Part shown: positions 1-64,000 of the stretch, in pieces
Layout: each line of letters starts with the position of its first letter
How positions within the stretch are numbered: the first letter of the stretch is position 1
Assembly: GCA_004173355.1 (NCBI GenBank)
Contig: SEAD01000008.1
Coordinates: forward strand, 1 to 64,000
Direction of reading: 5' to 3'
Length of the DNA: 64,000 bases
Origin: Chitinophagaceae bacterium
Lineage (GTDB): Bacteria; Bacteroidota; Bacteroidia; Chitinophagales; Chitinophagaceae
The notes under the pieces: model-generated
The model's database searches: none
Seen by the model: the letters and a program-made list of their open reading frames with translations, nothing else
What the model was told of the DNA's origin: nothing
Program-made: the position numbers and the translations under genes

Positions 1-357
1 GGACTGAATATCAATGGCTCGTGGAAACTGAACACACGCAATAAATTTGACTACCGGTATGGTAATAAAATTACCGTGAATGCACTGGCCTATTACAAAC
101 TGAAACTCTCTGACAAAATCAGCATCACACCAAACACCGGCGCACTCTATGAACGTTCCGCAAAAGACGAAAAGACCAGTTCGGTGGATGTCTGGGAAAC
201 CGGAGGTTATTCAGTGATGGGAACGGCAGGGTTTGAATTGTCCTTTGGCCGTTTTGGTGCAGGTGCGAATGTACAGACACCACTCGGGCAGCACCTGGGG
301 GAAGGAAAGGTCAGGGCGAGGGACCGGGGGATGGCCTACCTTAGCTTCTCCTTTTAA
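1..357 (+). CDS. Outer-membrane-type protein, C-terminal fragment
   Basis: The reading frame is open from the first base of the window, so the start lies upstream. The GTG at 76 is simply an internal Val codon. The visible part (about 118 residues) alternates polar and hydrophobic residues in short stretches that look like beta-strands. It ends in a terminal Phe (LSFSF), as is common for the last strand of outer-membrane beta-barrels. No domain can be named from so little. It is probably a secreted or outer-membrane protein unrelated to the next gene, which starts 38 bp later. Confidence 0.6.
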   Translation, partial: GLNINGSWKLNTRNKFDYRYGNKITVNALAYYKLKLSDKISITPNTGALYERSAKDEKTSSVDVWETGGYSVMGTAGFELSFGRFGAGANVQTPLGQHLGEGKVRARDRGMAYLSFSF

Positions 358-395
358 TTTTTAAACAAAACCGGCGACCTCCGGGTTATTCAACT

Positions 396-1190
396 ATGGA
401 TTTACAACTCAGCAACAAGACTGCCTTTGTCAGCGGGTCTACCGCCGGCATCGGTCTCGCGATCGCAGAAAGCCTTCTCCGGGAGGGCGCGAACGTGATT
501 ATCAACGGGCGCAGCCAGCGCACCGTTGATGCCGCACTTGAACAACTCCGCAAACAATTTCCCGGGTCAGCGATAAGTGGCATCCCGGCCGATTTTTCCA
601 GGGCGGAAGATGTAAAGAACCTGGTCAGCCAGTTACCGGTGATCGATATCCTGGTAAATAATGCGGGTATTTTTGAGCCCAAAGCCTTTACAGATATACC
701 GGACGAAGACTGGTTCCGCTTTTTTGAAGTCAACGTCATGAGCGGCATCCGGCTGTCCCGCGCGGTGTTCCCATCCATGCTCGAACGCAACTGGGGCAGG
801 ATCATTTTTATTTCAAGTGAGTCGGCCGTATTTATCCCGGAGGAAATGATCCATTACGGGATGACCAAAACCGCACAGCTGGCTGTGGCCCGGGGACTGG
901 CTGAATTATCTAAGAATACAGGTGTGACTGTCAATTCCATCCTGCCCGGACCCACACGTTCACAGGGCGTGGAAACATTCCTTGAAGATCTTTCAAAGGC
1001 CGGCAATATCACGATCCCCGAAGTGGAAAAGGATTTTTTTAAAACCATGCGTCCAACCTCCCTCCTGCAGCGTTTCCTCACAGTGGAGGAGATAGCCAAT
1101 ATCGTGACCTGGTATGCGAGTCCGCTGGCGTCCGCCACCAACGGGGCTTCTATCCGTGCTGAAGGCGGTCTTGTACGATCGATACTATGA
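396..1190 (+). CDS. SDR family oxidoreductase
   Basis: Short-chain dehydrogenase/reductase of 264 residues, the classical single-domain length. The N-terminal nucleotide-binding glycine motif reads SGSTAGIG (residues 13-20) and the structural NNAG motif is at 88-91. The catalytic set is Ser141, Tyr154 and Lys158 in a YxxxK motif. The C-terminal segment (GASIRAEGGLVRSIL) resembles the FabG-like subgroup. It should catalyse NAD(P)-dependent oxidation or reduction of an alcohol/carbonyl in the cytosol; the substrate cannot be read from the sequence. It stands alone, is followed at once by a terminator hairpin, and meets the DinB-like gene tail to tail. Confidence 0.9.
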   Translation: MDLQLSNKTAFVSGSTAGIGLAIAESLLREGANVIINGRSQRTVDAALEQLRKQFPGSAISGIPADFSRAEDVKNLVSQLPVIDILVNNAGIFEPKAFTDIPDEDWFRFFEVNVMSGIRLSRAVFPSMLERNWGRIIFISSESAVFIPEEMIHYGMTKTAQLAVARGLAELSKNTGVTVNSILPGPTRSQGVETFLEDLSKAGNITIPEVEKDFFKTMRPTSLLQRFLTVEEIANIVTWYASPLASATNGASIRAEGGLVRSIL

Positions 1191-1197
1191 TAAATAC

Positions 1198-1228
1198 AGG
1201 GGCTGTTTTATACGGCCCCTTTTATTTT
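1198..1228 (+). terminator. Rho-independent terminator after the SDR gene
   Basis: An 8-bp stem (1198-1205 with 1213-1220, one G-T pair) with a 7-base loop is followed by TTTTATTTT. It lies just past the SDR stop and would end plus-strand transcription before the convergent gene. Confidence 0.7.
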
Positions 1229-1732
1229 CTGCAGCTGGTGGATATGCCGTTTGCTGTGCACATAGGCAAAGTGCAATAATTCCTGCCGCGTGAAATGTCC
1301 CATATTGGGAAATTTAAAATCGATACAGGTCAGGGACAAATCTTCCTTTTCTGCGATAGCCAGCAGCCTGGCAAATACATTTCCCAGCGAAGAAACCATT
1401 TCACCCTTATCGTGTTTTTTGTCGGAAGGAAGGATAAAATCCGGCGACTGCAGTTTGGTACTGAAATCAAGGAAGATTTTTTCCAGCACCGGGATATTCT
1501 CTGCAGGATCGCGGAGGGTTGCTTCCACATGGCCATTGAGCAGTTGCGGCATACCCGAGATCGATTTGTAAATATGTTCGCCAACCTGGCCGGGTGTCCA
1601 GCTTCCCGCAAATGGCACTTTATTGAAATCATCGGGTGAAAAGGAATCAAGTGCCGCAGTGAAACCGTCCCCTGTTTCCCTGAGATCCTTCACCAGCTGT
1701 TGCCTGGTTGATTCAGTAATTGTAGCTGTCAT
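1208..1732 (-). CDS. DinB-like domain protein
   Basis: The 174-residue protein has the helical pattern of the DinB/YfiT-like metal-binding superfamily. An early His lies in the PGQVGEHIYKS segment near residue 53, and a paired HxxxH lies near the end (HSKRHIHQLQKI); together these look like the three-histidine metal site of that fold. There is no signal peptide, so it is cytosolic. Members include bacillithiol/mycothiol-dependent transferases, but many have no known reaction and none is assigned here. It is transcribed alone, convergent with the SDR gene. Confidence 0.75.
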   Translation of the reverse strand: MTATITESTRQQLVKDLRETGDGFTAALDSFSPDDFNKVPFAGSWTPGQVGEHIYKSISGMPQLLNGHVEATLRDPAENIPVLEKIFLDFSTKLQSPDFILPSDKKHDKGEMVSSLGNVFARLLAIAEKEDLSLTCIDFKFPNMGHFTRQELLHFAYVHSKRHIHQLQKIKGAV

Positions 1733-1854
1733 AATCCATGTTTTTGTTACCCTGAAATTACGACGATCGCGGATCCTGCCCGGCTGCCGGAAGCGACAGT
1801 ATTGGGGTCAGACGGGACAATCCTGCGGGTAGAGCACCGGATGCCGTATTTTGG

Positions 1855-2388
1855 ATGTCCATTAAACCCCTTGTTATGCGTGTCCTGCTTTTTACCTGCC
1901 TGCTGCTGGCAAGCCCTGCCCTGCCTGCACAGAAAAAACTGAAGGTTGAAATATCCGCCCAGGGAGATACATCCTGGTCGACCAGCGAAACAAAAATTTA
2001 CAATAGTCCGGGTGGCAACAAGGCCGCTGGTGATTACCTGAAAACATCGGTGTACAAAAACAAGGACGGTTATAAACTTGTGTTGTCCATCCAGACCGGG
2101 CGCACCAATATGTTCAATATTGAACGGGGGGCCGCAGCTGAAATCACCCTTGCGGATGGCAGTTCACTTACATTGCCTAGCCTGCGCGACCAGGCAGCGA
2201 GGCGGCTGGCTAGTTATTACGGATGTTTTATTTATGCATTCTACGCCCTCGACGCGGCTACTATCCGGGATCTCAAATCCCGGGACATTACCAATGTATC
2301 GGTCAGCACCTCAACAGGCAAAATGATTTTTCCCATAAAATCAAAAGACGGTGACAGCATCCGCAGGTTACTCGAAAAATTTGAGTGA
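1855..2388 (+). CDS. Secreted protein of unknown function
   Basis: This 177-residue protein begins with a clear signal peptide (MRVLLFTCLLLASPALPAQ follows Met8). Either the ATG at 1855 or the one at 1876 may be the start; the second gives a more typical signal peptide. The mature part is rich in Thr, Ser and Lys, contains single Cys and Tyr-Tyr positions in the middle, and shows no motif I recognise. It is probably periplasmic. It stands alone between the DinB-like gene and the S10 peptidase, with about 150 bp on its 3' side. Confidence 0.6.
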   Translation: MSIKPLVMRVLLFTCLLLASPALPAQKKLKVEISAQGDTSWSTSETKIYNSPGGNKAAGDYLKTSVYKNKDGYKLVLSIQTGRTNMFNIERGAAAEITLADGSSLTLPSLRDQAARRLASYYGCFIYAFYALDAATIRDLKSRDITNVSVSTSTGKMIFPIKSKDGDSIRRLLEKFE

Positions 2389-2537
2389 TTGCTGTCCCGC
2401 AATACAGCAGGGTAATCAGGTGCGAGCGAGAAATGGGAGTATGGCTGACGTAATCCGGATAAGATCGTCCCATTTCCATGTGGCAGCGCTTTTTGAGTTA
2501 GATTTGGATCATCAGTTTATCCAATTCTAAACTACTT

Positions 2538-4094
2538 ATGAACCTGACAAAGATTTCCGGCATCTCTATCGTCCTCCTGTTATGTACTACGCTGCTCCAG
2601 GCACAGCAACGACCCGCGGAACCGGCTAAGCCAAAACCGGAAGCCCCCGCTACAAAGACTGAATCAAAAGAATCCGGCAACCTGGTGTTTAACCCCGACC
2701 AGGCCGTGACCACCAGCCACGAAGTGACCATCAAGGGATCGAGATTCCCTTATAAGGCAACCGCCGGTACCATGCCCGTCTGGGATGAGGAAGGAAAAAC
2801 CATCGCGGGGCTGTTCTACACGTATTATGAACGCTCGGATGTAAAGGACCGCAGCATGCGGCCACTGGTGATTTCCTTTAATGGCGGGCCAGGTTCGGCT
2901 TCCGTATGGATGCATATTGCCTACACCGGCCCTGTATTGCTGAATATCGACGATGAAGGTTACCCCGTGCAGCCTTATGGTTACAAGGAGAATCCTTATT
3001 CCATCCTCGATGTGGCGGATATCGTATTCGTTGACCCCGTGAATACCGGTTATTCGCGGATGATGAGCAAGGATGGTCCACGTTCGAAATTCTTTGGGGT
3101 AAATGCCGATATCAAATACCTGGCTGAATGGATCAATACATTTGTAACCCGCAACAACCGATGGGCTTCACCAAAATTCCTGATCGGTGAAAGTTACGGT
3201 ACTACCCGTGTATCCGGTCTGGCACTTGAACTCCAGGAATCACAGTGGATGTACTTCAACGGTGTGGTACTCGTGTCGCCAACCGACCTGGGTATCGAAC
3301 GCGGAGCCCCGCTGGACGCGGCTTTGCGTCTCCCCTATTTTGCAGCAACCGCCTGGTACCATAAAAAACTGCCGGCTGACCTGCAGCAGAAAGACCTGGA
3401 TGCCATGTTACCGGAGGTGGAAAATTTCACCATGAATGAACTGGTGCCGGCGATCAACAAAGGCGGACTGATTGCCGCAGCCGAGCGTAAGGCTATTGTT
3501 GCAAAAATGGCCAGGTATTCCGGCATCAGCGAGACCGTTATTTCACAGAATAACCTCGATGTATCCACCAATCTTTTCTGGAAAGAACTGCTGCGCGACA
3601 GTGGATATACCGTTGGCCGTCTGGATTCGCGTTATAAAGGGGTGGACCTCCGTGATGCAGGGGATCGTCCGGATTACAACTCGGAACTGACTTCCTGGCT
3701 CCATTCATTTACCCCGCCGATCAATATGTACCTCCGGCAGGAACTGAATTACAAAACTGATTTTAAATACAACCTCTTCGGACCGGTGCATCCATGGGAC
3801 CAGTCGAATAACCACACGGGTCGTGACCTTGGTGACGCCATGCGCATGAATCCATACCTCAACGTGATGGTGCAGTCCGGGTATTTTGATGGTGCCTGCG
3901 ATTACTTCAATGCGAAATACAATATGTGGCAGATTGACCCGACAGGCAAACTGAAGGATCGTATGTCATTCCAGGGCTACCGCAGCGGGCACATGATGTA
4001 CCTGCGCCGCGAAGACCTGCAGTCCAGCAATGAACATATCCGGGAGTTCATCAAAAAATCGGTATTGAAACCCGGCACACCCGCAAGGTTCTAG
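2538..4094 (+). CDS. Secreted S10 serine carboxypeptidase
   Basis: The 518-residue protein has a signal peptide ending near residue 22 and a Pro/Lys/Glu-rich linker. The body is a peptidase S10 (carboxypeptidase Y-like) alpha/beta-hydrolase. The substrate-binding motif FNGGPGSAS is near residue 115. The nucleophile is Ser219 in GESYG and the catalytic His is His485 in YRSGHMMY. Asp451 or Asp455 (YFDGACDY) is the likely acid. It should remove C-terminal residues from peptides in the periplasm or outside. The stop codon overlaps that of the convergent TlpA-like gene by a few bases. Confidence 0.9.
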   Translation: MNLTKISGISIVLLLCTTLLQAQQRPAEPAKPKPEAPATKTESKESGNLVFNPDQAVTTSHEVTIKGSRFPYKATAGTMPVWDEEGKTIAGLFYTYYERSDVKDRSMRPLVISFNGGPGSASVWMHIAYTGPVLLNIDDEGYPVQPYGYKENPYSILDVADIVFVDPVNTGYSRMMSKDGPRSKFFGVNADIKYLAEWINTFVTRNNRWASPKFLIGESYGTTRVSGLALELQESQWMYFNGVVLVSPTDLGIERGAPLDAALRLPYFAATAWYHKKLPADLQQKDLDAMLPEVENFTMNELVPAINKGGLIAAAERKAIVAKMARYSGISETVISQNNLDVSTNLFWKELLRDSGYTVGRLDSRYKGVDLRDAGDRPDYNSELTSWLHSFTPPINMYLRQELNYKTDFKYNLFGPVHPWDQSNNHTGRDLGDAMRMNPYLNVMVQSGYFDGACDYFNAKYNMWQIDPTGKLKDRMSFQGYRSGHMMYLRREDLQSSNEHIREFIKKSVLKPGTPARF

Positions 4095-5254
4095 AGCCGC
4101 TTGCGGAGTTCGGTGATCATTTCATCGAGATTACCTTCCCCGTTTTTTATAATGCGACCGTCCGGTCCAACCAGTACATAGGTTGGACGGGCGGTCACTT
4201 TATATACAGTGGTCACCGATTCATCCGCGAGTAATGTGGGATAGGAAATGCTGTTCCGTTCGGCCAGGTTCCTGACCTGGTTGCGGTTTTCCGTGGTCAC
4301 ACCAAGGATCACCAGCCCTTTGCCACGTAGCTCCCGGTACAGCGAATCTTTTTTCGGAATTGCCTGGATGCAATAGCCACACCAGCTCTCCCAGAAATCG
4401 ATCAGAACATATTTGCCACGATAAGCCGAAAGTTTTTCCATATTTCCCTGCAATGACGGGAAACTGAAGTCAGCAGTCATTTTGCCGGAGAGGTCAACGC
4501 GGTCGCCGGGTTTTGCCGTTGCCGGCCGGAGGTTTTCTGTTTTTGTGTAAACGCCTGCCGGTTCGCGGAGATAAATAGAATCAAGGTCGCCTGGGCTATT
4601 TACCCGCACGGATGAGACCCTGAAAATATTGCTTTGCACCGAACCATTAAAGTCTGTCACACTTCCCAGTTCCTTCACCTGCAAGTCAGCGATGGAAACA
4701 ACCATCCATTTTTTCCATTTCAGTTCTTTGGTGTCAGGATATACGAACGTGAGGCGATAGTTTGCGTCTTCTTCCACAACGGTAATGGCTGGTCCGCGGC
4801 TCATGTATTTTCGAAACAGTGCAGTATCGGTAAATACCATATCCAGCGCCCGCAGGGCAGTGCGTGCCTTAGCGGGATTATTTTCATTGTTTGCAAAACC
4901 AGACGGATCCACCACAAGCAGTCCGCGGCTTTTATGACGGTATTCATAAGCCCGCTGGCCATCGTAATAATAGTCCAGGTCCTCCTTCCCATCATTGCCC
5001 CGCAGGTGGAACCGCGCGCCAAAATAGGGATCCTGCCGGCGGGTTTCGATCCATACAGTACTGGACGCACTATGCAGGGAATCATCCATGCCATGGCTGA
5101 TGATGGTACGAATGCCGGAATAACGGACGAGCTGGTGTTTGCTGTTCATCACTTCCATACGGTGCAGGATATCGGTGGCTCGGAGACTGTCATCCGGACC
5201 GGCACTAACAAAAAAAGGGAGCAGGATGAACAGGAAGCAGGGGAAATGTCTCAT
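4091..5254 (-). CDS. TlpA-like thioredoxin-fold protein with N-terminal lipoprotein-sorting-like domain
   Basis: The frame is open upstream, but the start is taken at the ATG at 5252-5254 because it begins a signal peptide (MRHFPCFLFILLPFFVSAG). The protein is then 387 residues. The N-terminal 200 residues resemble the LolA/LolB-type 'outer membrane lipoprotein-sorting' fold often fused to thioredoxins in Bacteroidota. The C-terminal 140 residues are a TlpA/ResA/AhpC-TSA domain with the redox pair WCGYC and the later cis-Pro segment ARPTYVLVGPDG. It likely acts as a periplasmic thiol reductant. It is divergent from the LytS-type kinase, with 175 bp between the two starts. Confidence 0.85.
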   Translation of the reverse strand: MRHFPCFLFILLPFFVSAGPDDSLRATDILHRMEVMNSKHQLVRYSGIRTIISHGMDDSLHSASSTVWIETRRQDPYFGARFHLRGNDGKEDLDYYYDGQRAYEYRHKSRGLLVVDPSGFANNENNPAKARTALRALDMVFTDTALFRKYMSRGPAITVVEEDANYRLTFVYPDTKELKWKKWMVVSIADLQVKELGSVTDFNGSVQSNIFRVSSVRVNSPGDLDSIYLREPAGVYTKTENLRPATAKPGDRVDLSGKMTADFSFPSLQGNMEKLSAYRGKYVLIDFWESWCGYCIQAIPKKDSLYRELRGKGLVILGVTTENRNQVRNLAERNSISYPTLLADESVTTVYKVTARPTYVLVGPDGRIIKNGEGNLDEMITELRKRL

Positions 5255-5429
5255 GCAGAAAAATTTGGGTTCATTGCAAAGCAATGGAGAGCAACGCAGG
5301 ATGTCAAATCCTTTCGGCAGGCATGCCGGATTATTCGCCGGCTGTGTGGCATCGCGGACTCGTCGAACGACACAGGGAATTCGTCGAAACAATTTGAACG
5401 CGGGCTTGGTATCTTGCATCTTTATAAAC

Positions 5430-6509
5430 ATGGAACCAAAAACCCGGCATCCGCTGCTCAACTGGACACGCACCGAACTGTGGTTTTTCTTTATATTCTT
5501 TTTCCTCTTTCATTTCGTGCAGGATATCCAGTACCTGAATCATCCGGATATATTTCCCCAAAACCGGAACACGGTGCTTTATTCGTTTATCGGGGATTTA
5601 TACACCGTGATTCCCTATGCATTGTATTACAAACTTCTCACACCATTGCTGCTTCGCAAAAAGATTGTCCGGTTTACCCTCCTGCTGATCCTGGGGATAT
5701 TTGCCTTTGACTGGTATAACCGGTTAATGGACTGGTGTGTTGCCAATGCCAGCTTCCTTCCTGACCAGGTACGGGGATTCGGGGCAAGGGGGCTGAAAGA
5801 TCTCAGGATTTTTGGCCGGCAGTCTGTGCTGCTGACCTTGCAGAGGCTGCTCTGTGTCACGGCCCTGGCATACTGGAAACAGTCAAGGGACCAACAGGAC
5901 CATCTGAACTATCTCCGGCAGGAACAGCTCCGGTTACAACTCGACAACCTGAAAGCGCAGCTGCAGCCGCATTTCTTTTTTAATACGCTCAACAATATCT
6001 ATTCCCTGGCTGTGAAAAATTCGGCCGCCACTGCCGGCACTATCGCACAGTTGTCGGACCTGATGCGCTATGTACTGAATCACACATCCGATAAACTGGT
6101 ATCATTAAAAGGCGAGACCGGGTTCCTTGGAAATTATATCGCACTCGAACGGATCCGCCACCGTGATCCGGAGCAGGTAAGGTTCCACGTGCAGGGAAAC
6201 ACCGAAGGATTGATGATCCCGCCGCTCCTCTTCCTCCCGTTTGTGGAAAATGCATTCAAACACGGTCTGGAAACGGGTACTGACAGCTTCGCTGAAATAC
6301 TGGTGATTTATGCGGACGGACAACTTACCCTTCATGTAAAAAACAGTTATGGCAGCAGCCCGGACCTGACCGGTTATAAAGGCGGACTCGGGATCAGCAA
6401 CGCCCGGCAACGGCTGGAGCTCATTTATCCGGCACAACATGAAATCAGCATCAGTGACAGCAACGGCATTTTCTCGGTAACTTTAAATATCCAACTCCGC
6501 CCCGAATGA
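5430..6509 (+). CDS. LytS/YehU-type sensor histidine kinase
   Basis: The ATG at 5430 is preferred over upstream codons because the extra residues are low in hydrophobicity and overlap the divergent TlpA-like gene. The protein is then 359 residues. Four membrane helices fill the N-terminal 150 residues. The His_kinase (PF06580-type) domain follows, with the phospho-acceptor His181 in LQPHFFFNTLNN, and a HATPase domain with an N-box near FVENAFKHG. No periplasmic sensor domain is visible, so the signal is probably read in the membrane. It overlaps the next gene by four bases (ATGA), so the two form one operon and a cognate pair. Confidence 0.9.
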   Translation: MEPKTRHPLLNWTRTELWFFFIFFFLFHFVQDIQYLNHPDIFPQNRNTVLYSFIGDLYTVIPYALYYKLLTPLLLRKKIVRFTLLLILGIFAFDWYNRLMDWCVANASFLPDQVRGFGARGLKDLRIFGRQSVLLTLQRLLCVTALAYWKQSRDQQDHLNYLRQEQLRLQLDNLKAQLQPHFFFNTLNNIYSLAVKNSAATAGTIAQLSDLMRYVLNHTSDKLVSLKGETGFLGNYIALERIRHRDPEQVRFHVQGNTEGLMIPPLLFLPFVENAFKHGLETGTDSFAEILVIYADGQLTLHVKNSYGSSPDLTGYKGGLGISNARQRLELIYPAQHEISISDSNGIFSVTLNIQLRPE

Positions 6510-7192
6510 TCAATTGCCTGATTGTAGAAGATGAGCCACTGGCGCAGGAACTGCTGCAACGGTATATCAATGCAACGGATGGTTTACATCTCGTTGCCAC
6601 CTGCGACAATACTTCTGCCGCACAAACCATCCTGTCAGCCGGAAATACAGACCTTGTTTTCCTTGATATAAAAATGCCGGGTATGAACGGCATGGATTTC
6701 CTGAAATCATTGCCCCATCCCCCACCGGTGATATTTACCACCGCATACCCCGACTATGCGGTTGAAAGTTATGAGCTTCTGGCAGTGGATTACCTGCTCA
6801 AGCCGGTAACCTTCCAGCGTTTTACCAGGGCCATGGAAAAATTCAGGAAAGAAAATGCAAAGGAGGAACCGGGACCGGTGAAGCCGGAATGGTTTTACAT
6901 CCGCGTCGGAGCCGAACTGGTTCGGGTGAAACTGGATGAACTTTTATATGTCGAAGCAAAAAAGGATTATGTACAGGTGCTGACCCGCCAGCAGTCCTGG
7001 CTCACGCATATGACCATGAAAGCTGTTGAAGAATCATTGCCGGCAGGATTTATAAGGGTGCATCGATCATTTATTATCAATGCCGCGCATGTAAACAGCT
7101 GGGCAAGGAAATCGGTACAAATCGGGGAGAAAGAAATCCCCGTGAGTGAATCCTACCGCAAGACAGTGGAAAAATATTCGGGGAAGCTGTGA
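6506..7192 (+). CDS. LytTR-family response regulator
   Basis: The 228-residue protein has an N-terminal receiver domain with the acidic pair in VEDE, phospho-acceptor Asp54 (FLDIKMPGMNG), Thr79 and Lys99. The C-terminal LytTR DNA-binding domain runs from about residue 130 to 225 and shows the typical YVEAKKDYVQV and FIRVHRSFIIN segments. It is translationally coupled to the kinase through the ATGA overlap at 6506-6509. Targets are not visible; the neighbouring FtsX-type permease is transcribed the other way and could be one, but this is only a guess. Confidence 0.92.
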   Translation: MINCLIVEDEPLAQELLQRYINATDGLHLVATCDNTSAAQTILSAGNTDLVFLDIKMPGMNGMDFLKSLPHPPPVIFTTAYPDYAVESYELLAVDYLLKPVTFQRFTRAMEKFRKENAKEEPGPVKPEWFYIRVGAELVRVKLDELLYVEAKKDYVQVLTRQQSWLTHMTMKAVEESLPAGFIRVHRSFIINAAHVNSWARKSVQIGEKEIPVSESYRKTVEKYSGKL

Positions 7193-7211
7193 CGGATCAC
7201 ATGGCTTCCCC
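7180..7211. terminator. Hairpin at the LytTR gene end, possibly bidirectional
   Basis: GGGGAAGC pairs with GCTTCCCC and, further in, TGTGA pairs with TCACA, with a two-base bulge and a CGGA loop. The stem contains the LytTR stop codon. Read on the minus strand it is followed by GAATATTTTT, so it can also end transcription of the small gene at 7219-7401. Confidence 0.5.
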
Positions 7212-7218
7212 GAATCGG

Positions 7219-7401
7219 TTACTTGTTTTTATCTTTTTCCTTGTCGGCTTCTTCCTTGGACACGTTTTTATCATTCTCCTCGCCTGTTTCCTTTACATTC
7301 TGCACAAGGGATGAAATAGGTCCTTCCATTTTTTCCTGCGGATCGGTGTTTTCCGGCGAATCTTTCGGCGGATGTTCTTTTGAGTATTTTTTGTCGTCCA
7401 T
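7219..7401 (-). CDS. Small highly charged hydrophilic protein
   Basis: This 60-residue protein is almost entirely Lys, Glu, Asp, Asn and Pro, with only a short apolar patch (ISSLVQNV) in the middle. It has no signal peptide, no Cys and no recognisable domain, and is likely disordered. It has a good ATG, sits in its own slot between the LytTR and permease genes, and is followed by a terminator-like hairpin, which favours a real gene. Such small charged proteins are common and often stress-linked, but no function can be assigned. Confidence 0.5.
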   Translation of the reverse strand: MDDKKYSKEHPPKDSPENTDPQEKMEGPISSLVQNVKETGEENDKNVSKEEADKEKDKNK

Positions 7402-7444
7402 AACGGTTATTTCCCATTATGGAATCAAATTCCGGGCCGGTGAA

Positions 7445-9865
7445 TCAGGATGACCGGAGTGACCGCACAGGGTTTGCCAGCGCGGCTTTCACCGACTGGA
7501 TACTGACCGTCAGGATTGCCAGCACGATCAGGAGTAAAAAAGGCCACACAAACCAGGACCAGTGTACCCCGATCCGGAAGGCATAATTATCCAGCCAGCC
7601 ACTGGTCAGCAGCCAGGCCACCGGTGCGGCAAGCAAAAATGCCACGAAAAACAACAGCACAAACTCGCGGTACAGCAGTTGCAGGATGCTGCCTACTGAT
7701 GCACCCAGTACTTTGCGGATGCCGATCTCACGCGTACGCTGGATCGTGGTGAACGATGCCAGTCCGAACAATCCGAGACAGGCCACGATTACTGCCAAAG
7801 TGGTAAACAGCAAAAAGACTTCACCAAACCGCTGGTCGGCCTTGTATTGCCTGGCGAAATGGTCGTCCAGCAGGAAAAATTCAAATGTGTTGCCCGGGAA
7901 ATAGGCTGCAAAGCCCGACTGGATCGAACTGAGTGTTTTCTGCAAGTCAGCGCCGGGGATCTTCACCGACATGTATCCACGCACATCCGGGATCAGCCGG
8001 AAGATCAACGGTTCGAAATCTTCACGCAATGATTGCTGGTGGAAATTCTCGGTTACCCCCTCGATCGTATACACTTCTCCCCAGAAATCAATCTTTTTCC
8101 CAAGGGCTTTTGCGGGATCACTGAACCCAAGTTGTTCAATACCCCGACGGTTGAAGATCACCGAGCGGTTGTCGGATCCGAAATCTTTTGAAAAGGCACG
8201 ACCGGCAATCATCTTAAGGTTATAAGCAGGGATAAAATCATAATCCATCCCGATAACCCTGTACTGCGACTGGGTGCTTACGGGTGCACCTGTAAGCTTG
8301 ATGCCACCTGCATTCCAGCCAACCTTTTCACCGGGCACCGAAGTGGATACGGCTACGGCTTTTACCGACCCGAATTTCGCGAGCTCATTTTTGAAAGCCC
8401 CCATCTTCTGCAGGTAGGTTGAGTCGACACCCACAACCGGCGGACGCACCACCAGTGTCTGGTCGATTTCTATTCCCAGTTTTTCCGAACGCATAAACCG
8501 GATCTGTTTGTACACTACCACGGTGCCGATCAGCAACAGCAATGACGCGGCAAACTGGAATACGACCAGTGATTTGCGAAGCCATACACTCTGTGACGTG
8601 CCGCCCATCTTCCCCTTCAGCACATCGATAGGCTTAAATCCGGAAAGGACAAATGCGGGATAGAGACCAGAGAAAACCACTCCCGTGATGAATAGTGCGG
8701 CGAGTGCAAGCAGGAAAGACCGGCTGCCGAAAAGATTTACTGTAAGCTCCTGCCCGGAGATGGCATTGAAACCAGGTATGGCGATCACCATAAGAAGAAG
8801 CGCGAGACCAACCGCAAGTCCGTTGAGCAGGGCAGATTCGGTCATGAACTGCATCACCAGTTGTTTTCGCTGTGACCCGATGGCCTTACGCACCCCCACT
8901 TCCCTTGCGCGCGTGATTGCCCTCGCGGTTGCGAGATTGATGTAATTAACCCACGCGATCACCACAATGACAAATGCAATACCCAGCAGGAGGTAGGTGG
9001 TACGGCCATCACCGGTCGGACCCGGCTCACCGATAAAGTTGGAATGGAGATGTATATCCGAAACGGGTTGCAGGTGGTAGGTCACACCGGCATTGTATTC
9101 TTTCATGAATTCACCCACGGCCTTGTCGACCACTGGTACAAATTTTTTCTCCACCACAGAAGGATCAGTCCCGGGCAGGAGCGTGAGATAGGTGAGACAT
9201 CCATCGGATGTCCATGCCGTTTCCGGATCACCATCGCCTCCGCCATAAAGTTTGCGGAACGATTCATATGACAGCAGCATGGCCGGGCGTAATTGCGTGT
9301 TGACAGGTGCATCCCTGTATACCGCAGTGATGGTATAATTGCTGTTGCGGTTCAGCGCAAGTGATTTACCGATCACATCAGTGCTGTTGAAAAGCGTCCT
9401 TGCAGTGCTCTCCGAAATGGCCAGCTGCCATGGTTCGAGCAATGCCTTATCCTTATCTCCCGCGAGCAGGGGCATGGTCAGCACATTGAAGAATTCGCTG
9501 CTGGCGAAAAAAACATTTTCCGTTTTAACTACCCTTCCGTCGATTTCCGACACCACCGGGCTTGTCTCGATGACCTTTACATACCGGTCAATTTCCGGTA
9601 TCGCTGCCTTGAAGGAATTTCCCACGGCATAGGCGCCGTCCACCCAGCGGGTGCTTATTTTACCATTGTCGAACCGGTCCTGCTGCACGCGGTATAATCT
9701 GTCCCTGTGCTCCTGGAAATTTTCATAACTCAGTTCGAATGATACGTACTGCAGGATCAGCAGGCAGGCGGCAATACCAATGGCGAGCCCGGCAATATTC
9801 AACCCGGCGTAGGCTTTATGACGCACAATATTCCTCCAGGCAATGCGGATATAATTTTTCAGCAT
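7445..9865 (-). CDS. FtsX/MacB-type ABC transporter permease
   Basis: The start is placed at the ATG at 9863-9865 (MLKNYIRIAWRNIVRHK), the standard beginning of this Bacteroidota family; the upstream 35 codons look spurious. The protein is 806 residues: a first membrane helix, a periplasmic MacB core domain, an FtsX block of three helices (around residues 285-430), a second helix and periplasmic domain, and a second FtsX block at the end with TREIGIRKVLGAS. It is a mechanotransmission-type permease, probably moving lipoproteins or antibiotics or signalling across the inner membrane. No ATPase gene lies beside it; the partner must be elsewhere. Confidence 0.9.
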   Translation of the reverse strand: MLKNYIRIAWRNIVRHKAYAGLNIAGLAIGIAACLLILQYVSFELSYENFQEHRDRLYRVQQDRFDNGKISTRWVDGAYAVGNSFKAAIPEIDRYVKVIETSPVVSEIDGRVVKTENVFFASSEFFNVLTMPLLAGDKDKALLEPWQLAISESTARTLFNSTDVIGKSLALNRNSNYTITAVYRDAPVNTQLRPAMLLSYESFRKLYGGGDGDPETAWTSDGCLTYLTLLPGTDPSVVEKKFVPVVDKAVGEFMKEYNAGVTYHLQPVSDIHLHSNFIGEPGPTGDGRTTYLLLGIAFVIVVIAWVNYINLATARAITRAREVGVRKAIGSQRKQLVMQFMTESALLNGLAVGLALLLMVIAIPGFNAISGQELTVNLFGSRSFLLALAALFITGVVFSGLYPAFVLSGFKPIDVLKGKMGGTSQSVWLRKSLVVFQFAASLLLLIGTVVVYKQIRFMRSEKLGIEIDQTLVVRPPVVGVDSTYLQKMGAFKNELAKFGSVKAVAVSTSVPGEKVGWNAGGIKLTGAPVSTQSQYRVIGMDYDFIPAYNLKMIAGRAFSKDFGSDNRSVIFNRRGIEQLGFSDPAKALGKKIDFWGEVYTIEGVTENFHQQSLREDFEPLIFRLIPDVRGYMSVKIPGADLQKTLSSIQSGFAAYFPGNTFEFFLLDDHFARQYKADQRFGEVFLLFTTLAVIVACLGLFGLASFTTIQRTREIGIRKVLGASVGSILQLLYREFVLLFFVAFLLAAPVAWLLTSGWLDNYAFRIGVHWSWFVWPFLLLIVLAILTVSIQSVKAALANPVRSLRSS

Positions 9866-10117
9866 GGTTGTATGATTGATTGTTGAACCGTTCAGCCGGG
9901 AAATACCAAGGCGAATGCCGGTTTTACAAAAGGATAAAAACCAATCTTTTAAGTTATATCCGCAGCGCATTTTTTTGTCCGATTACGATACACATCGTAC
10001 GTTCACGGGCAGCGAACCGGCATCCATGCAGACCAGCAGGTCCGGCCAAAGCTGGAAGGGTTCAGGACGGGAAGGGATTAAATACTGGAAAGCGTGAGAA
10101 GGTTTATCGGCCGGTAA

Positions 10118-11485
10118 TCATAACCCGGGGTAATCCCTGTTCCGGTCCCGCATTACGGTCCTGTACATGATCCTGCCCGGAAAAACGGTACTGTTAAGTC
10201 CTATAATTTCAATCCAGATGCTGGGACCATCCACCCGGAAGTAATCGAGGTGTCCGTTAAAGAATGATCCTGCATTGCCCGGTTTTCCGTCGGGGTTTCC
10301 GGAATAACTGATATAGGTATCGGCGCGTTCTCCGTTATAAAGATTCAGGAACGGATCGAATGAGTAACTCCCGATATTATTCGTCCACCAATACAGGAGC
10401 GAAGAATATTTAGATTGCACCTCCGGACTGAGACTGCCTAGCCTCACACCTTTGGGTGCCGGGTAGGTCCCTGCCTGCGGGAATGACTTCTCCAGATTAG
10501 TTACCGGCACCGAAAGTTTTGCCTCTGACAGTTGTGTGGAATTCAGCAGGGCGAGCATTTCGGAGGCCATATACAATTCATTATAGAGCTGTGTGTATTG
10601 CCGCCCTCGGAAGGTAAAATCGCCCGGATCCGTTGCCTGGAACGACGGTGTCATGCTGATCACCTGGTTATTTTCGTAGGTAATGTTGATGGCGTAATTA
10701 TGTCCCGAAACCTGAAGCATCCATTTACCGGTTTGCGATGGTGTTCCCAGCATAGCTATCCAGTAATCGAGACCAGACACATCCGCGCCGGTTTGTTCCT
10801 TCCGATATTCTTCTGCACGCCTGATCCCGCGGAACTCATCGTATCCCTCATCAGCCAACCAGCCCATTGCATCTTCCAGCAGGAAAATGGCAGCATCCCG
10901 CTGCAGCGAATCCAGTTCAGCAAGACTGATTCCATTCCTGCATCCATTATTGCAGTGGTCAGTGGACCAGCGTTCCGCATTCTGGAGATTCAACGGAGAA
11001 ATGATCTTGTCGCGCTGGGTGTTGCTAAGCTTACTGACGAAATGCTCTGCTAAACAGGATACTTTCCCGGCACCTCTCAGGGAAGCGCAGGCAACGGGGT
11101 ATTCGTACACATTCATTTCAAATGTGCATTGCTGACCTCCTATACTGACGGGAAATCTCGCAACGCCCGGACCAGAAGGGATCCCACTCACAAAAAAAAC
11201 AATGTGACCTTCCCTTGATAGCAGTGGATACGGGCCTACCTCCGCAACGAGCCCGGTTACCCCTTGGGATGGCACAGGATCGCCGGTCGGGGTGTCAGAA
11301 CCATCGCCACCTGTGTAAGGAATATGAATATTATCCATGTATTCCAGGCCAGCGTAACATCGCTCTGTGTACGAGATTTTGTCGCATTGCAGGCTGCCAA
11401 GGGTAACTTCTTTCTGGGCTTTTTTGTTACAGGACATCATCATGCACAGCAGTGCCAGCAGAATGGCGGAATAAGGTGGCTTCAA
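10118..11485 (-). CDS. DUF3500 lipoprotein
   Basis: The 455-residue protein starts with a lipoprotein signal whose lipobox is MMSC (Cys19). An Ig-like segment follows with the pattern TGLVAEVGPYPLL...GVARFPVSIGGQQCTFEM. The remainder matches the DUF3500 pattern: a segment of LNLQNAERWSTDH type, the SLAELDSLQRDAAIFLLEDAM helix, then DYWIAMLGTPSQTGKWMLQVSGHNYAIN and a late HLDYFRVDGPSIWIEI stretch. DUF3500 has no established biochemical role that I know of. It is anchored in the outer or inner membrane. It is divergent from the DUF1080/dehydrogenase operon, with 134 bp between the starts, so the two may share control. Confidence 0.75.
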   Translation of the reverse strand: MKPPYSAILLALLCMMMSCNKKAQKEVTLGSLQCDKISYTERCYAGLEYMDNIHIPYTGGDGSDTPTGDPVPSQGVTGLVAEVGPYPLLSREGHIVFFVSGIPSGPGVARFPVSIGGQQCTFEMNVYEYPVACASLRGAGKVSCLAEHFVSKLSNTQRDKIISPLNLQNAERWSTDHCNNGCRNGISLAELDSLQRDAAIFLLEDAMGWLADEGYDEFRGIRRAEEYRKEQTGADVSGLDYWIAMLGTPSQTGKWMLQVSGHNYAINITYENNQVISMTPSFQATDPGDFTFRGRQYTQLYNELYMASEMLALLNSTQLSEAKLSVPVTNLEKSFPQAGTYPAPKGVRLGSLSPEVQSKYSSLLYWWTNNIGSYSFDPFLNLYNGERADTYISYSGNPDGKPGNAGSFFNGHLDYFRVDGPSIWIEIIGLNSTVFPGRIMYRTVMRDRNRDYPGL

Positions 11486-11508
11486 AATAAAGGTGGTTGA
11501 AGCGCTAA

Positions 11509-11576
11509 TATCGTTTGCTAAACCTGAATTTCAAAATGCCCGGAAACGTTAGCCTGCAGTCCGCAAACGTTTCCGG
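11509..11576. promoter_or_regulatory. Pair of LacI-like palindromic operators
   Basis: An 11-bp perfect inverted repeat (CCGGAAACGTT at 11540-11550 and AACGTTTCCGG at 11566-11576) lies 44 bp before the DUF1080 start. Each arm also contains its own short palindrome around AACGTT, with centres 21 bp apart, about two helical turns. A further half-site CGTTTGC lies near 11511. This matches the style of LacI/GalR-family operators. No LacI-type gene is in the window. Confidence 0.45.
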
Positions 11577-11619
11577 TTCCTTCCGGACCATACTTTGGAA
11601 AAACAGTTATCTTCCGGTA

Positions 11620-12987
11620 ATGAAAAATGTTTGCCGTCTCCCCCTAATAGCGACCATCATATGCGCATTTTTTGCAATTCCTTCCGTCGCGCAGAAATCG
11701 AAAGTTTTCAATGGAAAAGACCTTACCGGCTGGAAAACCCTGGGTGGTGTTGCCACTTATAAGGTAGAGGATGGACAGATTGTCGGTTACTGCGTGCCGA
11801 ACACCGGTAACACTTTCCTGGCTACCGAAAAAGAATACGGCGATTTTGCACTGGAGATCGATATCAAACTCGAAGACAGTGCTATGAACTCCGGGGTACA
11901 GACCCGCAGTCATGTGGACCTCTCTGCTAACGGTGGCCGCGGCCGCGTTTATGGCCGACAGGTTGAAATGGATCCCACCTCACGTCGCTGGAGTGGCGGC
12001 ATCTACGATGAACAACGTCGTCTCTGGCTGTATCCCCTCAGCAATAATCCCGCCGCACAGGCCGCATACAAACCAAATGAATTCAACCGCATCCGGATCG
12101 AATGCAAGGGCAACATCACGCGCACCTGGATCAATGGCGTTCCTGCATCGATGGTCGTGGATTCAGTGGACCCAACGGGATTTATCGCGTTGCAGGTGCA
12201 TGATATCGGCAACAAACCGCTCGCCGGTAAACGGACCTGGTTCCGTATCATCGATTTCCAGGAAGGGAATTTCAAACAGGCAGCATGGAGCAAAACCGCC
12301 CCGGTAGTGAATCTCCTGCCAAATACACTTTCACCGGATGAACAGAAACTCGGGTTCCGTTTATTATTTGATGGAAAAACCGGTGCAGGCTGGCAAAGTG
12401 CCCGTGGTGGCGGTTTCCCGAAAGGGGGATGGCAGATCGCAGACGGTGAACTCCGTGTATTGCCGTCAACCGGTGGTGAAAGCACCAATGGAGGTGATAT
12501 CATCAGCGACAATAAATACAAGGCCTTTGAACTCTCCTTCCAGTTCAAACTCACACCGGGAGCCAACAGTGGTGTCAAATATTTTGTCACACTGGAAGAA
12601 AAAACAAATGGCTCGGCAATCGGACTGGAATACCAGGTGCTCGATGACACCCTGCACCCTGATGCAAAACTCGGTCGCGATGGCAACCGCACGCTGGCAT
12701 CATTGTATGACCTCATTAAGGCTAACAAGACGAAAAATTTCCTCAAACCAATCGGCGAATGGAATTACGGACGTGTGGTAGTGACACCTGACAACCATGT
12801 CCAGCACTGGCTCAACGGACAACTGGTCGTTGAATATGTGCGGGGGTCAAAAGAATTCCGCGATCTCGTTGCAATCAGTAAATACAAGGACTGGAAGAAT
12901 TTTGGCGAAGCAACCGAGGGACATATCCTGATCCAGGACCATGGCAATGCCGTGTCCTACCGCAATATCATCATCCGCGAACTCTGA
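11620..12987 (+). CDS. Double-domain DUF1080 protein (3-keto-disaccharide hydrolase family)
   Basis: The start is taken at the ATG at 11620, which opens a signal peptide (KNVCRLPLIATIICAFFAIPSVAQ); codons upstream would overlap the operator palindrome. The 455-residue protein carries two copies of the DUF1080/3-keto-disaccharide hydrolase beta-sandwich. The first is at about 27-220 (FNGKDLTGWKTL), the second at about 240-452 (LFDGKTGAGWQSA). Members of this family cleave 3-keto-glycosides after C3 oxidation of the sugar. The next gene, 37 bp downstream, is a Gfo/Idh/MocA dehydrogenase that could make the 3-keto substrate, which supports this role in the periplasm. Confidence 0.85.
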   Translation: MKNVCRLPLIATIICAFFAIPSVAQKSKVFNGKDLTGWKTLGGVATYKVEDGQIVGYCVPNTGNTFLATEKEYGDFALEIDIKLEDSAMNSGVQTRSHVDLSANGGRGRVYGRQVEMDPTSRRWSGGIYDEQRRLWLYPLSNNPAAQAAYKPNEFNRIRIECKGNITRTWINGVPASMVVDSVDPTGFIALQVHDIGNKPLAGKRTWFRIIDFQEGNFKQAAWSKTAPVVNLLPNTLSPDEQKLGFRLLFDGKTGAGWQSARGGGFPKGGWQIADGELRVLPSTGGESTNGGDIISDNKYKAFELSFQFKLTPGANSGVKYFVTLEEKTNGSAIGLEYQVLDDTLHPDAKLGRDGNRTLASLYDLIKANKTKNFLKPIGEWNYGRVVVTPDNHVQHWLNGQLVVEYVRGSKEFRDLVAISKYKDWKNFGEATEGHILIQDHGNAVSYRNIIIREL

Positions 12988-13024
12988 CCGCTCAACAATT
13001 TCTTACCCGCATAAGCTAACGATT

Positions 13025-14344
13025 ATGAAAAGAAAAGATTTTATCCGCAAGGCCGGCGCGCTTGGCGCAGGCATTACCATTCTTAACTTCCCGGTTTTCG
13101 GGAAAAATGCACCGAGTAACAAAGTGGTCCTTGCATTTGCCGGCGTCAACAGCCGCGGGAATTACCTGGCTGAATGTTTCGGCCAGAATCCCAACGTAGA
13201 GATCGCCTATATCTGTGATGTGGAAGATGCAGCGATTGCCAAAGGTCTCGACAAGTGTAAAAACTTTGCCCGCAAACCAACGGTTATAAAAGATATCCGC
13301 AAACTGGTACAGCAGAAAGATTTTGACGCACTGGTAGTGGCCACGCCGGACCACTGGCATACCGGTGCCGCCATCCTTGGTGCCACACATGGCAAACATG
13401 TGTATGTGGAAAAACCGGGTAGCCACAATGCCCGCGAAGCGATGCTGCTGGCGGGGCTGCCGGCAAGGACAAAAACGCTGATCCAGCTGGGCAACCAGCG
13501 CCGCTCTTTCCCTTCGCTGCAACAGGCGGTTAAAGAAGTGCGGGAGGGGATCATCGGACGGCCTTATTTCGGCAAGGCCTGGTATTCCAACAGCCGCCTT
13601 CCCATCGGCACCGGCAAAAAGATCGCGCCACCTTCCACACTGGACTGGGAACTCTGGCAGGGACCCGCACCGCGTGCGGATTATTATGATAACCTCGTGC
13701 ATTATAACTGGCATTGGAAATGGCAGTATGGTACCGGCGAATCCTGCAATAACGGGACTCATGAGATTGATGCCTGCCGCTGGTTTCTCGATGCCAATTT
13801 CCCCACACAGGTGCAATCAATGGGTGGCAGGCTGACACATAAAGATGACTGGCAGGCACCGGATACACAGGTATCCAATTTCCTGTTCCCCGACAACAAA
13901 ATGATCAGCTGGGAAGGGCGCAGCTCAAAGACCATGCAGTTTGAACCATCTTCCCGTGGCTTTACTATTTTTGCAGAAGGCGGTTCACTGGTAAATCTAG
14001 GTGGCGGCGATTATACCTTCTACGATCCGGCGGGTAAAAAGATCAAATCGGTCAACCCTTCGGAAAAACAGGAAGGCACCAACACCGTCAGTGCAACCGG
14101 TAATCTCGACCTGTTCCATACCGGCAACTTTATCGAGAGCGTGCAGGGCAAGGCGAAACTTTCATCACCGTCGCAGGAAGCCTGCAAGTCAATCCTGCTC
14201 TGCCACCTGGCCAATGTAAGCCAGCGCAGCGGCAAGACACTTGATGTGGATCCGATGACGGGTAAACTGAAAACAAAAAATGAATTCTGGGGAAGGACAT
14301 ATGATCCCGGTTACGAAAAACTGTACACGGCGAATGAATCCTGA
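13025..14344 (+). CDS. Tat-exported Gfo/Idh/MocA family dehydrogenase
   Basis: The start at 13025 (MKRKDFIRKAGALGAGITIL) gives a Tat-like signal, with RK in place of the usual RR. The 439-residue protein has a Rossmann NAD(P)-binding domain whose nucleotide-binding segment is around VVLAFAGVNSRGNYLA. The family hallmark EKPGSHN is near residue 137, and a catalytic-type His lies in NNGTHEIDACRWF. The substrate-binding alpha/beta domain fills the C-terminal half. Exported members often carry tightly bound cofactor and act as glycoside 3-oxidoreductases. Its pairing with DUF1080 suggests sugar C3 oxidation. Confidence 0.88.
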   Translation: MKRKDFIRKAGALGAGITILNFPVFGKNAPSNKVVLAFAGVNSRGNYLAECFGQNPNVEIAYICDVEDAAIAKGLDKCKNFARKPTVIKDIRKLVQQKDFDALVVATPDHWHTGAAILGATHGKHVYVEKPGSHNAREAMLLAGLPARTKTLIQLGNQRRSFPSLQQAVKEVREGIIGRPYFGKAWYSNSRLPIGTGKKIAPPSTLDWELWQGPAPRADYYDNLVHYNWHWKWQYGTGESCNNGTHEIDACRWFLDANFPTQVQSMGGRLTHKDDWQAPDTQVSNFLFPDNKMISWEGRSSKTMQFEPSSRGFTIFAEGGSLVNLGGGDYTFYDPAGKKIKSVNPSEKQEGTNTVSATGNLDLFHTGNFIESVQGKAKLSSPSQEACKSILLCHLANVSQRSGKTLDVDPMTGKLKTKNEFWGRTYDPGYEKLYTANES

Positions 14345-14783
14345 CCGACGGACGGTCAGGATCCTGGCCGTCCTGCTGGTGCTGGTTGCCGGCACCGGCC
14401 AATCCATGGCCCAGTCCTGCGATACCGCTTCCGCTTACTATTACAGCGTGAATGGCAAATATCCCATGTCATCGGCTAACCTGCTGGCAGAAACAAACCG
14501 TTTCCTGGGCACCGTCCAACCAGCGAAGGGCAGTGGCTATATCACATTGCGCTTCACGATCAATTGCCGGGGCAAAATGGAAAACGGGATCGAAGTGCTG
14601 CAGGTTGACAGCAATTATGCAAAAACGAGTTTTGATAAATCGCTCGTGGACAAACTGCAGTTGTTTCTCCGCACACTCGATAAATGGAATGTAGGCACGT
14701 TTGAAAATGGTACACCACTCGCCTATCGCGGATTTTTAAGTTTTAAAATCAATGATGGCAAAGTCGTTAATATTATCCCTTAG
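14334..14783 (+). CDS. Secreted protein with TonB-C-like fold, unknown function
   Basis: The ATG at 14334 is chosen because it starts a signal peptide (MNPDRRTVRILAVLLVLVAGTGQSMAQ shortened at residue 27); it overlaps the dehydrogenase stop by 11 bases, suggesting translational coupling. The 149-residue protein has after the signal a single domain with GYITLRFTINCRGKMENGIEV and a late LAYRGFLSFKINDGKV. This resembles the beta-alpha-beta C-terminal domain of TonB-type proteins or of free periplasmic relatives. There is no membrane anchor beyond the signal, so it is unlikely to be a true energy transducer. Function unknown. Confidence 0.6.
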   Translation: MNPDRRTVRILAVLLVLVAGTGQSMAQSCDTASAYYYSVNGKYPMSSANLLAETNRFLGTVQPAKGSGYITLRFTINCRGKMENGIEVLQVDSNYAKTSFDKSLVDKLQLFLRTLDKWNVGTFENGTPLAYRGFLSFKINDGKVVNIIP

Positions 14784-15585
14784 CCTGCTGCTGGCTGTTG
14801 TTGCACGTGCGCAAACCGCAGATTGCCTGGACCGCGGTTTCGTGGACAGCCTGATCCGCCATTACCTGACATCACCGGACGGACCGCTACGGGGCAATTA
14901 CAATGATCCCCGCTGGGGAAAATATGCTGACAGCGTATTGCTGATCTGTCCGGATGCCGCAGAAGCCTACCAACTGAAAGCCATACCCGCATTGAAGTCC
15001 GGCGATTACGAAACCGCATTCCGGCTCAACAACAAAGCGGTGCAAATCGACCCGGCGAACTACCTCGACTACCGGGCTTTCCTGAAATGTATTTTCACAA
15101 AGGATTTTGAAGGGGCACTCGCAGATTTCAACAAATGCCTGGAATCAAAACCTACCGGTGGATTGATGGATCACTCCTACCGGTTTTTTGCCGGGATCTG
15201 TTATATGGAACTCGGTAAGTACCGGGAAGCGGAAGAATCACTGCTGAAAGATATTGCCTTGCAGAAAGAAGGCGACGCCAACCGCACACCGCATTTCAAT
15301 TCTCTATTATACACCGGACTGCTGTATTACCGGATGGGAGAGATGGCAAAAGCCCGGTCATTCTTCCTCGAAACAGTGACCGCCTATGAACAACACCCTG
15401 AGGCCAACTATTATCTCGGGATGATTGCAAAAAAAGAAAACAATACACCGCTGGCGCAAAATTATTTCGCCATTGCGCGGCGGTCGATGAAGACCGGCTA
15501 CCGTATGAACGAGGACAATATTTATTACGCTAACTATCCGGGGCAGATCACGATCTACGAGATCGAAAAGGAGCAGCAGCGCTGA
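14752..15585 (+). CDS. Secreted TPR protein
   Basis: The 277-residue protein has a signal peptide (KSLILSLSLLLAVVARAQ) and about four tetratricopeptide-type helix pairs between residues 60 and 250, for example CPDAAEAYQLKAIPALKSGDYETAF and GLLYYRMGEMAKARSFFLETV. The start overlaps the preceding gene by 32 bases, so the two are co-translated. TPR proteins of this kind act as protein-binding scaffolds; no partner is visible beyond the upstream TonB-C-like protein. It runs tail to tail with the esterase gene: the two coding regions abut at 15585/15586. Confidence 0.75.
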   Translation: MMAKSLILSLSLLLAVVARAQTADCLDRGFVDSLIRHYLTSPDGPLRGNYNDPRWGKYADSVLLICPDAAEAYQLKAIPALKSGDYETAFRLNNKAVQIDPANYLDYRAFLKCIFTKDFEGALADFNKCLESKPTGGLMDHSYRFFAGICYMELGKYREAEESLLKDIALQKEGDANRTPHFNSLLYTGLLYYRMGEMAKARSFFLETVTAYEQHPEANYYLGMIAKKENNTPLAQNYFAIARRSMKTGYRMNEDNIYYANYPGQITIYEIEKEQQR

Positions 15586-16560
15586 TTACTTCACGCGCCT
15601 GCAGACTTTACGGTCATTACGGTCGTACAGGGTGAAATACGGCGCCTTGCTTTTTCCCGAAGGGAATACAATCTCTGTCAGCATCCGGTCATTGATATAA
15701 AACCTGCCGGGGCCGGAAGATTTTAGCGGCAGCTTATCATCCGGAGCACCAGCGGGCCATACAATCAGCTGTTTCCCGTCTGACTGGAACACGAGTGTAT
15801 CATTACGCTGATCGAGGAATTTTCCTTCATATAATTTCAGCGAAGCCGGATCCGGATTGGTTTCATGGAAGCGGAACCGCGTCTGTGACAACATCCAGGT
15901 ATATAGGCTATCGGTGTCATATGCTTTCTCCCAGCTGTTGTGTCCCACTTCCGGATAGATTGTATAACGGATCGTGGGATTGTATTTTCTCAGCGAAGAG
16001 ACCATGTCATCTGATTGGCTGATGGGCACATTCATGTCCTTTCCCCCATGGAAGTTCCAGACCGGCATATACCGGAGTTTCCAGTTGAGCGATGTATCCC
16101 CTCCGCCACAGACCGGAATCACCGCAGCAAAATCCTCGGGATATTCCTGTGCAATTTTCCAGGCACCATAACCTCCCATGCTTAGCCCGGTCAGGTATAC
16201 CCGATCCGGATCCACACGGTTATGCTCTTTTACATCAGCAAGCAGGGCATGCACCTGCAGCGGCGGGAAGCCCACCTGCGGGGAGGAAGCCTGCGGTGAT
16301 ATGATGATGAACGGGAATTTTTTGCCATCCGCCACCAGTTTCGGCGGGCCATTGACTTTTACCTTGTCAACATCAGAACCGCTCTCGCCCGACCCATGGA
16401 GGAATACCATCAGGGGCCAGCGGCGGGTAGTATCTGTGTTGTACCCATCAGGGTAATAAATCAGGTAGTTGGTCACCTGCGTGAATCCGGCGTGTACCTG
16501 CTGGGCCGTTGTGTTTATAGAAACAAACAACAACAAGCCGGTGAAAATCCTGGATAACAT
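15586..16560 (-). CDS. Secreted alpha/beta-hydrolase esterase (CE1/phospholipase-carboxylesterase type)
   Basis: The 324-residue protein has a signal peptide (residues 1-20). The alpha/beta-hydrolase domain has the oxyanion segment FLHGSGESG near residue 55, nucleophile Ser127 in GLSMGGYG, Asp175 in HGGKDMNVPI and His207 in PEVGHNSWE, a complete triad. About 90 residues of beta-rich C-terminal extension follow. This arrangement is common in secreted carbohydrate esterases and feruloyl/acetyl esterases of polysaccharide loci. It is the last gene of the minus-strand polysaccharide operon, 62 bp after the toroid protein, so it probably removes ester groups from the same glycan. Confidence 0.82.
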   Translation of the reverse strand: MLSRIFTGLLLFVSINTTAQQVHAGFTQVTNYLIYYPDGYNTDTTRRWPLMVFLHGSGESGSDVDKVKVNGPPKLVADGKKFPFIIISPQASSPQVGFPPLQVHALLADVKEHNRVDPDRVYLTGLSMGGYGAWKIAQEYPEDFAAVIPVCGGGDTSLNWKLRYMPVWNFHGGKDMNVPISQSDDMVSSLRKYNPTIRYTIYPEVGHNSWEKAYDTDSLYTWMLSQTRFRFHETNPDPASLKLYEGKFLDQRNDTLVFQSDGKQLIVWPAGAPDDKLPLKSSGPGRFYINDRMLTEIVFPSGKSKAPYFTLYDRNDRKVCRRVK

Positions 16561-16622
16561 AAAATGGCATTTAACGGTGAGACGGGCAATCCTTCCGTCA
16601 AGTTACCGATAAGTACCGATAT

Positions 16623-18323
16623 CTATTTCCGGTAATCAACCACCACCCCATCCACCAGGAACTTTTTCCCGCTGTAAATTTTCCTGCCGCCGGAAGGAAC
16701 CAGCACGATAACGGCTGCCTGTCTTGCAGGGATCGAAATCCCTGTGGAGGAAGAAACATTGGTTGCCATCGTTTTACCCGTAAGGGTATTGTAGACATCA
16801 ACCGGTTTTTCTGTATCGATATCCACTGTGACGGTTTTGGCGGCTGTATGGGGATTATAATAGAGATAGGTTGGATACGATTTCGCCGCAAAAAAATCGG
16901 TGGCCAGCAGGTCGAGCCGCAGGATACCGGTCACATCGGTAGTATCGATGATACTCCCGAAAATGCCCACATGTCCGCTGCCATACACGCTGAACTGGCT
17001 CTCCTGCGGATTACCCGGCGCCCAGAGCGGACCATCGCCCTGCGCGATTGGTGCCTGCAGGTTTTCCTTGCCCTCGTAGGTTGACTTTTTGATAATGCCT
17101 TCATACGCTATCACGCCTTTGGTAACGGATGCGAGTTCGGGTATGGTCTGGTGCTCCGCGGGCATAAACTGCGGATAAAAGAATTTCGAAGCATTGGCCG
17201 CATTCAGCATCCAGCGGCCAATGGCTGCCGCATAAGATTTATCATAACGAACCAGTGGCACTAATGGCCAGGCCGCATCATAGGTATTCATCAGGAAGCC
17301 ATACCCACCACGATCCACCGTGCTGCCCACGATACCGGATATATCAAATCCGTTCCAGTTGCCCACCAGTACACCCCATCCCTCACGGCATTCAGGTGTA
17401 CCATCAAAACTCCATTGCAGCATTTTATACGTGTCGAAACTGGTACCCTCTTCTGCATTGATCCTTGCGGCCACATAGGCCCCGAATGGCATCAGCAATT
17501 CGTAGGTCGGATTCTTTCGCTGCGCCTGCAGGGCTTTCAGTGCACTCTTTGCACCGGCGAGATATTTTTTTTCACCAAACATTTTGTACGCATTGTATAG
17601 TACCCATGCATGTCCCGCAGCGGCGTCGGGTTGGGTACAGATATTATTTTTCATTGGCTGCATCTTTCCATAATCAAAGAACGACCAGTCATAGTTGCCC
17701 TTCAATATGGAATCAGCGCGGTAAAACTTGTCGGCAATCGTGCGCGCCATTTCCCCGAACCCCGGTTCATCGGGATAAAGGTCATAGATAGCATAAAACA
17801 ATACATTGGGATATACATCATACCACCAGTCGCGTCCGTAGCCGCCACCGAGCAGCGCCACTTCGGGACAGGTATTGTTCATCATGATATTCCATCCCGT
17901 TTCACTGTTGAAATAATTTTTCAGCATCGATACATAATTGCGTGTATCCTGGCTGCTTTTATCGATTCCCACCAGCGTTGCGCCAAGCACAGCGCCCATA
18001 TTGGCGAGGGCTTCATGGAAAATACCATTGTTATGCTGAGGGCCCTGGCGTACGTCCGCGACCGCAGTATAAATTCCCGCCACATTCTGTTTAAAATTCC
18101 TTTGCGTACTGTCGATCCAGACCATGGGCCAGTACTTGCCTTTCGCGTTGAAATCATAAACAGTGGCGTCAAACTTCCTTGCCATTTCCCGGTAATCAAT
18201 GATACCGTACGGCTGCGGGATATAAGCCATTTTCTCCACCCGCTGCAGCTTACGCTGGCCGGACTGGGCAAAGGAACCAAGGGCTACAATAATCAGGGTA
18301 AAAACAAGGCAGATCCTTTTCAT
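16623..18323 (-). CDS. Secreted protein, probable (alpha/alpha) toroid carbohydrate-active enzyme, family not recognised
   Basis: The 566-residue protein has a signal peptide (MKRICLVFTLIIVALGSFAQ). Residues about 40-470 form repeated amphipathic helices rich in Trp, Tyr, Gly and Asp, with segments such as GGGYGRDWWYDVYPNVLFYA and GWGVLVGNWNGFDISGIVG, as in six-helix-pair toroid hydrolases and lyases. Residues about 480-560 look like a small beta-sandwich (VTVDIDTEKPVDVYNTLTGK), a frequent companion of those enzymes. I cannot assign it to a known GH or PL family. Position between the MFS/GH130 pair and the esterase in the polysaccharide operon argues for a role in periplasmic breakdown of the target glycan. 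Confidence 0.6.
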   Translation of the reverse strand: MKRICLVFTLIIVALGSFAQSGQRKLQRVEKMAYIPQPYGIIDYREMARKFDATVYDFNAKGKYWPMVWIDSTQRNFKQNVAGIYTAVADVRQGPQHNNGIFHEALANMGAVLGATLVGIDKSSQDTRNYVSMLKNYFNSETGWNIMMNNTCPEVALLGGGYGRDWWYDVYPNVLFYAIYDLYPDEPGFGEMARTIADKFYRADSILKGNYDWSFFDYGKMQPMKNNICTQPDAAAGHAWVLYNAYKMFGEKKYLAGAKSALKALQAQRKNPTYELLMPFGAYVAARINAEEGTSFDTYKMLQWSFDGTPECREGWGVLVGNWNGFDISGIVGSTVDRGGYGFLMNTYDAAWPLVPLVRYDKSYAAAIGRWMLNAANASKFFYPQFMPAEHQTIPELASVTKGVIAYEGIIKKSTYEGKENLQAPIAQGDGPLWAPGNPQESQFSVYGSGHVGIFGSIIDTTDVTGILRLDLLATDFFAAKSYPTYLYYNPHTAAKTVTVDIDTEKPVDVYNTLTGKTMATNVSSSTGISIPARQAAVIVLVPSGGRKIYSGKKFLVDGVVVDYRK

Positions 18324-18337
18324 ACTTCAGTCAATAA

Positions 18338-19633
18338 TTAAACAATCGATTCAGCAACGGCACCGGTCACTTTCAGGGCTTGCTCCGGCTCTTCCCCGGT
18401 TTCGAGTTTTTTGCCTTCGGCGATGATCCTCTTTGCAACAAAAACCGAGCAAAGCTGCAGCAGCGCAATAATAATGATAGCATACCGGAGGGCAGCTTCC
18501 GTTGACACAAAATACGCCAGTACGAGGAATGTACCTGCACCCAGGAACCGGCCGGTATAAAGACCCGCCTCATGGTTGAGGATATAGGCAAATTCACCCC
18601 GTTTTTCAATCTTCGATACGATATCGATCACGCGGAACTGGATAGGAAAATAAGCCAGGTCCATCAGCGGACGCGCAATCAGCAGCAGCAGGATAAAGAT
18701 AACCACACCGGTTGCGTCGAACAGCATTCCATTGGCTATGGCGCCAATGGCAAAAAGGCCGAGCCCTGCTGCAAAGATTTTAATCCGGTGCTCCGGACCT
18801 GTAAGCCGCCCGAGCACATACATCACTACCGCGGCGATCACCGCCCCGATTGATTGCGCGGATCCCAGTGCGCCTTCCTTGCCCAGCAGCAACATGATCA
18901 GCATCGCGGGAGCCGTAACAAGGAAACCCTGTGCCAGGCCTTTCAGCATGGCCAGTGACAACAGCCGGTACCAGAGCGGATGGAATTTGAAAAACACATA
19001 TTTTTTCTGTTCGGGATTGGTGAAGTTGCCACGGAAACAGACGATGGATGCGATCACGGTGACCACAAACACCAGTCCGGTGATTACAAGGTAGGCACCA
19101 TGCACACCATTCCCGTCTTTTCCCCATCCTTCGATAAACCAGCCAATGGTTACGGGGATGACCACGGCGATGATGGTATAAAAGAAAGTCTCGAGACCAT
19201 AGTAATAATTCCGGTTGCCATCATTGGTTATTGCCAGCGCGAGGTAATCGCGGTTGGACCAGTAAAAGCCAAATGATAAACCCATGGTAAGACCCGCCAC
19301 GCCGATACCCACAATACTCAGGCTGTCCAGTGACATCATGATCACCATCGACACGGCACTGAGCATCATGCCGGCGGAGTAGAGTTTGCGGATATTGAAA
19401 TGTTTCAGCAGGTACCCGTTCAGCAGGAAGGTGAGCGGGATACCGGTGTAAATGGTCAGCTGGTAGATCACCACCTTGTTGGGATCATTGGAACTCCGCA
19501 TCACATAGGCGGCCACAAAAATATCGATGACCGGAAGTACAAATGCATACACCAGGTTGGTGAGAACCAGGATCCGGAAATTATGCGGCTGGTTATTGAA
19601 ATGGACTACTTCCTTTTTCAGTTTACTAAGCAT
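18338..19633 (-). CDS. MFS transporter of the polysaccharide locus
   Basis: The 431-residue protein contains about twelve hydrophobic helices in two sets of six with a central cytosolic loop, the Major Facilitator pattern. It begins with a short soluble segment (LSKLKKEVVHFNNQPHNFRIL) and ends with a charged tail. Its start overlaps the GH130 stop by eight bases, a close pairing seen for importers that feed a cytosolic phosphorylase. It should carry a di- or small oligosaccharide across the inner membrane. The next gene follows after 14 bp. Confidence 0.88.
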   Translation of the reverse strand: MLSKLKKEVVHFNNQPHNFRILVLTNLVYAFVLPVIDIFVAAYVMRSSNDPNKVVIYQLTIYTGIPLTFLLNGYLLKHFNIRKLYSAGMMLSAVSMVIMMSLDSLSIVGIGVAGLTMGLSFGFYWSNRDYLALAITNDGNRNYYYGLETFFYTIIAVVIPVTIGWFIEGWGKDGNGVHGAYLVITGLVFVVTVIASIVCFRGNFTNPEQKKYVFFKFHPLWYRLLSLAMLKGLAQGFLVTAPAMLIMLLLGKEGALGSAQSIGAVIAAVVMYVLGRLTGPEHRIKIFAAGLGLFAIGAIANGMLFDATGVVIFILLLLIARPLMDLAYFPIQFRVIDIVSKIEKRGEFAYILNHEAGLYTGRFLGAGTFLVLAYFVSTEAALRYAIIIIALLQLCSVFVAKRIIAEGKKLETGEEPEQALKVTGAVAESIV

Positions 19634-20699
19634 GGCTGGCAGTTAATTGTGAAAGGATTTCGCTGATGGAGATATCGGCAGCACAGACATGTTCATCGGC
19701 TGCACCATAATAGAGTGTCAGGCGGTCACCATCGGGGTGCAGGACATGCCCATTGGTAAAGACCACGTTCCCAAAAAAACCGGTCCGTTCGTATTCCGCT
19801 ACCGGGCTCATCACCGGGTTCTCCGACCTGGCAAGCACGATGGAAGGATCATCCAGGTCGAGCAACACGGCACCGAGGCAATACTGGTGATCGGCATTGG
19901 CACCATGATAGATCTCCAGCCAGCCCTTTGATGTTTTGATCGGTGCGGCACCGGCACCTACGCGTTTGCTGTCCCATGAATCCGGCCTGGTTTTGACGAG
20001 ACAGCGATGATCACCCCAGTGCAGCCCATCCGGTGATGAGGCGAGCCAGATATAGTTGCCCCCGAGATCCACGCTGCTCGGGCGGTGCAGCGCATAATAT
20101 TTCCCGTTGATCTTTTCTTCAAATATTGCGCAGTCCTTGTTATGCGGCGGGATGATCATACCATGATTGGTGAAGGTTTTCCAGTCGCGGGTAGTCCGCA
20201 TACCGACACCAACGCCGTTTTCGGACACGGCGGTATAGGTCAGGTGGTAGGTCCCTTCTATCTCAGACACCCGGCAATCCTCTACCCCGAATGTCTGGAG
20301 CCTGCCTTCCCCCATGATCCTGGGGTATCCGGCAGGTTCGCTAAAGTTGATCCCGTCCTCACTGCTGAGTAACCGCAGGTGCGAAAGTGTGGTGAGATAA
20401 TCCTGTCCCTGGTAGTTGATCACCCTTGCATCCGATGCATCCAGGTCCGGCGCATCGGTAGGTATTTCCTTGATGCTCATTTCACCCGATTCGCTGAGCA
20501 CCGGGAAGGAGATGATGCCCTCTTTCTGTTTCGGCCGTTCTGCCACCCGCACGATCAGCCAGGTTTTCCCGTCGAACCGGAATACCCCGGGATTGAGGAG
20601 ACAGGCGATTTCGAGACCCGCGATACTGGGTGTCAGGTCCTTTGGCGAGAGAAGTGGATTCTGTGGAAACCGTTTGGTTATATCGTATGTACTGCTCAT
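19626..20699 (-). CDS. GH130 family glycoside phosphorylase
   Basis: The 357-residue protein has no signal peptide and is therefore cytosolic. It shows the five-bladed propeller pattern of GH130: an early NPLLSPKDL, then LNPGVFRFDGKTWLIVRV, then VEDCRVSEIEGTYHLTYTAVSENG, RVGAGAAPIKTSKGWLEIYHG and a final LTLYYGAADEHVCAADI. GH130 enzymes phosphorolyse beta-mannosides, giving mannose 1-phosphate and a shorter sugar; a few are hydrolases. Which linkage is used cannot be told. It lies 92 bp after SusD and overlaps the MFS gene, so import and cytosolic cleavage are coupled. Confidence 0.88.
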   Translation of the reverse strand: MSSTYDITKRFPQNPLLSPKDLTPSIAGLEIACLLNPGVFRFDGKTWLIVRVAERPKQKEGIISFPVLSESGEMSIKEIPTDAPDLDASDARVINYQGQDYLTTLSHLRLLSSEDGINFSEPAGYPRIMGEGRLQTFGVEDCRVSEIEGTYHLTYTAVSENGVGVGMRTTRDWKTFTNHGMIIPPHNKDCAIFEEKINGKYYALHRPSSVDLGGNYIWLASSPDGLHWGDHRCLVKTRPDSWDSKRVGAGAAPIKTSKGWLEIYHGANADHQYCLGAVLLDLDDPSIVLARSENPVMSPVAEYERTGFFGNVVFTNGHVLHPDGDRLTLYYGAADEHVCAADISISEILSQLTASHA

Positions 20700-20719
20700 A
20701 AAAATTCAGGCAATAAAGC

Positions 20720-20763
20720 TTCTCCCGGCTATCAAAACCGGCATGGAACCCTTGACGGGAGAA
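20720..20763 (-). promoter_or_regulatory. Intercistronic stem-loop between SusD and GH130 genes
   Basis: TTCTCCCG (20720-20727) and CGGGAGAA (20756-20763) form a perfect 8-bp stem around a 28-base loop that has its own CCGG/CCGG pair. There is no T-run, so it looks like an RNA-processing or attenuation element that would leave susCD mRNA more abundant than the genes after it. Confidence 0.35.
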
Positions 20764-20791
20764 TAGTAAAATAAAGTTGCGCATCGGGTGA

Positions 20792-22273
20792 TCAGTACCC
20801 GGGGTTCTGGACCAGCGTACCGGCCGAAGCATCGATCTCACCCTGTGGTATCGGGTAGAGGTCATGCCTGTCCTGGTAATTCTTCCCATGGGCCGTCATC
20901 ACCGCTTTTGCAATACCCCAGCGTTTGAGATCCAGCATACGGTGTTCTTCAAACCCAAGCTCCACGCGTCTTTCAGAGATCAGCCAGGTTTTCACCATGG
21001 CCGCGTCCGATGATGCCGGACGGTCGGGTAAAGTGCCTGCGGGCGGTGCTGATCCATCAATTGCCACTGTGCTCCGGGCCCTGGCACGTACTTCATTGAT
21101 GATGGCGATGGCTTCCGGCAACATGGCTGTTTCGATAAGCGCTTCGGCCTTCCAGAGCAGCACATCCGCATAGCGGATATAGATCCGGTTATTTGCTGCA
21201 TCATCATTACCCTTGTTGGCACCATCGGTACTGCCAAGCATTTTATTTACATTCTGCCCGGCTGCATTGACGGTATAGAGTTTACGTGGGTCGTTTGCTT
21301 CAAATGCATTCAGGAAATCAGCGCTTGGCGCAAAGAATCCCCAGCCCAGCGGCGCGCAGATCCCGTTGCCATTAGCAGGCTGCTGCTGCGTTTTGTGGTC
21401 ATACGCAAAAATCACTTCCTCGTCGGTGAACTCGGTATTGAAACTACTGAAGTAGTTCGTGTTGAGGTGGTAATATCCCAGTGCATCCAGTTCCTGCACC
21501 AGCGTCAGTACCTGCGGCCAGTCTTTGGTAAACAGTGCAGCTTTCGCCTGCAGGGCGATGGCCGCTCCTTTTGAGACCCGCCATTTCTCCGTGGCTGAAC
21601 TGTATTTGGATGTGGGCAGCAGTGACTTCGACAAAGAAAGGTCAGCTTTGATGGTATCCCAGATGGCAGTTTTTGGTGCACGTACTGCCACTTCAAATGC
21701 TTCCTGGTAGGTCTGCACCGGTTTCAGGATCAGCGGCACATCCCCGAAATTCGTAACCAGCGAGAAGTAGTAGAAAGAGCGGATGAAGAGGGCTTCACCG
21801 AGCAACTGGTTCCTGCGTTCGTTGCTGATACCGGTGATCGTGCCGATATCCGGTTTACGCAGCAGCTGGATGGCAAGGTTGATACGTTTGATGCCTTCAT
21901 AGCTGTATTTCCAGAGACCATTGGGTCCACCATTAGTGGAGGTAAATGTGAAATTATTGATATCGTCCATCCATGGCTGGTCACCATCGGGACTCCATTT
22001 TTTTTCCGCATCGTCAGACGCGATGTCCTGCAGTACGTAGTCGTTCTGGAACACCAGTCCGCCACCCCAGTCCCATTGGGCAAGGATATTCAGCCGGTTT
22101 GACATCAGCTGGTAGGAGGAACTGACGGCCGTTTCCACCGTATTGAGGGTAGGCACTTCATTTACATCATCGAGTGTGGTGAGACCGATAGCATCGGTAT
22201 CCAGTTGCTTCTTACATCCGGTAAAAAGTATTACCGCAGTCAGCATCATTAGTATATTCCTGTTCTTTTTCAT
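20792..22273 (-). CDS. SusD/RagB family surface glycan-binding lipoprotein
   Basis: The 493-residue lipoprotein has the lipobox FTGC (Cys20). It carries the SusD pattern: an N-terminal TPR-rich SusD-like domain (VETAVSSSYQLMSNRLNIL, RRNQLLGEALFIRSFYYFSLV) and a C-terminal RagB/SusD domain (RYADVLLWKAEALIET, SERRVELGFEEHRMLDLKRWG). It ends in VQNPGY, typical of the family. It sits on the cell surface as the lid of the SusC channel and binds the glycan. It begins 19 bp after the SusC stop, as in nearly all Sus pairs. Confidence 0.95.
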   Translation of the reverse strand: MKKNRNILMMLTAVILFTGCKKQLDTDAIGLTTLDDVNEVPTLNTVETAVSSSYQLMSNRLNILAQWDWGGGLVFQNDYVLQDIASDDAEKKWSPDGDQPWMDDINNFTFTSTNGGPNGLWKYSYEGIKRINLAIQLLRKPDIGTITGISNERRNQLLGEALFIRSFYYFSLVTNFGDVPLILKPVQTYQEAFEVAVRAPKTAIWDTIKADLSLSKSLLPTSKYSSATEKWRVSKGAAIALQAKAALFTKDWPQVLTLVQELDALGYYHLNTNYFSSFNTEFTDEEVIFAYDHKTQQQPANGNGICAPLGWGFFAPSADFLNAFEANDPRKLYTVNAAGQNVNKMLGSTDGANKGNDDAANNRIYIRYADVLLWKAEALIETAMLPEAIAIINEVRARARSTVAIDGSAPPAGTLPDRPASSDAAMVKTWLISERRVELGFEEHRMLDLKRWGIAKAVMTAHGKNYQDRHDLYPIPQGEIDASAGTLVQNPGY

Positions 22274-22292
22274 GATAATTTTTTTAGGGTGT

Positions 22293-25200
22293 TCAGAGTT
22301 TCATACGGGCACCGATCAGGAATCCGCGGGAAAGCGGGTAGGTTCCTTTATCGATAAGCGAAGTTGATTCGGGGTCGAGACCACTGTAATCGGCGATAGT
22401 GACAAGGTTCTGTGCAGACACATAAAACCGGAGACCGCGGATATTCCCTTTCTTCAGGTTGAGGCTGTACCCGAGTTCGATGTTTTTGAGTCGCACGTAG
22501 GAAGCATCCTCCACAAACACGCTCGATACATTTCCCCCGCCGTTATTATTAAATGTGACGCGTGGTTGTCTATTGCTGGTGCCTTCGCCATTCCATGCGC
22601 CCAGCACATCGGTGGTGCTGTTGAACGGACGGCTGTCGAAGTTCAGGATCTGTTTGAGGTCATTGTAACGGTCTACATCCTGCACGCCCTGCACGAGGAA
22701 GGACAGGTCAAAATTCATGTACTCCGCATTGAAGTTGAAACCGTAGGTGTATTTCGGGATCGGGTTACCGATGATGGCGCGGTCATCCGCATTGATCTGG
22801 CCATCATTGTTGACGTCACGGAAGCGGATATCCCCCGGTAATGCGCCATTGGCGTTGGAGAAGAGGTGACGCGTTACTTCACCGGTATTCTGGTAGATGC
22901 CTTCGAACACGAGGCCGTAATAGGAACTGATGGGTTGTCCTACTTCGGTACGGGTATGTGTGGCATCATCGTTGAGGTTTTTCACAAACTGCTGCAGCTT
23001 CTCTACCCGGTTGGTCACAGTGGCGATATTACCGTTGACCGAGTAACGGAAATCGCGGTCGTAATTCTGGTAACCGATGCCAAGTTCAAAACCTTTATTC
23101 CTTACCTGCCCGGCGTTGACGAAAGTGCTCTGGATAACGCCTACAGATACTGCGGGCAACCCTACAGATAACAGGATATCATTCGTGGTCTTGTTGAAAT
23201 AGTCGGCCGACAGGGTCAGTTTGTTTTTCAGTGCTGACAGATCCAGACCAATATTGCTCTGTGTTGTTGCTTCCCATTTGATATCCGGGTTGCCATAACG
23301 GATGGTATTTACCACCCCACCAACTTTTGTCACGAGGGTCTCGTACGCATTGTCAGGTATTTCCTGGTTGCCTGCCTTACCCCAGCTACCACGGAGTTTC
23401 AGGTCGCTGATCCAGTTTATATCCTGCATAAAACTTTCCTGTGAAATGCGCCATCCTGCGGAAACAGATGGGAAATAACCCCAGCGGTTATTGGGACCGA
23501 ACCGGGATGATCCGTCTGCACGGATGGTACCACCCACAAAATATTTGTTATCGTATCCGTAGTTGGCAGATGCGAAGAATGACACGAGGCTCCATTGCGT
23601 GGCCGAGCCTGAACTGCTTTTATTTACATCACTGCCGTAGTCGAGATACCGGAAGGGACCGGTACTGTTGTCGAAATTCTGGCGGCTGCCACCCACACCC
23701 GATGTACGGGTGGAGATATTTTCGGTTCCAACGAGGGCATTGATGGAATGCAGGCCTCCGAAGGTCTTTGTATAATTCAGGGTATTGGTGAATGTGAAGG
23801 TCATTGCGTCCCCGAAGTTTTCATCGAGGTTATTGGGTTTGTTATTCCTTCCCATACCCGGATAAAGTTCCGCCGGATCAGCATCGTTGTCATCCCCGAA
23901 ATTCTGTGCGAAATTTTTGTTGTGCTGGAATGCGATATCTACGCCCACATTGGTGCGGAACCGGAGTGATTTATCAGCCAGGAACGCATATTCACCATAT
24001 ATATTACCAAATGTCTGGTAGGTCTTCCGCGTATCATCGGTGAAATGCACGATGGCAAGGGGATTGGATGAATATTCATAGTTGCGGCTCCATCCACCGT
24101 TGTTGCCGGTATAAAATGGCAGGTCGGTGTAGGGATTTGCCGGGTTGTAGGTCGGATCGGAGGGATCCTTGAACACTGCAAGTACCGGTGGCCGGATCAG
24201 TGCATGCCGGATCACACCCGGGGCATCCCCGCTGGAGGAGAGTTTGTCCTGTTTGCTGTAACTGATATTGAGGTTCGTCCCGATCCTCAGGCGCTCGGTC
24301 AGGTTGGCATTGATATTTGCCCGGAAATTATAGCGTTTGAATTCGTCATTCTTTTCGGTAACGATCCCGTTCTGCCCGAAGTAGCCTGCGGAAAGAAGGT
24401 ATTGTACTTTGTCGGTACCGCCACTTGCCGATACCTGGATGCTGTTGGCTATGCCATTTGTAAAGAGTTCGTCGAGCCAGTCGGTATTGGCCATTGCCAG
24501 GGTACCGCGATCGGAAACATAGGGGCTGGTGGCAGCCGGGTCATTTCCCAGTGTATTGTGCCAGGCGCGGTCCTTCACCGTCAGGTACTGATCGGCATTG
24601 AGCATGGTCGGCAGGTTGGCTGCACGATAGATCCCGGTAAAATAGTCGAGGTCTACATTGGTCTTTCCTTTCTGTCCGGCCTTGGTAGTGATCACTACCA
24701 CACCCGCAGATGCACGCGAACCATAGATGGCGGCGGCGGCCGCATCTTTCAGCACGGTCATCGAAGCCACATCATTGCTGTTGAGGAAACGGATGTCACG
24801 GGTAGGCACCCCGTCCACGACATACAGTACATCATTATTACCAAGCGTGCCCTCACCGCGTATCCGCAGTTTGAAGCCATCACCTGGTGCACCGGTGTTG
24901 GCGGCTACAAACACACCAGCCACCTGGCCCTGTAGTGCCTGTCCCACTTCAGGGATCCGGGTCTTGGACAGGTTGGCCATATTGACCGTGCTGACTGCGC
25001 CGGTGATACTGTTTTTCCGCTGGCTGCTGTAACCCACCACTATTACGTCGCCCATTGTGTTTTCCGAGGGCTCGAGCGCGAGATTCACCTGTGTGCTGCC
25101 GGCAACAATAACCCGGCTGATGGTTTTGTAACCAATGGAACTGATCCGGAGTGAATCACCCGGCACCGCACTGATACTGTAGAACCCATCTGCATCCGTC

Positions 25201-25394
25201 ATGGTACTGCTGGCACCGGCTGATACGGTGACACCCGGCAGGCCTTCACCCTGGGCGCCGGTTATCTTACCCGCCACGCGGGTAGTTTGCGCCAGCGAAA
25301 CAAGGGATAAAAAAAGAAACGGGAGGAAAAAAGCAAGCGGCCGGATAAGACGGGACGCGCTGTTGCCATAAGCATTCATAGCTATTTTTTTCAT
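22293..25394 (-). CDS. SusC/RagA family TonB-dependent transporter
   Basis: The 1033-residue protein has a signal peptide (to about residue 35), a carboxypeptidase-regulatory-like N-terminal domain (GAQGEGLPGVTVSAG), a plug domain (about 115-230, with VGYSSQRKNSITGAVSTV and VLYVVDGVPTRD) and a TonB-dependent beta-barrel ending in Leu (GARMKL). It imports glycan fragments across the outer membrane using TonB energy with its SusD partner downstream. There is no extra N-terminal sigma-regulator-binding domain. Control is therefore more likely through the HTCS whose gene lies just upstream on the same strand. Confidence 0.96.
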   Translation of the reverse strand: MKKIAMNAYGNSASRLIRPLAFFLPFLFLSLVSLAQTTRVAGKITGAQGEGLPGVTVSAGASSTMTDADGFYSISAVPGDSLRISSIGYKTISRVIVAGSTQVNLALEPSENTMGDVIVVGYSSQRKNSITGAVSTVNMANLSKTRIPEVGQALQGQVAGVFVAANTGAPGDGFKLRIRGEGTLGNNDVLYVVDGVPTRDIRFLNSNDVASMTVLKDAAAAAIYGSRASAGVVVITTKAGQKGKTNVDLDYFTGIYRAANLPTMLNADQYLTVKDRAWHNTLGNDPAATSPYVSDRGTLAMANTDWLDELFTNGIANSIQVSASGGTDKVQYLLSAGYFGQNGIVTEKNDEFKRYNFRANINANLTERLRIGTNLNISYSKQDKLSSSGDAPGVIRHALIRPPVLAVFKDPSDPTYNPANPYTDLPFYTGNNGGWSRNYEYSSNPLAIVHFTDDTRKTYQTFGNIYGEYAFLADKSLRFRTNVGVDIAFQHNKNFAQNFGDDNDADPAELYPGMGRNNKPNNLDENFGDAMTFTFTNTLNYTKTFGGLHSINALVGTENISTRTSGVGGSRQNFDNSTGPFRYLDYGSDVNKSSSGSATQWSLVSFFASANYGYDNKYFVGGTIRADGSSRFGPNNRWGYFPSVSAGWRISQESFMQDINWISDLKLRGSWGKAGNQEIPDNAYETLVTKVGGVVNTIRYGNPDIKWEATTQSNIGLDLSALKNKLTLSADYFNKTTNDILLSVGLPAVSVGVIQSTFVNAGQVRNKGFELGIGYQNYDRDFRYSVNGNIATVTNRVEKLQQFVKNLNDDATHTRTEVGQPISSYYGLVFEGIYQNTGEVTRHLFSNANGALPGDIRFRDVNNDGQINADDRAIIGNPIPKYTYGFNFNAEYMNFDLSFLVQGVQDVDRYNDLKQILNFDSRPFNSTTDVLGAWNGEGTSNRQPRVTFNNNGGGNVSSVFVEDASYVRLKNIELGYSLNLKKGNIRGLRFYVSAQNLVTIADYSGLDPESTSLIDKGTYPLSRGFLIGARMKL

Positions 25395-25463
25395 AATACA
25401 ATCGTTTAGTAACGGGCGGTTAGTTGGGGCAAGTGTGAGCCGGTGATCAGCCGCCCGAGGATG

Positions 25464-25532
25464 GAAAATTAGGATAACAGCCGGCCGGGATACAACACTA
25501 TCCTTGCAATTTTGTGTACCCTGGTTACAAAA
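25464..25532 (-). promoter_or_regulatory. Putative promoter and activator site upstream of susC
   Basis: On the minus strand a TAATTTTC box (25464-25471) resembles the Bacteroidota -7 element TAnnTTTG with one mismatch. A GTTG (25493-25496) sits 21 bp upstream in the -33 position. Immediately upstream of that an imperfect inverted repeat, TTTTGTGTACC/GGTTACAAAA (25510-25532), is well placed for activator binding, perhaps by the HTCS. No test was possible. Confidence 0.38.
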
Positions 25533-25566
25533 CCACTGTATTAATGCGGTACCGCAGGGCTTTTTC

Positions 25567-28500
25567 TCAGAGACCTGTGGCTGTTTTGCTGTCGCGGTAT
25601 TCGCCTGGTGCCTGCTGGTATTTCTTTTTGAATTCGCGGAAGAAGTAGGATTGGTTGTTGAATCCGGTCTGGTAAAAAATCTCGTTTACGCTCAGTCCGG
25701 TATTGCGGAGCAGGTTGGCGGCTTCTTTCAACCGTATGTGTTTGATAAATTCACCCGGTGTCATCCCGGTCATCGTTTTCAAGCGGCGGTACAACTGCAT
25801 TTTACTCAGGCTGAATTCTTTTTCAAGAAACACTGCACTCAGTTCCGGTTCGGAAATATGTTCCCCGATCACCGCTGCCAGCCGCGTGAGGAAGAGTTTG
25901 TCTTCTGCGGGCATTTCCGTTTCGGCAATGGGATCGCCGTGGGTTGACTGTGCAAACCGATCCACCAGCTGCTGCCGGTACTGGATCAGTTTCCGTACCC
26001 GCCGGAGGAGATGACCGGTCTGGAATGGTTTGGCGATATAGGCATCGGCCCCGACTTCGTATCCTTCCATATGGTGGTCTTCACTGCCGCGGGCAGACAG
26101 GATCATAAACGGCACATGGCAGGTAGCCGGTGAATTTTTTACCCGGTTGCAGAGTTCGAGCCCGTTCATATTTGGCATCATCACATCACAGATCACGAGC
26201 GAGGGAATGATTTTTTCGATGAGACTGATGGCTTCGAGACCATCCGTGGCTTCATGGATCAGGTATTCATCCTGCAGGATATCACGAAGCAGGAAGCGGA
26301 TGTCATTATCATCTTCCACCACCAGGATGGTCTTTCGCTGGTCTTCCCCGATACTTTCCACCAGGTTATGTTTGTTTATTTCGGCCGGAGCCCGCATCAG
26401 CACCGGGTCGGGGGCCGCGGTAATGCTCGAATAAAGCGAGGATGGCTGGTTGGCCATTACCGAGGGTTGTAATGGCACGGGGGCAATCCCGGGCTGGCGA
26501 AGGGGGAGTTCGACTCTGAAACTGATCCGCTGGTTGAGGTACTCGCAGCCGATACGGCCCTGCAGCAGCTGCACCAGCTGGCGGGTGAATGCCAGGCCGA
26601 TGCCCGTGCCCTTGGCAGGGGTATCCGAGCTCCGCTCGCGGGAAGTATAAAATTCATCAAAGAGGTGTTCCAGCTCTTCGGGCGGGATCGGGTTGCAGGG
26701 GTTGGTCACGGTGACCTGCAGCTGCCCTTCCCTGTTCATTACCGCATTAAACACGATCTGTTCATTATTCGCCGCATGTTTGAATGCATTGGATAAAAGA
26801 TTGTACACGATCTTTTCAAGTTTGTCCTTGTCGGTCCACCCCGTAATCCCTCCTTCCACCTGGATCTCATATTCGGTTTTGCTGCGTTCGCCCAGCGGCA
26901 GGAATGGTTCGGCCAGGTTCTGCAGCAACGCGGAGATATCGAGGTAGACATATTTATTGGTGGCGAAACCTTCTTCCGACTTGCGGAAGTCCAGCAGCTG
27001 GTGTACCATATACGTCAGCCGGGATGCCTGCTGGTGGATGAGTGACAGGAAATAATTGTTTTCCCTGCCACCTGTACCCTTCTGGTCATTTTCCCGGAAA
27101 CGTTCTGCTGATCCCATGATCAGGGTCAGCGGAGTCTGGAGTTCGTGCGCAATATTGGTGAAAAATCCGATGCGGCTCCGGTGGGCTGCCTCGTCTTTTT
27201 CGCGGAGCAGGTGTTCCACTTCCAGCTGGTGCCGGATAGCCTGCCGGTTCTTCCGGTAACGGTAGATAAACACCAGACCGGCTACGATGATCAGTCCATA
27301 TACTAACAACGCATACCATCGCAGCCAGAAGTACTGCAATACACCGATATTGAACAGCGTATGTTCACCCGACCAGGATCCTTCGCCGTTGGTCCATTTT
27401 ACATGGAAGGTATAATTGCCCGGTTGCAGGTTACTGTAACTGACCTGTCCGTTGGTGCCGGTATAACGCCATTGTTTGTCGTACCCCTCCAGGAAATAAG
27501 CATACTCACATTTCTCCGCATTCAGGTAACTGAGTGCACGCAGGTCGAGCTGGAAATAATTTGCATGTCGTTTTACTTCGTAGGCCAGTTCCCGTGTATC
27601 GTTATTTCCCAGCACATGGTAACCATCGGCGGCCTGGTCGCCCGCCTGCATACCGCTGACCAGCAGGTTGGGTAACCAGCTGCTGCGCGTGATACTCGCG
27701 GGTTTGAACTGGTTGAAGCCATAGATGCCGCCAAAGTACAGCCATCCTGACGCATCGCTGTAAACAGCCCCATCGCTGAATTCATTACTCTGCAAACCAT
27801 CGGCTGCCTGGTAGAAAGAAATTTTTGCCTGGCTGTTGATACAGGCCAGTCCTTTATTGGAACTGATCCAGATCTGTCCCGCGCTGTCTTCTTCGATGGC
27901 ATGGATGGTATTGTTGGGCAGGCCCTGCCCGGTAGTCAGTTTCCCAAACTGCGGGTATGGTTTGCCTGCCTCGGATGCTTCCAGCCAGTTGAGACCGTAA
28001 CTGGTCCCGATCCAGAGCCGGTTATTTTTATCCCGGTGAAGGGAAAGCACATCGTTATTGGAGAGGCTGCCTTCATAGGCAAAGGCCTTGAAGGTTTTGA
28101 ACAGTCCTGTTTTTTTATCCATCAGGTTAAGACCCGCATAACGACATCCGATCCAGAGCTGGTTGTTGCCCGCATCTTCGATGGCATAGATGATATCGTT
28201 GGCCGGACCGCGGTTATCGTCACGGAACACATATTTATCGATGGCCGCAAGCACAAGACCCGCAGGCTGGCGTTCTATCCGCAGGTGGACCAGTCCGTAA
28301 CCGCTGGTGCCGATCCAGACCGAACCATCGGGATCAGGGCGGATACTGTAAACTGATCCGAATTCCGGCCGTCCGGCGGTCGCTATTATCTCATTCCATT
28401 TATAATAGCGGTTGCTGATTTCATCATAAACACTGAGTCCTTTGCCGTCTGTCCCGATATACACCAGGTGATCGGCAGTTTTCACCAGTGCATACACCGA

Positions 28501-29706
28501 GTTATTATCGATCAGTGCCGGGGCTGACACGATATCCCTTGTATTACCATCACGCCGGGTGGCAAAATCGGGATACACCAGGATGCCACTGCCCTTTGTG
28601 CCGACCCAGAGTGCATCACCTACCTGGCAGAATGCCCGCACCGACCGGTTATACGGCATACCATTTTCGGCGGTAGCGATGGTACCAAAAGGTTTTGTCC
28701 TGGGATGGATGCGGATGATCCCACTGCCATCGGTCCCGCACCAGAGTATGTTTTCACTGCTGCTGCTGAAAGACGTGATATGGATATTGCCGAGCTGGCC
28801 CGACTGGTCAGCGAGGAAATTATCGGTGCGGAAATCACTGGTATAAATCCCGCAACCCCTGCCCGACCAGGCGAGCAGGTAGTGACCCTGGTATTCACCA
28901 ATGGCCGCCAGCGGAGCCGGGAGGCTGAGCACCTGTACTGATTCTGCCGACCCGTTGCGGATGCGGAATAATGACTGGTCGCGGGTGGTATAAAACCCCG
29001 CCGCTGCGGTGCGGAAAACCTGGCTTACGTTGCGGATGGCCGGCAGACCGGGTATTGGCTGGAGATCACGCCCGGCAAGGATCTGCAGGTTACCCATATC
29101 ATCGAGCACCCAGAGCCGGCTGGCTGCATCAAAAAAAAGCGAGCTGATTTTTTTACCCGCCACAGCCGGCTGGTTACAGGGAAGGAAACGGTTGGAAGAA
29201 GGATTAAAACAGACCAGGCCGGTGCGACGGCTGAAACAATAAACCGTACCGGTCGTATCCACGGTGAGGGCGTATTCATTTTCACTGACCCGCGATTGTC
29301 CATTTGGGTTGTAGAAATAATGGAAAAAACGACCTGATTTTTTTTCATACCTCGATACCCCCTCGATGGTGGTGATCCAGATATTGCCAAGGCGATCCTC
29401 CGCCAGTTTCTGGATGACGTTGCTGCCGATGCTGCGTTCATCACTTTCGCGGCTGTAATTGAATACATGGAAACTCGAACCGTTATAGAGATTAAGTCCG
29501 TCCCAGGTACCTACCCATAACATATTACTGCCATCTATAAACAGGTCGTTGATTGAACTGTTGGAAAGTCCGTTGCGGTTATCGAATAACTGGATGGAAT
29601 AGGGTTCGCCCGGATTCGGACTGGCCTGCAGGACTACAGGGGGTGAGAAGGTGATGAGCAAAAAAAAGAAATGGCGAAGCATGCGGTCGGGATTAATCGT
29701 ATCCAA
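25567..29706 (-). CDS. Hybrid two-component system regulator (HTCS) of the polysaccharide locus
   Basis: The 1379-residue protein has all HTCS parts: a signal peptide, a periplasmic double-propeller sensor of Reg_prop repeats (to about 690), a Y_Y_Y domain (about 730-790) and one membrane helix (WYALLVYGLIIVAGLVFIY). The histidine kinase domain has phospho-acceptor His854 (NIAHELQTPLTL) and an ATPase domain with GTGIGLAF. The receiver domain carries Asp1174 (CDVMMPNMNG), and an AraC-type DNA-binding domain fills the last 120 residues. It senses a sugar fragment in the periplasm and activates the locus. Its gene is directly upstream of susC, separated by 172 bp holding a candidate operator. 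Confidence 0.96.
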   Translation of the reverse strand: MDTINPDRMLRHFFFLLITFSPPVVLQASPNPGEPYSIQLFDNRNGLSNSSINDLFIDGSNMLWVGTWDGLNLYNGSSFHVFNYSRESDERSIGSNVIQKLAEDRLGNIWITTIEGVSRYEKKSGRFFHYFYNPNGQSRVSENEYALTVDTTGTVYCFSRRTGLVCFNPSSNRFLPCNQPAVAGKKISSLFFDAASRLWVLDDMGNLQILAGRDLQPIPGLPAIRNVSQVFRTAAAGFYTTRDQSLFRIRNGSAESVQVLSLPAPLAAIGEYQGHYLLAWSGRGCGIYTSDFRTDNFLADQSGQLGNIHITSFSSSSENILWCGTDGSGIIRIHPRTKPFGTIATAENGMPYNRSVRAFCQVGDALWVGTKGSGILVYPDFATRRDGNTRDIVSAPALIDNNSVYALVKTADHLVYIGTDGKGLSVYDEISNRYYKWNEIIATAGRPEFGSVYSIRPDPDGSVWIGTSGYGLVHLRIERQPAGLVLAAIDKYVFRDDNRGPANDIIYAIEDAGNNQLWIGCRYAGLNLMDKKTGLFKTFKAFAYEGSLSNNDVLSLHRDKNNRLWIGTSYGLNWLEASEAGKPYPQFGKLTTGQGLPNNTIHAIEEDSAGQIWISSNKGLACINSQAKISFYQAADGLQSNEFSDGAVYSDASGWLYFGGIYGFNQFKPASITRSSWLPNLLVSGMQAGDQAADGYHVLGNNDTRELAYEVKRHANYFQLDLRALSYLNAEKCEYAYFLEGYDKQWRYTGTNGQVSYSNLQPGNYTFHVKWTNGEGSWSGEHTLFNIGVLQYFWLRWYALLVYGLIIVAGLVFIYRYRKNRQAIRHQLEVEHLLREKDEAAHRSRIGFFTNIAHELQTPLTLIMGSAERFRENDQKGTGGRENNYFLSLIHQQASRLTYMVHQLLDFRKSEEGFATNKYVYLDISALLQNLAEPFLPLGERSKTEYEIQVEGGITGWTDKDKLEKIVYNLLSNAFKHAANNEQIVFNAVMNREGQLQVTVTNPCNPIPPEELEHLFDEFYTSRERSSDTPAKGTGIGLAFTRQLVQLLQGRIGCEYLNQRISFRVELPLRQPGIAPVPLQPSVMANQPSSLYSSITAAPDPVLMRAPAEINKHNLVESIGEDQRKTILVVEDDNDIRFLLRDILQDEYLIHEATDGLEAISLIEKIIPSLVICDVMMPNMNGLELCNRVKNSPATCHVPFMILSARGSEDHHMEGYEVGADAYIAKPFQTGHLLRRVRKLIQYRQQLVDRFAQSTHGDPIAETEMPAEDKLFLTRLAAVIGEHISEPELSAVFLEKEFSLSKMQLYRRLKTMTGMTPGEFIKHIRLKEAANLLRNTGLSVNEIFYQTGFNNQSYFFREFKKKYQQAPGEYRDSKTATGL

Positions 29707-29784
29707 ATCTATGCTTTAGGGGGGAGGCGGTAAAAAAAACCCTGAAAAGTTCAGTTTGTAACCTTTATGGACTAATTTAGCTGA

Positions 29785-30050
29785 CCCCAGGGCAAAAAAA
29801 TAGGCCCTTCCGTAGAAACGGACTGACCTCTAACGATTGCTTGCCATATGAAAATTCTTCGAAGTAATTGTTGTACCCTTGACGGTGAATCTGCAGCTTT
29901 TCTTCTCTTTGACCTCTGACGACTTGCCTTAACGATTGCTTGCCTTTCTTCTCCTGCTGCGCGATTACAATTCAAATGTAGCCTCCCTTTTTCCGCATTC
30001 AAAATCAACTTAAGTGTTATTTCGGGATGCCAAACCCCGTTGTCAACCGT
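29785..30050 (-). repeat. Intergenic repeat, copy A
   Basis: The core at 29806-29859 is identical over 54 bases to 30252-30305. Weaker similarity continues to about 30050 (blocks around TGCTGCGC, AATGTA and CGGGATG occur in the same order in copy B). An internal partial duplication of the core (TAACGATTGCTTGCC) lies at 29930-29944. On the minus strand the core ends in a hairpin followed by a T-rich run. Confidence 0.7.
29794..29824 (-). terminator. Terminator-like hairpin in repeat copy A
   Basis: On the minus strand GTCCGT...ACGG folds around TTCT and is followed by a run ending in TATTTTTTT. It would stop transcripts coming toward the HTCS gene from upstream. Confidence 0.4.
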
Positions 30051-30231
30051 TACAACCCTTTACGCTAAAGGCTTTCAGCCTGCTGAATGTACGATCCCCA
30101 ACGAAATCCGGACAAACGTTTTTGCAAAGACAATGCCGCAGGCTAAACAAAAACTTCCGCTAAGCTTTGCGGTGGATAAACCAGAGATTTGAACAAAAAG
30201 AAGGAATCAACATGCGGGGGCTGCATGTAAA

Positions 30232-30460
30232 GCAGGGGCAAAAAAAAAAGTCCTTCCGTAGAAACGGACTGACCTCTAACGATTGCTTGCCATATGAAAA
30301 TTCTTAAAGATCTTTTTTGTATCCCGGAATCCGGGTCAGGGCGCCATCTTCACTTTTTCTCTTTCGCTGCGCTTTCTGATACGAATGTACAGCCGTCAGG
30401 CAGCCCTTCCGCAACAAGTTCAGCCCGAATCCGGGATGTCAAAGCCATCCTGCACGGCCT
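30232..30460 (-). repeat. Intergenic repeat, copy B
   Basis: Second copy of the element, 446 bp from copy A and in the same orientation. The 54-base core at 30252-30305 is perfect; the flank toward 30460 is diverged but colinear. It carries no gene, terminal inverted repeat or target duplication that I can see, so it is not an obvious insertion sequence. Confidence 0.65.
30240..30271 (-). terminator. Terminator-like hairpin in repeat copy B
   Basis: Read on the minus strand, AGTCC pairs with GGACT (or TCCGT with ACGGA around TTCT) and is followed by ten T residues. This is a stronger terminator than in copy A. Confidence 0.55.
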
Positions 30461-30826
30461 TAACCTGCACTAAACCAACGTTATTGGCGCTGATTCTTCC
30501 CGATGCCCAACCGATTTAGCAACCCTGAAATATTTTTTCTCACCGCTTTTTCTTAGCACAGTTGTGTTGCCGGAAAGAAGACTGTAGCACAGATGTACCA
30601 ATAGTACAGGCTCCCATCGGCGTTCCCGTTGACATGGACCTGGTATAGATCAGGCAGTTTGCGTAATCAAAAAGGGCCACTCCAGTAGCAGGCAAAACGA
30701 TGAACTTTCTGCTCTTCAAATCTGTTAATACAGCCGCTGTACGTCTCCGTTTCAACCATCCGCACGGGGATGTCGCACTGGTCGAACTGGCATGTTATTA
30801 GGATGGTTTAACTTTAAAAAAACTAT

Positions 30827-31315
30827 ATGGCACTGGAAAAAGCAATACTGGCAGGGGGATGTTTCTGGGGAGTGGAAGAACTGATCCGTGATCTCCCGGG
30901 TGTAAAATCAACGATTGTAGGATATACCGGGGGCGATGTGGCCAATGCCACCTACCGGAATCACGGTTCACATGCTGAAGGCATCGCCATTGAATTCGAT
31001 CCGGAGGTGATCTCCTACCGCAAGCTGCTGGAGTTTTTCTTCCAGATCCATAACCCCACCACCCGCAACAGGCAGGGAAATGATATGGGCGCATCCTATC
31101 GCTCCGCCATTTTTTATAACAGCCCGGCGCAACAGGAAACAGCAAAACAACTCATCACCGAGCTGGATGCCTCCGGCAAATGGCCGGCAAAAATTGTTAC
31201 CGAGGTGGTGCCTGCCACTGATTTCTGGGATGCGGAAGAAGAACACCAGGATTACCTGCGCAAACATCCCAATGGTTACACCTGTCATTATATCCGGCCC
31301 GAATGGGCGTTGTAA
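30827..31315 (+). CDS. msrA: Peptide-methionine (S)-S-oxide reductase
   Basis: The 162-residue protein has the MsrA active-site motif GCFWG with the nucleophilic Cys12. The family segments [36 protein letters not shown] and YRSAIFY all follow in order. A second Cys near the C-terminus (NGYTCHY, about residue 153) can serve as the resolving cysteine. It reduces the S-epimer of methionine sulfoxide in oxidised proteins, using thioredoxin. There is no signal peptide, so it is cytosolic. It is a single-gene unit ended by a strong terminator at 31366-31409. Confidence 0.96.
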
Positions 31316-31365
31316 TACCGGGCAATTAACCGTTTCAACCGGCACATGACCCTAATGAAATTCAA

Positions 31366-31409
31366 AGAGCCTTTATCCGAACACCTGTTTGGGTAAAGGT
31401 TCTTTTTTT
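31366..31409 (+). terminator. Strong rho-independent terminator after msrA
   Basis: A 13-bp stem (31366-31378 with 31391-31403, including two G-T pairs) with a 12-base loop is followed by seven T residues. Confidence 0.85.
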
Positions 31410-31672
31410 ACCCCTGTTGGCAGAATGACGAAATAATCCTGATCCGCGCGCGGAAAGAACTCCTCCCGGGCGGACAATGACGAAAAATTAATAGCCTTCC
31501 TCCTTTTCTTTACCGATCTTCCACACACCTTATCCGATCCCTCCGATTATTACCCCGTTCAATTTGCTTTCGTCCCCTTTTTTTACTGACCCGGCTTCAA
31601 AACCTATCCACTGATTTAACCAGTCCGTCCACCGGTCCCGTTTTTATTACCAACCAACCAAACTGCATTGAC
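31410..31672. other. Leader region of the giant secreted protein gene
   Basis: About 260 bp between the msrA terminator and the next ATG. It is pyrimidine-rich, with CCTCC- and TTTTTTT-type runs. I see no clear TAnnTTTG promoter, no palindrome and no open frame worth calling. Confidence 0.5.
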
Positions 31673-34600
31673 ATGCACAGCCCCACCATGCCCGGTTACC
31701 AGAATTTCCGGTCCGCCAAACCCGCCAGCAAACTGCTTCCGGCATTTTTCTTCTTTTGTATACTGTTGTTGTCAGCCACAGTCTCCAGGGCACAGTCGGC
31801 CAATGATTACCGGAGTGCGACTGTTTTGGGCAACTGGGACCTGGCCACCAGCTGGGAACGGTACAATGGTACCGCCTGGATCGCGGCTACCGGTTATCCG
31901 ACTGCAACCGATGGCCAGATCACTATCCGGAACGGGCACGAACTGCGGATAGTCAACCCGGTAAACGTGGACCAGCTCGTGGTGGAATCGGGTGGCAGGC
32001 TTTTCAACTTTTCGCCGGCATTCAATATCAGCAACGGACCGGGCACTGACCTGTTATCATCCGGTGACCTGCTCAGCAACACCGCCGCATCCAATGTAAC
32101 CGTTGCCGCAGGTGCAGAGGTGGATGCCCTCTTTTATTTCAGTGGTGGCATATTTACCAATAATGGCTCCGTGCGAAACCTCGTTTTCCTGGGCAACCTA
32201 CCGCAGTTCCTCAATGGTAGCGGGACTGAGGGCACACTGCTGGTACACAATAACAACACACTCACCCTTGGGGGCAACCATACCGTAACCGAACTCCTTA
32301 ATTTCAACAGCGGGAGAATCGTCACGGGACCCAATAAACTGGTGATGGCACAGACGGCAAGCACCCAGCTGAATGCCTCATCCCTGTCGTTCGTGGAAGG
32401 TAATCTCGAAATTTTCCCGCCAACGGGCAACAGCCAGCAACGATTGTACCTCGGTACCGGCAGCTCGCCGCGACCGCTGATCCTCAACCTGGTTAATGTG
32501 ACTGGGGGAAGTGTGATGGTATCCAATACAGATGGCGACTATCCCGGCATTAACTCGTCCGTTATCAATCCAAATGCAGGCGTCAATACTTACTGGCGCC
32601 TGGTGGGGGATCTTGTTTTTTCTTCAGCCAACATAGAAGTGAACTGGAATGCAGGTGATGTGGACGGAGGTAATCCGTCCCTTTTCCGCGCTGCGAAATA
32701 CAGCCCGTCTACCGGATGGTCGTACCCCCCGGTCAGCAACCAGGCTTCGGGGGCCATCACCGTCAATGGCATCAATAGTTTTACATCGGTGGCCAACCTG
32801 GTGGTGGGTGAGCTGAACTGTGTACCACCCGTCATCACCTGTGCACCTGACCTGACTATCTGTGGCAATGACGCCACCGGATATGCCGGTCTCGTTTTTT
32901 TCCCGCAGGAAATCCCGGCCACCAGGGTAATTGATCTCTCCGAGCGCACCCTTACCTATACCAATGTGTCCATCAATGGTGCCGGCAATTCACTCAGCAT
33001 CGCCCCCGGATCGCCCGTCAATCTCCGGTATCACCAGGAGGTGGCCTTTGACCAGGTAAATGGTTTTTGTCCCGGATGTGTGGTTCAGACTTCCATCGGG
33101 ATTGGTGGCACATTCCAGGCACTGAGATGCGACCCATCGATCGTCAACGGTACCGTTGTGGATGCCGATATCAATTTTACAGCACCAGCCATACCAGGCA
33201 TCTATTACCTCACACAGGAAGGCTCGCTCGACTACTTTTGTGTGAATTTCAAATTCAACAACATCCCGTCAAATGCCATTGGGGTACTGGTTGTCGGGAA
33301 TCCATTCCCGACAGTGGCGGGTGGTTGTGTGGGGGTACGTTACAGCAACAATGCCCCGGCCATTTTACCAAATGGCACCACCGCCGTGACATGGACCGCT
33401 ACCGATTCATTGGGTAATACCAGCACCTGCGTACAGAACATCACTGTGCAGGCTGCTACCCGTTACCACCGCGACCGCGACATGGATGGATATGGGTCAA
33501 CCGAATTCTTTGCATATAGCTGTTCACAACCCGCGGGCTGGTTAACTGATGGCAGCGACTGTAATGATTACGACGTGAATATCCATACCGGCTGTGGTCC
33601 GGTCTGCAACCTGGGGGTCACTACCACTACGGGTGATACCCTCGTAATCTGTAGAGAAAGCCAGGCAGCTACCACCAATGTCAGCCTAGTGATCACCAAT
33701 GGTACCGCACCGTTTGTGGTGACCGGCGATACCCTCAATGTGGGTCCGGGTATCCACTACTACCAGGTAACCGATGCCAACAACTGTGTGGCTTATGATA
33801 CACTCACCGTGATTGCGGCCAACTGTATCGTGCCGTATTATACACCACCCGTAAATGATACGAGCAACTCGCTGATCGGGGCGGAACTGACGCAGGTTTA
33901 TCTGTCACCGGAATCGGTAGTCGATACTACAGCCACCAACAGTATATTCCGGATCGATTCGGAAAACGAACAGATCCTGATCCAGATTATTTCGGTGGAA
34001 GGACAAACAGCCGCGATCCGCTCACTGCTGGAGAACCAGTACGGGCTGAACAATGTAATTGAAAACGAAACCCCGGGCCAGATCATTACCGGTTATTTCC
34101 CGATCGCCAACCTGCCTGCACTGAATGCCATGCCGCAATACATCCGTTATGTGCGGCCGTACTTCACACCGATCTCCTCGGGCACTACGGGTCTGGCGGT
34201 ATCACAGGGTGATAAGGCAATGATGTCTGATCTTGCGCGGAAAGCATGGAAGGTATCCGGGAAAGGGGTACGGATCGGGGTGATGTCAGACAGCTATAAT
34301 ACATCGTCGGCCGTAACCGACCGGGCAGCAAACGACGTGCTGAATGGCGACCTTCCCGGCCCTGACAACCCCGTCCACAAACAACCGGTAGTCGTGTCTG
34401 CCGAATATCCCTATGGCCGCGCAACCGATGAGGGTCGCGCCATGCTGCAGATCGTCCACGATATTGCACCGGACGCCAGTCTGGTATTCCGCACCGGATT
34501 TGTAAGCCCGGAACATTTTGCAGATGGTATACGGACGCTGCGGGACGAAGGCTGTAAGGTGATCGTGGATGATATCACTTACCTGACCGAACCTTTCTTC

Positions 34601-37600
34601 AGGGATGGGGTGATCGCAAGAGCGGTGGATGAAGTAGCCGCTTCGGGGGTCAACTACTTCACATCGGCAGGGAACTTTGGCGTCAAATCATACGAAGGGA
34701 TTTTTAACCCGATAGCCGCCAGTAATTATGTGGGCAGCGCCCATAACTTTGGCGGGGGCGAAATTTTCCAGGATATTTCATTGAAAGCAGGCAGTTACAC
34801 CATCGCCCTGCAGTGGGAAGATAATTTCTACTCGCTTGGTGGCGGCACCGGCGCAGTAAATGACCTCGATATCTATCTCGTGGACCAGTTCGGCACGCGT
34901 CTCTTTGGTTTCAACCGGGTTAACACCGGTGGTGATCCGATCGAGATCCTGCCATTTGTGGTGGTGGCACCGGTGAAAGCCAAACTCATTGTCACCCGCA
35001 AAGCCGGCAACCAGAATGTCCGCTTCAAGTACGTGATGTTCCGCGGTGAGGGGATGATCGAAAACTTCAACCAGGGCAACAGTACCGTAGTGGCGCAGGC
35101 GAATGCCGCAGGCTCCATTGCAGTCGGTGCCGTGCTTTACAGCAACACACCTGCCTATGGTGTGACCCCTCCTACAGCAGCATCGTTCTCGTCAAGAGGC
35201 GGCCTGCTGATCAATGGCGTCAACCGTTTCAAGCCCGATATCATGGCGCCAAACGGCGTTAATACATCTGTCAGCTTCGGTGGCGAGGACATCGACGGCG
35301 ATGGCATCCCCAACTTCTTCGGCACCTCTGCCGCAGCGCCACATGCCGCTGCGGTTGCCGCCTTGCTGATGGAAGCACGGTACCGATTTACGGGCGGAAC
35401 CTACACCGGTCCGGAGATGAAAGCCTTGCTGCAGGCGACTGCTATCCCGATGGACAGCACGGGCGTTTTTGCCAACAGCGGACGTGGCTTCATACAGGCC
35501 GACCAGGCCTTGCAGAGTTTCTCCAACCCGTCACCGGTTTACATCAGCCACCACATCACCAACGAAGGCACGCCAGGTGTGAATCCTGTGACGCTTGTAA
35601 TCGAAGGAAAATATTTCAAATCAAATGCATCAGTGATCCTGCGTTCCGACACCATCCCTGCAGAGATTGTCAGCAGTACAGAACTGCGGGCGGTCATCCC
35701 GGCATTTACCGGCAACCCGCCACTGACAATTTATAACCCGCCGATGTTATCCAATGGCCTGGACGGTGGCGCGAGTGATTCCATCTTCCTGGGTCAAACC
35801 CGGAGTAAAAATGTTCGGGTCATCGTGAACGATACCAGCAAACTGTATGGCGAGGCGATACCCGAATACCGTTTCAGGGTGACAGTAGATAGCCTGACGC
35901 TTGAAGAGAGTGGTCTCACACTTGCCGATCTCGGTCTGACCGACCTGAGCTTCACTTCATCGGCTACCGACATGAGCGGGATCGGATTGTACTATCGCAG
36001 GGCGACCTCATCGGTCACTGACCTCAGTATCCCTGCATCGCTGGTACTCGCCGGTCTGTATAACTATGAATTTGCAGATGGGTTGCTTACGGTCAACAGG
36101 ATGCCGGTGACCGTGACCCCACGCGACACCACCCTTACTTACGGCCGTGCAATCAGGGGACGTGAACTCCGGATCAATTACGGATACGACAACAGCAGGG
36201 TGTCCCCGGCGTTCCGTGTCCGGCTCAATGACTCGCTGGTGCTCAACCACCAGTCCACCATGTCCAACTCCGTAATGATCATCAATGGCAAACAGGCCGT
36301 GAATGGCCTGGCCGCAACTGATTTCAGAAACATGGGCTTTATGGTGAGTGGTAAAGCCGCCGTAAATGGCAAGGCTGCGGTCAACGGCAAAGCCGCGGTC
36401 AATGGAATTACATATGATACCACCTACTTTATACCGGTGGCACCCGAAAGCCTCTATGATTACCTGGTTGATTCGGCCAATGCAGTGATCCGTAACGGCA
36501 AACAGGCTGTCAATGGTAAACAGGCCGTGAACGGCAAGGCGGCGGTAAATGGAAAAGCGGCTGTCAATGGAAAAGCCATGGTCAATGGCAAACAAATGGT
36601 GAATGGCAAGGCTGCTGTCAACGGCAAAGCCGCTGTCAACACCAGCAGTTTCAATGACGAAACAAACGAAAACATATTCCTGGTGGTGGATTCGCTGGAT
36701 GCACTGGCTGATGCCGAACCACTCGAAGGTTATGAATCGATGAATATGGTGACCGGTTATGAAGTGGGTGAATGGCTGATCGGACCGGGGGTACTGATGT
36801 CGGAAAACTTTGATATCAGTTACGGCCTCGGCCACCTGCGGATCGTTCCGGAAACACTCACCGTGAAAGCCGTGGATACCACCACCGGCTGCAGCGGTGT
36901 GCAACCGTTGTACCGCAGTACCAAAGCGATCTTCCAGTATGAAGACGCCGACAGCATGGTGATCGCGGGAGGACCGGCTTATACGGTCACCACCACTGCC
37001 GGTGCGGCTACCGGAACCGGGGCACTCGCGGCAGGCACCTATCGCATCGTACCTTCCGGTGTAAGTTTTGTGTCGGCTGTTCCGAACTACAGTGTGGCAT
37101 ACCAGCCGGGAACCCTCACAGTGACCGGCAACGGACCTGCACAGCCGGCCGTCAGTGTTACCCAGCCCAGCTGCACTGCACCTGCGGGTACCATCAAGGT
37201 AACGTCGGTGAAAACCGGTCTCAAATTCAGCATAGACGGAGTTACCTATACCAATTCCACCGGCATCTTCAGCGGTCTGCTACCCGGCACCTACCTGCTG
37301 ACTGCCATCAATGCTACGGGTTGCAAGTCACCCGTGGTAACGGTAATACTGGCAGGGCCCGGATGCGCAACAATCGGCAACCTGGTATTCAAAGACCTCA
37401 ATGGTAACGGGATCCAGAATAGTGGTGAAGGCGGGATCAGCGGGGTGACAGTACGGTTGCTGAATGCTGCGGGTAACCAGGTAGCCAGTACCACTACCAA
37501 CTCCGGCGGTGCGTATTCGTTTACCAAACTGGTAGCGGGCACCTACAGCGTGACATTCAGTACACCGGCCGCACATGTGCCGGCTCCTGCAAAACAAGGC

Positions 37601-38899
37601 AGCGACGGCAGCAAGGACAGTGACCCTGTCAATGGTACCGTAACCAATATTGTACTAACAACCGGCAAGGTGAACAACGATATCGATGCGGGCTTTATCC
37701 CTTCGGTATTACAACTGGGCAACAAGGTCTGGTACGACGAAAATAATGACGGATTCGCAGGCACACGGGAAAGTGGTATCTCCAGGTTAACGGTGAAGCT
37801 GTACCATGATGCCAATAATGATAACGCAGCGGATGGTGCAGCCATTGCCACAAAAACCACGGACAATACCGGCGCTTATCTCTTCACGGGTCTTGCGCCG
37901 GGTAATTATATCGTGGGTGTGGTAATACCGGACGGATATACCAGCAGCACGCGGAATGGTGGCGATCCGGATAACAATATCAACAACGATGATAACGGCC
38001 AGGTGCTGGTGGGTAATGAAATCCGCGGGCTGGCGATCACGCTGGCAGCGGGGTCAGAGCCTGATGGCAATACCAACAACACAAGTGACTTTGGACTGCT
38101 GCCCGATTGCAGGCTGTCGTCCTCCGGATCCAACCTGCTGTTTAACGGCAGTTTCGAACAAGGTATCGCCGGATGGTGGTTCAATGGCGGACTGTTCTTC
38201 ACGAGTACCGATTACAATGCCTGTGGCAACAGGAACGGCTACAACACCGCACTCAACAGGCCCTCACTGGTGTACCAGGATGTGACAGTGAGTCCGGGCA
38301 GTGTGCTTACCCTGAGCGGTTTCGCAGGTACCCATACCCGTGGCCTGGCCTGCAGTCCGAAACTCAGCCTGCTCTTCCTCAACTCAGCCGGCAGGCTCCT
38401 GCTGCAGAAAGATGTGGCGGTAACACGTGATGTGGATGTAAACAATGAACAACTTGCTTTCTATACACTCACTGCCACTGCACCTGCGGGAACCGTGAAG
38501 GTCAGGGTACAGAATTCGATCAGTTGCAATTTCCTGAAAGTGGATGGGCTGAGCCTGGTATCGGCTAACAGCAGTACTATTGCCAGGGGAGCAACCCTCA
38601 CCGCTGAGGAGTTAAACGAAGAACCGGAAGAAAAAATCACTCCCGGCCTGGATGCCGTAGTGAGTCCGAACCCGGTCACCGAATCCTTCCAGCTGAAGGT
38701 CAGCAGTGATGATCGCGTGACACCGGTCACCGTCCGTATACTTGGTATCGATGGCCGCAGGATCTCGGAAGAAAAAACGGGAGCCAACAGTACACTGCGT
38801 ATCAACAGCAGCAGCTGGCAGGGCGGGATGTATTATGTGGAACTGGTCCAGGGATCGGTAAGGAAAGTGATTAAGGTTGTACGAACCAACAACAGGTAG
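31673..38899 (+). CDS. Giant secreted multidomain protein with divergent S8 (subtilisin-like) domain, MBG, SdrD-B and T9SS sorting domains
   Basis: 2408 residues. Signal peptide to about residue 42 (PAFFFFCILLLSATVSRAQ). Next come a beta-helix-like region, a HYR-like domain (about 385-600) and a short Asp-rich RDRDMDGYG segment. The subtilisin-fold domain runs from about 850 to 1265 with Asp873, oxyanion Asn1001 and Ser1219 in FGTSAAAPHAAA; the expected HGT motif reads DEGRAM, with Glu920 where His is normal. Then come an IPT/TIG-like domain, MBG-type domains (about 1380-1810) interrupted by six-residue NGKxxV repeats (1538-1656), two SdrD-B-like domains (IGNLVFKDLNGNG, LGNKVWYDENNDG), a carbohydrate-binding-like module (LLFNGSFEQGIAGW) and a type IX secretion sorting domain (VVSPNPVTESF). 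It is exported to the surface or medium. Confidence 0.85.
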   Translation: MHSPTMPGYQNFRSAKPASKLLPAFFFFCILLLSATVSRAQSANDYRSATVLGNWDLATSWERYNGTAWIAATGYPTATDGQITIRNGHELRIVNPVNVDQLVVESGGRLFNFSPAFNISNGPGTDLLSSGDLLSNTAASNVTVAAGAEVDALFYFSGGIFTNNGSVRNLVFLGNLPQFLNGSGTEGTLLVHNNNTLTLGGNHTVTELLNFNSGRIVTGPNKLVMAQTASTQLNASSLSFVEGNLEIFPPTGNSQQRLYLGTGSSPRPLILNLVNVTGGSVMVSNTDGDYPGINSSVINPNAGVNTYWRLVGDLVFSSANIEVNWNAGDVDGGNPSLFRAAKYSPSTGWSYPPVSNQASGAITVNGINSFTSVANLVVGELNCVPPVITCAPDLTICGNDATGYAGLVFFPQEIPATRVIDLSERTLTYTNVSINGAGNSLSIAPGSPVNLRYHQEVAFDQVNGFCPGCVVQTSIGIGGTFQALRCDPSIVNGTVVDADINFTAPAIPGIYYLTQEGSLDYFCVNFKFNNIPSNAIGVLVVGNPFPTVAGGCVGVRYSNNAPAILPNGTTAVTWTATDSLGNTSTCVQNITVQAATRYHRDRDMDGYGSTEFFAYSCSQPAGWLTDGSDCNDYDVNIHTGCGPVCNLGVTTTTGDTLVICRESQAATTNVSLVITNGTAPFVVTGDTLNVGPGIHYYQVTDANNCVAYDTLTVIAANCIVPYYTPPVNDTSNSLIGAELTQVYLSPESVVDTTATNSIFRIDSENEQILIQIISVEGQTAAIRSLLENQYGLNNVIENETPGQIITGYFPIANLPALNAMPQYIRYVRPYFTPISSGTTGLAVSQGDKAMMSDLARKAWKVSGKGVRIGVMSDSYNTSSAVTDRAANDVLNGDLPGPDNPVHKQPVVVSAEYPYGRATDEGRAMLQIVHDIAPDASLVFRTGFVSPEHFADGIRTLRDEGCKVIVDDITYLTEPFFRDGVIARAVDEVAASGVNYFTSAGNFGVKSYEGIFNPIAASNYVGSAHNFGGGEIFQDISLKAGSYTIALQWEDNFYSLGGGTGAVNDLDIYLVDQFGTRLFGFNRVNTGGDPIEILPFVVVAPVKAKLIVTRKAGNQNVRFKYVMFRGEGMIENFNQGNSTVVAQANAAGSIAVGAVLYSNTPAYGVTPPTAASFSSRGGLLINGVNRFKPDIMAPNGVNTSVSFGGEDIDGDGIPNFFGTSAAAPHAAAVAALLMEARYRFTGGTYTGPEMKALLQATAIPMDSTGVFANSGRGFIQADQALQSFSNPSPVYISHHITNEGTPGVNPVTLVIEGKYFKSNASVILRSDTIPAEIVSSTELRAVIPAFTGNPPLTIYNPPMLSNGLDGGASDSIFLGQTRSKNVRVIVNDTSKLYGEAIPEYRFRVTVDSLTLEESGLTLADLGLTDLSFTSSATDMSGIGLYYRRATSSVTDLSIPASLVLAGLYNYEFADGLLTVNRMPVTVTPRDTTLTYGRAIRGRELRINYGYDNSRVSPAFRVRLNDSLVLNHQSTMSNSVMIINGKQAVNGLAATDFRNMGFMVSGKAAVNGKAAVNGKAAVNGITYDTTYFIPVAPESLYDYLVDSANAVIRNGKQAVNGKQAVNGKAAVNGKAAVNGKAMVNGKQMVNGKAAVNGKAAVNTSSFNDETNENIFLVVDSLDALADAEPLEGYESMNMVTGYEVGEWLIGPGVLMSENFDISYGLGHLRIVPETLTVKAVDTTTGCSGVQPLYRSTKAIFQYEDADSMVIAGGPAYTVTTTAGAATGTGALAAGTYRIVPSGVSFVSAVPNYSVAYQPGTLTVTGNGPAQPAVSVTQPSCTAPAGTIKVTSVKTGLKFSIDGVTYTNSTGIFSGLLPGTYLLTAINATGCKSPVVTVILAGPGCATIGNLVFKDLNGNGIQNSGEGGISGVTVRLLNAAGNQVASTTTNSGGAYSFTKLVAGTYSVTFSTPAAHVPAPAKQGSDGSKDSDPVNGTVTNIVLTTGKVNNDIDAGFIPSVLQLGNKVWYDENNDGFAGTRESGISRLTVKLYHDANNDNAADGAAIATKTTDNTGAYLFTGLAPGNYIVGVVIPDGYTSSTRNGGDPDNNINNDDNGQVLVGNEIRGLAITLAAGSEPDGNTNNTSDFGLLPDCRLSSSGSNLLFNGSFEQGIAGWWFNGGLFFTSTDYNACGNRNGYNTALNRPSLVYQDVTVSPGSVLTLSGFAGTHTRGLACSPKLSLLFLNSAGRLLLQKDVAVTRDVDVNNEQLAFYTLTATAPAGTVKVRVQNSISCNFLKVDGLSLVSANSSTIARGATLTAEELNEEPEEKITPGLDAVVSPNPVTESFQLKVSSDDRVTPVTVRILGIDGRRISEEKTGANSTLRINSSSWQGGMYYVELVQGSVRKVIKVVRTNNR
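36284..36640 (+). repeat. In-frame 18-bp tandem repeats encoding NGKxxV units
   Basis: Two blocks of six-residue units lie inside the giant protein. The first has about five imperfect units around residues 1538-1577. The second has eight uninterrupted NGK units at about 1612-1656. Positions 4-5 of the unit vary (QA, AA, AM, QM) while N-G-K-x-x-V is kept. Codons differ between units (ggcaaa, ggtaaa, ggaaaa, ggcaag), so the array is old or under protein-level selection. Confidence 0.9.
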
Positions 38900-38940
38900 T
38901 ACCCTGTTTTTTTATCCGGAAAACTATTGACAACCAGAAT

Positions 38941-40890
38941 ATGAAGTCATTTTTTTTAGTGTTGATGCTGGCCGCCGCCTGCCTCGTGGCGCCGGCCCAG
39001 AAAAACGGATTAATGCAGCTGCGTGAAAAACTCACGCAGTCGATGCCGGACTCCGAACGGGTGAATACGCTCAATGCGCTGAGTAAAAGTTTTTTCAGCG
39101 ATAGCCCGGATACATCGGTAGCGATTGCCGCCAGTGCGAGGACATTGGCGGAAACGGTCGACTACAAGCCGGGACTAGCACTGGCACTGAAGAATATGGG
39201 GATCGGCCTGTACCTGCAGGGGAAAAACCTGGATGCGGTCAAATCATTCCAGCAGGCACTCACGGTGTATGAATCGATCGGGGACCGCACCGGCATCGCC
39301 AATATGCTCAGCAACCAGGGAGCCGTTTATTTCAACCAGGGGGATGATGTAAAATCGCTCGACCTGCACCTGCAATCGCTGAAACTGTCCGAACAACTCA
39401 GCGATTCATTACGGATCCTGACTTCACTCACCAATATCGGTGCGGTATACCTGAATAAGCCTGCCACTTACCAGAAAGCACTGGACTACTTCCTCCGCTC
39501 GTATAATATGAGCCTGGGGTTAAAGGACCAGTACTCCATCGGTACGTCCACTGCCAATCTCGGGGAAACCTATTTCAAGATCGGGGATGATACCAAGGCG
39601 CTGTTTTACCTCACCGAATCCATCAAGGCCTACCAGGGCACGGAAGACCTGCCCTACCCAATGAACTATCTCGGGCGGCTCTACACCCGCGAAGGCAAAT
39701 ACGATAAAGCCATCACCACCCATCTGGAAGCTTTCCAGTATGCGGAAAAACTGGATACCCGGTTGGATATGACACAGTCACTGGTGGGCATGGCCCAGGC
39801 CTGGGCGGCAAAGGGTGATCCATCACAGGCCATTGCCAGTTACAAACGCGCGCTGGAAATCGGTACCCCGTTGAAGGCAATGACCGAAATGCGGGATGCA
39901 TACGAAGGACTGACCCAGGCATACGAAAGCAAATCGGATTACAACAGTGCATTCCATTACCAGGACCTGCTGATGGGAATCAAGGATAGCCTGTTCAGCA
40001 GCGATGCGCAACGGAAAATGGGAACCCTGCAGTTTACTTTTGATATTGAAAAAAAAGAATCACAGATCAGCCTGCTCAGCAAGGACGCACAGATTCAGCA
40101 GCAGGAAATCAACCGGCAGAAACTGGTGCGAAACGGCTTTATCGGCGGGTTTGCGATTGTATTACTTTTCGCCGGGGTGTTTCTCAAACAACGGATCCGT
40201 ATAGCACGGGAAAAGAAACGCAGCGATGATCTCATGCTCAACATCCTTCCATCCGATACGGCCGAAGAGCTGAAAGCGACCGGTACGGCCAAAGCGAAAA
40301 GTTTTGACTCGGTCAGTGTTTTGTTTACCGACTTCAAGAATTTCACCCAGGCCTCGGAAATGCTGAGTCCGGAGGAACTGGTTGCCGAAATCAACTTCTG
40401 CTACAGCGAATTCGACCGGATTGTTACGAAATATGGTATCGAAAAAATCAAAACGATCGGCGACTCCTACATGTGTGCCGGGGGGCTGCCGGTGGAGAAT
40501 GACACGCACCCTTACGATGTGGTGGCGGCCGGTCTGGAGATGGTGGAGTTTATTGAGTCCAATAAACGGGACCGGGTAGCCAAAGGCCAGCCTTATTTCG
40601 AATTACGCATCGGGGTGCATACCGGGCCGGTAGTGGCAGGTATTGTCGGGATAAAAAAATTCGCCTATGATATCTGGGGTGATACCGTGAATACTGCATC
40701 GCGGATGGAAAGCAGCGGCGCACCGGGAAAAGTCAATATCAGCGGTGCCACTTTTGAACTCGTACAGGAAAAATTCCTGTGCTCCCATCGTGGGAAACTG
40801 GAAGCGAAAAACAAGGGCCTTATCGATATGTATTTTGTAGAGGGCATCTCGGCAAGGATGATCCAGGAAAACCGCTATCACCTTTTATAG
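38941..40890 (+). CDS. TPR-containing class III adenylate cyclase
   Basis: The 649-residue protein has a signal sequence, about six TPR units (residues 55-350: KNMGIGLYLQGKNLDAVKSFQQAL and repeats), a helix linker, one membrane helix (NGFIGGFAIVLLFAGVFL, about 398-415), a short coiled stretch and a C-terminal class III cyclase domain. Metal-binding aspartates are Asp464 (LFTDFKNF) and Asp508 (TIGDSYM). The Lys in EKIKTIGD and the Asp in YDIWGDTVN fit adenine rather than guanine. The TPR part faces the periplasm and the cyclase the cytosol, so an external protein-binding event could set cAMP. It follows the giant gene by 41 bp. Confidence 0.9.
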   Translation: MKSFFLVLMLAAACLVAPAQKNGLMQLREKLTQSMPDSERVNTLNALSKSFFSDSPDTSVAIAASARTLAETVDYKPGLALALKNMGIGLYLQGKNLDAVKSFQQALTVYESIGDRTGIANMLSNQGAVYFNQGDDVKSLDLHLQSLKLSEQLSDSLRILTSLTNIGAVYLNKPATYQKALDYFLRSYNMSLGLKDQYSIGTSTANLGETYFKIGDDTKALFYLTESIKAYQGTEDLPYPMNYLGRLYTREGKYDKAITTHLEAFQYAEKLDTRLDMTQSLVGMAQAWAAKGDPSQAIASYKRALEIGTPLKAMTEMRDAYEGLTQAYESKSDYNSAFHYQDLLMGIKDSLFSSDAQRKMGTLQFTFDIEKKESQISLLSKDAQIQQQEINRQKLVRNGFIGGFAIVLLFAGVFLKQRIRIAREKKRSDDLMLNILPSDTAEELKATGTAKAKSFDSVSVLFTDFKNFTQASEMLSPEELVAEINFCYSEFDRIVTKYGIEKIKTIGDSYMCAGGLPVENDTHPYDVVAAGLEMVEFIESNKRDRVAKGQPYFELRIGVHTGPVVAGIVGIKKFAYDIWGDTVNTASRMESSGAPGKVNISGATFELVQEKFLCSHRGKLEAKNKGLIDMYFVEGISARMIQENRYHLL

Positions 40891-40892
40891 GA

Positions 40893-41666
40893 TCACCATC
40901 CCCCGAACAGCCCGTCGACCAGCGCCCGGTCGTATTTCTTTTTATCAAACATGTACTCATACGGTGCCCGGTAGGGTAGTCCCTTCCGTTTTTCCTTGAG
41001 GCGTCTGAGGATACCAAACGAAATCATACGTCGCTGGAAATTGCGCCGGTCCAGTTGTTTACCCAGGATACTTTCGTACAGCTTCTGCAGTTCGGGCATG
41101 GTAAAACGTTCCGGCAGCAGGTTGGATCCTACGGGCATATAGTTGAGATGCTGGCGCAACACTTCCAGTGCCGAGCGCAGGATATGTTCATGATCCATCA
41201 TCAGGGTTGGAAGGTCGTTCACATCGTGCCATTCGCAGGCATCGGACAGGTCGTCCGGTATCGCATGCACAAACGAATATTCCACCAGCGCATAATAACC
41301 AACGGTAACGAAGCGCTGCAGCAGCCAGTGATCAGGCTTGAGCGTCATCCGGTTTTTCTTTGCCCGGCCGCGATGGATGGCGGGATCGGACCGGTCAGGA
41401 TCACCAAACAAACGGAACTGATGCAGGAAGATCTGGTCAAGGCCGGTCCGCTGCCGGAGAATCCGGGCGGCAGCTTCATCCACCGATTCTTTTTTTGCTA
41501 CGAAACCACCCGGCAGCGACCAGTACTTCATGCCATTGGCACGAAGAAGCAGTGCCCGCAACTGTCCTTCATGGAAACCAAAGATTACACAGTCGACGGA
41601 TAAGGACGGCATGAAAAGCCGTTCACCATCCACCAGGTAACTCATCAGTGTCTTGTCCTCTCTCAT
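40893..41666 (-). CDS. Nudix-domain transcriptional regulator (NrtR/AraR-like)
   Basis: The 257-residue protein has an N-terminal Nudix domain (about 20-150) and a C-terminal winged-helix domain (about 165-250; FTMPELQKLYESILGKQLDRRNF then RRMISFGILRRL). The Nudix box is degenerate: PGGFVAKKESVDEAAARILRQRTGL has R-Q-R where the catalytic E-E should be. This suggests ligand binding rather than hydrolysis, as in the NrtR and Bacteroides AraR regulators. It is probably a cytosolic repressor responding to a sugar or nucleotide derivative. Neither arabinose nor NAD genes are near, so its targets are unknown. Confidence 0.82.
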   Translation of the reverse strand: MREDKTLMSYLVDGERLFMPSLSVDCVIFGFHEGQLRALLLRANGMKYWSLPGGFVAKKESVDEAAARILRQRTGLDQIFLHQFRLFGDPDRSDPAIHRGRAKKNRMTLKPDHWLLQRFVTVGYYALVEYSFVHAIPDDLSDACEWHDVNDLPTLMMDHEHILRSALEVLRQHLNYMPVGSNLLPERFTMPELQKLYESILGKQLDRRNFQRRMISFGILRRLKEKRKGLPYRAPYEYMFDKKKYDRALVDGLFGGW

Positions 41667-41803
41667 AATAGTTAAAAGTAAAATTTTCGGGGCTTAAATC
41701 CGCGATTATGTTTGGCTGAATGTCACAGCGGGGTAACCGATTGTTTTCCCAAATGGTAAACGCTTTTTACTTATCACGTAAGCGACGGCCTCCGGGGGCG
41801 TGT

Positions 41804-41811
41804 TACATTTG
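41804..41811 (+). promoter_or_regulatory. TACATTTG promoter element of the candidate RNA
   Basis: An exact match to the Bacteroidota -7 consensus TAnnTTTG, placed about 7 bases before the first base of the predicted RNA closing stem. No good -33 TTTG is seen at the proper distance. Confidence 0.45.
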
Positions 41812-41817
41812 CCGCGG

Positions 41818-41980
41818 TATACGGGAGGAATGATGCCGGCAGCATCACAATCCCGGACAACCATTCACCCATCCGGGGGTTCCTTTCCCCTGATGGATGT
41901 CGTGCTTTTAGTTTAGTTCTCCGTATTAGTTTAAGTGTTGCAGTGTTTACGGGATGCTTCTTTCGGAGCGTCCCTTTTTT
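41818..41980 (+). ncRNA. Candidate structured small RNA with own promoter and terminator
   Basis: About 165 nt between the TACATTTG box and a terminator. Predicted elements: closing stem ATACGG (41819-41824) with CCGTAT (41921-41926), extended by four more pairs across a bulge. Hairpin 1 is TGATGC/GCATCA (41831-41836 and 41842-41847, 5-base loop). Hairpin 2 is CATCC/GGATG (41870-41874 and 41895-41899) with an inner GGGG/CCCC stem. A terminator follows at 41951-41980. The first stem begins where transcription should start. No known RNA family was recognised. A 28-codon frame with a GGGAGG ribosome site (41830-41916) lies inside, so a small-peptide mRNA is the alternative. Confidence 0.5.
41951..41980 (+). 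terminator. Rho-independent terminator of the candidate RNA
   Basis: GGGATGC pairs with GCGTCCC (one G-T pair) around a 10-base loop, followed by TTTTTT. No annotated plus-strand gene precedes it, which is what points to a non-coding transcript. Confidence 0.75.
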
Positions 41981-42011
41981 GTCCGTGAAAATCTTTGGTA
42001 GTTACCGATAA

Positions 42012-42048
42012 ACTAAAATAAAAAACCACCGGGTACTTCCGGTGGTTT
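42012..42048 (-). terminator. Terminator of the DoxX gene
   Basis: A perfect 10-bp stem AAACCACCGG/CCGGTGGTTT (42023-42032 and 42039-42048) with a 6-base loop. On the minus strand it is followed by TTATTTTA, ending the DoxX transcript. Confidence 0.8.
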
Positions 42049-42072
42049 ACATCAGTCGTTCATCAGCGCCCG

Positions 42073-42453
42073 TTATTTCGTCAGCATCGGCAGGTACTTA
42101 TGCCTGTTTTCAACCAGCACCCAAATTTCGATCAGCAACAGTGCAACGGCAATGGGTAATCCCTCAGGAGCATGCAGCGCATGGGTAAATAAGATACCAA
42201 CCAGGATGGGCAGGATAACGATAGCGCCGAGTGCGCGGGTTTTGGGGAAAATGAAAAGTAATCCCCCCAGGATTTCCACTGCACCCACGAGTGGCATAAG
42301 CCAGGGTATGGACATAAATGCGGTAAAAAGGCTCAGCATCTTTTCAGGCATTTCCTTTGGCGGCGGCATGTAGTTAAAGAATTTATTGAGACCGGCATTG
42401 ATAAACATCAGCCCGAATAACAGGCTTACAATGAACAATATTATTTTTTTCAT
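42073..42453 (-). CDS. DoxX family membrane protein
   Basis: The start is set at the ATG at 42451-42453 (MKKIILFIVSLLFGLMFINAGLNKFF); the upstream in-frame codons lack membrane-protein character. The 126-residue protein has four hydrophobic helices and the family pattern with an early GLNKFFNYMPP, a middle LVGAVEILGGLLFIFPKTRALGA and a final helix. DoxX proteins are small inner-membrane subunits or redox-related proteins of mostly unknown role. The gene is a single transcription unit ended by a clear terminator. Two copies of CAGGCACGGGAAAG lie upstream at 42542 and 42582. Confidence 0.82.
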   Translation of the reverse strand: MKKIILFIVSLLFGLMFINAGLNKFFNYMPPPKEMPEKMLSLFTAFMSIPWLMPLVGAVEILGGLLFIFPKTRALGAIVILPILVGILFTHALHAPEGLPIAVALLLIEIWVLVENRHKYLPMLTK

Positions 42454-42541
42454 ATCCGTGTTGTTGGTTAGGGTGTAAAGTTGCGGAAGATCGGGCAAAT
42501 CCGGTGCGGCCGGAAGCGACAAAGAACCGGGGCGGGCCGGA

Positions 42542-42595
42542 CAGGCACGGGAAAGATCCCCTTTTCGGTGAAAACCAATACCAGGCACGGGAAAG
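42542..42595. repeat. Two 14-bp direct repeats upstream of DoxX gene
   Basis: CAGGCACGGGAAAG occurs at 42542-42555 and 42582-42595, 40 bp apart (close to four helical turns), between the divergent DoxX and DUF3857 genes. It may be a protein-binding site for either gene. Confidence 0.4.
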
Positions 42596-42694
42596 CTTTC
42601 CTTTTTTCACAATATTCTTTATTTTAGCCGCCGGGCTCCGGTTTCCCCGTCCCCGCCACCATTAACAACCATAAAAAAGGTCCACCACCACCTT

Positions 42695-44569
42695 ATGAAC
42701 CTGAAAATTCTGCTCTCCACACTGCTCCTGTTTACAGGCAGCCTTTCCCTTATTGCCCAGGATGAAGACGACAAAAATGTCAGCATCAGCGAAAGCCGGC
42801 GGGAATACCGTTTCCAGAAAGGCAACAGCGATAACCCCGTGCTGGTGCGCGAGGAAAACAGCCGCACTTTCTTCTGTAAAAATTACCGCACTGAAATACC
42901 GGTGGTTGAATTTTATTCGGATGTGGAACGGATAGACGATGTGGACATCACCGTCGACAAATCCGCCAAACACGGGATCAAACCGGCATACGACTATTAC
43001 AATTCCGACGGCATTTTTTATTCCGATGCAAGGGTCTGCTATTTCTCGCTACCACTGGCCAAACAGGGTTCCTCTTCCAGGGTAGTGTTCAAAAAAACCG
43101 TGTACGATCCCCATTATTTCACCACGATCCATTTTATGGAAATGCAGGAAGTGGCCGATGCCGAACTCCGGGTGGTGGTGCCCGACTGGATGCAGGTCGA
43201 ACTGAAAGAACTGAATTTCCCCAAATACAAAATCACCCGTACGGTGGAGAAGGGCAATGGCGAAACGGTTTATATCTACCGTGCGCGCAACCTGCCGGCA
43301 ATGCCAAAGGAATCTTCCTCACCGGGCATCTCCTATTATGCACCGCATATAATGGTGCTGAATAAATATGCCGACCTGAAAGATGGACGGATCACGTATT
43401 TCAGCACGCTCGCTGACCAGTACAAATGGTATCACAGTCTCGTGAAATCCGTGCAGAATGACGAAGTGGCCATTTCAGCAAAAGCAAAGGAAATCACCAC
43501 CGGCCTCAGCACCGATATCGAAAAGGTGCGTGCCGTGTACCAGTGGGTACAGGACAATATCCGCTACATCGCATTCGAAGATGGCATCGCGGGTTTCAAA
43601 CCGGAAAAGGCACAGGAGGTGATGGCGAAAAAATATGGCGATTGCAAAGGCATGGCCAACCTGATGACCGAACTGCTGGTTTCCCTCGGTATCGACGCCC
43701 GCCGTTGCTGGATCGGCACGCGACACCTGGCTTACGATTACAGCACCCCATCCCTGATTGTAGACAACCATATGATCAGCGTGTGGATGGATAAGGGAAA
43801 AAAAGTGTTTCTGGATGGCACCGAAAAGTATATCGGTCTCGGTGAAGTGGCCGAACGCATCCAGGGCCGCCAGGTACTGATCGAGGATGGTGAAAAATTC
43901 ATTACCGACAGGGTACCCGTTGCCGATTACCTGCAGAATACCGCGTATGAAAAACGCGTGCTCTCGATTGAAGGTTCCAGTGTAAAAGGACGGATCACGC
44001 AAAACTGGAAAGGGGAAAACAAGGAAATGCTGCTTTCCGGCCTGCACGGTATTAAAATGGACAAACAGGAAACGGCGCTGAAGACCTATCTCGGCGACGG
44101 CAAACCGAATTTTGAGATCAGCGGTCTCAGGATCAACAACCTGCTTGATTACAACAAAGACGCCAGCGTGGAATACGATATCAGCTGGAAAGATGCGGTG
44201 AGCGAGTTTGGCGATGAGAGTTATATCGAAATCGATAACCGCCGCTCGCTGGAAAATTTCCGTTTTGATACCACCAAACGGAAGCTGCCCTACTGGTTCT
44301 ATTTTAAAAACCACCTCGTATTCGAGACGGATATCAAATTACCCGCAGGCAAAAAGATCAACGAATTGCCCGCCGGGATCGCCATCAACCAACCGGGTTA
44401 TAATTTCAAGGGGGAGTACAAACTCAATGGCCCTACCCTAACCTATCGCTGCGAAATTGTATTGAACCAGTCGGAGATCCGCCCCGACCAATTCTCGCAG
44501 TGGAACCGCGATATCGACCAGCTCCGCAATTTCTACAACCAGCAAATCGTTTTAACGAAAGTCAAATAA
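42695..44569 (+). CDS. Secreted DUF3857/transglutaminase-like protein
   Basis: The 624-residue protein has a signal peptide (to about residue 22), a DUF3857 beta-rich domain (about 50-260), a transglutaminase-like core (about 265-400) and a C-terminal DUF3858-type beta domain. The catalytic triad appears intact: Cys in KKYGDCKGMAN, His in VDNHMISVW and Asp in FLDGTEKY. It is a periplasmic papain-fold enzyme, most likely a peptidase or amide transferase on an unknown substrate. It is followed after 10 bp by a related but altered protein, so the two form an operon. Confidence 0.85.
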   Translation: MNLKILLSTLLLFTGSLSLIAQDEDDKNVSISESRREYRFQKGNSDNPVLVREENSRTFFCKNYRTEIPVVEFYSDVERIDDVDITVDKSAKHGIKPAYDYYNSDGIFYSDARVCYFSLPLAKQGSSSRVVFKKTVYDPHYFTTIHFMEMQEVADAELRVVVPDWMQVELKELNFPKYKITRTVEKGNGETVYIYRARNLPAMPKESSSPGISYYAPHIMVLNKYADLKDGRITYFSTLADQYKWYHSLVKSVQNDEVAISAKAKEITTGLSTDIEKVRAVYQWVQDNIRYIAFEDGIAGFKPEKAQEVMAKKYGDCKGMANLMTELLVSLGIDARRCWIGTRHLAYDYSTPSLIVDNHMISVWMDKGKKVFLDGTEKYIGLGEVAERIQGRQVLIEDGEKFITDRVPVADYLQNTAYEKRVLSIEGSSVKGRITQNWKGENKEMLLSGLHGIKMDKQETALKTYLGDGKPNFEISGLRINNLLDYNKDASVEYDISWKDAVSEFGDESYIEIDNRRSLENFRFDTTKRKLPYWFYFKNHLVFETDIKLPAGKKINELPAGIAINQPGYNFKGEYKLNGPTLTYRCEIVLNQSEIRPDQFSQWNRDIDQLRNFYNQQIVLTKVK

Positions 44570-44579
44570 GCCACCGATT

Positions 44580-46847
44580 ATGAACCTGAACACCATGGGA
44601 CGACCCAGCCTCGTTGTGCTGACCCTGTGCCTGAACCTCACCGTATCCGCACAGTCGAAATCAAACGAAAAATATTATAAGGAAAGCGCCGAACTGCGGG
44701 AAACCGTGTGGGCATGGAACAACCCTGAATTCAAGGTCCGTGATGTACCCACCGATTTCAGCAAGGCGTCAAAAGTGGTGATTGCCCACCACACCGAACT
44801 GACGGCCGACAGTAAATCCAAAATTGCCTACTATGGCCTTGGGTTCGCGCAGAAAAAAGAACTGTCCATCATGGAAGTGGTGAGGGAAATGGTCAAGGTG
44901 AACGATAAGGTTGCCGTTGACTATTACTCAGAACTCAGCTTCAGTGTATTCCAGAAAAAAAGCAGCCTGTACCGGAAGGATAATGTAACCACCTATGTGG
45001 GTGTACGGGTCATCAAAGCCGATGGAAAAGTGAAGGAAGTAAATGCCGATGAAATGGTACTGACCCGCGACGGCCGGAATAAAAAGGAAGGCAAACTCGC
45101 CATCCCCGACCTGCAGCCGGGTGATATCATCGACTACTATATCGCCACGGACCTGCTGATGACAAATGATTTCACCACCCGTGAATACAGCGTGATCCTT
45201 TTTGATGATGCCCCGACCATGCACCATTCCTTCCATGCGCAACTTGGAAAAAAATTCGCGATCGACTACCGGAGTTACAATGGAGCACCCGACCTCAAAG
45301 TATCGCGTAACGGCGATGATGATATCGTAATCGATGTGGTAAAGAAAAATATGCCGGCATTTGAAACCACCCTGTGGATTGCACCAGCCGTACAGTTGCC
45401 CTTTATCCGGATGAATATTTCCCTCGGAACCCGCAAGGGCAAATATGGTTACGCCAAAGCCGGCGAGATCAATAAAAACAAAAGTGCCGATGAAGTACTG
45501 ACCGACAAGGCCAGGAGTTTTGGGTACGATTACTATACATCGGTGGTGGGTGGTACCGAACAGGATGAGGTGATCAAGCTTGCCAGGAAAAAGGCAAAAG
45601 CATCCGGGCAGAACCTGATGGATATGAATGACGAGGAACGTGCGGCATTTATCTATTACACGCTCCGTTTTACCAAGATTCTGAATTTTGATATTGATAA
45701 AATGGAGCGCTCGATCAACAGCGGCGACTACACCTTCAACGGACTTTCCTCCTACCTCTACAACCTGATGAAAAAAGGTTCGGTTGACGGCGGCGTGCTG
45801 GTGAGCAGTTCCCGCACCGGTTTCCGGATGAATGAGGTCATGGAAGAAGACGACCTCACGGCAACGGCGTATGTAGGGAGTAAAAACAAATTCATTACCA
45901 TCCAGACGATCTATGATGTCCCCTTCGAAACCCCGCAGGATATTGAAGGCATGACCAGTACAAAATCCTTTACCATCCATCCCAAGGGACTGAGTTCATT
46001 CAGGGGCAGCAAAACGGAAGATGCAACGATCCAGCTGGCCGGTTTTAAGGTCCCTGTTTCCGGACCTGCCGCCAATGCCCATATCGATAATCTCGATATC
46101 AGTATTGTACCGGGGGAAACAACCGTGGGTGTAAAACGCCGCACAATAATCAGGGGACATTACAAACGGGATACCCAGCGTGCGCTGATCCTGTACGAAG
46201 ACCTCTACGAGTCAGAACGTAAGGAACTCGGTGAGGAAATGAGCCTGCTGGAAAAACTGGAAGACAACAAACGCGGCCGGAAATATGTGGATGAAGTGCG
46301 GAATGCATTTGCCGAAGCGCGGAAAAACCAAAAGACGGCTTTCACCGATGAAGCAAAATCCTGGTTCGAGCAGGAGATCACGGATTTGAAGGATTACAAG
46401 ATTGAAAGTATGGGGGTGCGCCATACCGCGCCGGATATGATGTATAAATCCACATTCAAGATGGACGGACTGATCAAAAAAGCCGGAAACAATATCATCT
46501 TTGAAGTTGGCAGGATCCAGTCCAGCCCGCTCGTGATCAAACCTGAACAACGCAGCCGCCAGATGGATGTGTTTATGAGTTTCGCGCGTTCGATTGAATT
46601 CAACATCGATGTGAAAGTACCCGAAGGTTATACCGTTGAAGGCCTGGATGCCGTCAACAAAAACGTCAGCAATGATGCCGGTGCCTTTACGGCCACCGCT
46701 ACCCTGGCGGGAGACCTGGTCAAACTGAAAGTAACCCGTCGCTACAACCATTCCTACGAACCGGCGGCAAACTGGGACAAACTCGTGTCGTTTATCGACG
46801 CGGGGGCGGAATGGTCCAATTCCAAAATCCTTTTCAAGAAGAAATAA
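44580..46847 (+). CDS. DUF3857 protein with degenerate transglutaminase-like region
   Basis: This 755-residue secreted protein (signal peptide to about residue 24) has a DUF3857 domain at about 50-270 (VNADEMVLTRDGRNKKEGKL, LQPGDIIDYYIATD). A region at about 340-450 follows the layout of a transglutaminase core (YNLMKKGSVDGGVLVSSSRTGF), but the catalytic Cys is missing: the GDC motif place reads GSVDGG. A long helical insert (LEEKLED-type, about 535-600) and a C-terminal beta domain complete it. It may be a non-catalytic partner or regulator of the protein encoded just upstream. The gene ends in a strong terminator. Confidence 0.75.
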   Translation: MNLNTMGRPSLVVLTLCLNLTVSAQSKSNEKYYKESAELRETVWAWNNPEFKVRDVPTDFSKASKVVIAHHTELTADSKSKIAYYGLGFAQKKELSIMEVVREMVKVNDKVAVDYYSELSFSVFQKKSSLYRKDNVTTYVGVRVIKADGKVKEVNADEMVLTRDGRNKKEGKLAIPDLQPGDIIDYYIATDLLMTNDFTTREYSVILFDDAPTMHHSFHAQLGKKFAIDYRSYNGAPDLKVSRNGDDDIVIDVVKKNMPAFETTLWIAPAVQLPFIRMNISLGTRKGKYGYAKAGEINKNKSADEVLTDKARSFGYDYYTSVVGGTEQDEVIKLARKKAKASGQNLMDMNDEERAAFIYYTLRFTKILNFDIDKMERSINSGDYTFNGLSSYLYNLMKKGSVDGGVLVSSSRTGFRMNEVMEEDDLTATAYVGSKNKFITIQTIYDVPFETPQDIEGMTSTKSFTIHPKGLSSFRGSKTEDATIQLAGFKVPVSGPAANAHIDNLDISIVPGETTVGVKRRTIIRGHYKRDTQRALILYEDLYESERKELGEEMSLLEKLEDNKRGRKYVDEVRNAFAEARKNQKTAFTDEAKSWFEQEITDLKDYKIESMGVRHTAPDMMYKSTFKMDGLIKKAGNNIIFEVGRIQSSPLVIKPEQRSRQMDVFMSFARSIEFNIDVKVPEGYTVEGLDAVNKNVSNDAGAFTATATLAGDLVKLKVTRRYNHSYEPAANWDKLVSFIDAGAEWSNSKILFKKK

Positions 46848-46866
46848 ACTATTTCCCGAAATAATC

Positions 46867-46896
46867 AATCCCGGCCCTGATGCCGGGATTTTTTTT
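46867..46896 (+). terminator. Rho-independent terminator of the DUF3857 operon
   Basis: A perfect 9-bp stem AATCCCGGC/GCCGGGATT with loop CCTGAT, followed by eight T residues. Confidence 0.9.
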
Positions 46897-46931
46897 GCAA
46901 CATTTGCAACGGACATACGTCAAACCCTCCA

Positions 46932-47540
46932 GTGTTACCAGCAACCAGCCATACCCCGTCCGACCGGGAACTTATCGATCGGGTCCTGAAGCAGGATCCG
47001 CAAGCTTTCCGGCTGGTCATTCGCCAGTCTGAGCGTATGGTGGCGCAGGTTGTGCACAAGATGGTTGATGACGAGGAAGACCGCCGCGATATGGCGCAGG
47101 AGATTTACCTGAAGGTGTACCGCAAACTCGGGAGCTTCCGCTTCGAATCCAAACTGACCACCTGGATCTGCCAGCTTGCCTACAGCAGCTGTATCGATTA
47201 CCTGCGGAAAAAGAAAATCCGCCCGGTGGTATCGGGACTATCCGGCCGGGAAAATGAGTACGGCGAAAGCAATACCCCGGGGATTGACATCGCAACTGCG
47301 GACCCCGGACCGGATGAACAACTCGCCCGGAAGCAAATGACTGGCCGGCTGAAGGATGGTATTGCCGCGCTGCCACCGGTCTACCGCACCGTGATCACCC
47401 TGTTCCACAATGAAGAAATGAGTTACGCCGAGATAATGGAGATTACCGGGTTGCCAGCAGGCACCATTAAAAGTTATCTCGCACGCGCAAGGAAAACATT
47501 ACGGGAAAACCTTTTCCCTAACCAGTTAAAAAAAGAATGA
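46932..47540 (+). CDS. ECF-type RNA polymerase sigma factor
   Basis: The 202-residue protein has sigma region 2 (about 20-95; AFRLVIRQSERMVAQVVHKMV, DDEEDRRDMAQEIYLKVYRKL, TWICQLAYSSCIDYLRKKK) and region 4 (about 140-195; LPPVYRTVITLFHNEEMSYAEIMEITGLPAGTIKSYLARARKTL), joined by a charged linker. The called start is a GTG; no better ATG lies nearby, and residues 1-10 may be extra. It is a group 4 (ECF) sigma factor. It overlaps the next gene, its likely anti-sigma factor, by four bases (ATGA), so the pair is co-translated. Confidence 0.93.
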   Translation: MLPATSHTPSDRELIDRVLKQDPQAFRLVIRQSERMVAQVVHKMVDDEEDRRDMAQEIYLKVYRKLGSFRFESKLTTWICQLAYSSCIDYLRKKKIRPVVSGLSGRENEYGESNTPGIDIATADPGPDEQLARKQMTGRLKDGIAALPPVYRTVITLFHNEEMSYAEIMEITGLPAGTIKSYLARARKTLRENLFPNQLKKE

Positions 47541-48040
47541 TGAAGAACGGTCACCCATCGGATGAAGACATCCAGTTGTTTGTAACCGACCCGCTCGCGG
47601 ATGCCGCAACCAGTGATCACGTGGCATCCTGCAAAGCTTGCCAGGCAAGGGTTTCGGAGTACCGGTTACTTTTTTTTTCGCTGCAGGAATTACCCCCTGC
47701 GAAGTTCATGTTTGACCTGGAGGAACTGGTGATGGACCTGGTCATGGAACCCGCCCCTGCACGCGAACCGATGCCCGTGCCCTCCCATTCCTACCGGGAA
47801 ATCCCCTCCTGGTTATGGTGGGCACCGGTTGGACTGGCAGGTATCGCCGGACCGGCAGCGCTCTTTGTCAGATACCGCGGTTTGTGGGCAGGCATCGTGT
47901 CGGCCGCCGGACCGCTGGTCATACCCATCGGGCTTACTGCCGCAGTAACCTGTACCGCACTTCTGGTCGCGGACATGCTGCGTCAATACCGGAAAAAAAT
48001 GGAATTGCTGGAAAACAGCGGTATGCCTGCAACATCCTGA
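47537..48040 (+). CDS. Zinc-finger-type anti-sigma factor
   Basis: The 167-residue membrane protein has an N-terminal cytosolic domain with the ZAS-like motif HVASCKACQARV (His and two Cys, about residues 28-36) and an upstream Asp-Glu segment HPSDEDIQLFV. Two membrane helices follow (about 95-115 and 125-150), then a Lys/Arg-rich end. Such proteins hold the ECF sigma factor at the membrane until a signal comes. It is translationally coupled to the sigma gene. The next gene, 37 bp on, encodes a small membrane protein that may belong to the same system. Confidence 0.82.
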   Translation: MMKNGHPSDEDIQLFVTDPLADAATSDHVASCKACQARVSEYRLLFFSLQELPPAKFMFDLEELVMDLVMEPAPAREPMPVPSHSYREIPSWLWWAPVGLAGIAGPAALFVRYRGLWAGIVSAAGPLVIPIGLTAAVTCTALLVADMLRQYRKKMELLENSGMPATS

Positions 48041-48077
48041 TACTTTATCCGTCTCACCGAATAACAACGCAACTATC

Positions 48078-48512
48078 ATGAAAAAAATCACCCTTTCATT
48101 CAGTCTTCTCCTTCTTTCCATTGCCGGGTTCTCCCAGGATCAATACGACGAACGCATGCATATGCAAAGCAAACACATCGAAATCGTGGCCATGATCGGC
48201 TGTTTCGTACTGGTTGTTTACTTCGTACTGGCACTGCTCAACCGGATCCTCGACCACCGGCTCAGGAACAAGGTAATCGACCGGCAGGTCACCGAAAACA
48301 TGGCGCTGAACATACTTGGCACGCATGAACAGGACCAGCGTTTCATCAATGTAAAATGGTTTGCCATCCTGGCCGGGATTGGCATCGGACTGCTCGTCGT
48401 GAATTATACACAGCCTTACGGACTGCATTCGCTCGCGATCATGTTCCTGAGTATTGCAGCGTCATTCCTGGGTTACCACCTGTTCCTCACGGCACAACGC
48501 AAAAAGGCCTAG
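48078..48512 (+). CDS. Small membrane protein of the sigma/anti-sigma operon
   Basis: The 144-residue protein has a signal peptide (KKITLSFSLLLLSIAGFSQ). A membrane helix (VAMIGCFVLVVYFVLALLNRIL) is followed by a charged cytosolic stretch (DHRLRNKVIDRQVTEN), then two more helices and a Lys-rich tail. No known family was recognised. Its place right after the ECF sigma and anti-sigma genes suggests co-regulation, perhaps as a sigma-target membrane protein. Its stop overlaps by four bases that of the convergent M28 peptidase. Confidence 0.65.
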   Translation: MKKITLSFSLLLLSIAGFSQDQYDERMHMQSKHIEIVAMIGCFVLVVYFVLALLNRILDHRLRNKVIDRQVTENMALNILGTHEQDQRFINVKWFAILAGIGIGLLVVNYTQPYGLHSLAIMFLSIAASFLGYHLFLTAQRKKA

Positions 48513-49963
48513 TCTTTCCAGCGCCACTGTCCTTCGAGTTCGAGTGGTTCCTTCAGGTTATTCTGGAGCAGGAAATCACGGGTTTCAGAATCCGTTTTTT
48601 TCTTTACGGGTAAATGATCCACTGTACCCAGCGCGTAGAGCATCATGGAGGTAAAGCGGACCGTATTTTTCAAACCCTGCGGGTAGTTCACCAGTGAGAA
48701 CACGTCACAATCGGCATGGTAACAACCCGCAGGTCCATTGCCCTGGCCACGGCCACCACCACCACCGGCAGTGGGTACTCCCTGTAACATAAATGGCTGG
48801 TGATCGCTGTGCAGCCCGGCCCTGCTGGAAAATCCGTTGGTGAAACCGGTATCGATTTTCTGGATCTCGCGGCCGATTTGCTGGAACAGCGCACGGGCAT
48901 TTGAATCGGTGGAAGAAAACGAACGGACATCACCGGTCATGTCAAAATTGAACATAAAGCGGAGATTATCTACGCTTTTATCTTTTATCGCCTCATGTAC
49001 ATATGCCTCCGAACCGAGCAGTCCCTGCTCCTCTCCCATGAACATTACGAATTCGATACTGCGTCTGGGTTTCAGTTTGAGCGCACTGAATGTACGGGCC
49101 ATATCCAATACCGAGAATGATCCGATACCGTTGTCGATCGCACCCGTTGCCAGGTCCCAGCTGTCGAGGTGTCCGCCTACCACGATCTTTTCTTTCTTCA
49201 GGTTACTCCCTTCAAGCGTGGCAATCACATTCCTGGCGCGGATGGGACCGGAGAAATTGGTCATATTTATCCTGGCCTGCAGCGCGCCTGTTCTGAGTTG
49301 TTCCTTCAGCCGCATCCCGTCTTCCTTACCTATGCAGATGGCGGGTATGGGAATCAGTTTGCCGGTCACTGACGCTGTACCCGTCAGCAGCGTACCACCA
49401 TCCACCGTGTTGATCACGATGATCCCGATGGCACCGTATTTTATAGCGATCGCCGTTTTTTCGGAACGGTGCAGCGAACGGCCGGTTGTACCCGGCAGTG
49501 TGCCCAGGTATACCAGCGCAATTTTATCCTTTGCCACACCGGGATGCGCGAGGTAATCACTGTCGAGCCCGTTGCCCAGGTCCACCACGGCGCCGGTAAG
49601 GTCTACCATTACCGGTGAATGGGCAAGTGATACGGATTTAACCGGCTGCAGTGCACCCGTGGTGCCCACGGAAAGATCAATGGTGCCACGGCTCCAGCTT
49701 TCCACTTCAAAAGGCTGGTAACGCACATTGCTGAACCCGTACGATTTCAGGAGGTTGTAGGTATATTCTTCTGCCTTGCGCCCATTGTCTGAACCGGTCA
49801 GCCGGTGACCGATGGTTTTTGTTGCCTCTTCCAGCGTGCTGTATGCTTTTGAATTTTGCTGCACTTCTTCACTGATCTTCCGGAACACAGGCTCCCATTG
49901 GTTTTGCGAAAAAAGTGTCAGGGAGGCCAGGGAAATGATACAGGTCAGCAGTGTTTTTCTCAT
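48509..49963 (-). CDS. Secreted M28 family zinc aminopeptidase
   Basis: The 484-residue protein has a signal peptide (to about 19), a protease-associated-type domain inserted near 120-240 (VYLGTLPGTTGRSLHRSEKTAIAIKYG) and an M28 catalytic domain. Zinc ligands appear as His in VVGGHLDSWD, Asp in GAIDNGIGS, Glu-Glu in FMGEEQG, Asp in FNFDMTGD, and His in GCYHADCD. A Gly-rich loop (AGGGGGRGQGNG) sits before the last ligand. It should release N-terminal residues from peptides in the periplasm. It is alone on the minus strand, convergent with the membrane protein gene. Confidence 0.9.
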   Translation of the reverse strand: MRKTLLTCIISLASLTLFSQNQWEPVFRKISEEVQQNSKAYSTLEEATKTIGHRLTGSDNGRKAEEYTYNLLKSYGFSNVRYQPFEVESWSRGTIDLSVGTTGALQPVKSVSLAHSPVMVDLTGAVVDLGNGLDSDYLAHPGVAKDKIALVYLGTLPGTTGRSLHRSEKTAIAIKYGAIGIIVINTVDGGTLLTGTASVTGKLIPIPAICIGKEDGMRLKEQLRTGALQARINMTNFSGPIRARNVIATLEGSNLKKEKIVVGGHLDSWDLATGAIDNGIGSFSVLDMARTFSALKLKPRRSIEFVMFMGEEQGLLGSEAYVHEAIKDKSVDNLRFMFNFDMTGDVRSFSSTDSNARALFQQIGREIQKIDTGFTNGFSSRAGLHSDHQPFMLQGVPTAGGGGGRGQGNGPAGCYHADCDVFSLVNYPQGLKNTVRFTSMMLYALGTVDHLPVKKKTDSETRDFLLQNNLKEPLELEGQWRWKD

Positions 49964-50281
49964 GTGTGTCAGTTATGTTCCGAAAATACCAAAATCCCTG
50001 CAAAAAATTCCCACAAAAAGGGTATAGGCCATGATCGCCGGATAGACTACCTTGGTCATCTACTCCGCAAGCGATAACCATTCCTCCACCAGGTTAATCC
50101 ATTTCCTCCGATTGTCTCCGGCCCTTTGCTGTACAGGTTTGTAACCTCATCCCTGTCGCCTGCCCGTGAACCCACGGGTGTGCGGCAATTCATTGAATAA
50201 AAATTGAACAATGCCATCATCGATACCGGCAACGCGGCGGGCACCGTTGTATTTTTTTACACAACAGCACCTTGTAATAAC
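49964..50281. other. 318-bp divergent intergenic region
   Basis: Lies between the divergent M28 and terpene-synthase-like genes. It contains A/T-rich stretches next to the M28 start (TTTTTTGCAGG, TATTTTCGG on the minus strand), which may be promoter parts, though spacing does not fit the Bacteroidota consensus. No gene, repeat or hairpin of note was seen. Confidence 0.5.
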
Positions 50282-51259
50282 ATGAACTGGTTAACAAGAA
50301 GACTCGGATGTTCGGGCCGCGGACGCTTACGCCTGCTCGAATCACTGCGTGGCCAGCTGGCACCTGCCGGTAACCATGAATCATTGCAGACCGGACTTGG
50401 TCACAGTGAACTCTGCCGGTTTGCGCAACAGTACAGGCTCCACGAAATCGCCACGGCCATACCCCATCGGGGGGATGTGGAGGACCTGATGGTGATAGCC
50501 TGGTTTGGTTCGGCCATCGCCGACCTGGGTTGTTATGATTCGGGTGAAAAAAGGGACCGGATCCTGCAGGAAGGTGCACTGTTTAACCTGGCCGTCGCCC
50601 TGTTTGACACAGTTATGGATGAAATGCCTGCACATCGTGACCAGCTTAAACTCTCGGTCAATATCCCGCTGATCCGTGGACGTTTGTGGAATCCGTTAAA
50701 CCCCGATACGAGGCTGACCAGTCGCGACCCCGCAATCACCCATATCGCTGCGCTGTTTGACGCCCTGTTTGTTTCACTCGGATCAAGGGTGGAAGGCAAT
50801 AGCCGCGGACGGGAATTGTCGGAGATCATCAGCCTTTTTTCCGCTATGTACAATGGCGGAAGCAATGGTGAGCGTGATCCCTTCAGGACAAAAGTTTTGC
50901 CGGTGCTGTTTCTCGGCCGGCTCAACTATTCATTCAGGAACTATGTGCTGATGGAGGATTTCTATTGCCAGCTGGGAAAATTTATCCAGCTGTATGACGA
51001 CTGGCTGGATATGGCCAGGGACGCGCTGCAGGGTAAACCTAATTATTTCCTCAATCACTGGACCCACACAACCCTGCTCGATAAGCCACTTTTCTATCTC
51101 AGTTTCGGGGTACGGCTGCTGGGCGGTTCATTGTTTCACCGCCACACCACGCGTACCGTCACCCGTGCAATGAACGACGCAATTGAAGCTTCCCGTTTTG
51201 CCGACCCGCTGGCCTATCAACGTAACCTGTCCCTTTGCTCCAAATTCGTGCTCTCCTGA
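50282..51259 (+). CDS. Putative class I isoprenoid (terpene) synthase-like protein
   Basis: The ATG at 50282 (MNWLTRRLGCSG) is preferred over the one at 50204, whose extra residues do not look coding. The 325-residue, mostly helical protein has no signal peptide and two Asp-rich motifs: FDTVMDE (Asp109, Asp113, Glu114) and QLYDDWLDMARDALQGKPNYF (Asp239, Asp240, Asp243, Asp247). Their order, spacing and sequence match the pyrophosphate-Mg sites of class I prenyl-synthase folds; the second is close in pattern to QLxNxxRDxxEDxxxGRxYxP of squalene/phytoene synthases. The family cannot be fixed by eye. It is an orphan, with no isoprenoid gene nearby. Confidence 0.5.
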   Translation: MNWLTRRLGCSGRGRLRLLESLRGQLAPAGNHESLQTGLGHSELCRFAQQYRLHEIATAIPHRGDVEDLMVIAWFGSAIADLGCYDSGEKRDRILQEGALFNLAVALFDTVMDEMPAHRDQLKLSVNIPLIRGRLWNPLNPDTRLTSRDPAITHIAALFDALFVSLGSRVEGNSRGRELSEIISLFSAMYNGGSNGERDPFRTKVLPVLFLGRLNYSFRNYVLMEDFYCQLGKFIQLYDDWLDMARDALQGKPNYFLNHWTHTTLLDKPLFYLSFGVRLLGGSLFHRHTTRTVTRAMNDAIEASRFADPLAYQRNLSLCSKFVLS

Positions 51260-51322
51260 AACAATGGCTGGCAGCGGTGCGGATGGATTGGCGGAAGTTG
51301 TATCTTCCGTCAAACCTGCTGT

Positions 51323-51793
51323 ATGTACAAACCAACAATCCTGCTCGCCTTATTCGCCATCGCCTGCAACAACAAACCATCCGGACCGGCAGTGGCTGAA
51401 GTAAAAACAGGCAACCGCTTGCCGCTGGAAGGGACCTGGCAACTGATCGATGGCACCCTGATTGAAAAAGGCGATACCACCGTGACGGATTATACCCGCA
51501 GGCAGTCATTTATCAAAATTATAAACGCTACCCATTTTGCCTTCCAGCACCATGACCTCAGCAAGGGGCGCGACTCCGCCTCCTTTGGTGCCGGCGCAGG
51601 TACCTACCAGCTCGCTGGTGACCAGTATACCGAACATCTTGAGTACTGCAGCGACCGGCAATGGGAAGGCAATGATTTCTCTTTCACCATCACCATCAGT
51701 AACGATACACTGGTGCAGCGGGGTATTGAAAAAATAGAATCCGCCGGTGTTGATCGCCTGAATATCGAAAGGTATGTCCGTTATAAAAAATGA
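51323..51793 (+). CDS. Small lipoprotein, lipocalin-like (DUF4488-type)
   Basis: The 156-residue protein has a lipobox (FAIAC, Cys15). The mature part has an early LEGTWQLIDGTLIEKGDT and later beta strands (KIINATHFAFQHHD, GAGTYQLAGDQYTEHLEY, DFSFTITISNDTLVQRG). This 'GTWxL ... F...G.Y...G..Y.E' pattern is that of the lipocalin-like DUF4488/DUF4488-related family of Bacteroidota. It is a membrane-anchored periplasmic protein of unknown ligand. It begins 64 bp after the terpene-synthase-like gene and might be co-transcribed, but there is no functional link. Confidence 0.65.
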   Translation: MYKPTILLALFAIACNNKPSGPAVAEVKTGNRLPLEGTWQLIDGTLIEKGDTTVTDYTRRQSFIKIINATHFAFQHHDLSKGRDSASFGAGAGTYQLAGDQYTEHLEYCSDRQWEGNDFSFTITISNDTLVQRGIEKIESAGVDRLNIERYVRYKK

Positions 51794-51954
51794 TGGGCGC
51801 CGGAAAGCGCGCCCAGTGCGGGATACAGCCCGAAGCAAATTTCGGTAATTAACGAGTGTTCGTTTTTTATTGCGTGCTGTTCCGGTCATATAAAAAGATT
51901 AACAGTTTCACCACTTGGTTCCCAACTGTTTCTTTTATTACTTTTGGTCCCGGA

Positions 51955-52341
51955 ATGAAGAAAAGCCTTCTCATAGTTTTTATCAGTATCCTGCTATTGA
52001 AGCTGGGCATGCCGCTCCCTGCGGTTGCGTCTGCTGCGTCCGGCCAGGCTGCTGTGACCATGCAGAATCCATTGTTCCGGCATGCCCCGGCTGCCGGGCA
52101 CCAGGCCCCTGTATTGGATAAAGGATTTCTTCAGGTTGGAGAGCCATTCATTATGGATGATGCCGAAGATGAAGATGCCAATACCATCTTCCTTCGCCGC
52201 TTTACCCTCATTAACCGCGAATGGTCCTTATTCGACATGGCCGATGCCGTCGAATCCCCGGTCAACCGCACCAAAGCCGCGCCATCTTTCTTTGGCCGGA
52301 TCAGCTACAGGTATTTAGTTCAGGGCGTCCTCCGCGTCTGA
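51955..52341 (+). CDS. Small secreted protein of unknown function
   Basis: The start at 51955 (MKKSLLIVFISILLLKLG) gives a signal peptide; upstream codons would add a stretch without typical features. The 128-residue protein has a signal peptide and an Ala-rich region, then an acidic segment (FIMDDAEDEDANTIFLRRF) and a short C-terminal part with SYRYLVQGVL. No family recognised. It lies 140 bp before the efflux operon and in the same direction, but a link to efflux is only inferred from position. Confidence 0.5.
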   Translation: MKKSLLIVFISILLLKLGMPLPAVASAASGQAAVTMQNPLFRHAPAAGHQAPVLDKGFLQVGEPFIMDDAEDEDANTIFLRRFTLINREWSLFDMADAVESPVNRTKAAPSFFGRISYRYLVQGVLRV

Positions 52342-52482
52342 CAGTTTCCCCCTGCCCCTGCGGCAAATAACGTGAACCATCTGTTCGCGTAAAACCCGTG
52401 TACCTGTCTGAACCGGCAACCAGGCCGGCACCGGCACATGGCTATAAGCCACCCAACCCCGTTACATTTCATTTCATATATC

Positions 52483-53565
52483 ATGAAACAATTACTGATT
52501 ATCACCACGCTCGCGGCAGCCATTGGTACAACCAGCTGCAAACACAAAGAAGAACAGAAAGAAGAAGCCGGCAAATATGCCGTAACCAGTCCCATGGTCA
52601 TGGATACCTCCTTCAACAAGGAGTATGTTTCCCAGATCCGCTCCGTCCGTAATATTGAAATCCGCTCACAGGAAAAAGGGTTCCTGCAGGACATCTATGT
52701 GGATGAGGGACAGCAGGTAAAAGCGGGCCAGGTCCTGTTCCGCATCATGCCCCGTATTTATGAAGCCGAACTCCTGAAAGCACAGGCAGAGGTAAAGGCA
52801 GCCAGCATTGAACTCCAGAATACAAAGGCACTGGTGGAAAAAAATGTGGTTTCGAAAAATGAACAGGCCATGGCGGAAGCCAAACTGGAGAGCGCCCAGG
52901 CAGAAGCTGCACTGGCAAAACTCCACCTTTCCTTCACCGAGATCCGCGCACCATTTGATGGTACGATCGACCGCCTTCCGAAAAAACTCGGCAGCCTCAT
53001 CGATGAAGGCGAACTGCTGACCAGCCTGTCCGACAACAGCCAGGTCTATGCCTACTTCAACGTATCCGAACCGGAATATATCGAGTACCAGACCAATTCA
53101 AAAGGCAGGGCCGATTCAAAAGTCAGCCTCCTGCTCGCCAATAATACCCTGCTGCCGTACAAGGGCCAGGTAGAAGTGATCGAAAGCGAATTCGACAGCG
53201 AGACGGGTAATATCGCCTTCCGCGCACGTTTCCCGAACACCGACAAACTCCTGAAGAATGGGGAAACCGGTAAGGTCAAAATGCTGGTACCGGTGAAGGG
53301 TGCATTACTGATTCCACAAAAAGCCACTTACGAAATACAGGAAAAGAAATACGTGTTTGTGGTGGACAAGGACAACACCGTCCGGTCAAGGGAAATCACG
53401 GTGACGGGTGAAATACCGGACCTCTACGTGGTGGCTTCGGGTATCAGCAGCACCGACCGGATCCTGCTGGAAGGCGTGCAGAAAGTAAAAGATGATGAAA
53501 AAATCAGCATCGATTACAAGGAACCGGCAAATGTGGTGGCCAGCCTGCGACTGAAAGCCGAATAG
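52483..53565 (+). CDS. RND efflux periplasmic adaptor lipoprotein
   Basis: The ATG at 52483 starts a lipoprotein signal with lipobox GTTSC (Cys18). The 360-residue protein has a biotinyl-lipoyl-like domain split by a coiled-coil hairpin (about 95-150, AEVKAASIELQNTKAL ... SAQAEAALAKLHLSF), followed by RAPFDGTIDRLPKKLGSLI, a beta-barrel domain and a membrane-proximal domain. It bridges the inner-membrane pump and the outer-membrane channel. The pump gene begins 26 bp downstream, in one operon with the channel gene. Confidence 0.94.
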   Translation: MKQLLIITTLAAAIGTTSCKHKEEQKEEAGKYAVTSPMVMDTSFNKEYVSQIRSVRNIEIRSQEKGFLQDIYVDEGQQVKAGQVLFRIMPRIYEAELLKAQAEVKAASIELQNTKALVEKNVVSKNEQAMAEAKLESAQAEAALAKLHLSFTEIRAPFDGTIDRLPKKLGSLIDEGELLTSLSDNSQVYAYFNVSEPEYIEYQTNSKGRADSKVSLLLANNTLLPYKGQVEVIESEFDSETGNIAFRARFPNTDKLLKNGETGKVKMLVPVKGALLIPQKATYEIQEKKYVFVVDKDNTVRSREITVTGEIPDLYVVASGISSTDRILLEGVQKVKDDEKISIDYKEPANVVASLRLKAE

Positions 53566-53591
53566 TTTTTAATCCCTGAAACTCTACAAAA

Positions 53592-56500
53592 ATGTTTAAC
53601 CGTTTTATACACAGACCGGTACTGTCTATCGTCATATCCCTGATCATCGTGTTCCTGGGATTACTGTCGATGATGAAACTGCCGGTAACACAGTTCCCTT
53701 CCATTTCACCACCCAAGGTAAACGTGGTGGCAGAATATCCCGGGGCCAATAACGAACTCATGATCAAATCCGTGATCATCCCGCTGGAGCGGGCGATCAA
53801 CGGTGTGCCGGGTATGAAATACATGGCTTCCGATGCGGGTAACGATGGTGAAGCCACCATCCAGATTGTATTTAACCTGGGTACTGACCCCAACCAGGCA
53901 TCACTCAATGTGCAGAACCGCGTGGCTTCGGTGGTCAACAAGCTCCCGCCGCTGGTGGTACGCGAGGGTGTGAAGATCAGCCGGGAAGAATCAAACATGC
54001 TGATGTATGTCAACCTCTACAGCACCGATCCCAAGGCCGACCAGAAATTCCTGTTCAACTTCGCCGATATCAATGTGCTGTCCGAACTGCGCCGGGTGGA
54101 TGGTGTGGGTTTCGCCGATATCCTGGGCAACCGCGAATATGCCATGCGGATCTGGCTCAAACCTGACCGCATGCTGGCTTACAAAATCTCCACGGAAGAA
54201 GTAATGAAGGCATTGTCGGACCAGAGTCTCGAAGCCTCCCCGGGAAAAACCGGCGAAAGCTCCGGCAAACGGTCGCAGTCCTTCGAATATGTACTGAAAT
54301 ACTCCGGTCGTTTTACCACTAAGGAACAATACGAAAATGTAGCGCTCCGCGCCAGTGCAAACGGTGAAATCCTGCGGCTGAAGGATGTGGCGGAAGTGGA
54401 ATTCGGCAGTTCGATGTATGATATCTATTCCAACCTCAATGGCAAACCCTCGGCGGCCATCACGCTCAAACAATCCTATGGCAGTAATGCCAGCCAGGTC
54501 ATAAAGGATGTCAAGGCCAAACTTGCCGAAATCAAGTCCACTACATTCCCGAAGGGCATGGATTACGAAATCAGTTACGATGTATCCAAGTTCCTCGATG
54601 CCTCGATTGAGAAGGTGATACATACCCTCGTGGAAGCATTTATCCTCGTCGGACTGGTGGTATTCCTGTTCCTGGGCGACTGGCGATCGACGGTCATTCC
54701 CGCGATTGCGGTACCGGTGTCGCTGGTGGGTACATTCATGTTTATGCAACTCTTTGGCATCACACTTAACCTGATCACACTCTTCGCACTTGTGCTGGCA
54801 ATCGGGATCGTGGTGGATGATGCAATCGTGGTGATCGAGGCAGTACATGCCAAGATGGAGAAGGAAGGCCTCTCGCCCTTACGAGCCACGGAGGCAGCGA
54901 TGAAAGAAATCAGCGGCGCCATTATCGCGATCACATTTGTAATGGCATCGGTATTTATACCGGTTGCATTTATGTCGGGCCCCGTCGGGATTTTCTACCG
55001 GCAGTTTTCCATTACCATGGCAACGGCCATCGTGCTTTCCGGTCTGGTTGCCCTGACGCTCACACCTGCACTCTGCGCGATGATGCTGAAGAATAACCAT
55101 GGCAAACGGAAGAAGACGATCCTCAACCGCGGGCTCGATGGATTCAATAACTGGTTCGGCCGCCTCACAGGCAGCTACCAGAAAATCCTGGGAAAAATCG
55201 TGAATAAACGCGCGATCACACTGGCGATGCTGCTGGCATTCTGCGCAGGGATCTTTTTTGTAAACCAAGGCCTGCCGTCCGGGTTCATCCCCAACGAGGA
55301 CCAGGGAATGTTTTATGCGGTCATCCAGACACCACCGGGATCCTCGCTCGAACGGACCAACGAGATCGCCGAACGGCTGCAGAAGATTGCCGAGACGGTG
55401 GATGGTGTGCAATCGGTATCGGCACTGGCGGGTTACGAAATCCTGACAGAAGGCACCGGGTCCAACTCGGGTACCTGCCTTATCAACCTGAAAGGATGGG
55501 ATGAACGCAAACACTCAGCGCAGGAGATCATCAGCGAGCTGGAAGAAAAATCAAAAGATATCACCGGTGCAACAATCGAGTTTTTCGGGCCACCGGCCGT
55601 GCCGGGGTATGGGGCTGCGGGCGGGTTTGAATTGCGCCTGCTCGACAAAACGGGCTCGGGTGATTATAAGGCGATGGAAAAAGTAAACAATGAATTTGTG
55701 GCGGCCCTTGAAAAACGAAAGGAGCTGACATCAGTATTCAGTTTTTACAGTGCCAGCTTCCCGCAATACATGCTGAAGGTCGATAATGATATCGCCCAGC
55801 AGAAAGGGGTGAGCATCGACAATGCGATGAGTACCATGTCAACACTCGTGGGCAGCAACTATGAGATCAGCTTTATCAAATTCGGCCGCCAGTACAAGGT
55901 GATCGTGCAGGCGGGTGCGGAATATCGCGCGCTGCCGGAAGATATCCTGAAACTATATGTGAAGAATGACAAGGATGAAATGGTGCCGTTCTCCGCATTC
56001 ATGAAAATGGAGAAAGTGTATGGCCTGTCGGAAATCACCAGGCACAATATGGCCACCGCTTCCGAGATCAGCGGCAGTGCCGCACCGGGTTTCTCCAGCG
56101 GGGAAGCAATCAATGTAATCAACGAAGTGGCGGCAAAGGAATTGCCAAGAGGCTACAGCATCGACTGGGCGGGGATTTCGAAAGACGAAACCGCACGGGG
56201 AAATGAAGCACTTTATATCTTCCTGATCTGTATCGGGTTTGTATACCTCGTGTTGTCGGCCCAGTATGAAAGTTTCATCCTGCCCTTCATCGTCATCCTT
56301 TCCCTTGCAGCGGGTATGTTTGGCGCCTTGTTCCTGCTGAGGTTGCTTGGACTGCAGAATGATATCTATGCGCAGGTGGCACTGGTGATGCTGGTGGGCC
56401 TGCTTGGGAAAAATGCCGTGCTGATCGTGGAGTTTGCCGTGCAGCGGCATCGTGCCGGGTCGACCGTATTCCAGGCGGCAATGGAAGCAGCAGAAGTAAG

Positions 56501-56756
56501 GTTCCGTCCGATCCTGATGACTTCATTTGCCTTCCTCGCGGGTTTGATACCACTGGTGGTGGCCAACGGACCGGGAAAGATCGGCAACCGGACCATCGGT
56601 ACCGCCTCGGCCGGCGGGATGCTGCTCGGTACGGTGTTCGGGGTGATCCTCATTCCCGGGCTCTATTACATTTTCGCAAAAATATCCGAGCGCAGGAAAC
56701 TCGTCAGCGAGGAAGAAGAAAATCCATTAACTGAAGAAATCGAACACAATGTTTAA
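53592..56756 (+). CDS. RND multidrug efflux permease (HAE1 family)
   Basis: The 1054-residue protein is the usual size for HAE1 pumps: twelve helices with two large periplasmic loops. Family motifs are present: the N-terminal FNRFIHRPVLSIVISL, FPSISPPKVNVVAEYPGAN near 35-55, the proton-relay acidic pair in helix 4 (VLAIGIVVDDAIVVIEAVH) and the matching second-half segments (VMLVGLLGKNAVLIVEFA). It exports hydrophobic compounds using proton flow. It overlaps the channel gene by eight bases. No local regulator gene is present; the operon must be controlled from elsewhere. Confidence 0.97.
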   Translation: MFNRFIHRPVLSIVISLIIVFLGLLSMMKLPVTQFPSISPPKVNVVAEYPGANNELMIKSVIIPLERAINGVPGMKYMASDAGNDGEATIQIVFNLGTDPNQASLNVQNRVASVVNKLPPLVVREGVKISREESNMLMYVNLYSTDPKADQKFLFNFADINVLSELRRVDGVGFADILGNREYAMRIWLKPDRMLAYKISTEEVMKALSDQSLEASPGKTGESSGKRSQSFEYVLKYSGRFTTKEQYENVALRASANGEILRLKDVAEVEFGSSMYDIYSNLNGKPSAAITLKQSYGSNASQVIKDVKAKLAEIKSTTFPKGMDYEISYDVSKFLDASIEKVIHTLVEAFILVGLVVFLFLGDWRSTVIPAIAVPVSLVGTFMFMQLFGITLNLITLFALVLAIGIVVDDAIVVIEAVHAKMEKEGLSPLRATEAAMKEISGAIIAITFVMASVFIPVAFMSGPVGIFYRQFSITMATAIVLSGLVALTLTPALCAMMLKNNHGKRKKTILNRGLDGFNNWFGRLTGSYQKILGKIVNKRAITLAMLLAFCAGIFFVNQGLPSGFIPNEDQGMFYAVIQTPPGSSLERTNEIAERLQKIAETVDGVQSVSALAGYEILTEGTGSNSGTCLINLKGWDERKHSAQEIISELEEKSKDITGATIEFFGPPAVPGYGAAGGFELRLLDKTGSGDYKAMEKVNNEFVAALEKRKELTSVFSFYSASFPQYMLKVDNDIAQQKGVSIDNAMSTMSTLVGSNYEISFIKFGRQYKVIVQAGAEYRALPEDILKLYVKNDKDEMVPFSAFMKMEKVYGLSEITRHNMATASEISGSAAPGFSSGEAINVINEVAAKELPRGYSIDWAGISKDETARGNEALYIFLICIGFVYLVLSAQYESFILPFIVILSLAAGMFGALFLLRLLGLQNDIYAQVALVMLVGLLGKNAVLIVEFAVQRHRAGSTVFQAAMEAAEVRFRPILMTSFAFLAGLIPLVVANGPGKIGNRTIGTASAGGMLLGTVFGVILIPGLYYIFAKISERRKLVSEEEENPLTEEIEHNV

Positions 56757-58182
56757 GACTATCAGAATATTTATAGGGGCTTTTGCCGCCACTGCACTGC
56801 TGCTGGGCAGTTGCAAGGTACCGGCCATTGTAGCCACACCCGACCAGAAGGCAATGCCATCAACGTTCGGGTCCGACCCGGATACCACCCATGTTGCTGC
56901 CACCCAATGGCGGCAGTTGTTTACCGATCCCTACCTGGTGATGCTGATTGACACGGCACTGAAGAACAACCAGGAATTGCTGACCACCCTGCAGGAAATC
57001 GAGATCGCAAAAAACGATACCCGTGTACGTCGTGCGCAGATCCTGCCCAATGCCGCGATCGTTGCGGGGGCCGGAGTGGAAAAGGTTGGCCGGTATACCA
57101 GCCAGGGTGCCGGTGATGCCACTACGGAAATCAAACCCGGAAAGGAAATGCCCGATCCCCTGCCCGATTTTATGATCGGGGTGGTGGGCAACTGGGAAGC
57201 CGATATCTGGAACAAGCTGCATACGGCAAACAAGGCAGCGGTATCCCGCTACCTTGCAACGGTGGAGGGAACCAATTTTGTGAAGTCCAACCTCGTGGCA
57301 GAAGTGGCCAATTCCTATTTTGAACTGGTGGCACTGGATCACCAGCTGGCCATTGTGAAAAAGAATATCGGGATCCAGGAGAATGCGCTCGAGATTGTGA
57401 AGATCCAGAAAGATGCCGCGAGGGCGACGGAGCTGGGTGTGAAAAAATTTGAAGCCGAGGTGTTCCGCACCAGGAGCCTCGAGTTTGATATCCACCAGCA
57501 GATCACGGTAACGGAAAACAGGATCAACTTCCTGCTGGCCCGTTACCCGCAGGCCGTTACCCGTGACACAACCGAGTTTATGACCGACCTGCCCACGATG
57601 GTGAAATCGGGCATTCCTTCGCAGCTGCTGGAGAACCGACCTGATATCAGGCAGGCGGAACTCGAACTGGAAGCAGCGAAGCTCGATGTGAAAGTGGCAA
57701 GGGCTGAGTTTTATCCCTCCCTTGGAATCCGCGCGGGAGTGGGCTTCCAGGCTTTCAAACCCGCGTACCTGTTCAGGACGCCTGAATCCCTGTTGTACTC
57801 CCTTGCAGGGGAACTGGCACAACCGCTCATCAACCGGACAGCGATCAGGGCGGAATTCAGTTCGGCCAGTGCCCGGCAATTGCAGGCTTTGTACAATTAC
57901 CAGAAGACGGTGCTCAATGCCTATTTCGAAGTGGCCAACGAACTATCGGGAATCGACAACCTGGGTAAGGACTATGACCTGAAACTACAGCAGGTGGCGG
58001 CACTCAACAAATCGATTGAGGTTTCGCTTGATCTTTTCAAATACGCGCGTGCGGATTATTTTGAAGTGCTGATGACACAACGGGATGTGCTGGAAGCCAA
58101 GCTGGAACTGGTAGAAACGCGTCAACAGCAATTCAATGCGATAGTGAATGTATACCGCGGTTTGGGCGGTGGATGGCAATAG
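56749..58182 (+). CDS. TolC-like outer membrane efflux channel (NodT family)
   Basis: The 477-residue lipoprotein has the lipobox LLLGSC (Cys22). It shows the two-fold repeated helical pattern of TolC/OprM channels with WRQLFTDPYLVMLIDTALKNNQEL near 43 and PDIRQAELELEAAKLDVKVARAEFYPSLGIRAG near 300. It completes the tripartite efflux system with the adaptor and pump genes; its start overlaps the pump stop by eight bases. A perfect 11-bp terminator hairpin follows at 58215. Confidence 0.95.
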   Translation: MFKTIRIFIGAFAATALLLGSCKVPAIVATPDQKAMPSTFGSDPDTTHVAATQWRQLFTDPYLVMLIDTALKNNQELLTTLQEIEIAKNDTRVRRAQILPNAAIVAGAGVEKVGRYTSQGAGDATTEIKPGKEMPDPLPDFMIGVVGNWEADIWNKLHTANKAAVSRYLATVEGTNFVKSNLVAEVANSYFELVALDHQLAIVKKNIGIQENALEIVKIQKDAARATELGVKKFEAEVFRTRSLEFDIHQQITVTENRINFLLARYPQAVTRDTTEFMTDLPTMVKSGIPSQLLENRPDIRQAELELEAAKLDVKVARAEFYPSLGIRAGVGFQAFKPAYLFRTPESLLYSLAGELAQPLINRTAIRAEFSSASARQLQALYNYQKTVLNAYFEVANELSGIDNLGKDYDLKLQQVAALNKSIEVSLDLFKYARADYFEVLMTQRDVLEAKLELVETRQQQFNAIVNVYRGLGGGWQ

Positions 58183-58214
58183 CAGACGACAGGCTTTTAC
58201 GGACGGTTAACTGC

Positions 58215-58256
58215 GGCAGGACTGCCTGATCAACAATCAGCAGTCCTGCCTTTTTT
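58215..58256 (+). terminator. Terminator of the RND efflux operon
   Basis: A perfect 11-bp stem GGCAGGACTGC/GCAGTCCTGCC, with an inner TGAT/ATCA pair, is followed by six T residues. Confidence 0.9.
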
Positions 58257-58257
58257 A

Positions 58258-59295
58258 TTATTTTTTTTCAAAATATCCGGCCACCCATTTTTCCAGGTCT
58301 TCCATCCTTGTCTGGTTTGCCGCCACCCATGCGCGGTTGACGGGATCACCTGACGGGTAGGTGATCATATGGATCCAGGTCTCAAAATGTTCGGATGACT
58401 TCAGCGCAACAAAAAACGGCGCATAAAATTCCCAGCCGAAACCGGTTTCGTTTTTCCCGTCGGCGAGTGCACTGATCATTGTCTGCAGCGTCCGGCTGAG
58501 ACGGCTTTGTTTTGTTTCGTCTTTCAGTTTGTCATCCATATTCGCAGCAGCACCCAGGCCCACGATCATTTCTGCCATATGGAAATCATTGGGTTCTTTC
58601 TTTTTGCCATCGGAGGGCATTACCAGGTTGATATTGATGGATTGTGTCTTTTCATCCCTGGTCACATTCATGGATAATTTTTTTTCCAGGTCAGCATACG
58701 CTGCCTGTGCCCGGTTACCTTCCGATTCCAGGGTCAGGAAAAACAGGGCCCCCATGACTGAATACACCTGGTTTTTCTGGACCAGCTGGCGCAACACATT
58801 GTGGGACGTGGTATGGAAGGGGTTCAGTAAAATAGAACTGCACATTTCATCGTATGCTTTTCCCCCTTCACCCATATTGTACAGGGTGATGCCTTTATTA
58901 AAATGCAGCAAAGCAAGACCCGGGAATTTTTTTATACCCTCATCATATACATCCAGTGCTTTTTTGGGCTGCTTCAGCATATCAAAATTATTCCCGTAAG
59001 AACAATAGGCCATGCCATTATCGGAGGCATCGGGAAACTGCTTCAGCATTTTTTTGATGATGCTGTTGCTTTCTTCCAGTTTTCCCAGTGAGGAGAGACT
59101 GAATGCTTTTTCGTAGTAGCCAAAATAATAATCCGGGTTGAGCTGGATGGCGGAATCGTATTTGACGATCGCTTCGTTAAAGCGGCCTTCGTCGTGCAAC
59201 CGGATCCCGGCACGCACAAGGTCATTTTCAGGCTGGGCAAAAAGGTTGGGACATACGGCCAGGCTGATAGCCAGGCAGGCAAGGATTCGTTTCAT
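58258..59295 (-). CDS. Secreted TPR protein with helical C-terminal domain
   Basis: The 345-residue protein has a signal peptide (to about residue 20) and at least three TPR units (about 25-150: GIRLHDEGRFNEAIVKYDSAIQLNPDYYFGYYEKA and on). The rest is a helical domain with KTQSININLVMPSDGKKKEPNDFHMAEMIVG and WEFYAPFFVALKSSEHFETWIHMI segments. No domain name can be given to this part. It is a periplasmic protein-binding type, of unknown role. It is alone on the minus strand, convergent with the efflux operon and about 85 bp from the antiporter gene behind it. Confidence 0.7.
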   Translation of the reverse strand: MKRILACLAISLAVCPNLFAQPENDLVRAGIRLHDEGRFNEAIVKYDSAIQLNPDYYFGYYEKAFSLSSLGKLEESNSIIKKMLKQFPDASDNGMAYCSYGNNFDMLKQPKKALDVYDEGIKKFPGLALLHFNKGITLYNMGEGGKAYDEMCSSILLNPFHTTSHNVLRQLVQKNQVYSVMGALFFLTLESEGNRAQAAYADLEKKLSMNVTRDEKTQSININLVMPSDGKKKEPNDFHMAEMIVGLGAAANMDDKLKDETKQSRLSRTLQTMISALADGKNETGFGWEFYAPFFVALKSSEHFETWIHMITYPSGDPVNRAWVAANQTRMEDLEKWVAGYFEKK

Positions 59296-59379
59296 GGTGA
59301 GGTTATGGTGGTTGAGTAATCAGGATTCGTCCCATCAATATAGGAAAAAAAATTACAGGTCACCCACTCCCTCCGGCTT

Positions 59380-60954
59380 TCAGAGAATCTTTAACTTCTC
59401 CTCTTCGATGTCTACCTGTCTCAGGTGTTTACGTATTACATCTTCATCCACCTGCTGGTAGTCATGGTTTTTTGCGATCAGCCATTTACGTTGGGATTCG
59501 AGTACATCGAGGTAAATTTTCTTGGCTTCAGCTGCCATCGGTCGCGCGGTGTCTTCATCCGAAAGCTTCTCCCAGCGAGCCTGGAGGTCAGCAAGTACGG
59601 GATACCTGAGCGACTGTCCGGAATAATTTTCCCTCATGTACTGCAGGGAATGCTGTGCAAGCCCACGGCGGATTTTGAAGTCCAGTTCCTCTTCCGGTTT
59701 GTAGTCATCATATTCCGGCAGCCGGATCCGTTTGATCAGGTATGGGAGGGTGAGCCCCTGTACCAATAGTGTAACCAGGATGACGATAAAGGTGATAAAC
59801 AGGATCAGGTTCCGCTGCGGAAAAGGCGAACCATCCCCGAGTGTTTCGGGTATGGACAAGGCCGCTGCGAGTGAGACCACACCGCGCATGCCGGTCCAGC
59901 CGAGCACAAACGGCACCTTTGCACCAGGATTCCGCGTATCGGCTACCTTGATAAAATTCCTTGCGATCAGGGTGGTGACCACGGCACCATATGCAGAGAT
60001 AATCCGTGTCACGATCAGCACAGCCGTGATCAGCAATCCGTAACCAATGGCGGTGGAAAGTTTTACGTTCTCGAGGCCCGATGTGATTTCGGGCAGGTCA
60101 AGCCCGATCAGCATAAACACTACCCCATTGAGTACAAACACCAGGCTCTGCCATACGTTCACAGTCTGCAGGCGCGCTGTACTGTTCAGGAAAATATGAC
60201 GCCGGTTGGAAAGGAAGAGACCACCGGCAACTACCGACAGGATGCCGGAAGCATGCACTTCTTCCGCAAGGATATACATCGCGTAGGGGGCGATGATGGT
60301 AAATACAATGTCCATGTTGACATCAGTGGGCAGGAGCCGGTGCGCTTTCATGAAAATCCAGGCGACTGCCAGTCCGATCCCGACCCCGCCAATGAGCATC
60401 CATCCAAAGCTGAGGGTGGCATCGGTCCACAGGAATTGCCCGGTGGAGATAGCGATCAGGGCGAAGCGGAATATGATCAGGGACGACGCATCATTGAGCA
60501 GGCTCTCCCCCTCGAGGATGGACGACATGCGTTTGGGCACATTCACAAACTTCAGGATTGCACCCGCGCTGACCGCATCGGGCGGGGATACGATACCGCC
60601 AAGCAGGAAACCAAGTGCCAGTGAAAATCCGGGGATATACTGGTTAGCCACCCAGGCCACGGTGAGGGCCGTGAGGAAGACCACCACGAACGCGAAGCTC
60701 CCGATGATCCGCCGCCATTTCCATAATTCCTTCCAGGAAATGGTCCACGCCGCCTCGTACAGGAGCGGCGGCAGGAAGATGACAAAAATAAGTTCGGGGT
60801 TGATACGAACTTTCGGGATGCCAGGGATAAAGCTGATCAGCAGCCCCGCAATAACCAGCAGCACCGGATAGGCAACTTTCAGCTTGTTCGCCAGCATCAC
60901 CAGCAGTACGATCACCAGTAAAAGAATGAGGTAAAGCGGGAAATGTTCAATCAT
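59380..60954 (-). CDS. CPA1-type Na+/H+ antiporter
   Basis: The 524-residue protein has about twelve membrane helices followed by a cytosolic tail of about 110 residues (IRRGLAQHSLQYMRENYSGQSL ... EDVIRKHLRQVDIEEEKLKIL). The helix 5 ion-binding region reads SSILEGESLLNDASSLIIF, as in the ND-type monovalent cation/proton antiporters, and GWTGMRGVVSLAAALSIPE marks a late helix. It exports Na+ in exchange for protons to control pH and salt. The C-terminal tail resembles the regulatory tail of bacterial NhaP-like proteins. It is a single gene. Confidence 0.92.
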   Translation of the reverse strand: MIEHFPLYLILLLVIVLLVMLANKLKVAYPVLLVIAGLLISFIPGIPKVRINPELIFVIFLPPLLYEAAWTISWKELWKWRRIIGSFAFVVVFLTALTVAWVANQYIPGFSLALGFLLGGIVSPPDAVSAGAILKFVNVPKRMSSILEGESLLNDASSLIIFRFALIAISTGQFLWTDATLSFGWMLIGGVGIGLAVAWIFMKAHRLLPTDVNMDIVFTIIAPYAMYILAEEVHASGILSVVAGGLFLSNRRHIFLNSTARLQTVNVWQSLVFVLNGVVFMLIGLDLPEITSGLENVKLSTAIGYGLLITAVLIVTRIISAYGAVVTTLIARNFIKVADTRNPGAKVPFVLGWTGMRGVVSLAAALSIPETLGDGSPFPQRNLILFITFIVILVTLLVQGLTLPYLIKRIRLPEYDDYKPEEELDFKIRRGLAQHSLQYMRENYSGQSLRYPVLADLQARWEKLSDEDTARPMAAEAKKIYLDVLESQRKWLIAKNHDYQQVDEDVIRKHLRQVDIEEEKLKIL

Positions 60955-61011
60955 AAAGCATATTACAACATTTCACCGATTTACCTCATCCTGAGCGTTG
61001 GCTTAACGGGA

Positions 61012-61236
61012 TCAGAGACCAAACTTGCTGGTGATTCCACCCAGCAACCCGCCTTCATCCCCTTCTTTTTTGTCCGCCGGATTGGCCGCACCACCCGTAC
61101 CCAGGAGGCTGTCGATCTGGCCACCCATCGCGGGGAATTTGTCCTTTACAAAAGTGGCGACCACCCCAAGTACCTGCTGCGCTTTGTCGGCCGGAATGCC
61201 TGTTTTCTCAATGATTTGTTTTACGACGTCCTGCAT
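61012..61236 (-). CDS. Small helical protein with Gly-rich tail, unknown function
   Basis: The 74-residue protein has an N-terminal amphipathic helical part (QDVVKQIIEKTGIPADKAQQVLGVVATFVKDKFP) and a Gly/Asp/Lys-rich tail (GGAANPADKKEGDEGGLLGG). It has no signal peptide and no Cys. The helical part recalls small 'KTGIPADKAQQVL' proteins like the DUF2780/DUF937 group, but I cannot place it firmly. It lies between the antiporter and the next unknown gene and seems to be a single unit. Confidence 0.6.
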   Translation of the reverse strand: MQDVVKQIIEKTGIPADKAQQVLGVVATFVKDKFPAMGGQIDSLLGTGGAANPADKKEGDEGGLLGGITSKFGL

Positions 61237-61547
61237 GGCTTAAGTTTCGGGATAAGCGGGAAAAACCATGCCACCTCTTTTCTACGAAGATCGTCGTACC
61301 ACTCATCCCTGGTTTCACATTTCTTAACAATTTGGTTTTCCCTCCGGGAAATTGTTGTGCCTGCGGGAATGCGCCCGACCCGGATCCGCTACCATTGCGG
61401 ATTTGCAGATAATGGTTAAAACACCGGCAATCCACCGCCGCCCGGTGGTGCATTTCCGGTACTTACCTCCCGTACCGAATTGTCTTTTCGCTGCCTCCCG
61501 GCGGTTCTAATTTGGATGAAAATTATGAACCCTAAAACGATTAAACC
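61237..61547. other. 311-bp intergenic region
   Basis: Between two genes of opposite direction. Near its 3' end, TAATTTG (61509-61515) with TTTTCG about 20 bp upstream could be a weak promoter for the gene at 61548. Nothing else of note was seen. Confidence 0.4.
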
Positions 61548-61979
61548 ATGAAACAACTCATCGCCCTTTTATTCCTCGTTGCCACGCTCCCAGCCCTGGC
61601 AGCCGATTCGATCGACAACAAAACAATGGAAAAATTCAGGGAAAATTTCCCGCATGCGCGGAAAGTAAAATGGTATGCGGAAGGTGACCGGACCGCTGTG
61701 CATTTTGAATCCGGTTCCGTCATCACCAATATCTGGTACAACGCCGAAGGTGAAGTAATAAAGACCCGGCGTTATTACGGGGAGCAGGATCTCGCGCCTT
61801 ACCTGAAAGTCAAACTTTCCCAGAAATACCCCGGCAAAAAAATCCATGGGGTAACCGAATTGAGTAACGCCAACGAATTATTTTATGTGGTGACGCTGGA
61901 AGATGCAAACTCATGGACCCAGGTACGGTGTGAGACGAATGGTGATATGACACGGATCCAGAAACTGAAGAAAAGCTGA
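61548..61979 (+). CDS. Small secreted PepSY-like protein
   Basis: The 143-residue protein has a signal peptide (KQLIALLFLVATLPALA). The mature part carries two repeats of a 'xxFxxxFPxAxxVxWyxEgdxxxVxFexg' type: FRENFPHARKVKWYAEGDRTAVHFE and VKLSQKYPGKKIHGVTEL, as in the PepSY-like small periplasmic proteins of Bacteroidota. The function of these is not known. A very strong hairpin follows its stop. It is expressed alone. Confidence 0.65.
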   Translation: MKQLIALLFLVATLPALAADSIDNKTMEKFRENFPHARKVKWYAEGDRTAVHFESGSVITNIWYNAEGEVIKTRRYYGEQDLAPYLKVKLSQKYPGKKIHGVTELSNANELFYVVTLEDANSWTQVRCETNGDMTRIQKLKKS

Positions 61980-61998
61980 TCAAGGTATAGCCCATGAG

Positions 61999-62040
61999 CC
62001 GATGCCCCCCGACCGCTGGTCGGGGGGCATCGGTATTTAT
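61999..62040 (+). terminator. Very strong GC-rich hairpin, terminator-like
   Basis: A perfect 16-bp stem (61999-62014 with 62018-62033) and a loop of only three bases (GCT), with six C opposite six G. It is followed by TATTTAT rather than a plain T-run. It would end the small secreted gene transcript or protect its 3' end. Confidence 0.55.
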
Positions 62041-62120
62041 CGGCAATGGCTGGCAGATAACATCTTCTCCCTAACTTTAAGGAGCACCTTCCCATCGCCT
62101 GATTTAAACAACCTTCCTAT

Positions 62121-63626
62121 ATGTCACTACACCTGCCTGCCGGGTCGATCGGTCCCAACGATCCAGCCTACGACTACTGGAACAACCGTTCTGTCAATCT
62201 CCAGTTTATCAGCAAACCCGGACTGATCATCCCGGTCCGGACGGATGCAGAATTACTGGACACAATCCAGTGGGCGGTCAACCAGCAATCCTATTTTGTG
62301 ATTCGCGGTGGTGGCCATTGTCTCGAAGACTTCGTAGGCAATCCGGAAGTACAGGTGATCATTGACATTTCGCAACTCAAGGGCATCCGGTATGATCCGG
62401 AACGGAAAGCCATTGAGGTGCGCGCGGGAAATACACTGGGCGAAGTTCAATCCTTCCTGGCTGACCAATGGAATGTACTGCTCCCCGCGGGTGAACATCC
62501 TGATATCGGTATCGGCGGACATATCCAGGGTGGCGCTTTTGGTTTCCTTTGCCGGGAACACGGACTGGGTGCCGATTACCTTTATGCGGTTGAAGTCATA
62601 CATATCGACCGCAACGGGAAGACCGTTACAAGCACTGCCACCCGTGATGCGGATGACCCGAACCGCGAACTCTGGTGGGCATTTACCGGTGGTGGCGCGG
62701 GCAACTTCGGCACAGTAACCCGCTTCTGGTTCCGCGATCCGGCCTGCACCGTTGATGACCCCGCCCGGATGCTTCCCCAGATTCCTGAGTTTATTGAAAC
62801 GATCGAACTGGAGTGGTTATGGCCTTCGTTGAATGAAGACAACTTCAGACAATTACTCTCAGTTTTCGGGAATTGGTGCAGGGACCATTCAGTCGCCGGC
62901 ACAACGGGTGCTTCCGTATTTGCCACCCTGCATATTTTTAGCGAAGCTGTGGGCAAAATCCAGTTGAAAGGATTGCTTACGGACCCCAAAGGTGAACCGG
63001 CACTGGACCTGCTGCTGGCACTGTTTGATGCCATACCCGTTACTTTTACACGGTCCCGTAACAAGCTACCCTGGCTCCGGTTCACGCTGAACCCATTCCC
63101 GGATATATTCACCGATGCACGTGCGGCATTCAGGGGTAAGGATGCGTTTCTCGAACAACCATGGTCCGAAACGCAGCTCGGCACCATCTATGAACAGATG
63201 ACACGCAAGGGGCTGCCCGGTGGTTTCATCGGCATGGCAAGTTATGGCGGGAAAGTAAATACCGTGGAACCCGCGGCCACAGCATCGGTACAACGAAAGG
63301 CCATCATGACCACGGCGTGTGCAGTGGGCTGGATGGATCCGGCTGACCGCGACGAGTCATACCGATGGGTCAGGGGTTGTTATGCTGAACTCTACAAAAT
63401 GACGGGCGGGGCCCCTGTACCCAATGGCCGTACCGGCGGATGTATTATCGCACACCCGGACAGGGAACTGGCAGACCCGGACCTCAACCGGTCAGGCGTA
63501 CCCTGGTATGAATTTTATTACCAGTCAAATTACAAACGGCTACAGGCCGTAAAAGCAGAATGGGATCCGCTGGATATCTATCACCATTCGCTGTCGGTGC
63601 AGCTACCTGGCAGTATTGATCAGTAA
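62121..63626 (+). CDS. FAD-linked (BBE-like) oxidoreductase
   Basis: The 501-residue protein has an FAD-binding type 4 (PCMH) domain at about 30-215: YFVIRGGGHCLEDFVGN (His attached to FAD near residue 62), IRYDPERKAIEVRAGNTLGE, and LLPAGEHPDIGIGGHIQGGAFG. The C-terminal part ends with a BBE-type segment (NYKRLQAVKAEWDPLDIYHHSLSVQ). At the place where bicovalent relatives carry a second Cys (before GxGGH) it reads GEHPDI, so FAD is probably held by His only. There is no signal peptide. It oxidises an alcohol or sugar with oxygen or another acceptor; the substrate is unknown. Confidence 0.88.
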   Translation: MSLHLPAGSIGPNDPAYDYWNNRSVNLQFISKPGLIIPVRTDAELLDTIQWAVNQQSYFVIRGGGHCLEDFVGNPEVQVIIDISQLKGIRYDPERKAIEVRAGNTLGEVQSFLADQWNVLLPAGEHPDIGIGGHIQGGAFGFLCREHGLGADYLYAVEVIHIDRNGKTVTSTATRDADDPNRELWWAFTGGGAGNFGTVTRFWFRDPACTVDDPARMLPQIPEFIETIELEWLWPSLNEDNFRQLLSVFGNWCRDHSVAGTTGASVFATLHIFSEAVGKIQLKGLLTDPKGEPALDLLLALFDAIPVTFTRSRNKLPWLRFTLNPFPDIFTDARAAFRGKDAFLEQPWSETQLGTIYEQMTRKGLPGGFIGMASYGGKVNTVEPAATASVQRKAIMTTACAVGWMDPADRDESYRWVRGCYAELYKMTGGAPVPNGRTGGCIIAHPDRELADPDLNRSGVPWYEFYYQSNYKRLQAVKAEWDPLDIYHHSLSVQLPGSIDQ

Positions 63627-64000
63627 CCGATGCGGATGCCATACATGCCAAACGTACCCAGTCCGTTGAAATGACGGAGGACGGCCCATATAATAAATAC
63701 CTGCACCAGGAACAGGAGGGCAAAATACAGGATGCCACTGAACACACTCCCCGCTACAGCGGTAGCTCCATTTCGTTTCTGGAAATCAAGATGGGCGTAG
63801 GCGATATAAGCTATCACCAGCACGAGGTAAATAAGGTTATCCTTGAAATCAAATGAATGACGGAAAGCCAGCATCACCGCTGCATCGATGATATAGGAAA
63901 ACAGGTTGATGATCAGGTAGGCCGATGTAACCATCATTGAAAACACGGTGAACTCCGCATACAGCAGTTTATTCCGCTTCGCAGCGAGCAGCCAGAACAC
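63620..64000 (-). CDS. Membrane protein, N-terminus cut by window edge
   Basis: The frame is open to the last base of the window, so the beginning lies beyond it; the GTG at the edge is likely internal. The 126 visible residues hold three or four hydrophobic helices (FTVFSMMVTSAYLIINLFSYII, LIYLVLVIAYIAYAHLDF, GSVFSGILYFALLFLVQVFIIW) and end in a short GTFGMYGIRIGY tail. The first part (AAKRNKLLYAEFTVFSM) resembles the membrane part of DUF3667 proteins, but this is only a weak guess. Its stop overlaps the end of the FAD oxidoreductase by seven bases. Confidence 0.65.
   Translation of the reverse strand: MFWLLAAKRNKLLYAEFTVFSMMVTSAYLIINLFSYIIDAAVMLAFRHSFDFKDNLIYLVLVIAYIAYAHLDFQKRNGATAVAGSVFSGILYFALLFLVQVFIIWAVLRHFNGLGTFGMYGIRIGY

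Follow-up and report, generated by a model that had tools for sequence, protein, structure and literature searches.

Does an intergenic gap that carries a promoter-like box and a terminator on the plus strand give rise to a small structured RNA? A first-pass annotation raised this possibility for a 64,000-nt stretch of DNA (hereafter the window) from the 5.36-Mb draft genome of a Chitinophagaceae bacterium, for which a Chitinophagaceae MAG (record SDZZ01000080) is the closest relative with a name. In the analysis presented here the sequence features proved real, the fold had been overstated and conservation was absent, leaving an ordinary species-level sRNA candidate.

Genomic context of the intergenic gap

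The gap spans 41667–42072 (406 bp), holds no annotated-size gene and is bordered on both sides by minus-strand genes: on the left by a NUDIX/NrtR-type regulator gene (40893–41666; PF21906, PF00293) and on the right by a DoxX/MauE-like gene ending at 42073. On the plus strand, a TPR plus adenylate/guanylate-cyclase gene (38941–40890) lies upstream and ends 2 nt from the end of the convergent NrtR-like gene, and a transglutaminase/DUF3857 pair begins downstream at 42695. A cis-regulatory leader or riboswitch was considered and rejected: no same-strand gene follows directly 3′ of the element, and the next plus-strand gene, at 42695, is separated from it by the terminator and then by the minus-strand DoxX-like gene.

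Promoter-like box and terminator

The exact box reported in the first-pass annotation, TACATTTG, is present on the plus strand at 41804–41811. It is a candidate sigma-A -7 box with an exact fit to TAHHTTTG, the -7 consensus (position -12 to -5) obtained from Flavobacterium johnsoniae RNA-seq, in which +1 is placed ~12 nt after the first T of the box (PMC6847099); this F. johnsoniae-derived rule predicts a start at ~41816. A -33 element (TTTG/TTG) looked for upstream of the box was not found, and a second box, TATGTTTG at 41707, contains a G excluded by the refined consensus. Across the window, TANNTTTG occurs 23 times against 32 expected from shuffles, i.e. it is rarer than chance, and a plus-strand copy upstream of the terminator is seen in 15.6% of dinucleotide shuffles of the gap.

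The terminator looks genuine and is an orphan. It occupies 41951–41980 on the plus strand, with a stem of ten pairs and a 4-nt loop (41951–41974) followed by TTTTTT; the earlier description of a terminator with six T was correct except for the stem, which had been given as 7 bp. A terminator of equal strength arises in 2.6% of dinucleotide shuffles of the gap, and terminator and upstream box arise jointly in 0.3%. Elsewhere in the intergenic DNA of the window, strong terminators lie ~20–52 nt after the end of a same-strand gene, and 41951–41980 is the only one with no such end nearby, so that a transcript stopping there is otherwise unexplained. The gap had been described as gene-free with no plus-strand gene preceding the terminator, which agrees with our finding that none ends within 1 kb upstream. 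On these sequence features, a discrete plus-strand unit composed of a TAHHTTTG-type box and an intrinsic terminator appears plausible.

The strongest rival to such a unit is plus-strand transcription that continues past the cyclase gene, crosses the NrtR-like gene in antisense and stops at the terminator, in which case the box would be coincidental and there would be no discrete sRNA. It ranks as the strongest because, in flavobacteria whose transcripts have been mapped, 3′ extensions are more numerous than independent transcripts, with 586 extensions (and a further 67 from partial termination) against 85 independent transcripts in F. psychrophilum (PMC9723704). The 2-nt spacing of the convergent genes, the presence of only a weak 7-bp terminator-like site before 41951 and the 16% chance of a box in the gap are consistent with it. 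However, read-through needs ~1.06 kb of antisense transcription, whereas the other intergenic terminators lie at most 52 nt from a gene end, and we consider this explanation unlikely overall.

A separate observation concerns the sequence around the terminator: CGGACAA (41854–41860) is complementary to TTGTCCG (41979–41985), the two words spanning the terminator, and a longer read-through RNA would pair them; the match is probably due to chance.

Predicted secondary structure

Box, hairpins and terminator stand, whereas we find no support for a multi-stem fold with ATACGG/CCGTAT as its closing pair. The two internal hairpins noted earlier were recovered. Hairpin 1 (41822–41855, plus strand; CGGGA...TGATGC...GCATCA...TCCCG) has a local z-score of -3.7 over 41822–41856, with none of 300 shuffles as stable, for a region picked after the fact; hairpin 2 (41869–41896, plus strand; CCATC/GGGGG with TCCCC/GATGG) has a z-score of -2.5. 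Both are locally stable on either strand, and hairpin 1 equally so on the minus strand, so that structure does not identify the strand.

This strand symmetry also fits a reading of the palindromes as DNA operators for the divergent NrtR-like NUDIX regulator (40893–41666) instead of RNA hairpins, as does their position 155–230 bp upstream of the regulator gene. However, an 81%-identical orthologue of the regulator has no matching palindrome upstream, and only ~21 nt beside the start codon align, which is at chance level; of the explanations weighed here, operators are the least probable by our estimate.

The proposed closing stem would pair ATACGG (41819–41824) with CCGTAT (41921–41926) on the plus strand. 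The complementary words are indeed present, but the stem is at chance level, an equal 6-bp complement beginning near +1 with its mate 60–130 nt away being found in 10.6% of shuffles. In the ensemble of 41810–41985 its pairing probability is ~0.005 and forcing the pairs costs ~2.8 kcal/mol; the stem is disfavoured because CGGGA pairs locally with TCCCG in hairpin 1, using the same bases. The claim of a structured RNA with a multi-stem fold closed in this way is consequently unsupported on both chance and thermodynamic grounds. With the terminator included, the fold is unusual (z = -2.9), but without it the fold is not (z = -1.5 for 41818–41930 and -1.2 for 41818–41945; background sd ~1.2). The fold as claimed is mostly what chance gives.

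Coding potential of the 28-codon frame

A 28-codon frame, MMPAASQSRTTIHPSGGSFPLMDVVLLV, lies on the plus strand at 41830–41916, and with its GGGAGG site it had been put forward as a possible small-peptide mRNA. The frame exists, but its codon score of -0.27 bits per codon equals the median of noncoding open pieces (-0.27), true 28-codon gene pieces having a median of +0.31 and a 5th percentile of -0.01. Neither a homologue of the 28-residue peptide among 294 genomes nor a Pfam match to the frame was found. Bacteroidetes mRNAs are without Shine–Dalgarno sequences, on which the phylum does not depend (PMC6847099), and GGGAGG therefore carries little weight for translation; in addition, a single base separates it from the first ATG.

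A short mRNA encoding the 28 residues would account for the stop codon 34 nt before the terminator, which is the usual spacing, and for an ATG ~14 nt after the predicted start. In addition to the noncoding-like codon use, the missing family match and homologues and the phylum's independence from Shine–Dalgarno sites, the start codon falls within hairpin 1, and we judge such an mRNA very improbable. As a class, a small-protein mRNA was rejected because coding-like codon use and frame conservation both fail. From codon use and the peptide searches, the frame is probably not translated.

Searches for homologues

Rfam searches at the gathering threshold over the whole window and at E-values up to 10 over the element returned chance matches far below gathering scores, in line with the earlier statement that the element could not be placed in a known RNA class. 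The 6S RNAs (RF00013, RF01685, RF01693) resemble it in length and in the proposed closing stem, but no 6S model matched at the gathering threshold in the window or at E-values up to 10 in the element. In the whole source genome, searches with RF00013 and RF01693, for which positive controls worked, were empty, as was a search with RF01685 run without a positive control. The element was rejected as the missing 6S RNA: it has no model match, a congeneric genome that is 97% complete lacks it, and its fold is not a rod with a central bubble. Separately, 6S RNA may have diverged too far in this lineage for the current Rfam models to detect it.

BLAST searches with the element in 59 genomes and with the whole gap in 394 gave only short matches at chance level or in terminators and coding genes, those read being coding-gene fragments or terminators; of these fragments, the one matched in L083 is presumably, by motif, from a cysteine methyltransferase-like gene and that in L085 from an FtsX/MacB-like permease gene. 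Searches of plasmids, phages and viral contigs returned nothing. A covariance model built from the single sequence and applied at E-values up to 0.05 gave matches in 16 genomes, the source genome included, that is, in 15 further genomes and at one extra site in the source genome. Ten of these matches (L065–L074) were read in context; in every one the terminator makes up most of the alignment, and with few exceptions they lie just past the ends of protein genes, and they were rejected as homologues. As what the matches share is mainly the terminator, the latter is of an ordinary type for the family and nothing above it is shared.

Protein-gene terminators in several Chitinophagaceae have the loose form GGG..(CTTC/TTCG)..CCC-TTTTTT, and GTTTACGGG or GTTAAAGGG often comes before it. 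Examples lie at ~1560–1629 of L068 and ~1540–1592 of L072, and a single-sequence model takes them as false homologues.

The sole congeneric genome (G001, stretch L032; 97% complete) keeps the order cyclase, NrtR-like regulator (81% identical), gap, DoxX-like gene and transglutaminase. Its syntenic gap shows no similarity to the element and holds instead a 302-aa Lipoprotein_15 (PF03640) gene on the minus strand (L032, 4901–5809) with its own terminator; a less strictly filtered covariance-model search of the whole congeneric genome was also empty. A homologous structure in relatives, whose absence had been named beforehand as refuting the candidate, was thus found neither in the family genomes (394 by BLAST) nor in the congeneric gap. 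A conserved structured RNA family would present homologues with compensatory changes; no homologue was found in these searches, and since the congeneric genome has another gene in the gap there is no covariation to count.

The congeneric arrangement raises the possibility that the element is a remnant of a lost plus-strand gene, for example the 302-aa Lipoprotein_15 gene, of which a promoter and terminator were left behind. The source genome and the five other relatives searched do not have the lipoprotein gene. However, Pfam searches of six of the open frames and alignment of the gap with the flanking DNA and coding sequence of the lipoprotein gene revealed no Pfam fragment and no significant similarity, and an insertion in the relative accounts equally well for the difference, which makes a remnant quite unlikely in our assessment.

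A proposed species-level transcription unit

The explanation that we tentatively prefer, with confidence just short of even, is a species-level intergenic transcription unit yielding an untranslated RNA of ~165 nt. The box, the terminator and their joint excess over shuffles are observed, and from them we infer a predicted plus-strand transcript of ~165 nt (41816–41980), probably noncoding, for which sigma-A RNA polymerase would start at ~41816 from the TACATTTG box and stop at the 41951–41980 terminator. The RNA would comprise two local hairpins, a U-rich middle with loose structure and the terminator stem. Points against the unit are the missing -33 element, the box being on its own a 16% chance event, a fold upstream of the terminator that is not beyond shuffles, and the lack of homologues in 394 family genomes, with a different gene occupying the site in the congeneric genome. 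Of the small structured RNA originally proposed, what survives is a plausible discrete plus-strand unit, shorn of its closing stem and with a weak case for the peptide.

If active at all, the RNA would most likely be a trans base-pairing sRNA, acting through the single-stranded parts 41856–41868 or 41897–41945. The narrower proposal of a trans-acting sRNA of recent origin, confined to the species, outside the catalogued families and regulating by base pairing, appears rather doubtful. Given that relatives lack the element and that the claimed fold is largely at chance level, it would at best be one among many species-specific small RNAs.

Intergenic sRNAs of B. thetaiotaomicron were defined by a mapped start, coverage and, preferably, a terminator (PMC7366714). 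Among the features considered for this class, the element has a sigma-A type -7 box at its predicted 5′ end, an intrinsic terminator at its 3′ end and no coding potential. There, 27 of the 49 high-confidence intergenic sRNAs are strain-specific (PMC7366714), so that missing conservation is usual, and the missing homologues do not exclude a species-specific sRNA. GibS (145 nt) and other intergenic sRNAs of B. thetaiotaomicron resemble the element as stand-alone intergenic units with a TAnnTTTG-type promoter and a length of ~145–165 nt, and the two hairpins, linear region and intrinsic terminator of GibS recur in the predicted layout of the element (PMC7366714), a likeness that implies no sequence relation. 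In contrast to the element, which is predicted, GibS is transcribed, has been probed, is conserved within Bacteroides and has targets; its 5′ end is unpaired and conserved, whereas in the element a hairpin begins ~6 nt after +1 (PMC7366714). The independent transcripts of Flavobacterium psychrophilum (Rfp; median 176 bp) are likewise similar in length, sigma-A box and lack of coding potential, but they were detected by RNA-seq, and conservation within the genus holds for many of them, whereas the element is predicted and not conserved (PMC9723704).

If transcribed, the element would be one more candidate sRNA for the Chitinophagaceae, in which these RNAs are poorly mapped; as Bacteroidetes commonly have species-specific RNAs that end in a terminator, a single candidate alone would change little. 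The congeneric comparison shows how fast such intergenic units turn over.

Elsewhere in the window, upstream of the cyclase gene, a plus-strand gene (31673–38899) encodes a secreted subtilase-like protein of 2408 aa with subtilase, SdrD B-like, MBG and Por secretion tail regions. An 18-bp repeat within it (~36353–36640) encodes VNGKAA/VNGKQA hexapeptides, which are also kept in the congeneric relative (L032).
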